The position numbers and the translations under genes are program-made. Shown one piece after another: positions 1 through 39,401 of a stretch of 39,401 bases of DNA. The notes beneath the pieces are model-generated. The model saw only the letters and a list, made by a program, of their open reading frames with translations, had not been told where the DNA came from and made no database searches. This DNA is from an uncultured Lachnospiraceae bacterium (GTDB lineage: Bacteria > Bacillota > Clostridia > Lachnospirales > Lachnospiraceae). Every line of letters starts with the position of its first letter. Positions within the stretch are counted from its first letter, which is position 1. The stretch covers positions 1 through 39,401 of the forward strand of contig CACYTU010000023.1 in the NCBI GenBank assembly GCA_902777355.1. The letters are read 5' to 3'.

Positions 1-654
1 CAGGATGGCCATCTTGCCGTCCCAGCTGTCATCGATATCCTTGACCTGGATCAGGGAAGGAAGGTTCATGGAGCGGGCCAGGATCGCGGTGTGGCTGTTG
101 GAGGAACCCTCGCGGGTGATCATGCCAAGCAGGAGGGACTTGTCGAGCTTGACTGTCTCCGAGGGAGCCAGATCCTCAGCAACAAGGATAGCGGGCTCTG
201 TGCCCTGCATGCTGCTGGCGTCGTTGCCCATCAGGAAATCAAGAACGTCTGTCTCAACGTCGATGAGGTCGGCACTTCTGGCCTTCATGTAAGGATCGTC
301 CATTTCCGCGAACATCTGCGCATAGTTGTCAAACGCGGTCTTGACTGCGTACTCTGCGCTTCTCTTCTGCTCAGTGATGATCTCTTTGGTGGAATCCTGC
401 AGATCCTCGTCCTCGAGCATGAGCTGATGTGCCTCAAAGATTCCAGCGCTCTCTTCGCCTGCGTCCTTTTTGGCCTTCTCATACAGAACGCCCTGCTGGT
501 CGATGGCTTTCTGAAGAGCTTCCTCAAAGCGCTTTACTTCCGCTGCGGGATCTTCGACGATGCCTTCATAGATATCATAAGTAGGAGCTTTATAGATCTT
601 AATCTTGCCGATACCAATGCGGTTTAAGATGCTTTTGCCAGTTGCAACTACCAT
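1..654 (-). CDS. ptsI: PTS enzyme I (phosphoenolpyruvate-protein phosphotransferase), 5' part only
   Basis: Partial gene: the first 218 codons are present and the rest lies beyond base 1. Enzyme I takes phosphate from PEP onto a histidine and passes it to HPr, starting all PTS sugar uptake in the cytoplasm. The frame opens at an ATG with AGGAGG upstream. Residues about 1-145 read as the N-terminal/HPr-binding helical region. The swivelling phosphohistidine domain follows with GSSNSHTAILARS, placing the active histidine at residue 188, as expected for the family. It lies downstream of ptsH on the same strand, but a strong terminator separates the two (828-872), so it may also have its own promoter in the 655-827 gap. 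The PEP-binding C-terminal domain cannot be judged here. Confidence 0.95.
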   Translation of the reverse strand, partial: MVVATGKSILNRIGIGKIKIYKAPTYDIYEGIVEDPAAEVKRFEEALQKAIDQQGVLYEKAKKDAGEESAGIFEAHQLMLEDEDLQDSTKEIITEQKRSAEYAVKTAFDNYAQMFAEMDDPYMKARSADLIDVETDVLDFLMGNDASSMQGTEPAILVAEDLAPSETVKLDKSLLLGMITREGSSNSHTAILARSMNLPSLIQVKDIDDSWDGKMAIL

Positions 655-741
655 AACTTGCTTCCTCCTGAATTCTGTTTGCTAAATTACCATCCTGCAT
701 TATTACTTCCCGTATTATCGGTAAAACTTCAAAGATTTTGT

Positions 742-815
742 TACCCCGGAGATTTCTTTAAAGGCTTCAAAATTTTAATACCCCAAAGATTTCTTCAAAA
801 ATGTCTTTAAAGATT
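742..815. repeat. 37-bp imperfect tandem duplication in the ptsI leader
   Basis: The run TACCCC-RR-AGATTTCTT starts at 742 and again at 779, giving a 37-bp period with several mismatches in the second half. It sits in the A/T-rich 228-bp gap between ptsH and ptsI, where the ptsI promoter or leader would be. I see no clear -10/-35 pair in it. Confidence 0.5.
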
Positions 816-827
816 CTATAAAGATAA

Positions 828-872
828 CAAAAAGGGGTGCGTCTGTCCGAAACCCCGAACAGTCGCACCCCG
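828..872 (-). terminator. Rho-independent terminator after ptsH
   Basis: On the minus strand GGGGTGCG pairs with CGCACCCC, extended inward by CTGTTC/GGACAG, and is followed directly by TTTTTG. It lies about 10 bp beyond the ptsH stop. Confidence 0.85.
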
Positions 873-882
873 GTCAATCTGA

Positions 883-1140
883 TTAGAAGTTCTCTTTCAG
901 GAATTTCTCAATTGCCTCTGCGCAAGCAGCCTCGTCATCGCCCTCGACCTGGACAGTAATCTCATCATTCTGCTTAACAGCCATGCCCATCAGAGCAAGG
1001 AGCTTTCTCATATCGCAGCTCTTGTCACCCTTCCAAACGGTGATCTTGGAGTTGAATTTCTTCGCCTCTTTAACAAGGATTCCTGCGGGACGAGCGTGGA
1101 TTCCGAGCGGATCTGTAACTGTGAATTTAATTTCTTTCAT
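883..1140 (-). CDS. ptsH: HPr phosphocarrier protein
   Basis: 85 residues, the usual HPr length. HPr carries phosphate from enzyme I to the sugar-specific EIIA domains. GIHARPA gives the active His at position 15. Aligning the downstream region on the common HPr pattern (KSIMGVMSL) puts Lys46 (RKLLALMG) where Firmicutes normally have the regulatory Ser46, so this copy should not be a substrate of HPr kinase/phosphorylase at that site. HPr proteins of this type occur in Clostridia from memory of the family. The start is fixed by GGAG a few bases upstream of the ATG. It is transcribed alone from a TATAAT promoter near 1219 and ends at a strong terminator. Confidence 0.96.
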   Translation of the reverse strand: MKEIKFTVTDPLGIHARPAGILVKEAKKFNSKITVWKGDKSCDMRKLLALMGMAVKQNDEITVQVEGDDEAACAEAIEKFLKENF

Positions 1141-1181
1141 GTTTTTTCTCCTTCTCTGAAAAAAATAATATATGTACCTGT

Positions 1182-1224
1182 CACGAAATACAAGTATCGT
1201 GTTCCAAACACTATGGGTATTATA
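1182..1224 (-). promoter_or_regulatory. ptsH promoter with an inverted repeat in the leader
   Basis: A TATAAT box (minus strand, 1219-1224) lies about 80 bp before the ptsH start; no convincing -35 is seen. Just downstream, at 1182-1202, the sequence CACGATAC-TT-GTATTTCGTG is a near-palindrome that could be an operator or a short hairpin. Confidence 0.5.
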
Positions 1225-1494
1225 CTACGAAACCGTTAAAGAAAAAACAGTAATTTTATCTTTTTAACAAATTTTTATAGTTTTTAGTCTGGTATTTTGG
1301 CACTTTTTTATCCTTCACCGCAAAAGCCCGTGCTTCCAGTTGTATATAAGCGCTGAAAGGGGGAAACGTTTTCCCGGATCCGGCCAGGCGATGAAGGATG
1401 AGCCTCTGTGATAAAAAGGAAGCTTTCCTGACAAAAAATGTTCTCACCCTGACAAAAAATGAAGTCTCTGTGATGAAAAAAGATTCCTTTCCTG
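1225..1494. other. Gene-poor spacer with A-rich repeats and one LacI-like palindrome
   Basis: No supported gene. A 63-codon minus-strand frame (1256-1447) has no recognisable features and lies in repetitive sequence. GGGAAACGTTTTCCC at 1361-1375 is an inverted repeat with a central CG like LacI-family operators. The stretch TGACAAAAAATG recurs at 1428-1460, with a related copy further on. Confidence 0.5.
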
Positions 1495-1529
1495 CAAAAA
1501 ATCGGGCCGGTTTATAAAAACCGGCCCGA
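1495..1529 (-). terminator. Strong rho-independent terminator downstream of the PTS permease gene
   Basis: Perfect 12-bp stem TCGGGCCGGTTT/AAACCGGCCCGA with a 4-nt loop, followed on the minus strand by TTTTTTG. It lies about 210 bp after the permease stop; that interval holds no gene. Confidence 0.9.
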
Positions 1530-1740
1530 CCTTCATTTTGATTCAGGACTCCTTTTCTGCACCTGCCGTCCCCGGGGGCGGCGGCTGTATTCAGATCAGG
1601 GAAGTCTCCTGATAAAGTTCAGCACTTGTCAGCGCCTGATGCCTGATGCTTTCCCGAACCGGCGGCTCAGTACTTATCTCTCAGCACCCGGTTCCCTGCA
1701 TCCGGTTTTCGACACTCAGTGCTTATTTTTTAATCAGTGC

Positions 1741-3672
1741 TTACTGATTGCCGCACTTGACATCGTCATAGTCGTCCGCATTGGTGAGCAGGACAACGAC
1801 AGTGTCGGGATGGTTGGCGGCTTTGATCTTGTCGATATCGAAGTTCAGAAGCAGCTGGCCGGCCTTGACCTGATCGCCTTCAGCGACCTGGGGATCGAAG
1901 CCGTCACCGTTCATAGCGACTGTGTCAACACCGACGTGGATCAGCAGTTCCATTCCGGAAGGAGTGGAAAGGCCGATTGCGTGCTTGGAATCTGCCACGG
2001 AAGTGATCTCGCCGTCGAAAGGAGCTACGATGTAGCCGGCAGCGGGCTTGATTCCTACGCCGTCGCCAAGGACGCCGCTTGCGAATGTAGCATCCTCAAT
2101 GTCTTCTCTTGCGATGACAGCGCCCATTGCGGGAGCCTTGACAATGCCTGCGGAGCAGCTGATGACTGTGTTCTCGGGAACCTTGATCTCAGCAGGAGGA
2201 GTTGCAGCGGGTTTCTTCTTCTCTTCTTCTTTCCAGAGCACATTGGTCAGGACGAAGGCAAGGCCGCCGGAGATGAGAAGGACGATGGTGTACAGAAGCG
2301 GATTGTCGATTGTAAGGTATCCGGGGATACCTGTTACACCGTATGCCTTAGCACCAATGCCCATGAAAGCAGCGACCAGAGCGCCGACAGCACCGCCGAT
2401 CATACCGGAGATGAAGGGCTTGAAGAAGCGCATGTTAACACCGAAGATCGCGGGCTCTGTGATACCCAGGGAAGCGGACAGAGCGGAAGGGATCGCGACG
2501 GATTTTGTCTTTGCGTTTTTAGCCTTGAGACCGACCGCAAGGCAGGCACCGAACTGTGCGAAGTTGGCTGCGGAAGCGATAGGCATCCAGGTGTTGAGAC
2601 CGCCTTCAACAGAAAGCATACCGGCCTCGATGACGTTGTACATGTGGTGCAGGCCCATGACGACGGTCCAGGGATAGATCGCGCCCATGATACCGGAACC
2701 AAAAGGATTTGAAACGAGCAGCTGTGCGCCCTGCAGAACCTTTGTCTCAAGGAAGGAGAAGATGGGTCCGATCACGACGAGTGTGACAAGGGCAGTAGCA
2801 AAAACCGTGCAGAGAGGAGTGACGAACAGATCGATCATCTCCGGAACATGTTTGTGCAGCCATTTCTCAATGGTACTCATGAACCAGACTGCAATAATGA
2901 CGGGAATAACATGTCCCTGATAGCCGGATCTCTGAATAGAGACAACATTGCCTATCAGGTTCCACCGTGGAATAGCAGGAGCAGCTACCTGAGTCCAGTC
3001 TCCGGTAAACAGATAAGGGCTTCCACCCTCTATCTCCATACCAAAGAATTTATAAATCTGTTCGGCATTAGCAACGTTCCAGCCGTTCAGGAACGCGGCG
3101 TGAATCATCAGCAGACCGATGACAGCGCCCAGGAACAGGTTGCCTCCGAAGACTCGCGCAGCGGAAATTGCAACAATAACAGGCAGGTATGCGAACGCTG
3201 TATTAGCAACAGTGTCCAGGAATGAATACCAGTCACTTCCCGCAAAATGCAGGGCTTCAATCTTACCGAGGGCTTCGACGAGACCCATCATAAGACCGGA
3301 TGCAACGATGGCAGGAAGAATCGGCACGAAAACGTCACCGATGGTCTTCAGTGCCTGCCTCCATACAGGAGCCTTAGCCGCTGCAGCTGCCTTGACGTCG
3401 TCCTTAGTGCCGGCTGCAACGCCGGTGATCGCTACGAACTCTTCAAAAACCTTGTTGACGGTACCCGTACCGATGATCAGCTGGAGCTGTCCGCTGGATT
3501 CGAACATACCCTTGACGCCGTCGATCTCCTCGAGAGCCGCCTTGTTGACTTTCCCGTTATCCGCGATAACGAGACGCAGTCTTGTCGCGCAGTGCGCGGC
3601 GGAGACCACGTTTGCGCCGCCGCCGATATTATCAGCGATTTCTTGCGCACATTTGTGGTAATCCAATGCCAT
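1741..3672 (-). CDS. PTS permease IIBCA, sucrose type
   Basis: 643 residues, a fused EIIB-EIIC-EIIA of the glucose/glucoside superfamily. It phosphorylates its sugar while importing it. EIIB (about 1-90) has the phosphocysteine motif AAHCATRLRL. EIIC (about 105-475) has the many hydrophobic membrane segments and GYQGHVIPVII, which resembles sucrose permeases (ScrA/SacP). After a Lys/Pro linker, EIIA (about 490-643) has LLIHVGVDTVAMNGDGF with the phosphohistidine. I chose the ATG at 3672 because GGGAGG lies upstream and EIIB begins there; the frame runs further upstream without support. Sucrose is the best guess from sequence and from the adjacent sucrose-type GH13 gene, but trehalose or another glucoside cannot be excluded. 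No sucrose-6-phosphate hydrolase lies in the window. Confidence 0.9.
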   Translation of the reverse strand: MALDYHKCAQEIADNIGGGANVVSAAHCATRLRLVIADNGKVNKAALEEIDGVKGMFESSGQLQLIIGTGTVNKVFEEFVAITGVAAGTKDDVKAAAAAKAPVWRQALKTIGDVFVPILPAIVASGLMMGLVEALGKIEALHFAGSDWYSFLDTVANTAFAYLPVIVAISAARVFGGNLFLGAVIGLLMIHAAFLNGWNVANAEQIYKFFGMEIEGGSPYLFTGDWTQVAAPAIPRWNLIGNVVSIQRSGYQGHVIPVIIAVWFMSTIEKWLHKHVPEMIDLFVTPLCTVFATALVTLVVIGPIFSFLETKVLQGAQLLVSNPFGSGIMGAIYPWTVVMGLHHMYNVIEAGMLSVEGGLNTWMPIASAANFAQFGACLAVGLKAKNAKTKSVAIPSALSASLGITEPAIFGVNMRFFKPFISGMIGGAVGALVAAFMGIGAKAYGVTGIPGYLTIDNPLLYTIVLLISGGLAFVLTNVLWKEEEKKKPAATPPAEIKVPENTVISCSAGIVKAPAMGAVIAREDIEDATFASGVLGDGVGIKPAAGYIVAPFDGEITSVADSKHAIGLSTPSGMELLIHVGVDTVAMNGDGFDPQVAEGDQVKAGQLLLNFDIDKIKAANHPDTVVVLLTNADDYDDVKCGNQ

Positions 3673-3832
3673 ACCAGTTTCCTCCCTCTTTAGTTGAGAT
3701 GATTGGGATGCACCGTCCCATCCGGCCGGAAGGGGGAATGATCTGCGGATAAACACAGAAAAACTCCGGATCCCGGGCAGACTGACGATGTATCATGACA
3801 AAAACGTTAACAGTTGCATTCTTTGTTGTTTT

Positions 3833-3848
3833 TTGTAAACGTTTTCAA
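3833..3848. promoter_or_regulatory. CcpA cre / LacI-family operator in the PTS leader
   Basis: TTGTAAACGTTTTC at 3833-3846 matches the cre consensus WTGWAARCGYWWWC at all 14 positions and extends to a 16-bp near-palindrome. It lies downstream of the -10 box (3957) and upstream of the permease start, a position suited to roadblock repression. It could serve CcpA, the neighbouring LacI protein, or both. Confidence 0.7.
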
Positions 3849-3956
3849 GTCAGTTTTATTTTATTTTAATTTTTTCTATTTGTAAATCGGTTTTTTTCCT
3901 AATAGTATATTTTATTTTTGTGCATATTGTTCAAAAACTATAAATCAATTCACAAC

Positions 3957-3988
3957 ATTATACTAGACTTCATTGAAAACGATTCCAA
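3957..3988 (-). promoter_or_regulatory. PTS permease promoter with an overlapping LacI-type operator
   Basis: Minus-strand TATAAT at 3957-3962. The -35 region is poor (GAATCG at 17-bp spacing) and lies inside TTGGAATCG-TTTTCAA (3973-3988), a second LacI/cre-like half-palindrome with two cre mismatches. A repressor bound here would cover the -35. The 3849-3956 interval is very A/T-rich and holds no gene. Confidence 0.6.
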
Positions 3989-4008
3989 ACAAAAATATGT
4001 ACGAGGCA

Positions 4009-4030
4009 AAGCCCCCGGTTCCGGGAGCTG
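4009..4030 (-). terminator. Weak terminator after the HAD gene
   Basis: AGCTCCCGG and CCGGGGGCT pair on the minus strand and are followed only by TTTG. The hairpin is convincing but the U-tract is poor. Confidence 0.4.
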
Positions 4031-4102
4031 CCTGTCTGAAGCTTCCCGAATATTCCGGCCGCCGGCATTCTGAAACACCGGCACCTTCAGACATTGGCGG
4101 AC

Positions 4103-4954
4103 TCAGGTGTCGGCGCCGCACAGTCCCAGGTCGATGAAGGCCTTCAGGAGGCCGTCCTCTGACACTGCGGGACAGACGATGTCGCTCTCCTCTTTCAGGG
4201 CTTTGCTGCCATTGTCCATGCAGACGCTGACAGCCACTGTGCGGATCATCTCAAGGTCGTTCATGCTGTCGCCGAATCCGATGGTGTCTTCCACCGGGAT
4301 TCCCAGATGCTCGCAGACGCGGAGCACTCCGCGGCCTTTGTCAAAGGCACGGTTGATCAGTTCCCCGTTCAGACAGGGATGTGCCGGGTCGCTGATCTCC
4401 TGGATCACGAAGTCGAAGTCCTTCTCCAGAAGGTCACGCGCGGGCTGAAGCTGTTCATCCCGCAGGCACATGATCACGACCTTGTAGACGGGTTTGGTCC
4501 CGTCGTACTCGGACATGGGGCGGATGTCCAGGCTCTCCGCCAGCTGTTTACGCCAGCGCTCGATCTCGCTGTTGCCCCCTGCGCCGGCATTTCCCTCGAT
4601 GAACTGTTCCAGGTTCTCGTCGCCGTAGGTGACGTCCCTGGTCTCCACTGTACAGAAGACACCTTCGCTGTGAAGGGATTCGATCGCGGTTTTGGTCTGT
4701 TCCGGCGTCATCGGGTGATCGTAGATCACCTCATCTTCTACAGTCACATAGCCGCCCGCGCTCGCCACGACCCCGTCAAATCCGAATTTGAGCAGGGGGG
4801 AAAGCATGGCGTAGTTCCTTCCGGAGCAGAGGAAGACCAGATGGCCGTTCTTCTGCGCAGCCCGGATTGCCCGCAGGGCGCTGTCCGGAGGCGTGTTGGA
4901 ACCGGGTTCGGTCAATGTGCCGTCTATATCAAGAAAAATTAGTTTTTTTGTCAT
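4103..4954 (-). CDS. Cof-type HAD-superfamily phosphatase
   Basis: About 283 residues. Motif I is FLDIDGTLTEPG (nucleophile and acid/base Asp), motif II is FLCSGRN, and motif III/IV is GFGDSMNDLEMI with the metal-binding acidic pair; a C2-type cap lies between. This is the HAD-IIB (Cof) pattern of cytosolic sugar- or nucleotide-phosphate phosphatases. The substrate is unknown. It follows the LacI regulator almost without a gap (regulator TGA at 4963-4965), so the two are probably cotranscribed. I chose the ATG at 4954, preceded by a GAGGCGGG-type site, over the overlapping GTG 12 bases upstream. By position, a role on phosphorylated sugars from the PTS is plausible but inferred. Confidence 0.88.
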   Translation of the reverse strand: MTKKLIFLDIDGTLTEPGSNTPPDSALRAIRAAQKNGHLVFLCSGRNYAMLSPLLKFGFDGVVASAGGYVTVEDEVIYDHPMTPEQTKTAIESLHSEGVFCTVETRDVTYGDENLEQFIEGNAGAGGNSEIERWRKQLAESLDIRPMSEYDGTKPVYKVVIMCLRDEQLQPARDLLEKDFDFVIQEISDPAHPCLNGELINRAFDKGRGVLRVCEHLGIPVEDTIGFGDSMNDLEMIRTVAVSVCMDNGSKALKEESDIVCPAVSEDGLLKAFIDLGLCGADT

Positions 4955-4962
4955 TTCCCGCC

Positions 4963-5949
4963 TCACACGGAATTTCTCTCCATGATCTTGTAGCGCAGAC
5001 GGATGGTCCGCGCAGTCATGTCTTCAACTCCGCCATTAATAATATCCAGCATCAGTCCCGCAGCCTCTTCTCCGCACTGGCGGAAAAAGAGACGGGCTGT
5101 TGTCAGGGAAGGTGACGAAACCTCGTCGACCCAGCTGTCCCCGACGCCGACTATGCTGACATCTTCAGGTATCCTTTTGCCGGCTTCCTTCAGGGCGGCC
5201 ATGGCACCCATGGCCATGGTGTCTGTGGCACAGACCACTCCGTCAAGATCCGGGCATTTCTGCAGGAGGCGGTTCATGGCTTCCCTGCCGCCCCTGGCTT
5301 CAAAAGTACTGACTTCACAAACCATAGCGGAAGGGTCAAAGCCTGCATCCAAAAGCGCCTGCTCCGCGCCCCTGCGTCGGTTGAGTCCCGCGGCGATGTC
5401 TCCGTCGGGCGCCCCGATCATGGCGATTCGGCGCCTTCCCTTTTCGATCATCAGGCGGGTGAGTTCCCGCACTGCGTGGAAGTCATCGTGACACACGCAG
5501 GGAAGTCCCTCATAATTCTGTCCGGTGATGACTACGGGAACTCTGCATCCCCGAATTGCATCAGTGTTTTCGGGTGTCAGCATGGTTCCCATCAAAATGA
5601 TGCCCGACACCTGTTTTTCCTGCATGATATGCAGATATTCGACTTCTTTTTCAATGCTGTGGTCTGTACAGCCCAGAATAGGCATATAGCCGTGTTCTGA
5701 CAGCTTTTGTGTGGCGCCTGCCACGATCTGGCTGACCGAGTCCGAATAAATACGCGGTACTATGACCCCGATCTGATCCGTTCTTCCCGTGCGCATGGTG
5801 CGGGCCATGGGATTGGGTCTGTAGCCGGTCTCCTCGATGGCTCTGCGCACGCGCTCTCTCTTTTCTTCGCTTAAGGATCCGCCGTTGATATACCGGCTGA
5901 CCGCTGCGGGGGACACCCCCGCAAGCTTAGCTACTTCTTTTATCGTCAT
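4963..5949 (-). CDS. LacI/GalR-family transcriptional regulator
   Basis: 328 residues. An N-terminal helix-turn-helix (TIKEVAKLAGVSPAAVSRYINGG, residues about 2-24) and hinge RPNPMARTMRTGRT are followed by a periplasmic-binding-protein-like sugar domain (IGVIVPRI ... VSGIILMGT ... ALKEAGKRIPEDVSIVGVGD). It probably represses the divergently spaced sugar genes through the CG-centred palindromes at 3833-3848 and 3973-3988, releasing them on binding a sugar or sugar phosphate. I start at the ATG (5949); an in-frame GTG 18 bases upstream is also open. The Shine-Dalgarno is weak for both. The effector is unknown; sucrose or sucrose-6-phosphate is the natural guess. Confidence 0.9.
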   Translation of the reverse strand: MTIKEVAKLAGVSPAAVSRYINGGSLSEEKRERVRRAIEETGYRPNPMARTMRTGRTDQIGVIVPRIYSDSVSQIVAGATQKLSEHGYMPILGCTDHSIEKEVEYLHIMQEKQVSGIILMGTMLTPENTDAIRGCRVPVVITGQNYEGLPCVCHDDFHAVRELTRLMIEKGRRRIAMIGAPDGDIAAGLNRRRGAEQALLDAGFDPSAMVCEVSTFEARGGREAMNRLLQKCPDLDGVVCATDTMAMGAMAALKEAGKRIPEDVSIVGVGDSWVDEVSSPSLTTARLFFRQCGEEAAGLMLDIINGGVEDMTARTIRLRYKIMERNSV

Positions 5950-6040
5950 TATTCCGTTCTCTTTCACTTATTATCTTGAAACAGAAACTTTTGATTCGGG
6001 ATTATCCCCGGCCGCGCAGACAGTTCTTCCCAGGCCGGAA

Positions 6041-6120
6041 AGGCTGAAGCCTGTCGAAACCTGCAGAAGCCTGTCGAAACCTGCAGAAGCCTGTCGAAAC
6101 CTGCAGAAGCCTGTTGAGCC
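6041..6120. repeat. 20-bp tandem repeat, 4 units
   Basis: Unit CTGCAGAAGCCTGTCGAAAC: two perfect copies (6061-6080, 6081-6100) flanked by two degenerate ones (6041-6060, 6101-6120). A further decayed copy may run to 6140. It sits upstream of the LacI gene in a 305-bp gap without a gene. Confidence 0.9.
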
Positions 6121-6138
6121 TGCTGAAACTTGCCCAAG

Positions 6139-6162
6139 CCTGCCGGACTTTTGTCCGGCAGG
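6139..6162 (-). terminator. Hairpin after the amylosucrase-like gene
   Basis: Perfect 10-bp stem CCTGCCGGAC/GTCCGGCAGG with loop TTTT, about 95 bp past the gene's stop. No U-tract follows on either strand, so it may protect or process RNA rather than terminate. Confidence 0.45.
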
Positions 6163-6254
6163 TCGTAAAATCATCACAGGCCGGGATCATCCGCGTCCGC
6201 CGGGATGACTTGTAACCCGGCGCCGTCCGTTCAGGTACTGGTCAGCTGTCCGTT

Positions 6255-8492
6255 TTATGCCTCTGCTTCTCCGTCAGATTCTTCCCCGGGGGGAACAGCT
6301 CCCATGATCGTCGTGATCTTTTCCGGAGGAGCTGCTTTAGCCTCGGCCTCTTTTTCGGCCTTGGTCTTGCGGGTCCGCTTTTTAGGGGCGGGCTTGTCGG
6401 CGTCAGCTCCCTTTGCAGCCGCTTCGGCTTCCTTTTCAGCCTTGGTCTTGCGGGTCCGTTTTTTGGGGGCGGGCTTGTCGGCATCAGCTCCCTTTGCAGC
6501 CGCTTCGGCTTCCTTTTCAGCCTTGGTCTTGCGGGTCCGTTTTTTGGGGGCAGGCTTCTCAGCTTTCGCAGGTGCTGCTTCCTTTTCATCGGAGGACAGC
6601 TTCTCGTTCAGGGTAGGCGCATGTCTTTTGACCATGGGCTTGTTAAATGTAGTCATCAGCCATGCGAAGCCGTAAGGGGGAAGCTCGACGGCCTTGGCGG
6701 CGCGGGGCTCTTCTGTGATCAGGTCGAAATAATCCTCTCTCTCATTTACCCATGCAGTCTGAACACTGTCGCTGAAGTTGAAGAAGGAAAGGAGTTTCTC
6801 ACCGTTGTAGTAGCGGCCGATTGCCAGGATGTGGTCGTTGTAGGGCTCGATGATCCAGGTGTCAGCCTCGTTGTCGAAGACCTCATACTCGGAGCGGATG
6901 GTCTCGAGTGTGCGAAGAGCGGTGAAGAGCCTGCCCTCACGGGTCGATGTATCATGGCGTTTTTTGGCTGCTTCCCAGTCAAAATCTCCGCGGTGCAGAT
7001 AGCGGCTGTCATCCCACTTAAGTTCGTTCTCGTGATAGGTGTAGTCGTTTTTCTGACCGATCTCGTCGCCGCTGTAGAGGACCGGAATTCCGCTCTGGGT
7101 GAAGAGGAAGGCATGGAGCATGATGTCAAGGGTAATGCCCTTGTCCAGCTTATCCTGGTCTCCCTCGTACTCGGCTGCTTCGATTCCGCAGAGGGAAGCG
7201 GTCGTTCCGCACAGACGGGCATCGCCCAGGCGGGGATCGTCATTGTAGAGCTCGCCGCGGGCATCGCTGTTGTAGCCCTTGCCGGTCAGATAATCGTTGA
7301 GATATTTCTTATGAGCGACCTCTTCCATGCCGAACTGCTTGAGGAAATTATAGTCAAGTCCCCAGCCGATATCGTCGTGACAGCGGAGGTAGTTCAGGAA
7401 GGTGTAATCGTGCGGAAGCTCGAAAACCGCCTCCATCTGGTGGCGGAGCAGGCGCACGTCATGGGTCGCGACGGTGTGCCAGGTGCTGGCCATGGTCGTG
7501 ACATTATAGAGCATGTGGCACTCAGGCTTCTCGATAGTTCCGAAATAAGGAACGACCTTGGAGGGCTCCATGACGACTTCGCCCAGAAGCAGGGTGCCGG
7601 GGCATACGACTTCAGATGCCATGCGCATCAGGCGGACAAGTGTGTGGACCTGGGGAAGGTTGCGGCAGTCAGTGCCGAGCTCTTTCCAGATGTAGGGAGT
7701 CGCATCCAGGCGGATGATGTCGACACCGTGATTGCACAGGTTGAGCATGTCTGCGGTCATGTCATTGAAGACGACCGGATTGGCATAGTTCAGATCCCAC
7801 TGATAGGGATAGAAGGTGGTCATGACGACCTTGCCGGCCTCTTCGCACCAGGAAAAGTTTCCGGGAGCGGTCTGCGGGAAGACCTGAGGGACTGTTTTTT
7901 CAAATTCATTGGGAATAGTCCAGTCATCGTAGAAGAAATATCTGTCCTGATATTCCTTTTCGCCGGCGCGGGCGCGCTTTGCCCACTCGTGGTCTTCGCT
8001 GGTGTGGTTCATGACGAAGTCCAGGCAGAGGCACATGCCCTGGCTGTGGCATTCATTGCCGAGGGCGGCGAGGTCTTCCATGGTGCCCAGTTCAGGCTGC
8101 ACCTTGCGGAAATCAGCTACTGCGTATCCTCCGTCACTGCGTCCTGCGGGGCTCTCCAGCAGGGGCATCAGGTGCAGATAATTCAGTCCGCACTCTTTCA
8201 GGTAGTCCAGGTGGTCCTTTACACCCTTCAGCGTTCCCGCGAAGCAGTTGGTGTACATGAGCATGCCCAGCATCTCATTGCCCTTATACCACTCCGGCAC
8301 TTTCTCTCTGGCCTGATCCCACTCTTTCAGAATCGGGCTTCTCTGCGAATAATACTCGTAGAGCATATCGCAGAAATACTCAAAGGCCTGCTGATCATTG
8401 TGATAAAGCTCGGCGTACAGCCATTTGAGCTCATCATAATGTTTTGCCAGGCGCTCAGAAAACTCGGGTTCCCAGTTTTTTCCCTCAAACAT
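6255..8492 (-). CDS. GH13 amylosucrase-like alpha-glucanotransferase/hydrolase with a histone-H1-like tail
   Basis: 745 residues. Residues about 1-640 are a GH13 enzyme of the amylosucrase type: HHTH-like MNHTSEDHEWAKRA, nucleophile IIRLDATPYIWKELG (Asp263), acid/base LLLGEVVMEP (Glu305) and third acid LRCHDDIGWG (Asp373). HDDIGW and IWK..GT.C.NLPQ.H are typical of amylosucrase (GH13_4), which splits sucrose and builds alpha-glucan; sucrose hydrolase or phosphorylase activity is possible. No signal peptide, so cytoplasmic. After residue 640 comes a Lys/Ala/Glu tail of about 100 residues with a 27-residue unit repeated three times. The start has AGGA upstream. The enzyme needs free sucrose, whereas the PTS delivers phosphorylated sugar, so another entry route or substrate is implied. 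Confidence 0.85.
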   Translation of the reverse strand: MFEGKNWEPEFSERLAKHYDELKWLYAELYHNDQQAFEYFCDMLYEYYSQRSPILKEWDQAREKVPEWYKGNEMLGMLMYTNCFAGTLKGVKDHLDYLKECGLNYLHLMPLLESPAGRSDGGYAVADFRKVQPELGTMEDLAALGNECHSQGMCLCLDFVMNHTSEDHEWAKRARAGEKEYQDRYFFYDDWTIPNEFEKTVPQVFPQTAPGNFSWCEEAGKVVMTTFYPYQWDLNYANPVVFNDMTADMLNLCNHGVDIIRLDATPYIWKELGTDCRNLPQVHTLVRLMRMASEVVCPGTLLLGEVVMEPSKVVPYFGTIEKPECHMLYNVTTMASTWHTVATHDVRLLRHQMEAVFELPHDYTFLNYLRCHDDIGWGLDYNFLKQFGMEEVAHKKYLNDYLTGKGYNSDARGELYNDDPRLGDARLCGTTASLCGIEAAEYEGDQDKLDKGITLDIMLHAFLFTQSGIPVLYSGDEIGQKNDYTYHENELKWDDSRYLHRGDFDWEAAKKRHDTSTREGRLFTALRTLETIRSEYEVFDNEADTWIIEPYNDHILAIGRYYNGEKLLSFFNFSDSVQTAWVNEREDYFDLITEEPRAAKAVELPPYGFAWLMTTFNKPMVKRHAPTLNEKLSSDEKEAAPAKAEKPAPKKRTRKTKAEKEAEAAAKGADADKPAPKKRTRKTKAEKEAEAAAKGADADKPAPKKRTRKTKAEKEAEAKAAPPEKITTIMGAVPPGEESDGEAEA
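6340..6582. repeat. 81-bp in-frame tandem repeat, 3 copies
   Basis: Near-identical 81-bp units (6340-6420, 6421-6501, 6502-6582) encode a 27-residue unit with the core KPAPKKRTRKTKAEKEAEA. Lys/Ala/Pro-rich composition resembles histone H1 or bacterial Hc1/AlgP tails. Confidence 0.9.
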
Positions 8493-8560
8493 AGTCAGTT
8501 TCCTCGCCTCCTCTCATCTTTGTGGATACAGCCGCGGTGCACAAAGCATACCGGTTCAGA

Positions 8561-8675
8561 CAATCTGAAAATCCAGGCAATCTGAAAATTCAGGCAATCC
8601 GAAAATCCAGGCAATCTGAAAATTCAGGCAATCTGAAAATTCAGGCAATCTGAAAATTCAGGCAATCTGAAAAAG
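8561..8675. repeat. 17-bp tandem repeat, 6.8 units
   Basis: Unit CAATCTGAAAATTCAGG, six full copies from 8561 to 8662 plus a partial one. Only two positions vary (T/C). Each unit holds CTGAAAATTCAG, a near-palindrome. It lies directly upstream of the amylosucrase-like gene (start 8492), so it forms or borders its promoter/leader. Confidence 0.95.
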
Positions 8676-8690
8676 AATTTTCCGAAATAC

Positions 8691-8830
8691 TCCTGAAAGC
8701 GTTTACGGTAAATCTTTCGCAAGGCTCTCCTGAAAGCTTTTACGGAAGATCTTACGCAAGACTCTCCTGAAAGCTTTTTTCGGAAGATCTTACGCAAGAC
8801 TCTTCTGAAAGCTCTTTTCGGAAGGCTTCT
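8691..8830. repeat. 37-bp tandem repeat, about 3.7 units
   Basis: Unit core TCCTGAAAGC-TTTTACGGAAGATCTTACGCAAGACTC begins at 8691, 8728, 8765 and 8803 (periods 37, 37, 38). It follows the 17-bp array with a 15-bp gap. Together they fill much of a 560-bp gene-free interval (8493-9052). Confidence 0.9.
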
Positions 8831-8984
8831 GCATCGGGCCGGCTCCAACAATCCTGCTCCAACTGTGCTGTGATCTGTCATTGAATTCCGCCGTCTTGTA
8901 ATCGTTTTCACAGCTATTTAATATTATAAAAAATTTATAAACTCCATTCAATTCGCAAAGCCATGAAGTTGCGTTCATTTTTTT

Positions 8985-9026
8985 GTGCAAAATGCACAAA
9001 TCCGCCCGTGTGTTACGGGCGGATTT
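8985..9026 (-). terminator. Terminator after the neopullulanase-like gene
   Basis: Perfect 12-bp stem AAATCCGCCCGT/ACGGGCGGATTT with a 5-nt loop about 27 bp past the stop. On the minus strand a second small hairpin (TGTGCA-TTT-TGCACA) and AAAAAAA follow. Confidence 0.8.
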
Positions 9027-9052
9027 GGACGAAATACCGTTGTTCAGTTCTC

Positions 9053-12000
9053 TTATTCTTCGGTGACAGAGCTCCATCTGAGGAGAAAACCCGACTCAGG
9101 CGGAAGCGTAATGCGCATAATCCCTTCGCGAACGGAAATGACAGGAGGCAGATAATCTGTCTCCGACTCTGACACAGTGCCCTCGCGGCCACTGTCCCTG
9201 TTCTCTTTTGCCGTATCTGCCGCATCGGATGTAAAGCCCGGGGCTGCGGAATGGGCGGGGTCGGCAGAAAATCCCACCGCCATGTCACGGTCCCTGTTCC
9301 CATCAGCCGCATAGCCTGCATCGGCTGTAAAGCCTGCATCGGCTGCAAAGGTCTCATCGGCTGCAAAGGTCTCATCGGCGGTAAAGCCTGCAGCTGCGGA
9401 ATGGGCAGGGCCGGAAAATGCGGTGCCGGCGTAGAATCCCTCCGCTGCGGACCGGCTGGAGTCCGAATCCATCTGAGGACCGTCCGGCTGTGCTCCGCCA
9501 TCTCTCGTCCCTCCCTGTCCGGGGAAGCTTATCTGAGTATTATTCCAGGCTCTCTTCTGAACCTCTTTATGAGCATTCTTTGAATGGTCCCGGCGTCTGC
9601 CGAGGAGCTCCCGGAGAGGATACTTTGCAAAATCATTATTGAGTGCGTAAATTTCCGCACCTAAGGGCGCTGCCGCTCCGGCGGAATCTTCTCCCGGCAC
9701 AGAAGCAGCCCGGGCAGATGCTTTTCCACTTTCATCTGTGCCCGCAGTGTCTGCTTTTTCACCTGCAGCAGAGTCTGTGGCGGATGCCTCTGCATCTGCG
9801 GCTGTTTCCGCGGTGTCTGTTTTTTCACCTGCAGCGGAGTCGGCGGCGGATGCCTCTGCATCTGCGGTTGTTTCCGCGGTTACAGTGACTGTTTTCTCAG
9901 CAGTTGTACCTGCTGCTGCAGAAGCTGTTTTCTCAGCAGTTGTACCTGCTGCTGCAGAAGCTGTTTTCCCAGCGGTTGTACCTGCTGCAGGTTCCGCTGC
10001 TGTTGTGCCTGCTGCCGCGAGGTCTGCTTCTGCTGACAAATCTGCCGATGCGGATGTATCTGACATGGCATGTTCTGCCGCCGCAGGCGCAGCTGCCGCA
10101 GGGGATTCTGCCGCAGCTGATTCTGCCGCAGCTGATGAATTGTCTGCCCCGGATCCGGGTGCCTTGCGCTTTTTCCTGCGCTTTTTCCCGGATTCCTCCC
10201 TGGCGGGTCTCTCCAGGAATACGCTGTCGGCACAGCGGGCGCGGCAGAATCCGCGACCCGTCGCGAAAAGACATACGAGATTGGCCTCGGTGGGCACGCC
10301 CGCGTAGGACACGTTGGTTTCGTAATGAATCTTGATATGGTTGATGTTCAGCAGGATGATGTTTGTCTCTCTGCGTCCGTCTTTCTTAATCGTTCTAGCA
10401 TAGGCCAGGACGCCGTCTTCGTCTGAAAGCCGCATGATCGAGCCCCTGCGGAGGGCAGCGCTGTTTTTTCGGAAAGCGGCTAGAGCCTTGTGGCATCTGA
10501 TCAGACCGTGGTTCTCGCGCCCCCATGGATAGGTCCTGCGGTTATCGGGATCTGTAAATCCTCCAAGTCCCGCCTCGTCCCCATAATAAATGGTGGGCGC
10601 GCCCGTCCAGGTCATCTGCAGCAGAACCGCCTGACGCATGATCTCCATGCTCACATCTTCCATGGCTGCCGCCGGTCCCAGGTCCTCCGACCTGCCGATC
10701 ACGCGGTTGGTGCGGGTCAGAAAACGGGAGTGGTCATGGTTGGACAACTCATTCATGCTGATCTGGAGAGTCGATGCCGGCAGGGCCTCCTGGCCTGTGC
10801 CCAGGACTGTTCTCCAGAAGACTTCCGGATCCCCGTAGCGCTCTTCATTTCTGGCATCGCTGTGCTTCTCCATGCCGGTGAGGAAGAACGTCACGGGTTC
10901 CATAAAGAACTCATAGTTCATGATGGTGTCCCATTCGTCCCCCTGAAGCCATTTCCAGGAATCCATATAGTTTTCTGCTATGATAATAGCCTCGGGATTG
11001 GCCTCCTTGACCGCTTTGCGGAAACGCTTCCAGAATTCATGGTTAAAGCTCTGGGAGTAACTGAGATCAGACGCGACGTCCAGACGCCATCCGTCCGCAC
11101 AGTAAGGCGGCGAGACCCATTTGCGGGCAATGTCGAGAATGTACTCGCAGAGGTTCTCGGACTTTTCATAATCGAGTTTCGGCAAAGTCCCGAAATCCCA
11201 CCAGGAATCATAGCTGTCGTTGGAAGGCCAGTCATCGTGACTGAACCGGAAATAATCCACGTAAGGGGACTTCTTTGAAGATCTGGCCCCCTTCGTTTCA
11301 CCCGGCATTTTTTCATAGATCTTTTCGGAATCCATCCAGCGGTGGAATGAACCGCAGTGGTTGAACACGCCGTCAAGGATTACCCGGATTCCTCTCTTGT
11401 GGGCTTTGCGGACCAGCTTGGCAAACAGCTTGTCGCTGGCCTCCAGGTTGGCGGGATTGGTCACGCGCTCCAGATAACGTTCCGCCCTGGCGTTGGGGAA
11501 ACGGGGCCTGAATCCTGCAATCCCGTTCTGACGACCGGGTTCAGGGCTCCAGTTTTTTATGTCCTTCACGATCTTCCCGAAATGGGGATCAATGTGTTCG
11601 TAGTCCTGCGTGTCGTATTTGTGGCTGGAAGGCGACAGAAAAATCGGATTCAGGTAGATCGCCTCAACCCCCAGGTCCTGCAGATAATCCAGCTTTTCCA
11701 TGACCCCCTTGAGGTCTCCGCCGTAGAACTCGCAGTAGCTGATGGATGAGGGAGGCTGATTCCAGTCGTTCATTTTTACAACCGGACGCCCCATATAATA
11801 ATATTCCCCGTCAACAACATCGTTGGATTTGTCTCCATTGAAAAAGCGGTCCACAAAAATCTGGTACATGACAGCCCCGGCTGCCCATTCGGGCGGATGA
11901 AATCCCGGCACCACGTGCCACCAGTCCCCCGGGCGGATGGTATTGCGGATTCCGCGGCGGGTGTAGCGATATTTTTTCCCTCCCGCGATGAACATAAAAT

Positions 12001-12256
12001 AATATCGGAGCGGACTTTCCGACACTTCAAGCCTGACACTGTAGTAATCAAAAAGCTCATCCGATTCCGAAAGATGCATGCGCAGATGGGAACCGTACGC
12101 GACGAGAAAGCAGACCTCCACTTCGTTTTTTCCCGTCCGCAGGCGAATCGTCACCTTATCATGAAGATCCGGCTGGGCGGGAATGAGATATTCCTCTGTC
12201 GTATCACTGAAAAGGGCTCTTAAATCCGGCTCAAAGCCTGTTCTTTGATCACTCAT
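9053..12256 (-). CDS. GH13 neopullulanase/cyclomaltodextrinase-like glycosidase with a large low-complexity insert
   Basis: 1067 residues against roughly 580-600 for the family. Residues 1-120 look like the CBM34-type N-domain of cyclomaltodextrinase, maltogenic amylase and neopullulanase. The barrel has VILDGVFNHCG, nucleophile DGWRLDVASD (Asp393), acid/base IIIAENYMDSW (Glu428) and NELSNHDHSRF (Asp508). It should hydrolyse cyclodextrins, pullulan or maltodextrins in the cytoplasm; no signal peptide is seen. The C-terminal beta domain starts near residue 615, is broken near 685 by about 335 residues of Ala/Thr/Glu/Asp-rich repeats, and resumes with VISVREGIMRITLPPESG to the end. The Shine-Dalgarno is weak. 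The frame is intact throughout, so this is an insertion, not a broken gene. Confidence 0.88.
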   Translation of the reverse strand: MSDQRTGFEPDLRALFSDTTEEYLIPAQPDLHDKVTIRLRTGKNEVEVCFLVAYGSHLRMHLSESDELFDYYSVRLEVSESPLRYYFMFIAGGKKYRYTRRGIRNTIRPGDWWHVVPGFHPPEWAAGAVMYQIFVDRFFNGDKSNDVVDGEYYYMGRPVVKMNDWNQPPSSISYCEFYGGDLKGVMEKLDYLQDLGVEAIYLNPIFLSPSSHKYDTQDYEHIDPHFGKIVKDIKNWSPEPGRQNGIAGFRPRFPNARAERYLERVTNPANLEASDKLFAKLVRKAHKRGIRVILDGVFNHCGSFHRWMDSEKIYEKMPGETKGARSSKKSPYVDYFRFSHDDWPSNDSYDSWWDFGTLPKLDYEKSENLCEYILDIARKWVSPPYCADGWRLDVASDLSYSQSFNHEFWKRFRKAVKEANPEAIIIAENYMDSWKWLQGDEWDTIMNYEFFMEPVTFFLTGMEKHSDARNEERYGDPEVFWRTVLGTGQEALPASTLQISMNELSNHDHSRFLTRTNRVIGRSEDLGPAAAMEDVSMEIMRQAVLLQMTWTGAPTIYYGDEAGLGGFTDPDNRRTYPWGRENHGLIRCHKALAAFRKNSAALRRGSIMRLSDEDGVLAYARTIKKDGRRETNIILLNINHIKIHYETNVSYAGVPTEANLVCLFATGRGFCRARCADSVFLERPAREESGKKRRKKRKAPGSGADNSSAAAESAAAESPAAAAPAAAEHAMSDTSASADLSAEADLAAAGTTAAEPAAGTTAGKTASAAAGTTAEKTASAAAGTTAEKTVTVTAETTADAEASAADSAAGEKTDTAETAADAEASATDSAAGEKADTAGTDESGKASARAASVPGEDSAGAAAPLGAEIYALNNDFAKYPLRELLGRRRDHSKNAHKEVQKRAWNNTQISFPGQGGTRDGGAQPDGPQMDSDSSRSAAEGFYAGTAFSGPAHSAAAGFTADETFAADETFAADAGFTADAGYAADGNRDRDMAVGFSADPAHSAAPGFTSDAADTAKENRDSGREGTVSESETDYLPPVISVREGIMRITLPPESGFLLRWSSVTEE
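9180..10200. repeat. Low-complexity repeat insert inside the GH13 C-domain
   Basis: Encodes, in order, a basic KKRRKKRKAP patch, Ala-rich stretches, repeated AAGTTAEKTAS-type units (about 9865-10010), two copies of a DAEAS.DSAAGEK unit (about 9750-9870), a more normal segment and finally FTADETFAADAGFTAD-type units (about 9290-9400). Several units are nearly identical at DNA level, for example GCTGCAAAGGTCTCATCG in tandem around 9340-9380. Confidence 0.85.
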
Positions 12257-12561
12257 ATCTGTATTTTTATATAGATGCTCCGGTAACAGGTCCGGATCTG
12301 ACTCCGGATGCCGTTTCGGGCATTACTCCAATAATCATTCCGGACATAGCTCCGGGTATAATACCGGATGCTGCTGTCTGCATTAGTCCCGGTATAAAAG
12401 AACCGGGCTGCATCAGAAGCAGAGGTGTCAAATGGATCAAAAATCTTAAAAGGTTCGAAAGGACCAAAAGTCTTAACAAAGTCAAATGGACCAAAAGACT
12501 AAACGGATCAAAAGTACCAATAGCCTTAAAAGGTTCGAAAGGGCCAGAAGATTCAGGAGGA
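12257..12561. repeat. Repeat-filled spacer between ftsH and the GH13 gene
   Basis: No supported gene; a 121-codon frame here is made of repeats. CTTAAAAGGTTCGAAAGG-(A/G)-CCA occurs at 12445-12470 and 12525-12550 (80 bp apart), with TCAAATGGA(T/C)CAAAA between. The 12280-12400 part holds loosely repeated TCCGGAT/CCGGTAT motifs. I see no clear terminator for ftsH or promoter for the GH13 gene. Confidence 0.7.
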
Positions 12562-14424
12562 TCAGACTGTCGAGGGATCAGGTGAAATCTGCTCAGCAGG
12601 TTCTGTGTGGAACAGTCTGTCAAACTCTTCACCTGTGATCTTCTCTTTTTCCATCAGCAGATCCGCACAGCTGTACAGAACATCCTTATGGTCGGAAATA
12701 ATCTTTTTGGCCTTTGCGTAGCAGTCTTCGATAATGGCGCGGACTTCCTTGTCGATCTCTCCCGCCACGTATTCACTGTTTCGTTTCTCGTGGCCGATGT
12801 CATAGCCCAGGAAGACGTCTTCGCCTCCCTGCTCATAGTTGATCGTGCCGATCGCGGAAGACATTCCGTAGCGCGTGACCATCTGCCTGGCGATATTGGT
12901 CGCTTGTTTGATATCCTGTGAAGCGCCGGTTGTAATGTCGTCAAGAACCAGTTCCTCGGCAATGCGCCCGCCCAGGCTGACCATGATTTCCTGCAGCATG
13001 CGTCCCCTGGTATAGTACATCTGATCCCTGTCCGGGAGCGGCATGGTATAGCCGCCTGCTCCGTTGCCGGTGGGTATGACAGAGATGGTGTAGACATCCC
13101 CGACATCGGGCAGCTCGTGGAAGAGAATCGCATGTCCGGTCTCGTGGAATGCCGTGATACGCTTTTCCTTCTCGGAGATGACATGGCTCTTTTTCTCCGT
13201 GCCGATTCCGATCTTGATGAAAGCGTTTTTAATATCCGCCTGTGTGATGTAGGGCTTGTTGGCCTTGGCTGCCGCGATTGCAGCCTCGTTGAGCAGGTTC
13301 TCCAGATCTGCTCCGGAAAATCCGGCCGTCGTGCGGGCAATCTCCTCCAGATCCACGTCATCTCCCAGAGGCTTGTTGGCCGCGTGTACCTTGAGGATCT
13401 CCTCACGGCCCTTGATGTCGGGTCTGCCCACCGAGACCTTGCGGTCAAAACGACCGGGTCTGAGGATAGCGGGATCCAGGACATCGACCCGGTTGGTGGC
13501 CGCCATCACGATGATCCCTTCGTTGACACCGAAGCCATCCATCTCGACCAGCAGCTGGTTCAGGGTCTGCTCGCGCTCGTCATGCGAGCCGCCCAGGCCG
13601 GTGCCCCTGCGCCTTGCGACGGCATCGATCTCATCGATAAAAACGATGCAGGGTGAGTTCTTTTTCGCGTCCTCAAACATATCGCGGACACGGGAGGCGC
13701 CGACACCGACGAACATCTCGACGAAGTCGGAACCCGAAATGCTGAAAAAGGGCACTTTGGCCTCTCCTGCAACGGCCCTTGCCAGGAGTGTCTTACCTGT
13801 GCCGGGCGCACCCTCCAGAAGGACGCCCTTGGGGATGCGCGCGCCGACCTTTGTATACTTGGCCGGATTCTTCAGGAAGTCGATGATCTCCACCAGATCG
13901 TCTTTTTCCTCATCCAGGCCGGCGACCTGCTTGAATGTCACGTTTTCTCCGGTAGAGAGCCTGGCCTTGCTTTTGCCGAAATTCATCATCTTGGAATTTC
14001 CGCCGCCCATGCTCTGACCGGTTATCATGTAAAAGAAGAAGAAGCAGATTCCCATGACCAGCAGCATAGGAAGGATGACGGTCATGAAAGTCCCTTCTGA
14101 CGGGACATCACGGACGACCGTGACAGCGCCGCTCTCCCTTGCCATTTCCTCTAATACCGAGATTTCCGTGGCATATAGTACTTCCTTGTCTCCATCACTG
14201 CGTGTGACTGTGGCATATCCGGTCGCATTGTCCCGGTTTGGTGTGATCTCAACCTGTGTGATCCTGTTCTCTCTCAGATCCTGCGCGTACTTTTCCATCG
14301 TGTAGACGTCTTCGCCCGATGAAAAGGTGTTTCTCAGGAAAGGAGAAAAGAACATAAAAATCAATACTGCCATGACAACCAGCCCAAAGAAATTGCTGTT
14401 GCCTCTCGTCGGTTTGTTATTCAA
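12562..14424 (-). CDS. ftsH: ATP-dependent zinc metalloprotease FtsH
   Basis: 620 residues, normal length. It degrades misfolded membrane proteins and short-lived regulators as a membrane-bound hexamer. Two transmembrane segments (about 11-28 and 113-134) flank an extracytoplasmic domain. The AAA module has Walker A GAPGTGKT (205-212), Walker B VFIDEID (261-267) and the second region of homology [20 protein letters not shown]. The zinc site is HETGH (427-431). Translation starts at TTG with AGGAG six bases upstream; no ATG alternative keeps the first membrane segment. It lies 46 bp after hpt and probably shares its promoter, the usual Firmicute order tilS-hpt-ftsH. Confidence 0.97.
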
Positions 14425-14470
14425 ATTCGTCTCCTAATATTCTCTGTCAGTCTCCAAAACCGTCATCAGT

Positions 14471-15013
14471 TTAATTCCCGGATTCAGAACCCTTGATAAC
14501 ACCGATGAAGGGAAGATTGCGGTATCTCTGGTCATAGTCCATGCCCCATCCGACCACAAATTTGTCCTCAACCTCGAAGCCCCTGTAGTCGACTTCAAGG
14601 CTGATCTCGGGATCGCGGCGGGAAGGCTTGTCCAGCAGTGTGCATGTGCGCACAGAAGCTGCTCCGCGGGTGTTGAACAGTTCGTACAGGAAGCTCAGGG
14701 TCCTGCCGGAATCAATGATATCCTCGACGATAATGACATCCTTGTCGGTGAGCGGTTCCTCAAGGTCCTTGATAATGCGCACGATTCCGCTGGAAACGGT
14801 TCCGCTTCCGTAGCTTGAGACCGACATAAAGTCAAACGTCACCGGAAGCTCGATACGTTTTGCCAGTTCACACATAAAAAACACTGCGCCTCTGAGAACA
14901 CACACAAGATGAAGGTTCTTGCCTTTATATTCCTCCGTGATCTGCCTTCCCAGTTCGCAGATTCTGGCATTTACCTGTTCCTCGCTGATCATAACTTCAA
15001 TATTGTCCGGCAT
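14471..15013 (-). CDS. hpt: Hypoxanthine phosphoribosyltransferase
   Basis: 180 residues, normal length. It salvages hypoxanthine and guanine to IMP and GMP using PRPP. The PRPP-binding motif is DVIIVEDIIDSGRTLSFL (residues about 92-109), and the C-terminal base-contact region contains DKFVVGWGMDYDQRYRNLP. The ATG has GGGGG four bases upstream. Own promoter at 15075-15103; followed by ftsH. Confidence 0.97.
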   Translation of the reverse strand: MPDNIEVMISEEQVNARICELGRQITEEYKGKNLHLVCVLRGAVFFMCELAKRIELPVTFDFMSVSSYGSGTVSSGIVRIIKDLEEPLTDKDVIIVEDIIDSGRTLSFLYELFNTRGAASVRTCTLLDKPSRRDPEISLEVDYRGFEVEDKFVVGWGMDYDQRYRNLPFIGVIKGSESGN

Positions 15014-15074
15014 AATACCCCCTGTTCTTAATCCTGGTCACATCTTTTCACTGTCAGTGATTCCTTATTTTTTT

Positions 15075-15103
15075 ATTATAGTAGTTTAGAGCGTTCGTGT
15101 CCG
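15075..15103 (-). promoter_or_regulatory. hpt-ftsH promoter
   Basis: On the minus strand CGGACA, 17-bp spacer, TATAAT, about 60 bp before the hpt start. The -35 matches TTGACA at four of six positions. Confidence 0.65.
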
Positions 15104-15123
15104 CTCCTGTTCGTTCCCGCTCT

Positions 15124-16875
15124 TCACAGTTCACCCGGTCTCCAGGAGATCTCCAGGATCCTTCTGGTCCCGGACGTGATCCTGTATCCGTCTCCCATAC
15201 GCAGACCCGGGATCCAGAGCGCCTCGTCCCCGCGGAAGGGAAGCACTGCCTCCGGACGGACCGCGGCGGGAATCTTCCCGTCGATCATAACCCTTGCCAG
15301 CTTCTTGCTGATCAGTCCGCCTCCGCCTGCCGACAGAGTCATTCTGTCTCCATTTTGTCTTGTACGGAAAACAGGAAACATTCCTATTTTATCATAATCG
15401 AACCATTTCGTATACTCATTTTGAGGAATTGCGGAGAGGTCCCCGTCAAACCCGAAAACTCTGCATTCATACTCCTCCCGGGAAAGCGGAACCACCGCGC
15501 CGCACCTTCTCTGCATGCCGGCCGGCAGGATGTCTTTTCGCATACTGCCTTTAAGCGGGATGTCTTCCCGTATATTGTCTTTTTGCAGGATGCCTTTTTG
15601 CGGATAGTCTTTCCGCAGGCTGTCCTTTTGCAGGCTGTCTTTTTGCGGATAGTCTTTCCGCAGGCTGTCCTTTTGCAGGCTGTCTTTTTGCGGATAGTCT
15701 TTCCGCAGGCTGTCCTTTTGCAGGCTGTCTTTTTGCAGGCTGTCTTTTTGCAGATAGTCTTTTCTGTAAAAAAACAGCCGTCCTCCGGACCGGAGCATAG
15801 TGACCCTGCCGGGCAGGGACAGGCTGCCGTCTCTTTGGCCGGCGCACAATTCCTCCATCGCGTCCACATGGACCGCAGTCAGGTCCTTTCTCCTTCCGGC
15901 ACTTGCCGCAAGACACCTGTAAAGGATCCTTCTCTGGAGCAGGGGATCCTCCTGTCTGAGGGCCTCCAGACCAAGGACTGTTACCGGAATGGAATCCCTG
16001 TCTCCGACCCTTATTCCATTTCTGCCGCCGGCGCTCTCTCCGGTCCTGCTTTCGCTTGCGTTTCCCTTTCCTCTGTCCCCGCTTCCATCTTCGTTTACAG
16101 GCAGGGGGCCGGGTATCTGCAGAAGGCAGCGTTTCATCGCCTGCTCAGTCTGAGCCTCCAGAAATCTCTCGGTCTCCGCACAGGAAGCGGCGAAACGGGC
16201 AAGATTTTCCGACGCGGAAGGGTTTACCTGTTCCTTGAGCCGGGGCAGGATCTCCCTGCGGAGGAAATTGCGCGTGTAGGAAGTGTCCTCATTTGTCTCG
16301 TCCTCCCTCCAGGCCATTCCCTGCGACTTTAGAAATGCCTCTATCTCCGCCCTGCTCTCCCTGAGAAGAGGCCGGACGATCCAGCCGCTCACAGGCAGCA
16401 TTCCCCTTGCTCCTCTGATGTCCGTGCCCCTGCACAGATGAAAGAGCACTGTCTCCGCCTGGTCCTCCCTGTGGTGGGCTACCGCGATCCGGCAGGGCTT
16501 TCCCCTGTCCTCCTGCAGGGATTTTCTTGTCTCCTCGAAGGCCTCATAGCGCAGTCTGCGTCCGGCTTCCTCCACGCCGGTTCCCCATTTCTCTGCCATG
16601 GCGGCTGCATCCGCCATAATACATCTGCAGGGCACATTTTCTCTTCTGCACAGATCCTGCACAAAGCGGAGATCCCCCTGAGCAGACTCCCTCAGACCGT
16701 GATGAACATGTACGACCTGGAGAAAAAAGCCCTCCTCCCGGGACATGCGGAGCAGCACCAGGAAAAGGCACAGAGAATCAGCTCCTCCCGAGACACCGGC
16801 GACAAGAGACTCTCCCGGTCTGATCATTTCCCTGTCCAAAACATATTTTCTGACTCGCTCATAGAGATTATCCAT
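15124..16875 (-). CDS. tilS: tRNA(Ile)-lysidine synthase with a repeat insert
   Basis: 584 residues against about 460 for usual TilS. It modifies the CAU anticodon of tRNA-Ile2 to lysidine, which is essential for AUA reading. The PP-loop SGGADSLCLF lies at residues 29-38, with HHGLRESAQGDLRFV, AVAHHREDQAETVLFHLCRGT and the PLL region following. The C-terminal TilS domain (from about residue 450: EYTKWFDYDKIG ... RPGEL) is preceded by about 80 residues of QKDSL/RKDYP repeats (about 365-445). I start at the ATG at 16875, with GGCGGG upstream and the PP-loop at the expected distance; the frame is open 102 bases further up. Because TilS is essential, the inserted form is probably functional. Confidence 0.95.
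   Translation of the reverse strand: MDNLYERVRKYVLDREMIRPGESLVAGVSGGADSLCLFLVLLRMSREEGFFLQVVHVHHGLRESAQGDLRFVQDLCRRENVPCRCIMADAAAMAEKWGTGVEEAGRRLRYEAFEETRKSLQEDRGKPCRIAVAHHREDQAETVLFHLCRGTDIRGARGMLPVSGWIVRPLLRESRAEIEAFLKSQGMAWREDETNEDTSYTRNFLRREILPRLKEQVNPSASENLARFAASCAETERFLEAQTEQAMKRCLLQIPGPLPVNEDGSGDRGKGNASESRTGESAGGRNGIRVGDRDSIPVTVLGLEALRQEDPLLQRRILYRCLAASAGRRKDLTAVHVDAMEELCAGQRDGSLSLPGRVTMLRSGGRLFFYRKDYLQKDSLQKDSLQKDSLRKDYPQKDSLQKDSLRKDYPQKDSLQKDSLRKDYPQKGILQKDNIREDIPLKGSMRKDILPAGMQRRCGAVVPLSREEYECRVFGFDGDLSAIPQNEYTKWFDYDKIGMFPVFRTRQNGDRMTLSAGGGGLISKKLARVMIDGKIPAAVRPEAVLPFRGDEALWIPGLRMGDGYRITSGTRRILEISWRPGEL
15550..15775. repeat. 15-bp/45-bp in-frame tandem repeat inside tilS
   Basis: Three perfect 45-bp copies at 15601-15645, 15646-15690 and 15691-15735 (starting CGGATAGTCTTTCCG), flanked by further 15-bp sub-units. 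They encode QKDSLQKDSLRKDYP. All units are multiples of three, so gain or loss of copies keeps the frame. Confidence 0.95.
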
Positions 16876-16941
16876 GTATTCCCGCCTTTTATCACATCCT
16901 GCCGGAAGACTTTTTATTTCCGCCTTTTTATTCTGACAGCA

Positions 16942-16974
16942 ATCCGCGCCATACATTCTCTGCATGGCGCGGAT
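16942..16974. terminator. Perfect hairpin between divIC and tilS
   Basis: ATCCGCGCCAT pairs with ATGGCGCGGAT (11 bp, 11-nt loop). Neither side has an immediate U-tract, so a terminator role is uncertain. It lies in the 207-bp gap downstream of divIC. Confidence 0.4.
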
Positions 16975-17082
16975 CATCAGTTTTCATTCCTCGCGTTCTT
17001 TTTGTCCGAATCATCCCGTCAGCTCAGGGGGAATGGCTCAGTGCTGCCGGATCTGACAGTAGAAGGACCGCCTTCGCACCCT

Positions 17083-17628
17083 TCATCTGTCCTCTTTAAA
17101 TACCGTCTCCCCTTCATAGATCAATCCCAGTTTCTCCCTGGCGATTTCTTCTATATAGGCATCCGTCTGAGTATACCGGCGGTATTCTTCGATATCCTCC
17201 GTGCGTTCCTTTTCCATCCTGATTTCCTGCCGGAGCTGTGCCAGTCTCTTTTTATTTTCCACAAGGCGTCTGCCCAGGGAAATAGCATTCACTCCAACTA
17301 CGATCAGCAGAACAATGACTACCAGAAAAGTCAGGAACATACTCATTCTGTACTGTTCCCGTCCCTGTGTCAGAAGACTTTCTTCTGAATATTCTGACTG
17401 AGGCTTTTCGGAGACCTTCCTTCTCTGTCTTTCCCGCTGTCTCTCCGCGGTCTCGTAACGTACGGCCCCGCTCCTTCGGACTCCCTTCCCCGCGGAGTTT
17501 TTCCCTGCGGTTCTTCTTGTCGCGGGATCTTTTTTCACAGTGCCGGCACGTTTTTTCGCGTTCTTCGCTGCCGCGGGTCTATTCGGTTTTTTTGCAGCCC
17601 CTGCGGCCGCTCTGCCGGATGTTCTCAT
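17083..17628 (-). CDS. divIC: Septum formation initiator, DivIC/FtsB family
   Basis: 181 residues. A long, basic, Ala/Lys-rich N-terminal cytoplasmic region (1-85), one transmembrane helix (MFLTFLVVIVLLIVVGVNAI) and an extracytoplasmic coiled coil (SLGRRLVENKKRLAQLRQEI) ending in the conserved DAYIEEIAREKLGLIYEGE. DivIC joins FtsL and DivIB in the division septum. I start at the ATG at 17628 with AGAGGA upstream; a TTG overlapping the end of rqcP is the alternative. It directly follows rqcP, as in other Firmicutes, but without yabP and yabQ between. Confidence 0.88.
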   Translation of the reverse strand: MRTSGRAAAGAAKKPNRPAAAKNAKKRAGTVKKDPATRRTAGKNSAGKGVRRSGAVRYETAERQRERQRRKVSEKPQSEYSEESLLTQGREQYRMSMFLTFLVVIVLLIVVGVNAISLGRRLVENKKRLAQLRQEIRMEKERTEDIEEYRRYTQTDAYIEEIAREKLGLIYEGETVFKEDR

Positions 17629-17666
17629 CTGCTCTGTCCTCTGCTCATCTTCGAATATGGTCTGTC

Positions 17667-17906
17667 TCAGCAATACCGGAACAAATCCTGTGCCTCTTCT
17701 TTTCTTACATTGTCACGGACAGCGAGGACTTCCGCCCTGGTCTCCCTGTCGCCGAAAGAAATCCCGATAATATCTCCGGGCTTCACCTCCGCACTGGCTC
17801 TTGCGACTTTTCCGTTCAGGGTCACTCTTCCGTTATCACAGGCTTCATTCGCGACAGTCCTGCGTTTGATCAGCCTGGTCACCTTCAGGTATTTATCCAG
17901 CCGCAT
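17667..17906 (-). CDS. rqcP: RqcP (YabO-type) S4-domain RNA-binding protein
   Basis: 79 residues, a single S4 domain: MRLDKYLKVTRLIKRRTVANEACDNGRVTLNG then VKPGDIIGISFG. This is the small HSP15-like family known as RqcP/YabO, which works with RqcH at stalled 50S subunits in alanine tailing. Start fixed by AGGAAG upstream. The IS element begins just upstream, between this gene and hup, so the original transcription unit has been split and rqcP may now depend on readthrough from tnpB or a new promoter. Confidence 0.92.
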   Translation of the reverse strand: MRLDKYLKVTRLIKRRTVANEACDNGRVTLNGKVARASAEVKPGDIIGISFGDRETRAEVLAVRDNVRKEEAQDLFRYC

Positions 17907-17940
17907 ATCTTCTTCCTTTCATGCTCTCCGTGATGTACCC

Positions 17941-18060
17941 GCGGACGGCACTTTGTGTCGGCCGGGGCTTCGCGAGACTTAGCAGCCTCGCAGGGTCAAC
18001 ACATACCCTCTGCCCCCTGTCACGGGGATCACTTTTATGAGGCTTTTTTACCAGGAGTTC
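17941..18060 (-). ncRNA. Candidate omega RNA / right-end structure of the IS element
   Basis: The sequence after and overlapping the tnpB 3' end, read on the minus strand, contains three small hairpins: CCCC..GGGG (18014-18027), AGGGT/ACCCT (17992-18009) and GCGAG/CTCGC (17972-17991), the last inside a GGCT/AGCC pair. Guide (omega) RNAs of TnpB come from this position, with the guide taken from flanking DNA beyond the element end. The exact end is not resolved. Confidence 0.45.
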
Positions 18061-19684
18061 CATTCCCTGGGAACGCTTCCTTCAGTTCCCTCCTCCGCGC
18101 GGCCCGCGCGAAATGGCGCTCCCGGCTCGCCCTGCCCGGACGGCTCCGCCTGCCGGCATCCGTTTTTTCTTTCACCGGCCTTATTTTGTAGATGTCACGG
18201 TAACTGATCGTCTCCGTCGTTTTCCAGAGCCAGGAAGGATCCGTCATGCTCTCGAATGCCTCCGGGTATTCCTTTCGCAGGATGTTGGCCGCGCCGTTGA
18301 TGTCGGCGTTCATGAGGTATCCGTCCTTCGTCCTGTACAGGCCGCGCCTTATCCGTTTCCCAGAGAAGACAGGGATACTGCCGTCCTCCTGCCCCTGTCC
18401 GTATGTCGGGACAGCGTCCAGGTCCGCCGCGCTCGCCATTGACGTATAGCTTTCCTCGCGGATCACCACGGGGATCCCGTACTGTGGCCCGACACCAGAC
18501 AGTATCCGCAGGAACTTCATCTCAGGGATGCATACGAAGTTCTGGTTCTCCTTCTTCGAAAGACAGGTCCCGTCCTTGATCCTGTCATTGTGGCCGCATA
18601 CGATGACGTCCACCCTGTCCTCCGACGCCCTTCTGCAGACGAAGTGCGCGCACTTGTAGAAAAAGTCCCGCATGCGCTCGTCCCTCTTCCTTGAGAGGGC
18701 GTACAGCCTGCGGCTGTGCTTCGCTGAACGGGTGCTGTCCCTGCCGGCTGTCAGCTCCGACATGAGGGCTGCCCTCTTTTTGTTGTACCACTGGTTCCAC
18801 GACTTCATGGCTCCTCCCTTTATGAGGAAAGGGGTACGCCCGAAGTTGTTCGCGACGGCAAGGAAATTATCTATACCCGTATCGATCCCGTAGACCCGCG
18901 AGGGGTGCTCCGGCACTTCCGGGGCCTGTGCCTTACCGTCTTTATACGTTATGAGGAGCCTGTGATCCCCGTGGTAAGGCTGTACTTCTGTTTTGACATA
19001 AGTCCCGGGGATGTGCCCGCATCCCACTGTCACTTTCGTGTTGATGAAGGAAAGGACATGGCCCTTCCCCGTGTCTTTGAGCTTCGCCGTCTGGTTTGTG
19101 AACCAGGCTGTTGTTTCGGCAGACCTGATGTATCCCGGGATCCGGGGCTTTGCCGCATACTTCCCCGGATGCTTCCTCCAGTCCTTCAGGGCGGAAAAAT
19201 ATCCTTTCCACGCCTCGAACGTCTTCCGCATGGCATTCTGGTTCACCTGTGCGGGGAGGCTGTAATACACGGGGTTTTGCGTAAACTTGAAGACCGCGTC
19301 CAGCACCCCGTAGGTGAGCATGCGGTTGTCCCGCGCAGGATACGGGACGGGTTCCGCGCGCTTCAGGGCCCTGCGCACTGCCGCGTGGCCGGAAAGGCCG
19401 CCTGCCTGCCCCGCCTTCCTGACGTCCTGCGAAAGGAGCACCCGCTTATGCGCGTTGTATTTCTGGATCCCGGTGAACACGAAGTGCAGGACTTCCGTCT
19501 CATTGTGCGTGCGCTCCTCCGGGGACTTCACGATCCCGGTATAAGTATTGCGGATATAGAAGTTCGTGGTGTTCCGCAGCGCCTTCGACCTGCGGCAGAT
19601 CTCCCCGAGGTATGCGCTGGCCGGCGTCTTCCTCCTGATGATGCATGCGCGCGTCTTCATCCGTGTCCTGATCCGTGTCTTCAT
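18035..19684 (-). CDS. tnpB: TnpB RNA-guided endonuclease, IS200/IS605 family, variant catalytic site
   Basis: About 549 residues, long for TnpB (near 400). Numbered from the upstream ATG at 19702: RuvC-I YGIDTGIDNF (Asp274) and RuvC-III NADINGAANI (Asp467). The usual RuvC-II Glu position reads VIVCGHN (no acid), and a conserved-looking REESYTS (Glu416/417) lies about 46 residues on. No CxxC zinc pairs appear between RuvC-II and III. A basic tail of about 45 residues follows Tyr505. The N-terminus holds a small RTRMKTR repeat, so three ATG starts compete (19702, 19684, 19660); I chose 19684 for its GGGAG. Known role of the family: RNA-guided cleavage that helps the element persist. Confidence 0.88.
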   Translation of the reverse strand: MKTRIRTRMKTRACIIRRKTPASAYLGEICRRSKALRNTTNFYIRNTYTGIVKSPEERTHNETEVLHFVFTGIQKYNAHKRVLLSQDVRKAGQAGGLSGHAAVRRALKRAEPVPYPARDNRMLTYGVLDAVFKFTQNPVYYSLPAQVNQNAMRKTFEAWKGYFSALKDWRKHPGKYAAKPRIPGYIRSAETTAWFTNQTAKLKDTGKGHVLSFINTKVTVGCGHIPGTYVKTEVQPYHGDHRLLITYKDGKAQAPEVPEHPSRVYGIDTGIDNFLAVANNFGRTPFLIKGGAMKSWNQWYNKKRAALMSELTAGRDSTRSAKHSRRLYALSRKRDERMRDFFYKCAHFVCRRASEDRVDVIVCGHNDRIKDGTCLSKKENQNFVCIPEMKFLRILSGVGPQYGIPVVIREESYTSMASAADLDAVPTYGQGQEDGSIPVFSGKRIRRGLYRTKDGYLMNADINGAANILRKEYPEAFESMTDPSWLWKTTETISYRDIYKIRPVKEKTDAGRRSRPGRASRERHFARAARRRELKEAFPGNGTPGKKAS

Positions 19685-19732
19685 CCGTGTTCTCCCGTCC
19701 ATCAGCTGAAATTTTTCATTTCTTTACTAATA

Positions 19733-19748
19733 TGCTATTATTATAGCA
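19733..19748. promoter_or_regulatory. Palindrome in the tnpB-tnpA divergent promoter region
   Basis: TGCTAT-TATT-ATAGCA is a perfect 6-bp inverted repeat in the A/T-rich space between the divergent starts; on the minus strand it includes a TATAAT-like box. Possibly a shared control site. Confidence 0.4.
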
Positions 19749-19805
19749 GAGAAACAGGAGAAAGCAAACATATGTTTTATTGAATTAAAATTAAGAGGGA
19801 TCTCC

Positions 19806-20270
19806 ATGGAATACATCCGGAATTCGCACAGCGTATACCTTCTGACTTATCATATCGTCTTTGTAACGAAATACCGCAGGCCGGTCATCGACGACCGGAT
19901 ATCCGCGTTCCTGAAGGACCATATCTCCTATTTATGCAGCCGCTTTGACGCGGAACTGCTGACGGCGGAAACGGACAGGGACCATATCCATCTCCTGATC
20001 TCCATGCCGCCGAAGCTGGCGCCTGCTGTCCTGATCCGCGTCCTGAAGACCCAGACAGCGAAGGAGATCCATCTCGACCCGGAAATGGACGCGCACGTAA
20101 AGAAATACATCTATGGAAACGCGCCTTTGTGGCAGCCTTCTTATTTCGTGGCGACGACAGGCACGACCGTCATGGAAAAGGTTAAGGAATACATTGATTC
20201 CCAGCAGACAGAGGAGCACAGGCGCAAATATGAAAAAACCGGGAGATACAGTAAAAAAAGGCACCGCTGA
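19806..20270 (+). CDS. tnpA: TnpA Y1 HUH transposase, IS200/IS605 family
   Basis: 154 residues, full length. It cuts and joins single-stranded IS ends. LTYHIVFVTKYRRPV opens the domain; the metal-binding HUH motif is DHIHLL (His60, His62) and the catalytic tyrosine is Tyr129 in VKEYIDSQ. Shine-Dalgarno AGAGGG is six bases before the ATG. The protein looks intact, so the element may still move. The only plus-strand gene I support. Confidence 0.95.
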   Translation: MEYIRNSHSVYLLTYHIVFVTKYRRPVIDDRISAFLKDHISYLCSRFDAELLTAETDRDHIHLLISMPPKLAPAVLIRVLKTQTAKEIHLDPEMDAHVKKYIYGNAPLWQPSYFVATTGTTVMEKVKEYIDSQQTEEHRRKYEKTGRYSKKRHR

Positions 20271-20407
20271 CGCGGCTGAAGGGCGCTTGTATCCCGCAGA
20301 CGACTATGGTCGACTGGGGTTTTACGCGCCGTTTTGATAATCTGGTGATGAAGAACCGCAGGCAAACAATGCAGATAAGCCCTGTCTGCTCTCCTGCGAA
20401 CGCTCAT

Positions 20408-20475
20408 CATACCGAAACGCCCATCATACCGGAACGTCCGCCATACCGGAACGCCCATTATACCGGAACGTCCGC
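20408..20475. repeat. 17-bp tandem repeat, four units in ABAB order
   Basis: CATACCGAAACGCCCAT, CATACCGGAACGTCCGC, CATACCGGAACGCCCAT, TATACCGGAACGTCCGC: 34-bp pairs repeated twice with two mismatches. It lies between tnpA and the hup terminator in a 317-bp gap that holds no gene. Confidence 0.9.
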
Positions 20476-20505
20476 CGAATCCGGGCGTCCCGCCCTCTCA
20501 AATCT

Positions 20506-20535
20506 GATAAAGCCCGCAGCCTTGGGGCTGCGGGC
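20506..20535 (-). terminator. hup terminator
   Basis: Perfect 10-bp stem GCCCGCAGCC/GGCTGCGGGC, loop of four, followed by TTTATC on the minus strand, about 50 bp past the hup stop. Confidence 0.85.
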
Positions 20536-20587
20536 ACTGATTATCCCGTGTTTAAAATCTATTCGATCTCTTTCCGCCTGTAACGAA

Positions 20588-20866
20588 TCAGTCGTTTACC
20601 GCATCCTTGAATGCCTTGCCGGCTTTGAATCTGGGAGACTTGGAAGCCGCGATCTGGATGGACTCTCCGGTCTGGGGATTTCTGCCCTCTCTGGCAGCGC
20701 GCTCACCGATATCGAAAGTGCCGAATCCCACGAGCTGAACCTTCTCACCTTCCTTCAGCGCGTCGATCACAGTCTCAATAAATGCCTTATAGGCTTTCTC
20801 GGTTTCCTTGACTGTTCCAAATCCGGTTTTTTCATGCATTTTTTCAACAAACTGTGTTTTATTCAT
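20588..20866 (-). CDS. hup: HU family DNA-binding protein
   Basis: 92 residues, normal length. A histone-like nucleoid dimer that bends DNA. Typical order: MNKTQFVEKMHEKTG, EKVQLVGFGTFDIGERAAREGRNPQTGE with the DNA-intercalating arm (RNPQTG), then IAASKSPRFKAGKAFKDAVN. Shine-Dalgarno AAGGAG before the ATG. In related Firmicutes hup precedes rqcP; here an IS lies between. Confidence 0.97.
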   Translation of the reverse strand: MNKTQFVEKMHEKTGFGTVKETEKAYKAFIETVIDALKEGEKVQLVGFGTFDIGERAAREGRNPQTGESIQIAASKSPRFKAGKAFKDAVND

Positions 20867-21033
20867 ATTCTCTCCTTCATCATCCTCAGCCTTATTATCA
20901 GGTCATCAAAAATGCGGCTGCCATACATACAGACTGTTCTCAGGCGGCAATAGGTGCAGCAAAAGTCTGCTTCCAAAAAGCCCCTGCCGTCTGCCGGCTT
21001 TCCCCACAGGGTTCAACACATGTGGTATCCTTT

Positions 21034-21063
21034 ATTGTACTTGTTAAAAGTATCCTTTGTCAA
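21034..21063 (-). promoter_or_regulatory. hup promoter
   Basis: Minus strand TTGACA, 18-bp spacer, TACAAT: a strong sigma-A promoter. It gives a leader of about 160 nt; the leader contains GAAAGCC...GGGGCTTTTT (about 20978-21002), a weak terminator-like hairpin that could attenuate. The rest of the 332-bp gap to cca shows nothing else. Confidence 0.8.
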
Positions 21064-21198
21064 CAAACATATGTCTTTAGGGCACCGCGCCGCCTATCTT
21101 GTAATGTGTATTCGGCTGCAGCACACGTCCTCAGAAGTACGGGGCTTATTTCATCAATTGAAGAATTGAAGCTTGATACAGCACGATAAAACAGCCCT

Positions 21199-22563
21199 TT
21201 ATCTGTCACTTTCCGGCCGGTTTGCGGCAGATGGCAGATATTTTTTCATCAGATACTCTTTTGTATTGTGCTCAGGTACATCCACGACGTCTCTCAGCAT
21301 TTCTCCCAGAATGCGGCCGATCTCTCTGCCTTCCGGAACGCCGGCTTCAATCAGGTCTCCGCCTGTCACCGCCAGGTTTTTCAGGGAGATGCAGTCCCCC
21401 CTCTCCATGACCACGGAATAAATCCTGCGGACATCCTCCAGATAAGTCAGTTTCTCCTCGCGCCGATAGGTGCTCTGCGCCAGCGCGTCCGCCTCCTTGA
21501 CCTCCAGCCAGAGGGGAAACAGGTCCTCTCCGATCTCAATCATGGCTTTGCGGATCCCCGGCTCTGTCAGCCTGGCCAGACGGTCATGCTCGAGAACCAG
21601 CTTCACGACGCAGTAGCGAGTATGATTGTCATACTTCAGTCTGCGAAGAATGCCGTCCGCGATCTGGGCGCTGACTGCGGGATGGCCGTAGAAATGGTCG
21701 ATTTCCTTATCGTCTCTCTTCCAGCAGGCAGGTTTCCCGAAATCGTGCAGCAGCATAGTCAGACGGAGAATCTTGTCCGGGCGGACCTTCATCATGGACT
21801 GGATCGTGTGCTCCCCGACGTTATATCGATGATGGGGATTGTGCTGCGGAGTCTCCATACAGCTGTCGAATTCGGGGAGGATCACTGCCGTGATTCCGCA
21901 TTCCCACGCCATGCGAAGCTTCTCCGGCCGGGGCGACACAAGGGTCTTCTCCAGTTCCGCAGCGATCCGCTCGGCGCTGACCTTCTGCAGTGTAGGGGCC
22001 AGTTTTTTCATGGCCTGAACCGTCTCCGGCTCAATATCGTAATCCAGCTGGGCAGCAAAGCGCACCGCCCGCATGATTCTGAGGGCATCTTCCCCGAACC
22101 TCTTCATGGGATCACCGACCGCGCGGATCAGACCCTTTTCCAGGTCGGTAACTCCCCCGAAAAAGTCCTTCAGGCCTGCGCTCTCGCTGTAGGCCATGGC
22201 ATTGATGGTAAAATCCCTGCGCTTGAGGTCCTCTTCGAGGCTGGCGGTGAAAGTGACCTCCGAGGGATGCCTTCCGTCGAGATATTCGCCGTCGATCCTG
22301 TAGGTCGTGACTTCATAGGCCTCCCCGTGAGACAGTATGGTCACTGTCCCGTGTTTAAGGCCTGTATCGATTGTTTTGTGAAACAGGGATTTGACCTCTT
22401 CCGGCAGAGCGGAGGTAGTGATATCCCAGTCATTAGGGTTCCTTCCCAGGAGGCTGTCCCTCACGCAGCCGCCGACCACAAAGGCTTCATAGCCGTGGTC
22501 TTCGAGCACGCGGAGGATCGCTGCCGCTCCCGCGGGAATCCTGATCGTCGTTTTATTTTCCAA
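21199..22563 (-). CDS. cca: CCA tRNA nucleotidyltransferase with HD domain
   Basis: 454 residues. It adds or repairs the 3' CCA of tRNAs. The class II nucleotidyltransferase head has VVGGCVRDSLLGRNPNDWDITTSA (residues about 29-52) with the catalytic acids in DWD, and RRDFTINAMAY downstream. An HD domain follows (NVGEHTIQSMMK ... LTMLLHDFGKPACW). TTG start with GGGAG eight bases upstream; no ATG serves. It lies 48 bp after proS and is probably cotranscribed with it. Confidence 0.95.
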   Translation of the reverse strand: MENKTTIRIPAGAAAILRVLEDHGYEAFVVGGCVRDSLLGRNPNDWDITTSALPEEVKSLFHKTIDTGLKHGTVTILSHGEAYEVTTYRIDGEYLDGRHPSEVTFTASLEEDLKRRDFTINAMAYSESAGLKDFFGGVTDLEKGLIRAVGDPMKRFGEDALRIMRAVRFAAQLDYDIEPETVQAMKKLAPTLQKVSAERIAAELEKTLVSPRPEKLRMAWECGITAVILPEFDSCMETPQHNPHHRYNVGEHTIQSMMKVRPDKILRLTMLLHDFGKPACWKRDDKEIDHFYGHPAVSAQIADGILRRLKYDNHTRYCVVKLVLEHDRLARLTEPGIRKAMIEIGEDLFPLWLEVKEADALAQSTYRREEKLTYLEDVRRIYSVVMERGDCISLKNLAVTGGDLIEAGVPEGREIGRILGEMLRDVVDVPEHNTKEYLMKKYLPSAANRPESDR

Positions 22564-22611
22564 ATGTATATCTCCCGATTTTCAGGACCGGGATCTGCAG
22601 AACCCGGTTCC

Positions 22612-24045
22612 TTAATAGGACCTGCCCCAGTAGACCATCTTTTTGGCAGGCTTTCCGCAGCAGACGCAGGTCGCCGCGATTTCTTCCTGCTCGAAGGGCA
22701 TGCAGCGGCTGGTCACGCCGTATTTTTCCTTGATCTCTTCTTCACAGGCGAGCTCGCCGCACCACATGGCTTTGACAAAGCCGCTCTTCTCAGCGAAGGT
22801 CTTCTCAAACTCCTCGCGGGTCGCCGCTGTATAGGTGTGCTCCTCGAGGTGCTTTTTGGCGCGTTCGTACATATCCTGCTGAATCTGAGGAAGCAGCTCT
22901 GTGATCCTGGCTTCGAGGTTCTCCAGCGCGCACTCCTCTTTCTGTCCATTGTCCCTGCGGGCAATGATGCATTTGCCGTTCTGGATGTCGCGGGGTCCGA
23001 TCTCCACGCGGATCGGAATGCCGCGCATCTCCTGATCAGCGAACTTGAAGCCGGGGCTCTTATCGCTGTCGTCGACTTTGACGCGGAAATTGCTGAGGGT
23101 CTCTTTCAGCTCATAAGCCTTGTCCAGAACGCCGGCCTTGCGCTGCTGGATGGGTACGATCATGACCTGGACGGGTGCGATGCGGGGAGGCAATACCAGA
23201 CCGGAGTTGTCTCCGTGCACCATGATTAGGGCGCCGATAATACGTGTGGACAGGCCCCAGGATGTCTGGAAGGCATTCTTCTGCTTGTTGTCCTTGTCGG
23301 TGAACAGAATGCCGTACGCCTTCGCGAAATCATCGCCGAAGTCGTGGCTGGTACCGGACTGGAGAGCTCTTCCGTCGTGCATCAGGGCCTCGATGGTATA
23401 GGTCGCCACTGCGCCGGCAAATTTTTCCTTGTCGGTCTTTCTGCCCTTGATCGTGGGGATGGCCAGATCCTCTGCGCAGAAATCGGCGTAGACGTTCAGC
23501 ATCTGCTGCGTCCTGGCCTCAGCCTCTTCGGCTGTCGCGTGCACGGTGTGGCCTTCCTGCCACATGAACTCTCTGGAGCGGAGGAAAGGACGGGTCTCCT
23601 TCTCCCAGCGGACAACGCTGCACCACTGGTTGTAGATCTTGGGAAGGTCGCGGTAAGACTGGATCTCTCCTCTGTAAAAATCGCTGAACAGGGACTCTGA
23701 AGTGGGGCGCACGCAGGCGCGCTCATCCAGCTCCTCGGAACCGCCGTGCGTGACCCATGCAACCTCGGGCGCAAAGCCCTCTACCAGGTCGCTCTCCTTG
23801 CTCAGAAGGCGCTCCGGGATCAGCATGGGAAGATAGACATTCTCTACTCCCACTGCCTTGAAGCGGGCGTCCAGGTGCTTCTGGACAGCTTCCCAGATGG
23901 CATAGCCGGCGGGCTTATAGACCATGAAGCCCTTAATGTTGGAATACGCGATCAGGCCTGCTTTGATGCAGACATCTGTATACCATTGTGTAAAATCCTC
24001 ATCCATCGCCGTAATCTCGGCAACCAGTTTTTTCTGTTCTGCCAC
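22612..24045 (-). CDS. proS: Prolyl-tRNA synthetase, short archaeal/eukaryotic type
   Basis: 477 residues. It charges tRNA-Pro. Class II motifs: FMVYKPAGYAIWEAVQ, motif 2 VVRWEKETRPFLRSREFMWQEGH, motif 3 near GLSTRIIGALIMVHGD. The C-terminus ends in KKMVYWGRSY after a cysteine pair (CVCC) and CMPFEQEE, the zinc-type C-domain of the archaeal form; the bacterial editing INS domain is absent. This form is common in Clostridia. GTG start with GGAGG seven bases upstream. I see no T-box leader upstream. Confidence 0.96.
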   Translation of the reverse strand: MAEQKKLVAEITAMDEDFTQWYTDVCIKAGLIAYSNIKGFMVYKPAGYAIWEAVQKHLDARFKAVGVENVYLPMLIPERLLSKESDLVEGFAPEVAWVTHGGSEELDERACVRPTSESLFSDFYRGEIQSYRDLPKIYNQWCSVVRWEKETRPFLRSREFMWQEGHTVHATAEEAEARTQQMLNVYADFCAEDLAIPTIKGRKTDKEKFAGAVATYTIEALMHDGRALQSGTSHDFGDDFAKAYGILFTDKDNKQKNAFQTSWGLSTRIIGALIMVHGDNSGLVLPPRIAPVQVMIVPIQQRKAGVLDKAYELKETLSNFRVKVDDSDKSPGFKFADQEMRGIPIRVEIGPRDIQNGKCIIARRDNGQKEECALENLEARITELLPQIQQDMYERAKKHLEEHTYTAATREEFEKTFAEKSGFVKAMWCGELACEEEIKEKYGVTSRCMPFEQEEIAATCVCCGKPAKKMVYWGRSY

Positions 24046-24399
24046 TTTTCATCCTCCAATCATCCCGCAAGTCATAATCCGCCGCGGTCCCATGCGCCGG
24101 AGCAAAGCCCCGGTCCGCTCAGGTCGGTGCGCCGGAGCAAAGTCCCGATGCGCCACAGTCCGTGCGCAAAAACAGGCCCTGATCCGCCGCAGTTCCGCGC
24201 GCCGGAGCAAAGCCCCGGTCCGCCCGGTCCCGTCAGTGAAAATATTCCTTATGCGGGCTGTGGGACTGCAGCAGTCTGCCGCAGTCCCTCCCTCGTGTTT
24301 CATGTATTTTCCTGTATTATCGGTTTTTCAGAAATTGTCCTGAATTCCTCTCTCCCTGTCGCCGTGACCCGGACAGTTAACGGCTGAGAATCATGCTGA
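24046..24399. repeat. Repeat-bearing spacer between proS and cdaR
   Basis: GCGCCGGAGCAAAG-(C/T)-CCCGGT occurs at 24094, 24129 and 24199 with related GATCCGCCGC..GT.CC pieces between. GGGACTGCAGC/GCCGCAGTCCC (24262-24288) is an 11-bp hairpin with one mismatch. No gene is seen. It must hold the proS promoter and the end of the cdaR transcript. Confidence 0.75.
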
Positions 24400-25473
24400 T
24401 CAGCCGGAGTTCTCTTCGTCTGATCCGGAAGTCTCCGCTTCACCTGAAGTCGATTCTTCGGAATCTCCTCCGTCATCTTGCTGAATCTCGCGGACACGCA
24501 CATAAACCGTCACACTCGCATCACTGTCGTCTGTCAGAAAAACTCCTTCCGGCAGATAGCTCACGATATTCAGGGTTTTATTCATGGTCGCGGTCAGATA
24601 GTCATATGTCACATCCGAAGCCGGGATTTCTATCGAATCGAAATCCTCCAGGATACCTTCCGCGCCGGCTACAGTGATCGAAGACGGCTCCACAGTCGGC
24701 TCCGATATAAGTTCATAGCCATACGCGATCGGCACCCCCGAACCGCAGGTGATCGGAATATCCTTGGTCTTATAGACCGTGGCGACCACCTTCACGGAAG
24801 ATACATTCATATGCAGCTTGTGCATCTTCATATCTTCCGGAGAAATGACATTGTTCTCCTTATCATACAGGACGATTTCCGGATAGACTTTTATATTTTT
24901 TTCAGCCCCTGTGATGTCCACGGAAACGATCGCGCGTCCCACTTCATTGACATAGGACCGGGGACCGGAGAGCATCACCTGATTCTGCTCCGCAGAAGCA
25001 TCATCCAGTATATATCCCTCTGCCGGATCGCCCTGCGTTTCCACTTCAAGATTGAAGGCGTGGGTCTCCAGAGGCTCTACTCTGAGCTGCACATGGGAAA
25101 TGCTGCCCGTGATGCGCTCAATGCTGCTGCTGTATTTATCCGTTGTGAGGACGATCCTGACGGACCCGTCCTGTTCTATATCGCGCACATCAGCTGTCGC
25201 GATCACGTTTTTGGACTCGAGCTTGTCGATGACGGATCTCTTGGCGAGAATGTTGACCACCGGGATGACATCTGTGTTATCCAGCACAGTGTAGACGTCT
25301 CCGCGCTTCTCGATCACATCCCCGTTCAAAATGTCCACACTGACATTATTGACAGTCATGCGAATTGCCGGATCGCTGAAAGCGTTGATCATATACCAGA
25401 TCGCGATCGCCAGCACAACCGACAGAATCTTCAGCTTCAGATTCGGGTCCAGATTTCTGATACGCTCAATCAT
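24400..25473 (-). CDS. cdaR: CdaR, YbbR-domain regulator of CdaA
   Basis: 357 residues. One N-terminal membrane anchor (LKLKILSVVLAIAIWYMINAF) is followed by repeated extracytoplasmic YbbR domains (for example VTVAGAEGILEDFDSIEIPASDV) and an acidic Ser/Glu tail. CdaR contacts and tunes the diadenylate cyclase CdaA. Its ATG (25473) lies inside the end of cdaA, with AGGAGG five bases upstream, so the two are translationally close. The glmM gene that commonly follows in Firmicutes is not next to it. Confidence 0.93.
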   Translation of the reverse strand: MIERIRNLDPNLKLKILSVVLAIAIWYMINAFSDPAIRMTVNNVSVDILNGDVIEKRGDVYTVLDNTDVIPVVNILAKRSVIDKLESKNVIATADVRDIEQDGSVRIVLTTDKYSSSIERITGSISHVQLRVEPLETHAFNLEVETQGDPAEGYILDDASAEQNQVMLSGPRSYVNEVGRAIVSVDITGAEKNIKVYPEIVLYDKENNVISPEDMKMHKLHMNVSSVKVVATVYKTKDIPITCGSGVPIAYGYELISEPTVEPSSITVAGAEGILEDFDSIEIPASDVTYDYLTATMNKTLNIVSYLPEGVFLTDDSDASVTVYVRVREIQQDDGGDSEESTSGEAETSGSDEENSG

Positions 25474-26512
25474 GCGCACCTCCTTCCTTCCCCCCGGTTT
25501 CCTGATTCCCGGAAACCCGGTTCTGATTTTCTTTTACTGAAGGCCCCGCGCCTTTACTCCGCTGAGGCGCCGGCGTTTTTTTGACTTTAACCTTCTTCAC
25601 AGCTGAAGAACCGACGCGCTTCAGCTTCGACGCGCCTTTTCCGAAGCCGCTCAGCGGCATGCGGGATGCAGGCTTGGCATCTTCTTCCGAGAGCTTGTTC
25701 TGCAGCCTCAAAAGAGCTCCCCGCAGTTGTTCCGGTGTCACATTACTCCACAGCCTGCCTTTATAGGTATAGCTGATATTGCCCGTCTCCTCAGAGACGA
25801 TCAGGGTCAGCGCATCTGTCTCTTCCGAGATTCCCATGCCTGCCCTGTGTCTGGTCCCCAGATTTTTGTCCAGTTTGGAAGAGGACAGCGGCAGGTAGCA
25901 GGTCGCGGCAATGATCCGGTTTCCCTTGATGATGACCGCGCCGTCGTGAAGCGGTGTATTTTTTTCAAAAATATTGATCAGCAGCTGGCTGGATACAGTA
26001 CCGTCAATGTCAATGCCTGACCTGGTGTACTCAACCAGCGGAGTGGTCTGCTCGATCACGATCAGCGCGCCGGTGCGGACCCGTCCCATCTCGGTGCAGG
26101 CTCTCACCAGTTCGTTGATGGTTCTGTCCGAAAAACGGCCTTCCTCCGTCTTGGGCGGCTCCCATCCCAGAATAGAACTCAGGATATTTCTGCGTCCGAG
26201 TTCCTCCATGGCGTTCCTTAGTTCAGGCTGAAGAATAATGACCAGGGCAGTGACCGCAACCCCGGTAAAATTGCGGAAGATCCACTGGATTGTGGTCATG
26301 TCAAATACAGCCGCCATGAGAGCGATCACAAGAACGACTGCGATCCCTTTCATAAGCTGCCACGCGCGCGTATCTTTGACCCACAGCAGGATATGATATG
26401 TCAGATAAGCTATGATGAGAATCTCGACAAAATCTGTCCACCTTATATTAGGTACACTGAGCTGGGAAAAGAAATAAATAAGATTGTCAACTCCGGGAAA
26501 TATCAATTTCAA
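25466..26512 (-). CDS. cdaA: Diadenylate cyclase CdaA (c-di-AMP synthase)
   Basis: 348 residues against about 270 usual. It joins two ATP into c-di-AMP, which controls potassium and osmolyte balance. Three membrane segments (about 28-45, 53-70, 83-95) precede the DAC domain with LHDGAVII (DGA 190-192) and GTRHRAGMG (RHR 221-223). After residue 275 comes a basic, Ser/Lys/Gly-rich tail of about 70 residues that the family normally lacks. TTG start with AGAGGAT just upstream; no ATG is available near the first membrane segment. Confidence 0.95.
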   Translation of the reverse strand: MKLIFPGVDNLIYFFSQLSVPNIRWTDFVEILIIAYLTYHILLWVKDTRAWQLMKGIAVVLVIALMAAVFDMTTIQWIFRNFTGVAVTALVIILQPELRNAMEELGRRNILSSILGWEPPKTEEGRFSDRTINELVRACTEMGRVRTGALIVIEQTTPLVEYTRSGIDIDGTVSSQLLINIFEKNTPLHDGAVIIKGNRIIAATCYLPLSSSKLDKNLGTRHRAGMGISEETDALTLIVSEETGNISYTYKGRLWSNVTPEQLRGALLRLQNKLSEEDAKPASRMPLSGFGKGASKLKRVGSSAVKKVKVKKTPAPQRSKGAGPSVKENQNRVSGNQETGGKEGGAHD

Positions 26513-26588
26513 GTTATCCTCTCGCGCAAGTCAGCGGCAATTCCGCAAAGAAGCCCCCGGATGAATGTCCGAAATCAGCTGCTCGGGC

Positions 26589-27620
26589 TCAGTTCTGTCC
26601 GTCCGCGTCCCCGGATGGTGTCTCCTCCTCCGCGAATTCATCATACTCCGGATCGCCGGATCCGGGATTGCTGAAATTCTGGACGGTCATAGAAGATACC
26701 GGAACCATGACTTTCGGAACTGCTTTTACATAATAGTAATAGTCTTCATCCTCAAATTGAGTGCTCTCAATACGGAGATAATCAACATTAAAAACAAAAA
26801 ATCGAAAGATCTGTGCCAGCAGAAATGAAACCGCGATACCGACGAAGACCCTGCCCAGGTCTATATTGGTGTCGTATTTCATATCGCCTGCCAGCAGGAC
26901 CACCAGCTCGATCACGCTGCCGACAGTGATGGCAACGATCCAGGCATTGGCCATGACAAGATGGCGGATAAAGCACACAACGAGCGCAGTCAGTGCAAGC
27001 GCCAGGATCAGGACAAATAATTCCTTGTCCTTCATGATGCCATCGATCAGGCTATGGAAATTGGTGATCAGCCGGTCCCCGGTCAGCGGAGTGCCGGCAG
27101 CCCCCATGGTCGGTATTTTCTCTTCAACCAGGAGCGCAAATCTTGTAAGTACAAGTCCCAAAACCACGGGAACCGCTGTCCCGGGACCGAAAATGAGGCC
27201 CGCGATCACCGGCACCGCGTAATGCAGGTTTAAGGCGTATGCTATTGGCATCAGCAGAAGGACCATTGTGTCCTTTGGCACAAACCTGAAATAAAGCAGA
27301 ATACACAGAAGCAGCAGGGCTGCGCAGATTGCTGTCGCCTCGAGGGACAGCCTGTACAGATCCCAGACCATCACCAGGGCAATAATGCCTGCCGCATAAC
27401 CGGGCGGGAACATCGAGCACACCAGAGCAATGATCACATTGAGAAGGGTACTCTCCAGCGCGGCCCCTGCGGGTCCGTGCGCCCCCAGATGTGTGCGCAG
27501 CAGAAAAAGCAGGGCCAGTGACACTGCAAACCGGAGAACCGGGAGCAGCAGATACTCCTGCCTCTTATAAAACAATATTAGTCTCTCTCGTAATTGATAT
27601 ATTCCAGCAGTACCGTTCAT
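26589..27620 (-). CDS. Multi-pass membrane protein of unknown function upstream of cdaA
   Basis: 343 residues with about eight hydrophobic segments (for example LLLPVLRFAVSLALLFLL, IIALVCSMFPPGYAAGIIALV, LFVLILALALTALVVCFI), then a cytoplasmic C-tail rich in Asp/Glu with a DEDYYYYVKAVPKVMVP stretch. I do not recognise the family. It precedes cdaA by 76 bp on the same strand, so a link to c-di-AMP or envelope functions is possible by position only. I start at the ATG at 27620 because GGAGG lies five bases upstream; the frame continues 33 bases further. Confidence 0.8.
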   Translation of the reverse strand: MNGTAGIYQLRERLILFYKRQEYLLLPVLRFAVSLALLFLLRTHLGAHGPAGAALESTLLNVIIALVCSMFPPGYAAGIIALVMVWDLYRLSLEATAICAALLLLCILLYFRFVPKDTMVLLLMPIAYALNLHYAVPVIAGLIFGPGTAVPVVLGLVLTRFALLVEEKIPTMGAAGTPLTGDRLITNFHSLIDGIMKDKELFVLILALALTALVVCFIRHLVMANAWIVAITVGSVIELVVLLAGDMKYDTNIDLGRVFVGIAVSFLLAQIFRFFVFNVDYLRIESTQFEDEDYYYYVKAVPKVMVPVSSMTVQNFSNPGSGDPEYDEFAEEETPSGDADGQN

Positions 27621-27648
27621 TACGCCTCCGTTGGTGAAAACGTTACTG

Positions 27649-27790
27649 TTCACGCGCTATCGAGGGCGTGAAAGCAACTTGCGAAAATCTCATTCCAAAT
27701 CCCATTCCAAATCGCTTACGCGATGGGATTTTCGCCGTAAACCCGGGTTTTCGCGCAAATTGCGCGCGAAAACACCTCGAGATTCAGGTG
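27649..27790. repeat. Cluster of hairpins upstream of the membrane protein gene
   Basis: In order: TTCACGC/GCGTGAA (27649-27672), GCGAAAATC/GATTTTCGC (27681-27735, with a duplicated CATTCCAAATC and inner ATCGC/GCGAT), GTTTTCGCGC/GCGCGAAAAC (about 27747-27773) and CACCT/AGGTG (27774-27790). The GCGAAAAT ... TTCCAAAT ... TTTTCGC motif recurs at 33228-33248. No gene is seen in 27621-27866. Confidence 0.75.
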
Positions 27791-27866
27791 GGTCTGTCTA
27801 AACTGTACCCGGTAGATTGGACACCAGTACTGTAACGAAAAATCTTTCCGGGTTTCCCAATCTTTT

Positions 27867-28268
27867 TTATAACTGCATGCGCTCCTTCTCGTAAATATCC
27901 GTCAGCGTATCCAGATCCTGTTCATACAGCATGCGGCGTTTTGCATATGCCATACCGCGTCCCTGGTAGATCAGGAACGTTGCAAACAGATAAACCGCCA
28001 TAAACACGAAATATGACCATGTCGCAAGGCGCAGGACCGGTCCCAGCGCATCTTCATAGACCGAAAAGAATATCTTTTCAAAATTATAGCCGCAGTAAAT
28101 CGCCGCACAGACTCCCCATGCCAGCGTTCCTGTAATAATAGAGACTATGATCTCCGAAAAAACATAATCGGTCCGAAAAAATCTGGCCTTTCTCGCATCT
28201 TCAACTCCCCGTCCCTCTTCATAGACGGTGACACGGGTCATGATGCGGATTTTTTCTTCGTTCAGCAT
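27867..28268 (-). CDS. Small membrane protein, hypothetical
   Basis: 133 residues. A charged N-terminus (VTVYEEGRGVEDARKARFFRTDYVF) is followed by two or three membrane segments (IIVSIITGTLAWGVCAAIYCGY and LATWSYFVFMAVYLFATFLIY) and a charged C-terminal helix. I do not recognise a family. GAGGG lies about 11 bases upstream of the ATG, slightly far. It sits between comF and the cdaA cluster on the same strand. Normal composition and lack of repeats support a real gene. Confidence 0.7.
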   Translation of the reverse strand: MLNEEKIRIMTRVTVYEEGRGVEDARKARFFRTDYVFSEIIVSIITGTLAWGVCAAIYCGYNFEKIFFSVYEDALGPVLRLATWSYFVFMAVYLFATFLIYQGRGMAYAKRRMLYEQDLDTLTDIYEKERMQL

Positions 28269-28321
28269 TTAATATATTCCCTCTTTCCGGCAAACCGCCC
28301 GCCAGAGCGGCATCCTGAGGC

Positions 28322-28341
28322 GTTTTCGCAAGGACGAAAAC
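28322..28341. repeat. Small perfect hairpin
   Basis: GTTTTCG-CAAGGA-CGAAAAC, 7-bp stem, in the 245-bp gap between comF and the small membrane protein gene. No U-tract follows. Confidence 0.5.
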
Positions 28342-28383
28342 AGTGAAGGATCAACGGAAATCCCTGCCGCCCTGCAGCACAGA

Positions 28384-28548
28384 CTTCAGTATCCGGCTTC
28401 GGCGTCTTCGCCGATAGCCGAAACACTCCTGTCCGCAACGGTACAGGCTTCAGTACCCGGCTTCCACGTCTTCGCCGATAGCCGAAACACTCCTGTCCGC
28501 AACAGCACAGGCTTCAGTATCCTGCTTCCGCGTCTTCGCCGATAGCCA
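28384..28548. repeat. 64-bp tandem repeat, 2.6 copies, including the 3' end of comF
   Basis: Units begin CTTCAGTA at 28384, 28448 and 28512. The third, partial copy is the end of comF (codons for AIGEDAEAGY and the stop). The two extra copies lie downstream in non-coding sequence, each with its own copy of these last codons and TGA. Confidence 0.95.
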
Positions 28549-29584
28549 GTGACATGAAGAATACGCGCTCCGCGCCCTTTTGGGAAAGGGCATGCGCACA
28601 CGCGTCAATCGTTGCTCCTGTTGTATATATGTCGTCAATGAGCATAATCGAGTTTAATGATACATCATTTCCAAATGACTGAAAAGCCCTTTTCAAATTA
28701 TTTTGCCGTTCCTCCGGAGTCATGTTTTTCATGGGAAGAGTGTCCGTGACACGTCCCAAAACATCCTCCCGGACCGGGATTCCAGTCAGGCGGGAAATCT
28801 CACGCGCCAGAATCAGGGCCTGATTATAGCCCCTTTTCCTTAGGCGATCCTCCGACACCGGCACCGGCACCAGAAAATCAGGCCTCGCGCTCCCCCGCAC
28901 AGGTATCTGCGGGGATATTTTCTTCGCAGAGTTTTGCCTCGCCATGTTTTGCCTCGCCATGTTTTGCCCCGCAGTGCTTTTCCCGTCAGAGGGCATCCCG
29001 GCAAAACTCTCCCGATATATTCTGCTCCCCGGCCCTGCCGCGAACTCCGCCAGTTTTTCCGCCATACACCGGCCGAAGTAAGCTCCGTACTCCTGCCTCC
29101 CTTTATATTTAAAGCGAAAAAGACTGCCCGCCACGCTGTGATAAGTGAAAACCGCGCAGCCCCGCTCATATACATGCGGATGCATGCGGCAGTCATGGCA
29201 CAAATGCATCGGTACAGACAAAGGAGAACGCAGGGGCTTGCCGCAGCGGCGGCAGACCGGCCCTTCCGTCCTCTTCAGGAGTTTCTCGCACTCCGGACAA
29301 ATCAACGCTCCTGCCGGATTCACCGGCCTGTCGCACACCGGACACCGTCTGGGATAAACGAGTTCCCTGACTCCGTCGAAAACCCTGGCAGCAAACCTGA
29401 CAGTAGCCCCGGCAGCACCCCCGGCAGCAGACCCGGCAGAACCCCCGGCAGCACCCCCGGCAGAAACCCCGGCAGCAGACCCGGCAGAAACCCCGGCAGC
29501 AGACCCGGCAACACTGGAATCCACCCGGGGTCTTCCCCCTGATAACATGTTATCACCTGAACGTGATCTTCTTACTCTATCCAT
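28514..29584 (-). CDS. comF: ComF-family amidophosphoribosyltransferase-like protein
   Basis: About 356 residues, against roughly 220-240 usual. ComF is a competence-associated protein that helps take up or process transforming DNA. After an unusual head, zinc-finger pairs appear (CPVCDRPV, CPECEKLL, CRRCGKPL, CHDCRM), then a PRTase fold with the PRPP loop IMLIDDIYTTGATID. The head (residues about 25-65) is an Ala/Gly/Ser repeat (AGSAAGVSAG-type), and a second short repeat (GQNMARQNMARQN) lies mid-protein. The start is unclear: ATG at 29584 or GTG at 29602, or a later start after the repeat. Confidence 0.85.
   Translation of the reverse strand: MDRVRRSRSGDNMLSGGRPRVDSSVAGSAAGVSAGSAAGVSAGGAAGGSAGSAAGGAAGATVRFAARVFDGVRELVYPRRCPVCDRPVNPAGALICPECEKLLKRTEGPVCRRCGKPLRSPLSVPMHLCHDCRMHPHVYERGCAVFTYHSVAGSLFRFKYKGRQEYGAYFGRCMAEKLAEFAAGPGSRIYRESFAGMPSDGKSTAGQNMARQNMARQNSAKKISPQIPVRGSARPDFLVPVPVSEDRLRKRGYNQALILAREISRLTGIPVREDVLGRVTDTLPMKNMTPEERQNNLKRAFQSFGNDVSLNSIMLIDDIYTTGATIDACAHALSQKGAERVFFMSLAIGEDAEAGY
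29385..29515. repeat. GC-rich in-frame repeat in the comF head
   Basis: Repeated CCCCGGCAGCA / CCCGGCAGAAA units, multiples of three, encoding Ala/Gly/Ser/Val. Confidence 0.85.
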
Positions 29585-29610
29585 TCTTCTGAACTGCAGC
29601 ACCCTCTTTC

Positions 29611-29845
29611 TTTTTCCTGATCTTTCCTGCTCTTTCCTTCTCTTTCCTTCTCTTTCCTGTTCTTCCCCGCTCTTTACTGCTCTTTCCTTCTCTTTCCTGT
29701 TCTTCCCCGCTCTTTACTGCTCTTTCCTTCTCTTTCCTGTTCTTCCCCGCTCTTTTCTGTTCTTTTCCGTTCTTTCCGTTCTCCCCGGTCCTTTCCCGCT
29801 CTTTTCTATTCTTCCCTGCTCTTTTATATTTTTTTATATTCTTTT
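29611..29845. repeat. 10-bp pyrimidine-rich tandem repeat (purine-rich on the transcribed strand)
   Basis: About 23 units of 10 bp, mostly TCTTTCCTKC, TCTTCCCCGC and TCTTTACTGC. A 40-bp superunit repeats perfectly at 29641-29680 and 29681-29720 and nearly so at 29721-29760. It fills the gap between recD2 and comF. In the mRNA this is a long A/G-rich tract with many GGAA/AAGGA pieces. Confidence 0.95.
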
Positions 29846-29850
29846 ACGTT

Positions 29851-32829
29851 CTATTCGGAATATTCCAGTCCCGTTCCCGCCATTCCGGAAATTTCTAAAA
29901 TACGTTCCCGCAGGCCTGTGTAACGCCTTGTGCGCCTGACATTGGCGATCATCCGGTCCACACCGTCTCTGCTGCCAAGGATCACGACACAATTTCTGGC
30001 CCGGGTAACCGCTGTGTACAGCAGATTGCGGTTGAACAGACCCGAAGGTCCTGTCAGGATCGGCAGAATGACCGCCGGATACTCAGACCCTTGCGATTTA
30101 TGCACCGTGATCGCGTAGGCAAGCTCCAGATCCTCCAGCTCTGTGAAAGGATACTCCACTGTCCTTGCGTCGTCAAAACACACTGTCATAGTCGCGCTGC
30201 GCGTGTCGATCTCCTCGATCCTGCCGAAATCACCATTAAAAATACCCATGCCCCGATCGATGGGCATATTGAAATTGCCGCGTTTTTCCCACTCTATATT
30301 GTAATTATTGCGGGTCTGCATGACCTTGTCGCCCTCGCGGAAAACAGTCTCCTGCCGCACATATTCGCGCTTTGAGTCCGCAGGAGGATTGAGAACACTC
30401 TGCAGAACCTCGTTCAGACGGTCAACTCCCAGACTGCCTCTCCTCATGGGAGTCAGGACCTGGATATCCTCCGGCCTGCAGCCGGCGTAGCCGGGAAGCA
30501 TCTCCCGGATCAGCTGCACCGTGTGCTTATAGATCACGGGCGCCTGATCACGCTCAAGGAAAAAGAAATCGCGGCTCTTATTGTCCATAGGCAGAGAATG
30601 CCCTTCCAGAATCCTGTGGGCATTCATGACAATGTCGCTCTCGCTGGCCTGCCTGAACACATGCTGCAGCATGATCGTGTGAAAGGCCCTCGACTCGATC
30701 AGATCCTGCAGGACACAGCCCGGCCCCACACTGGGAAGCTGATTCACATCCCCCACCAGAACCAGGCGGGCTCCCTGAGGCACAGCCTTCAAAAGAGCGT
30801 GAAAAAGGTTCATGTCCACCATGGACATCTCGTCAATGATGATGACATCCGCCTCCAGAGGATTATCCTCCCCCCGCTCGAACCTGTAGTTTCTCTCTTT
30901 TTTATCTCCTCCTCTGCCGCCGGGCGCGGACATATCCTCCCCGTCGAAAAGACCTTCCCTCTCTGTGTCATCCGAGATCGTCCGAATGCCCAGAAGACGA
31001 TGAATGGTCATAGCCGGCTTTCCGGTGGCCTCCGTCATGCGCCTCGCAGCCCTCCCTGTCGGAGCAGCCAGAAGCACATCCAGACCATCCTCTTCGAAAA
31101 AACGGATAATAGTATTGATGGTAGTCGTCTTGCCCGTACCGGGACCGCCCGAAATCATCAGGATCGCGTTTTCCGCCGCCTCCTGAACCGCCTTACGCTG
31201 CAGAGGATCCAGAGTAATCTGCTCCTCCCTTTCCAGAGCGGCGATCTTCTTTTTCATCCTTTCTCCGGCCCCGCGGCCTCCGGAATGCCTGTGAACACTG
31301 ACATCCAGATCCAGCAGCATTCTGGCTATTTCCTGTTCCCTCCGGAAAAATCCGGAAAGATACACCTCGACAGACTCCTGCTCCCTCGCCGGACCGCCGC
31401 CGGCTCTCTGTTCATAATTGCCCGCGGGAACCCCCGGCGCAGAAAAACCCTGCATGGAAAAATCATCTGCAGAAAATCCTTCCGCGGAAAAACCTCTTCC
31501 GGCAGAACCACCTCCGTTTAAGCCTTCCGCAGAACCCCCATCTCCATTTAATCCTTCCGCGGAAAAACCTCCTCCTGAAAAACCATCTCCGTTAAAATCT
31601 TCTGCGGAAAAAGCTTCTGCATCTTCCGTAAACCCTTCCTCAAAATTCCCCTGATCCGCCATCGGACTGCGCCTGTGAAGGATCCGGACCCTTCGCTCAA
31701 CAGCCAGATTCTCAAGCTGGACTGCAATTTCCTCCTCAGAAATACGAAGCAGGGTACAAGTCCTCCGGATCAGCAGTTCCCGGGGCAGAAAACTGTGCCC
31801 CTCACCTGCCGCCTGCGTGAGAATATAGAGCAGGCCACTGCGGATCCTGTATTCCGAATCCGCGCGAATGCCAATCCTGCGGGCAATCTCGTCAGCCGTC
31901 GCAAATCCGATTCCCCGGATATCTTCCGCCAACCGGTAAGGATTGACCTTCATAATCTCATAGAGCTCAATCCCGTAAGCCTGCCAGATCCTCGCCGCGT
32001 GTGCGCTCCCGATTCCGTATTTCTGCAGAAAAATCATGGCATCGCGCAGATCTTTTTTGTCCTCCATCTGCGCCCCGATCTCACGGGCAATACGCATACT
32101 GATTCCCTTGATCTCCGCAAGCTTCTCCGGCTCCTCCTCCATTATCCTGAGCGTATCATCACCAAACCGCCTGACAATCTTTGCCGCCATGGCCTGGCCT
32201 ATTCCCTTGATACTCCCGGCCGCCAGATAGCGGTACATGGCCTGTGCATTCTCCGGCGCAATCACCCTGTAATTCTTCACACGGAGCTGCTCTCCGTAAA
32301 CAGGATGCGTGACATACTCACCCGAAACCGCGCAGCTCTCCCCCTCGCTGATCGAGACAGGATACCCCACACAAGTGATCACATCACCAAACAGATCACC
32401 AGGGTCAACTACAGCCGACTCCCTGGCCTTCTTCCCGAAACCTTCAGCCTTCCCCTTGGAACCACCGGCCTTCCCCTTAGAGCTTTCAGCCTCTCCTTTG
32501 GAAACTTCAGCCTTCCCCTTGGAACCACCGGCCTTCCCCTTAGAGCCTTCACCCTTTCCTTTGGAACCTCCGTCCCTTTTTTGGGAGCCTTCGGCCTTCC
32601 CATCCGATCCTCCCGATTCTCTGTCACCGGAGACCGCTTCGCCCTTTTTTCCTTTAGGTCCTCCGTGATTTCCATCCGATTCTCTCGATCCCCAGTCACC
32701 AGAGACTGCTTCGGCCCCATCAAGGGCCTGATCATGTCCCACATCCGTGAGAGTCACTTCAAAAACAGTGTATCCACTCTCCTCACTGCGATAAATGATA
32801 TGAGAAACAAAGCCCTTAAAATCAGCCAT
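29851..32829 (-). CDS. recD2: RecD2 DNA helicase with two low-complexity inserts
   Basis: 992 residues against about 750-800 usual. A 5'-3' SF1B helicase in repair, acting without RecBC. The N-terminal OB domain and tandem helix-hairpin-helix segments (GSIKGIGQAMAAKIV, DIRGIGFATADEIARRIG) precede the motor: Walker A ISGGPGTGKTTTINTI, Walker B VIIIDEMSMVDM, motif IV region QVLTPMRRGSLGVDRLN and motif VI TVHKSQGSEYPAVILP. Insert 1 (about residues 35-145) is Gly/Ser/Lys-rich SKGKAEG repeats within the OB domain. Insert 2 (about 390-480) is Phe/Ser/Gly-rich FSAEGFNGDG repeats before the helicase core. I start at MADFKGFV, the conserved beginning; an ATG 24 bases upstream is open too. Confidence 0.94.
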   Translation of the reverse strand: MADFKGFVSHIIYRSEESGYTVFEVTLTDVGHDQALDGAEAVSGDWGSRESDGNHGGPKGKKGEAVSGDRESGGSDGKAEGSQKRDGGSKGKGEGSKGKAGGSKGKAEVSKGEAESSKGKAGGSKGKAEGFGKKARESAVVDPGDLFGDVITCVGYPVSISEGESCAVSGEYVTHPVYGEQLRVKNYRVIAPENAQAMYRYLAAGSIKGIGQAMAAKIVRRFGDDTLRIMEEEPEKLAEIKGISMRIAREIGAQMEDKKDLRDAMIFLQKYGIGSAHAARIWQAYGIELYEIMKVNPYRLAEDIRGIGFATADEIARRIGIRADSEYRIRSGLLYILTQAAGEGHSFLPRELLIRRTCTLLRISEEEIAVQLENLAVERRVRILHRRSPMADQGNFEEGFTEDAEAFSAEDFNGDGFSGGGFSAEGLNGDGGSAEGLNGGGSAGRGFSAEGFSADDFSMQGFSAPGVPAGNYEQRAGGGPAREQESVEVYLSGFFRREQEIARMLLDLDVSVHRHSGGRGAGERMKKKIAALEREEQITLDPLQRKAVQEAAENAILMISGGPGTGKTTTINTIIRFFEEDGLDVLLAAPTGRAARRMTEATGKPAMTIHRLLGIRTISDDTEREGLFDGEDMSAPGGRGGDKKERNYRFERGEDNPLEADVIIIDEMSMVDMNLFHALLKAVPQGARLVLVGDVNQLPSVGPGCVLQDLIESRAFHTIMLQHVFRQASESDIVMNAHRILEGHSLPMDNKSRDFFFLERDQAPVIYKHTVQLIREMLPGYAGCRPEDIQVLTPMRRGSLGVDRLNEVLQSVLNPPADSKREYVRQETVFREGDKVMQTRNNYNIEWEKRGNFNMPIDRGMGIFNGDFGRIEEIDTRSATMTVCFDDARTVEYPFTELEDLELAYAITVHKSQGSEYPAVILPILTGPSGLFNRNLLYTAVTRARNCVVILGSRDGVDRMIANVRRTRRYTGLRERILEISGMAGTGLEYSE
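31386..31664. repeat. In-frame repeats, recD2 insert 2
   Basis: Repeats of 15 and 30 bp such as CCTTCCGCGGAAAAACCT and CCATCTCCRTTTAA, encoding FSAEG/LNGDG/GGFSAEG. Frame is kept. Confidence 0.85.
32430..32690. repeat. In-frame repeats, recD2 insert 1
   Basis: 21-bp units of the type CCTTGGAACCACCGGCCTTCC, many copies, encoding GSKGKAG/SKGKAE heptads; followed upstream by a longer duplicated stretch around VSGDRESGGSDG and VSGDWGSRESDG. Confidence 0.9.
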
Positions 32830-33070
32830 CACCCGTCCCTGTGCTCCATCCATTCCTTCTGACTCAACTCAGAATAACCGTCCACTACCCATTCCTTTTA
32901 AGACAGCTTTTGAGAAGGCTTTTGAAACAACTCAAGATAACCGTCCAACACTAATCGACGCATTACCCGTCTGCCATGTTACAAAATACCCAGCCTGCCA
33001 AACCGCCCCGCAGAGAACCCTCACCCGGCGAAAATACCAGGGTGCATTAAAAAAACCGCTCAAAAACTCT

Positions 33071-33206
33071 TCGCCTATGCTTCGCATGAGGTATTGTCCT
33101 GCCTTCGCCAATGCTTCGCATGAGGTATTGTCCTGCCCTCGCCAATGCTTCGCACGGGGTACTGTCTCGCCTTCACCCATGCGAAGCATGAGGTCTTCAC
33201 TCATGC
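33071..33206. repeat. 34-bp tandem repeat, four units, last with an inverted core
   Basis: Units start at 33071, 33105, 33139 and 33173. Copies 1-3 carry ATGCTTCGCA-(T/C); copy 4 carries ATGCGAAGCAT, the reverse complement, with the same flanks. The preceding 32830-33070 stretch shows nothing I can support; a 166-codon minus-strand frame over 32932-33432 is made of these repeats. Confidence 0.9.
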
Positions 33207-33248
33207 ACCGCATAGGTGCATGGGTATGCGAAAATTCCAAATTTTCGC
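33202..33248. repeat. Two adjacent perfect hairpins
   Basis: CATGCACC-GCATA-GGTGCATG (33202-33222) and GCGAAAATT-CCA-AATTTTCGC (33228-33248). The second shares stem and loop words with the hairpin at 27681-27735. TTTATTTT follows on the plus strand, so it could terminate plus-strand RNA. Confidence 0.75.
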
Positions 33249-33271
33249 GCTTTATTTTCCCCACTTTGCCG

Positions 33272-33545
33272 GCGGAGCGGAAGTCCGGGCCGGAGCGGGA
33301 CATCATCCTGGCGGACAGAATGCGATGAGCGCTGCATGTACTTGGCGAAGTATCTGTGGAAGGCGGGTCATTTTCCCGTCTCTCACAGACGGGAAAATGT
33401 CGTCCGCATGTCTGAGCATTTCGTTTCTTCAAAACGAAATGCGAGTTTCGGACGTTGCCCGCCCGAAACAGATACGAGCCTTAGTACATGCGCGCGAAGA
33501 GGTCTTCTGTCCAAAGGATGAGTCCCGCGAAGGCCCGCCCTCCGC
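33272..33545 (+). ncRNA. Candidate structured RNA: long nested stem with a three-way junction
   Basis: Nested pairs, outer to inner: GCGGAG 33272/CTCCGC 33540; CGGGCC 33286/GGCCCG 33532; GCGGGAC 33295/GTCCCGC 33522; CATCCT 33304/AGGATG 33515; GGACAGAA 33313/TTCTGTCC 33505; GCGC 33329/GCGC 33492; GCATGTACT 33334/AGTACATGC 33483; GTATCTGT 33350/ACAGATAC 33468; GGCGGG 33362/CCCGCC 33458. The junction then holds hairpin 1 (CATTTTCCCGTCT 33369 with AGACGGGAAAATG 33387) and stem CGTCCG 33401/CGGACG 33449 topped by hairpin 2 (GCATTTCGTTT 33416 with AAACGAAATGC 33432). Several internal loops are purine-rich in the plus sense (GGA/GAA, GA/GA, GGAA/CGAA), hence the plus-strand call. No promoter or family is recognised. 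Confidence 0.6.
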
Positions 33546-33557
33546 ACGACAACCTTC

Positions 33558-36524
33558 TTATTTTTTCAACATCTTATTCACATAATACCCCGTATAGGAA
33601 TCATGCCTCTCCGCGATCTCCTCCGGTGTCCCGCAGGCGACCACGGTTCCGCCTCCGTCCCCGCCCTCAGGGCCCATGTCGATGATGTAATCGGCAGTCT
33701 TGATGACGTCCAGGTTGTGCTCGATGACCACAGCCGTATTGCCGCCCTCCACCAGCTCGCGGAGGATCTTCGTCAGCTTGGCGACATCGTCAAAATGCAG
33801 GCCGGTCGTGGGCTCATCGAGGATATAGATGGTCTTTCCGGTGCTCTTTCTGGACAGCTCTGTCGCCAGCTTAATCCTCTGCGCCTCGCCGCCCGAGAGC
33901 TCTGTGGAAGGCTGTCCGAGCTTGATATAGCCCAGTCCGACATCGTAGAGGGTCTGGATCTTGCGCCGGATGCTGGGTATATTTTCAAAAAATACCACCG
34001 CCTCCTCAACGGTCATTTCCAGAACGTCAGAGATATTTTTCCCTTTATAGCGGACCTCGAGCGTCTCACGGTTGTAGCGCTTTCCGTGGCAAACTTCGCA
34101 GGGCACATATACATCGGGAAGGAAATGCATCTCGATCTTGATGATACCGTCGCCCGAGCAGGCTTCACAGCGTCCGCCCTTCACGTTGAAGGAAAAGCGT
34201 CCCTTGGCGTAGCCGCGGGCGCGGGCGTCCTGGGTCCCCGCGAAAAGGGTTCTGATCAGGTCAAAGACGCCGGTGTAAGTCGCGGGATTGGAGCGGGGTG
34301 TCCGCCCGATCGGGGACTGGTCTATGTTGATAACCTTGTCCAGCTGGTCGATCCCCTCGATATCGTCGTGCTGTCCGGGAATGGTGCGCGCCCGGTTCAG
34401 GTCGCGGGCCAGCCTCTTGTACAGGATTTCATTGACCAGGGAACTCTTGCCGGAACCGGATACGCCGGTGACGACCGTGAGAACGCCTGTGGGAATATCC
34501 ACATCGATATGCTTGAGGTTGTTGACCTCGGCGCCCCGTATATGGAGCCAGCCGGTGGGTGTGCGGCGCTCCGCAGGGACGGGGATGGATTTTTTCCCGC
34601 TCAGATACTGTCCGGTAATAGATTCCGGAACCGCCATAATCTCCTCGGCCGTTCCGCAGGCGACGATCTCTCCGCCGTTGGAGCCGGCGCCGGGACCTAT
34701 GTCCACGATATAGTCAGCGGCACGCATGGTATCCTCGTCGTGTTCGACCACGATCACGGTGTTCCACAGGTCGCGCAGATTTTTGAGGGTGTGCAGAAGT
34801 TTGTCATTGTCCCTCTGGTGCAGGCCTATGCTGGGCTCGTCCAGGATATAGCACACGCCGACCAGGCCGGAACCGATCTGGGTAGCCAGGCGGATCCGCT
34901 GGGCCTCTCCGCCGGAGAGGGTCGCGGTCGCGCGGGCCAGAGTCAGATAGTCCAGGCCGACATCATTGAGGAAGCGGACGCGGGCGCGGATCTCCTTGAG
35001 CACCTGCTTTCCGATCATTTCCTGTGTCTTTGTGAGCTGCAGATTCTCCATGAAGGTCTGCAGTTTTTTTACAGACATGCATGTCAGATCATAAATATTG
35101 ATATCTCCCACGGTGACCGCCAGGGACTCCTTTTTCAGGCGCTTTCCGCCGCAGGTCTCGCAGGGCGTGATCTGCATGAAGGTCTCGTACTCCGCTCGGG
35201 AACTCTCGGAGGCCGTCTCTCGGTAGCGGCGGCGGGTGTTTTCCAGAATGCCCTCGAAGACGACAGGGTAGATTCCCTTGCCGCGCTGTCCCTCGTAGTG
35301 GACGTCCACGCTGCGGTCGGCCCCGTACATGAGCATATGACGGATATTTTCGGGCAGCTCCCGCCAGGGGGTCGACATGTCAAAGCCGTACTCCCTGCTG
35401 AGGGCGACCAGAATGGCATTGGCAAAGCTGCCCTTGTTCATACAGGACTGCCAGCCCAGGACGGCGATGGCTCCGCCGTTGATCGAGAGGCGGTCGTCCG
35501 GCACCAGCAGGCGGGGATCAAATTCCATGCGGTAGCCCAGACCTGCGCAGTCGGGGCATGCGCCGAAGGGATTGTTGAAGGAAAAGCTGCGGGGCTCGAT
35601 CTCCTGTACACTGATCCCGCAGTCGGGGCAGGCAAAACTCTGGCTGAACTGCAAAAGCTCACCGCCCACAACGTCTGCCTGAGCCAGTCCGTCGGAGAGG
35701 GCGAGGGCGTTCTCCAGGGAATCCGTCATGCGGCGCTCAGTGCCGGGGCGGATGACCAGACGGTCAACCACGATCTCTATATTGTGCTTGATATTTTTGT
35801 CCAGCGTAATGTCCTCGGAGACATCATACATATTTCCGTCGACACGCAGGCGGACATAACCGGCCCTCCTGGCCCGGTCGATGACCTTTTCGTGCCGGCC
35901 CTTGCGCCCGCGGACGACCGGAGCCAACAGCTGGACCCGGGTGCCCTCCGGCAGTTCCATCAGGCGGTCCACCATCTGGTCGACTGTCTGCTTGGCGATC
36001 TCACGTCCGCAGTTGGGGCAGTGGGGGGTACCGATCCTGGCGTAGAGGAGCCTGAAATAGTCGTAGATCTCCGTCACTGTACCCACCGTGGAACGGGGAT
36101 TGCGGTTGGTGGATTTCTGGTCGATGGAGATGGCGGGCGAGAGTCCCTCTATGTTCTCGACATCCGGCTTCTCCATCTGGCCCAGGAACTGTCGCGCGTA
36201 AGAGGACAGCGACTCCATGTAGCGCCGCTGCCCTTCCGCGTAGATCGTATCGAATGCCAGTGAGGATTTGCCCGAGCCCGACAGGCCGGTCAGGACGACC
36301 AGCTGATTGCGGGGGATGGACAGACTGATTCCCTTGAGGTTGTGCTCGTTGGCTCCCCTGATCTTGATGCAGTCCTCCGCGTAAATCTGCTTGCGGCGCT
36401 CCGCATCGATCTCCTGCTGAGCCAGTGCCTTCTTTTCATTTTCCACAAGTGCAGGCCAGTAGTCCCGCTTCCGCATTTTTGCGGCCTTGCCCGCAGCTGC
36501 TGACGAATCCGTATTATTTGCCAT
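33558..36524 (-). CDS. uvrA: Excinuclease ABC subunit UvrA
   Basis: 988 residues. It finds bulky DNA damage with UvrB and loads it. Two ABC ATPase halves: Walker [16 protein letters not shown] and [15 protein letters not shown]; signatures [16 protein letters not shown] and [15 protein letters not shown]; Walker [16 protein letters not shown] and [14 protein letters not shown]. Zinc modules include CPNCG, CPDCG ... CPDCAG and CEACSGDG ... CEVCHGKRY. The N-terminus is about 50 residues longer than usual, charged and Ala-rich. I start at the ATG at 36524 with AAAGGA nine bases upstream. It follows uvrB by about 200 bp on the same strand, the common order. The gap 36525-36726 shows a GC-rich inverted repeat (CCCCGG/CCGGGG, near 36625) without a U-tract. 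Confidence 0.97.
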
Positions 36525-36726
36525 GTATTTCATCCTTTAAAGTAAAAATATTTTTCTTTCTCTGTCTCTGAATTCTTTATATTATTTCCCTTTTGCGCAA
36601 TAAGTCACCCGGATTCTTTCCCCGGGATCCTTTCCGGGGATTCTGCTTTCTGTTTCTTTTGTCCGTTATTCAGCCCTGCGGGTCCTTTAAGGCAGGCTCA
36701 TTTTGTGCGCTGCACTGTCCGCAGGC

Positions 36727-38913
36727 TTATTTGGTCCGGTGTTCTGTTCTGCCGGCAGTCTTCCTGCGGGTGCCCCGCCGCGCTGCCTTCTCCGCGCGCC
36801 GGACGGTATCGTGCATATTGGCCGGCTTGTCCCCGGAAGGGGCAGCTGCCACGCCCGAATCCCCGGCCAAAAAAGCCTTGGAGCCGCTGCCGGAGCCGGT
36901 TTCGGACTCTCTGCCGGAAGCAGTGCCGTTTTCGACCTCCAGCAGGTGCTTTTTGAGTTCGACCATGCGGTCCCTGAGTTCCGCCGCCGCCTCGAAATTG
37001 AGGTCGGCAGCCGCCTTGCGCATCTGTTTTTCCACATCGGCGATGAGACGGGTGAGTTCTTTAGCGTCCATGGACTCGGGATCCTTCTCGAAGCGGACCT
37101 CCTCTTTGGAAATCTCCCTGGAGATGGAAATGAGGTCGCGGACGGCCTTGCGGATGGTCTGGGGTGTGATTCCGTGTTCCTCGTTGTATTTCTGCTGGAT
37201 AGCGCGGCGTCTCTCTGTCTCCTCGATGGCGCGGCGCATGGAATCCGTCATGTTGTCCGCGTACATGATGACATGGCCGTCGGCGTTTCGGGCGGCACGG
37301 CCAATGGTCTGGACCAGAGAGGTCTCGGACCGCAGGAAGCCCTCCTTGTCGGCATCGATAATGGCGACCAGGGCGATCTCGGGTATGTCCAGGCCCTCCC
37401 TCAGAAGGTTGATTCCGACCAGAACGTCAAAGACGTCCAGGCGCATGTCGCGGATGATCTGGGTCCTTTCGAGAGTATCTATGTCAGAGTGGAGGTATTT
37501 GACCCGGATCCCGGCCTCGGCCAGGTAGTCGGTCAGATCCTCCGCCATCTTTTTGGTCAGGGTGGTGACCAGCACCTTGTTGTTTCTGTCAGTCTCCTTG
37601 CGGATCTCACTGATCAGGTCGTCGATCTGTCCCTCCACGGGGCGCACGTCGATCTCCGGATCCAGAAGGCCCGTGGGGCGTATGACCTGCTCGGTGCGCA
37701 GAAGCTCGTGCTCTTCCTCGTAGGGGCCGGGGGTGGCGGAGACAAACAGCATCTGATCTATATGAGTCTCGAATTCCGTGAACTCCAGCGGGCGGTTGTC
37801 CAGCGCGGAGGGCAGGCGGAAGCCGTAGCGCACCAGGGTCTCCTTGCGCGACCGGTCTCCCCGGTACATGGCCCCGATCTGGGGAATGGTCATGTGGGAC
37901 TCATCGATAATAATCAGAAAATCATTGTCATAGAAGTCCATGAGGGTCATGGGCGGTTCGCCCTCCTTCATGAAATTCAGGTGGCGGGAGTAGTTTTCAA
38001 TGCCGGAGCAGAAGCCGGTCTCCCGCATCATCTCGACGTCAAAATTGGTTCTCTCGGCGATCCGCTGGGCCTCGAGCAGCATGTCTTCTCCCTTGAAATA
38101 TTTGACCCGTTCCCGCAGTTCCTCCTCAATGTTGTCGCAGGCGGCGTTGATCTTTTCCTGGGGGACGACGTAGTGGGAGGCGGGATAGATCATCACGTGT
38201 TCGAGCTGTCTGTGGACGCGGCCGGTCAGCTGGTCCACCTCGCAGATGCGGTCGATCTCATCGCCGAACCACTCTACGCGGAGGATGAAATCGCTCCCCT
38301 GGGCGGGGAAGATCTCCAGCGTGTCGCCGCGGACCCGGAAATTACAGCGCTCCAGGGCCATGTCGTTGCGGGTGTACTGGATCGCCACAAGCTCCTGCAG
38401 GACTTCGTCCCGGTCTTTTTCCATGCCGGGGCGGAGGGAGATGGACATTCCCTTGAATTCGTCGGGGCTGCCCAGGCCATAGATGCAGGAGACGGAGGCG
38501 ACGACTATGACGTCCCTGCGCTCCGCCAGCGAGGCCGTCGCGGACAGACGCAGCTTGTCGATCTCGTCGTTGATCATGGAGTCCTTGGCAATATAGGTGT
38601 CACTCTGGGGAATGTAGGCCTCCGGCTGATAGTAATCGTAGTAACTGACAAAATACTCGACTGCATTCTCCGGAAAAAACTCCTTCATCTCGCCGTAGAG
38701 CTGGCCGGCCAGTGTCTTGTTGTGCGAAATAATAAGCGTGGGCTTGTTGAGAGCCTGAATGACATTGGCCATTGTAAAAGTCTTGCCGGATCCCGTCACA
38801 CCCAGCAGAGTCTCAAACTGATTTCCTTCTTTAAATCCTTTTACCAGTTCCTCGATCGCTTTGGGCTGGTCGCCGGTCGGCGCATATTCTGAATGCAATA
38901 CGAAATGATCCAT
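36727..38913 (-). CDS. uvrB: Excinuclease ABC subunit UvrB
   Basis: 728 residues. The damage-verifying helicase-like core of nucleotide excision repair. Walker [18 protein letters not shown], the beta-hairpin [18 protein letters not shown]-box-like IIIDESHMT, motif [17 protein letters not shown] and QTIGRAARN. The UVR motif ([21 protein letters not shown]) lies near residues 610-650. Beyond it is a tail of about 70 residues, first Ser/Gly-rich, then basic. ATG at 38913 with AGGAG upstream. The leader carries a second copy of the TCTCCTCATCGGG word, about 60 bp upstream, so part of the ribosome-binding region is duplicated. SOS control is indicated by the LexA box. Confidence 0.97.
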
Positions 38914-39036
38914 ATCTCTTCTCCTCATCGGGGGGGCTGCAGCATCTTTGCCGCGGGCAGTCACTTTGGCTGCGAATGCTCTCCTCATCGGGCGCTCCCG
39001 CAGGCCTCCTTCTCCGGCATTTCCATGTCACTTTCT

Positions 39037-39050
39037 CGAACATATGTTGC
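39037..39050. promoter_or_regulatory. LexA (DinR) SOS box of uvrB
   Basis: CGAACATATGTTGC matches the Gram-positive SOS consensus CGAACRNRYGTTYC at 13 of 14 positions. It lies just downstream of the -10 box, over the likely transcript start region. Confidence 0.8.
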
Positions 39051-39062
39051 GTCTGGCTTTAC

Positions 39063-39091
39063 AGTATATCACATCTGTTCGGGCATGAAAA
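39063..39091 (-). promoter_or_regulatory. uvrB-uvrA promoter
   Basis: Minus strand TTTTCA (-35), 17-bp spacer, TATACT (-10), about 150 bp before the uvrB start. Confidence 0.7.
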
Positions 39092-39121
39092 GCGGGATCC
39101 CACACGAAATGGAATCCCGCT
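39086..39121 (-). terminator. Terminator upstream of uvrB whose T-run doubles as the -35
   Basis: AGCGGGAT/ATCCCGCT 8-bp stem (39091-39121) followed on the minus strand by TTTTCA, the same bases used as the uvrB -35. It would end transcription from a gene beyond the window. Confidence 0.65.
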
Positions 39122-39401
39122 CCTGTCTCTTTAATTATTCGATTTTCCCTGTCGCTCAGGTCTTTTTCCTGTCACATCAGCATAGTCAGGTTTATGGCTA
39201 TGACTGCGTGTTCACAAACATGTTTGATTAAAGCTACTCGCTGCTTTAGTTTATTAAATGATTAAAGCCCGCGCTGCTTTGCGCGTACCGCGCTCTCGCA
39301 TCGCTCCACACATTCGCATTCCCGGTCTTTTTGCTCATTCTTCGCAAAAATCCCTTCATGCTCATGTGTGTGCGCTCGGAAAATGTCCGCAAATGCCCGA
39401 G
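39122..39401. other. Gene-free end of the window with repeats
   Basis: No coding sequence supported. CAAACATGTTTG (39215-39226) is a perfect palindrome. GATTAAAGC..CGCTGCTTT occurs at 39226 and 39260, a 34-bp period. The rest is GC-skewed sequence with GCGCG and TCGCA words, like the other repeat-rich spacers. Confidence 0.5.

Follow-up and report, generated by a model that had tools for sequence, protein, structure and literature searches.

What is the elaborately folding segment that lies between recD2 and uvrA in the genome of an uncultured Lachnospiraceae bacterium? The window that we have analysed (i.e. the whole stretch of 39,401 nt) carries recD2 at 29851–32853 and uvrA at 33558–36533, both on the minus strand (NCBIfam RecD2 and UvrA equivalogs, 814.2 and 1543.5 bits respectively), and the 3′ end of uvrA abuts the segment. 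We think that the segment may well be one arm of a non-autonomous mobile element that is read as folded single-stranded DNA.

The plus strand of 33261–33552 folds into a rod ending in a three-way junction (z −11.65). The folding energy of 33252–33565 is −166.9 kcal/mol for the plus strand and −165.7 kcal/mol for the minus strand, and none of 100 dinucleotide shuffles reached it on either, in agreement with an earlier note that had thought chance an unlikely source of the fold. The rod contains all nine of the nested, ordered segments of 4–9 bp described there, i.e. 33272–33277/33540–33545, 33286–33291/33532–33537, 33295–33301/33522–33528, 33303–33309/33515–33521, 33313–33320/33505–33512, 33329–33332/33492–33495, 33334–33342/33483–33491, 33350–33357/33468–33475 and 33362–33368/33457–33463, all on the plus strand. 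Besides these the rod contains five pieces of 2–3 bp, and the arm one more.

The 13-bp hairpin and the 6+11-bp arm of the earlier description are both present at the junction on the plus strand. The hairpin H1 (33369–33399) is a perfect inverted repeat (33369–33381/33387–33399) closed by the loop CTCAC, and its pairs covary. The H2 arm (33401–33454) has a lower stem of 6 bp (33401–33406/33449–33454), a conserved internal loop and an upper stem of 11 bp (33416–33426/33432–33442), all 11 pairs of which show two-sided changes among copies. The internal loop is formed by TGTCTGAG (33409–33416) on its 5′ side and CGAGTT (33442–33447) on its 3′ side, both near-invariant in 32 diverse copies. The loops GGA/GAA, GA and GGAA/CGAA that had drawn attention to this locus were all located in the plus-strand fold. 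The GGA of the outer purine loop (33292–33294) faces GAA (33529–33531), the GGAA at 33358–33361 lies opposite the CGAA at 33464–33467 as a purine loop in the rod, and the GA mismatch adjoins the 11-bp stem of H2.

The structure had earlier been matched to no known family. Searches of Rfam 15 at the gathering threshold likewise placed no family on the arm in the window or in 12 further loci, and permissive searches returned sub-threshold matches only, including weak ones of microRNA type on the hairpins. No description of the element was found in the literature searched, which consisted mostly of listings with the beginnings of abstracts.

The segment is repeated. DNA similarity revealed more copies in its own genome, and copies in 7 of the 61 genomes of the set of relatives (its own included), all of one genus. 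An alignment of 17 copies made with MAFFT (A1) provided a covariance model, R1, which bounds the arm in the window (arm E of a dispersed element) at 33261–33552 on the plus strand (282.4 bits, E 3.8e-79 in its own genome). The search for further copies in the same genome, proposed in the earlier note, gave nine R1 matches, comprising seven distinct copies, an opposite-strand shadow and a fragment on an existing copy; an eighth, incomplete copy lies at a contig end (L075 1–142). Within the genus R1 matched 30 of 61 genomes including the window's own, with at least 29 matches in one genome, at most 30 candidates having been scored per genome. Among 295 genomes of the order (about six candidates scored in each) only the window's own gave a match and the 294 others gave none, and 39 other genomes of the family yielded a single weak match of 22.8 bits. 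The weak match L353 (G133:C36:23117-23383), in another genus of the family, is a long palindrome with two hairpins at its tip and is without the conserved loop. A pattern scan of named genomes gave confirmed copies mostly in Lachnospiraceae metagenome-assembled genomes (MAGs), many of ruminant origin according to their records, and a few under Ruminococcaceae, Clostridia or Eubacteriales labels. The window copy matched nothing among plasmids and phages. A viral origin was considered and rejected, as none of 23 pattern matches in viral contigs was upheld by the covariance model. From 68 sequence sources we obtained 111 matches, of which 91 are distinct copies; the rest were one duplicate and 19 matches that were fragments or opposite-strand shadows. 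The folded arms therefore belong to a dispersed family of mobile elements, previously undescribed within the literature searched.

The uvrA–recD2 site itself is polymorphic for the insertion. We applied R1 to 30 congeneric uvrA loci and found arms in two of them, a single one in the window genome and a pair in a related species (G028). The gene recD2 adjoins uvrA in 25 of the 30 genomes viewed, its start motif being recognised at 25 loci, and that motif lies 740 and 912 nt from the uvrA stop in the two genomes with arms, against 4–188 nt in the other 23. The location between the two genes would suit a cis-regulator of uvrA or recD2. Yet 28 of the 30 uvrA loci are without a match and other copies adjoin unrelated genes, so that we regard this role as highly improbable. 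As a general role it is refuted, and the earlier suggestion of a regulator at the uvrA 3′ end is unsupported for that reason; there may be local polar effects. The spacers of two other genomes (G009 and G079) contain, by eye, short stretches like the ends of the element, which may be deletion scars. In the window a candidate remnant of a lost opposite arm was seen at 33123–33221 on the minus strand; at 4.3 bits (E 0.2, filters off) it is perhaps due to chance and is not convincing. We note that in the spacer on the recD2 side of the arm, in the place expected for a second arm, there are 34-nt direct repeats (ATGCTTCGCATGAGGTATTGTCC...) at 33067–33198.

Base pairing in the arm is under selection. 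In the 17-copy alignment A1, 54 of the 67 predicted pairs have double changes that keep the pair, and among 32 diverse copies 66 of 67 vary on both sides; the check for covariation among homologues thus bears out the predicted fold. In the 32-copy alignment 91.6% of cells are paired, compared with 36–41.5% when the partners are slid, and none of 500 shuffles matched any of five measures of pairing. Having been fitted to the model, the 32-copy alignment is biased toward it; the MAFFT alignment A1 agrees.

The mismatches distinguish the strands. A total of 88 copies were folded with G-U pairs forbidden, the rows dropped from the 111 being the shadows, a duplicate, two short copies and one of low score. 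Single mismatches on the plus strand were GT+TG in 93 cases against 42 for AC+CA, GA+AG in 92 against 32 for CT+TC, and GG in 62 against 2 for CC. Symmetric loops of 2–4 nt contained 505 G-A oppositions and 16 C-T in the plus-strand fold, and the minus-strand fold gave the complementary picture, with 335 C-T and 31 G-A. The purine loops under selection belong to the plus strand. Many decayed copies with random mismatches, the mark by which the earlier note would have recognised a simple palindromic repeat, were absent, the mismatches in the 88 copies being mainly purine–purine on the plus strand.

Is this strand selected as RNA or as DNA? We applied the same pipeline of MAFFT and RNAalifold to the arms and, as the sole RNA control, to the RNase P RNAs of the genus; of 30 loci fetched for these, 25 were used and five were excluded by hand. 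In RNase P, 14.3% of pairs are G-U and 0.6% A-C, and the ratio of one-sided to two-sided changes is 0.73. The corresponding values are 2.5%, 1.2% and 0.10 for subfamily A of the arms (22 non-redundant copies), 5.4%, 2.0% and 0.29 for subfamily C (13 copies) and 5.7%, 1.4% and 0.31 for subfamily B (11 copies). Arm G-U pairs are therefore 2.5 to 5.7 times rarer than those of the one control, and the tolerance of G-U expected of a known RNA is not seen; the control is less diverged (mean identity 0.76, against 0.58–0.63 by subfamily for the arms), and greater divergence alone raises the number of two-sided changes. On the minus strand of subfamily A RNAalifold gave 2.3% G-U and 1.4% A-C. These shares are nearly equal to those of the plus strand, so the pipeline has no strand preference, and the strand was assigned from the types of mismatch in the 88 copies and not from the RNAalifold shares.

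The scarcity of G-U pairs leads us to read the fold mainly as DNA. A strong preference for Watson–Crick pairs, together with G-A loops on one strand, favours a folded single strand of DNA, and on these comparisons of sequence, single-stranded DNA seems to be the form in which the arms are selected, more so than RNA. The earlier proposal of a plus-strand RNA stands as regards the strand, which the purine loops support; the RNA part fits poorly with the few G-U pairs and the rarity of one-sided changes relative to RNase P. Low G-U content, frequent two-sided change and near-equal G-U and A-C shares on the two strands would also be expected of a plain palindromic repeat in double-stranded DNA, whose symmetry was kept by template switching and whose fold was not selected. 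Template-switch correction of palindromes could partly explain the low G-U content, though it would tend to erase the G-A loops. Those loops are conserved across diverged subfamilies, and the mismatches in symmetric loops are purine–purine on one strand, so this explanation is disfavoured by the strand-specific counts and we consider it very unlikely.

Alternatively, mobile DNA could carry a structured noncoding RNA, either selfish or of use to the host, which would be transcribed outward from the middle of each unit and whose conserved UGUCUGAG/CGAGUU loop would bind a protein. The covarying pairs, the strand-specific G-A loops, the conservation of unpaired nucleotides and a core common to a Spirochaetes genome (see below) are all consistent with this. 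The G-U content and ratio of changes given above argue against it, with the reservation that they are set against a single, less diverged control, as does the fixed orientation of the arm relative to its partner arm. We consider such an RNA possible, and a less probable answer than folded DNA.

This orientation is strict. Wherever neighbouring copies lie less than 1.5 kb apart (23 of 23 cases) they are head to head in the order minus then plus, with their 3′ ends outward and therefore their 5′ ends facing inward. Of these regions 16 had been fetched since a pair was visible beforehand, orientation being no criterion, and the seven found later agree. A further head-to-head pair is present in L192. 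The middle sequence between paired arms is 45–846 bp, and one pair overlaps by 46 nt. Numerous copies appear single; the search for partners with filters off covered the window.

In one subfamily the units consist of two different arm types and have the ends AAATACGGGTTTG...CAAACCCGTATTT, imperfect in places. Whole units of this subfamily occur at different loci in three genomes (G010, G026 and G076), where they end in perfect or near-perfect 13-bp inverted repeats, i.e. terminal inverted repeats of the type found in miniature inverted-repeat transposable elements (MITEs); the unit in G000 is interrupted by a contig end. Among the units listed, middles are common to L064 and L065, and to L060, L061 and L079. 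The outer ends differ between subfamilies, and convincing inverted ends are found in some units only, others having no clear ends. Judged from the flanks, there are two sites (L064/L159 and L103/L079) at each of which two species carry a unit in opposite orientations, perhaps as a result of inversion or of repeated targeting. In L159 (G008:C37 near 6144-6471) the lower H2 stem carries, by eye, an inserted extra sequence. The outer end of the arm is tandemly duplicated in L002/L118 and L063, with for example CCGCGAAGGCTCGTCC three times. Inspection by eye of several units and loci revealed no clear target-site duplication. The dispersed copies, head-to-head pairs, units at several loci and occupation of 2 of 30 uvrA sites accord with a mobile structured element, which had been one of the options offered at the outset.

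No mobilising enzyme was found together with the arms. An autonomous copy was sought through the end motif; 7 of 10 genomes together had 12 matches to it, and its reversed control had none. Six of these have an arm by R1, one (L154) is by eye an internally deleted unit, and five are without an arm and may be due to chance (one of the five, L158, has a chance-level match of 8 bits). Nor is there a recurrent neighbouring gene: the 117 ORFs next to copies are diverse, with no more than five homologous pairs. The element might instead be of REPIN type, moved by the RAYT transposases of the same genomes. The arms do form inverted pairs, and RAYT-type Y1 genes (defined as ORFs of ≥200 aa and <62 bits) are commoner in carriers (19 of 30) than in non-carriers (7 of 31). 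In three genomes (G001, G065 and G082) some copies are flanked by a motif of CACACAGAGAACCGTCCC type or its relatives, which also flank RAYT genes. However, none of 20 RAYT loci examined contains an arm, and these loci have short repeats of their own; the window genome (84% complete) has Y1 genes of IS200 type only; and the arms are ~290 nt long and not 20–40 bp. RAYT was consequently set aside as a partner, and we judge movement by it to be unlikely. The short repeats that flank the RAYT genes of L130–L149 include, among those listed, the GGGACGGTTCT and ACCCCAGAGGTCG types. The window itself encodes an IS200/IS605 family transposase TnpA at 19806–20270 on the plus strand (NCBIfam NF033573, 121.6 bits).

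Returning to folded DNA as the reading that we favour, the whole unit would consist of two arms placed head to head around a middle sequence with their 3′ ends outward, MITE- or REPIN-like in outline. During a single-stranded phase, in replication or transfer, the 3′-outward strand of each arm would fold into a T-shaped hairpin. This would be recognised by an enzyme supplied in trans, and the unit would then be excised, or copied into another intergenic site. In the window genome a unit would have entered the uvrA–recD2 spacer, where one arm remains, both being kept in the related species G028.

Signs of the arm extend to another phylum. Two of the pattern matches outside Lachnospiraceae-like records pass a loose hairpin criterion. 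One, in a Spirochaetes MAG (L193), is paired at 7 of its 8 outer positions and scores 15.2 bits with R1 (E 0.0096); the other, in an Acidobacteria MAG (L224), is paired at 5 of 8 and has no R1 match. The Spirochaetes genome contains seven exact TGTCTGAG-N24-CGAGTT motifs (control 0), the seven having been chosen by that pattern itself. They have five distinct stems, mostly good and some imperfect, and in their alignment H1 precedes the H2 arm, the same order as in Lachnospiraceae. The outer rod is not evident in these copies. A model of the core (R2), built from Lachnospiraceae arms only, was run on 64 sources. Its top ranks went to three of the seven Spirochaetes places with E of 0.003–0.012 (one place appearing twice, as L357 and L193); L355, with an E of 1.9, was outranked by two unrelated sources, and there was no match in L356, L358 and L359. 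A profile of the Spirochaetes copies detected an inverted partner to the left of the plus copy in L193 (E 8e-16), again head to head, and a weak candidate in L355 (E 0.09). By eye, the Spirochaetes copies in L355, L357, L359 and L360 have another palindromic repeat upstream of them, with the sequence GTCGCCGGGCACGAGGCCCGGCG... or one related to it.

How does the element compare with known systems? REPINs, or REP sequences with RAYTs (PMC3116915, PMC3733652 and PMC8266576), are dispersed non-coding palindromes in inverted pairs that are believed to be moved in trans. The arms too are dispersed non-coding palindromes in inverted pairs, all close pairs being head to head. They differ from REP sequences of 20–40 bp in their length of ~290 nt, their three-way junction and their conserved purine loops, and in that the 20 RAYT genes have no arm beside them and are not flanked by the same repeat. 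REP elements carry a foot of GTAG type.

The bcr1 element of the Bacillus cereus group is short, non-coding, multicopy and mobile, and has a stable fold. Our element shares these properties with bcr1 and with bacterial MITEs, and differs from them in having two large folded arms placed head to head, and in that neither a transposase relative nor, by eye, a clear target duplication was found for it. It can be seen as a new variation on a MITE/REPIN-like theme, behind which there is possibly a wider class. What it adds is a dispersed repeat whose complex fold, mismatches included, is under selection in head-to-head pairs. The combination of scarce G-U pairs with purine loops specific to one strand is, we suggest, a sequence test that distinguishes folded DNA from folded RNA.

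In inverted terminal repeats of parvovirus type both ends carry a T-shaped hairpin, the two being in inverted orientation with their 3′ ends outward, and there is a purine bubble. The arms are likewise T-shaped and inverted, with 3′ ends outward and a purine bubble. This is a resemblance only, and the element differs in that no replication protein or viral context was found for it.

A further parallel is Clostridiales-1 (RF01699 in Rfam), which is named in a table of PMC2864571. It too has many copies in the genus (the window's own genome gave 31 matches and G014 45, and 24 of 41 genomes contain it), is equally poor in G-U pairs (2.3%, with 1.8% A-C, a ratio of changes of 0.05 and an identity of 0.48) and is, by eye, rich in G-A at its junctions. 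It differs in its length of ~166 nt and in the arrangement of its neighbouring pairs less than 400 nt apart, of which, among the matches listed, six of seven are direct and one head to head. RF01699 gave no match on the arm in the window, and R1 found no arm in 20 Clostridiales-1 loci. The one RF01699 match in the window lies at 39263–39401 on the minus strand. The element also raises the question of whether other multicopy 'RNA' families, Clostridiales-1 for example, are really mobile structures at the level of DNA. We would go further only tentatively, in the suspicion that there could be a wide new class of bacterial mobile elements with large folded single-stranded DNA ends. Such elements would follow a logic like that of the parvovirus terminal repeats, being recognised through the TGTCTGAG/CGAGTT bulge common to Lachnospiraceae and Spirochaetes and moved by a host-encoded enzyme, and Clostridiales-1 may be another branch.
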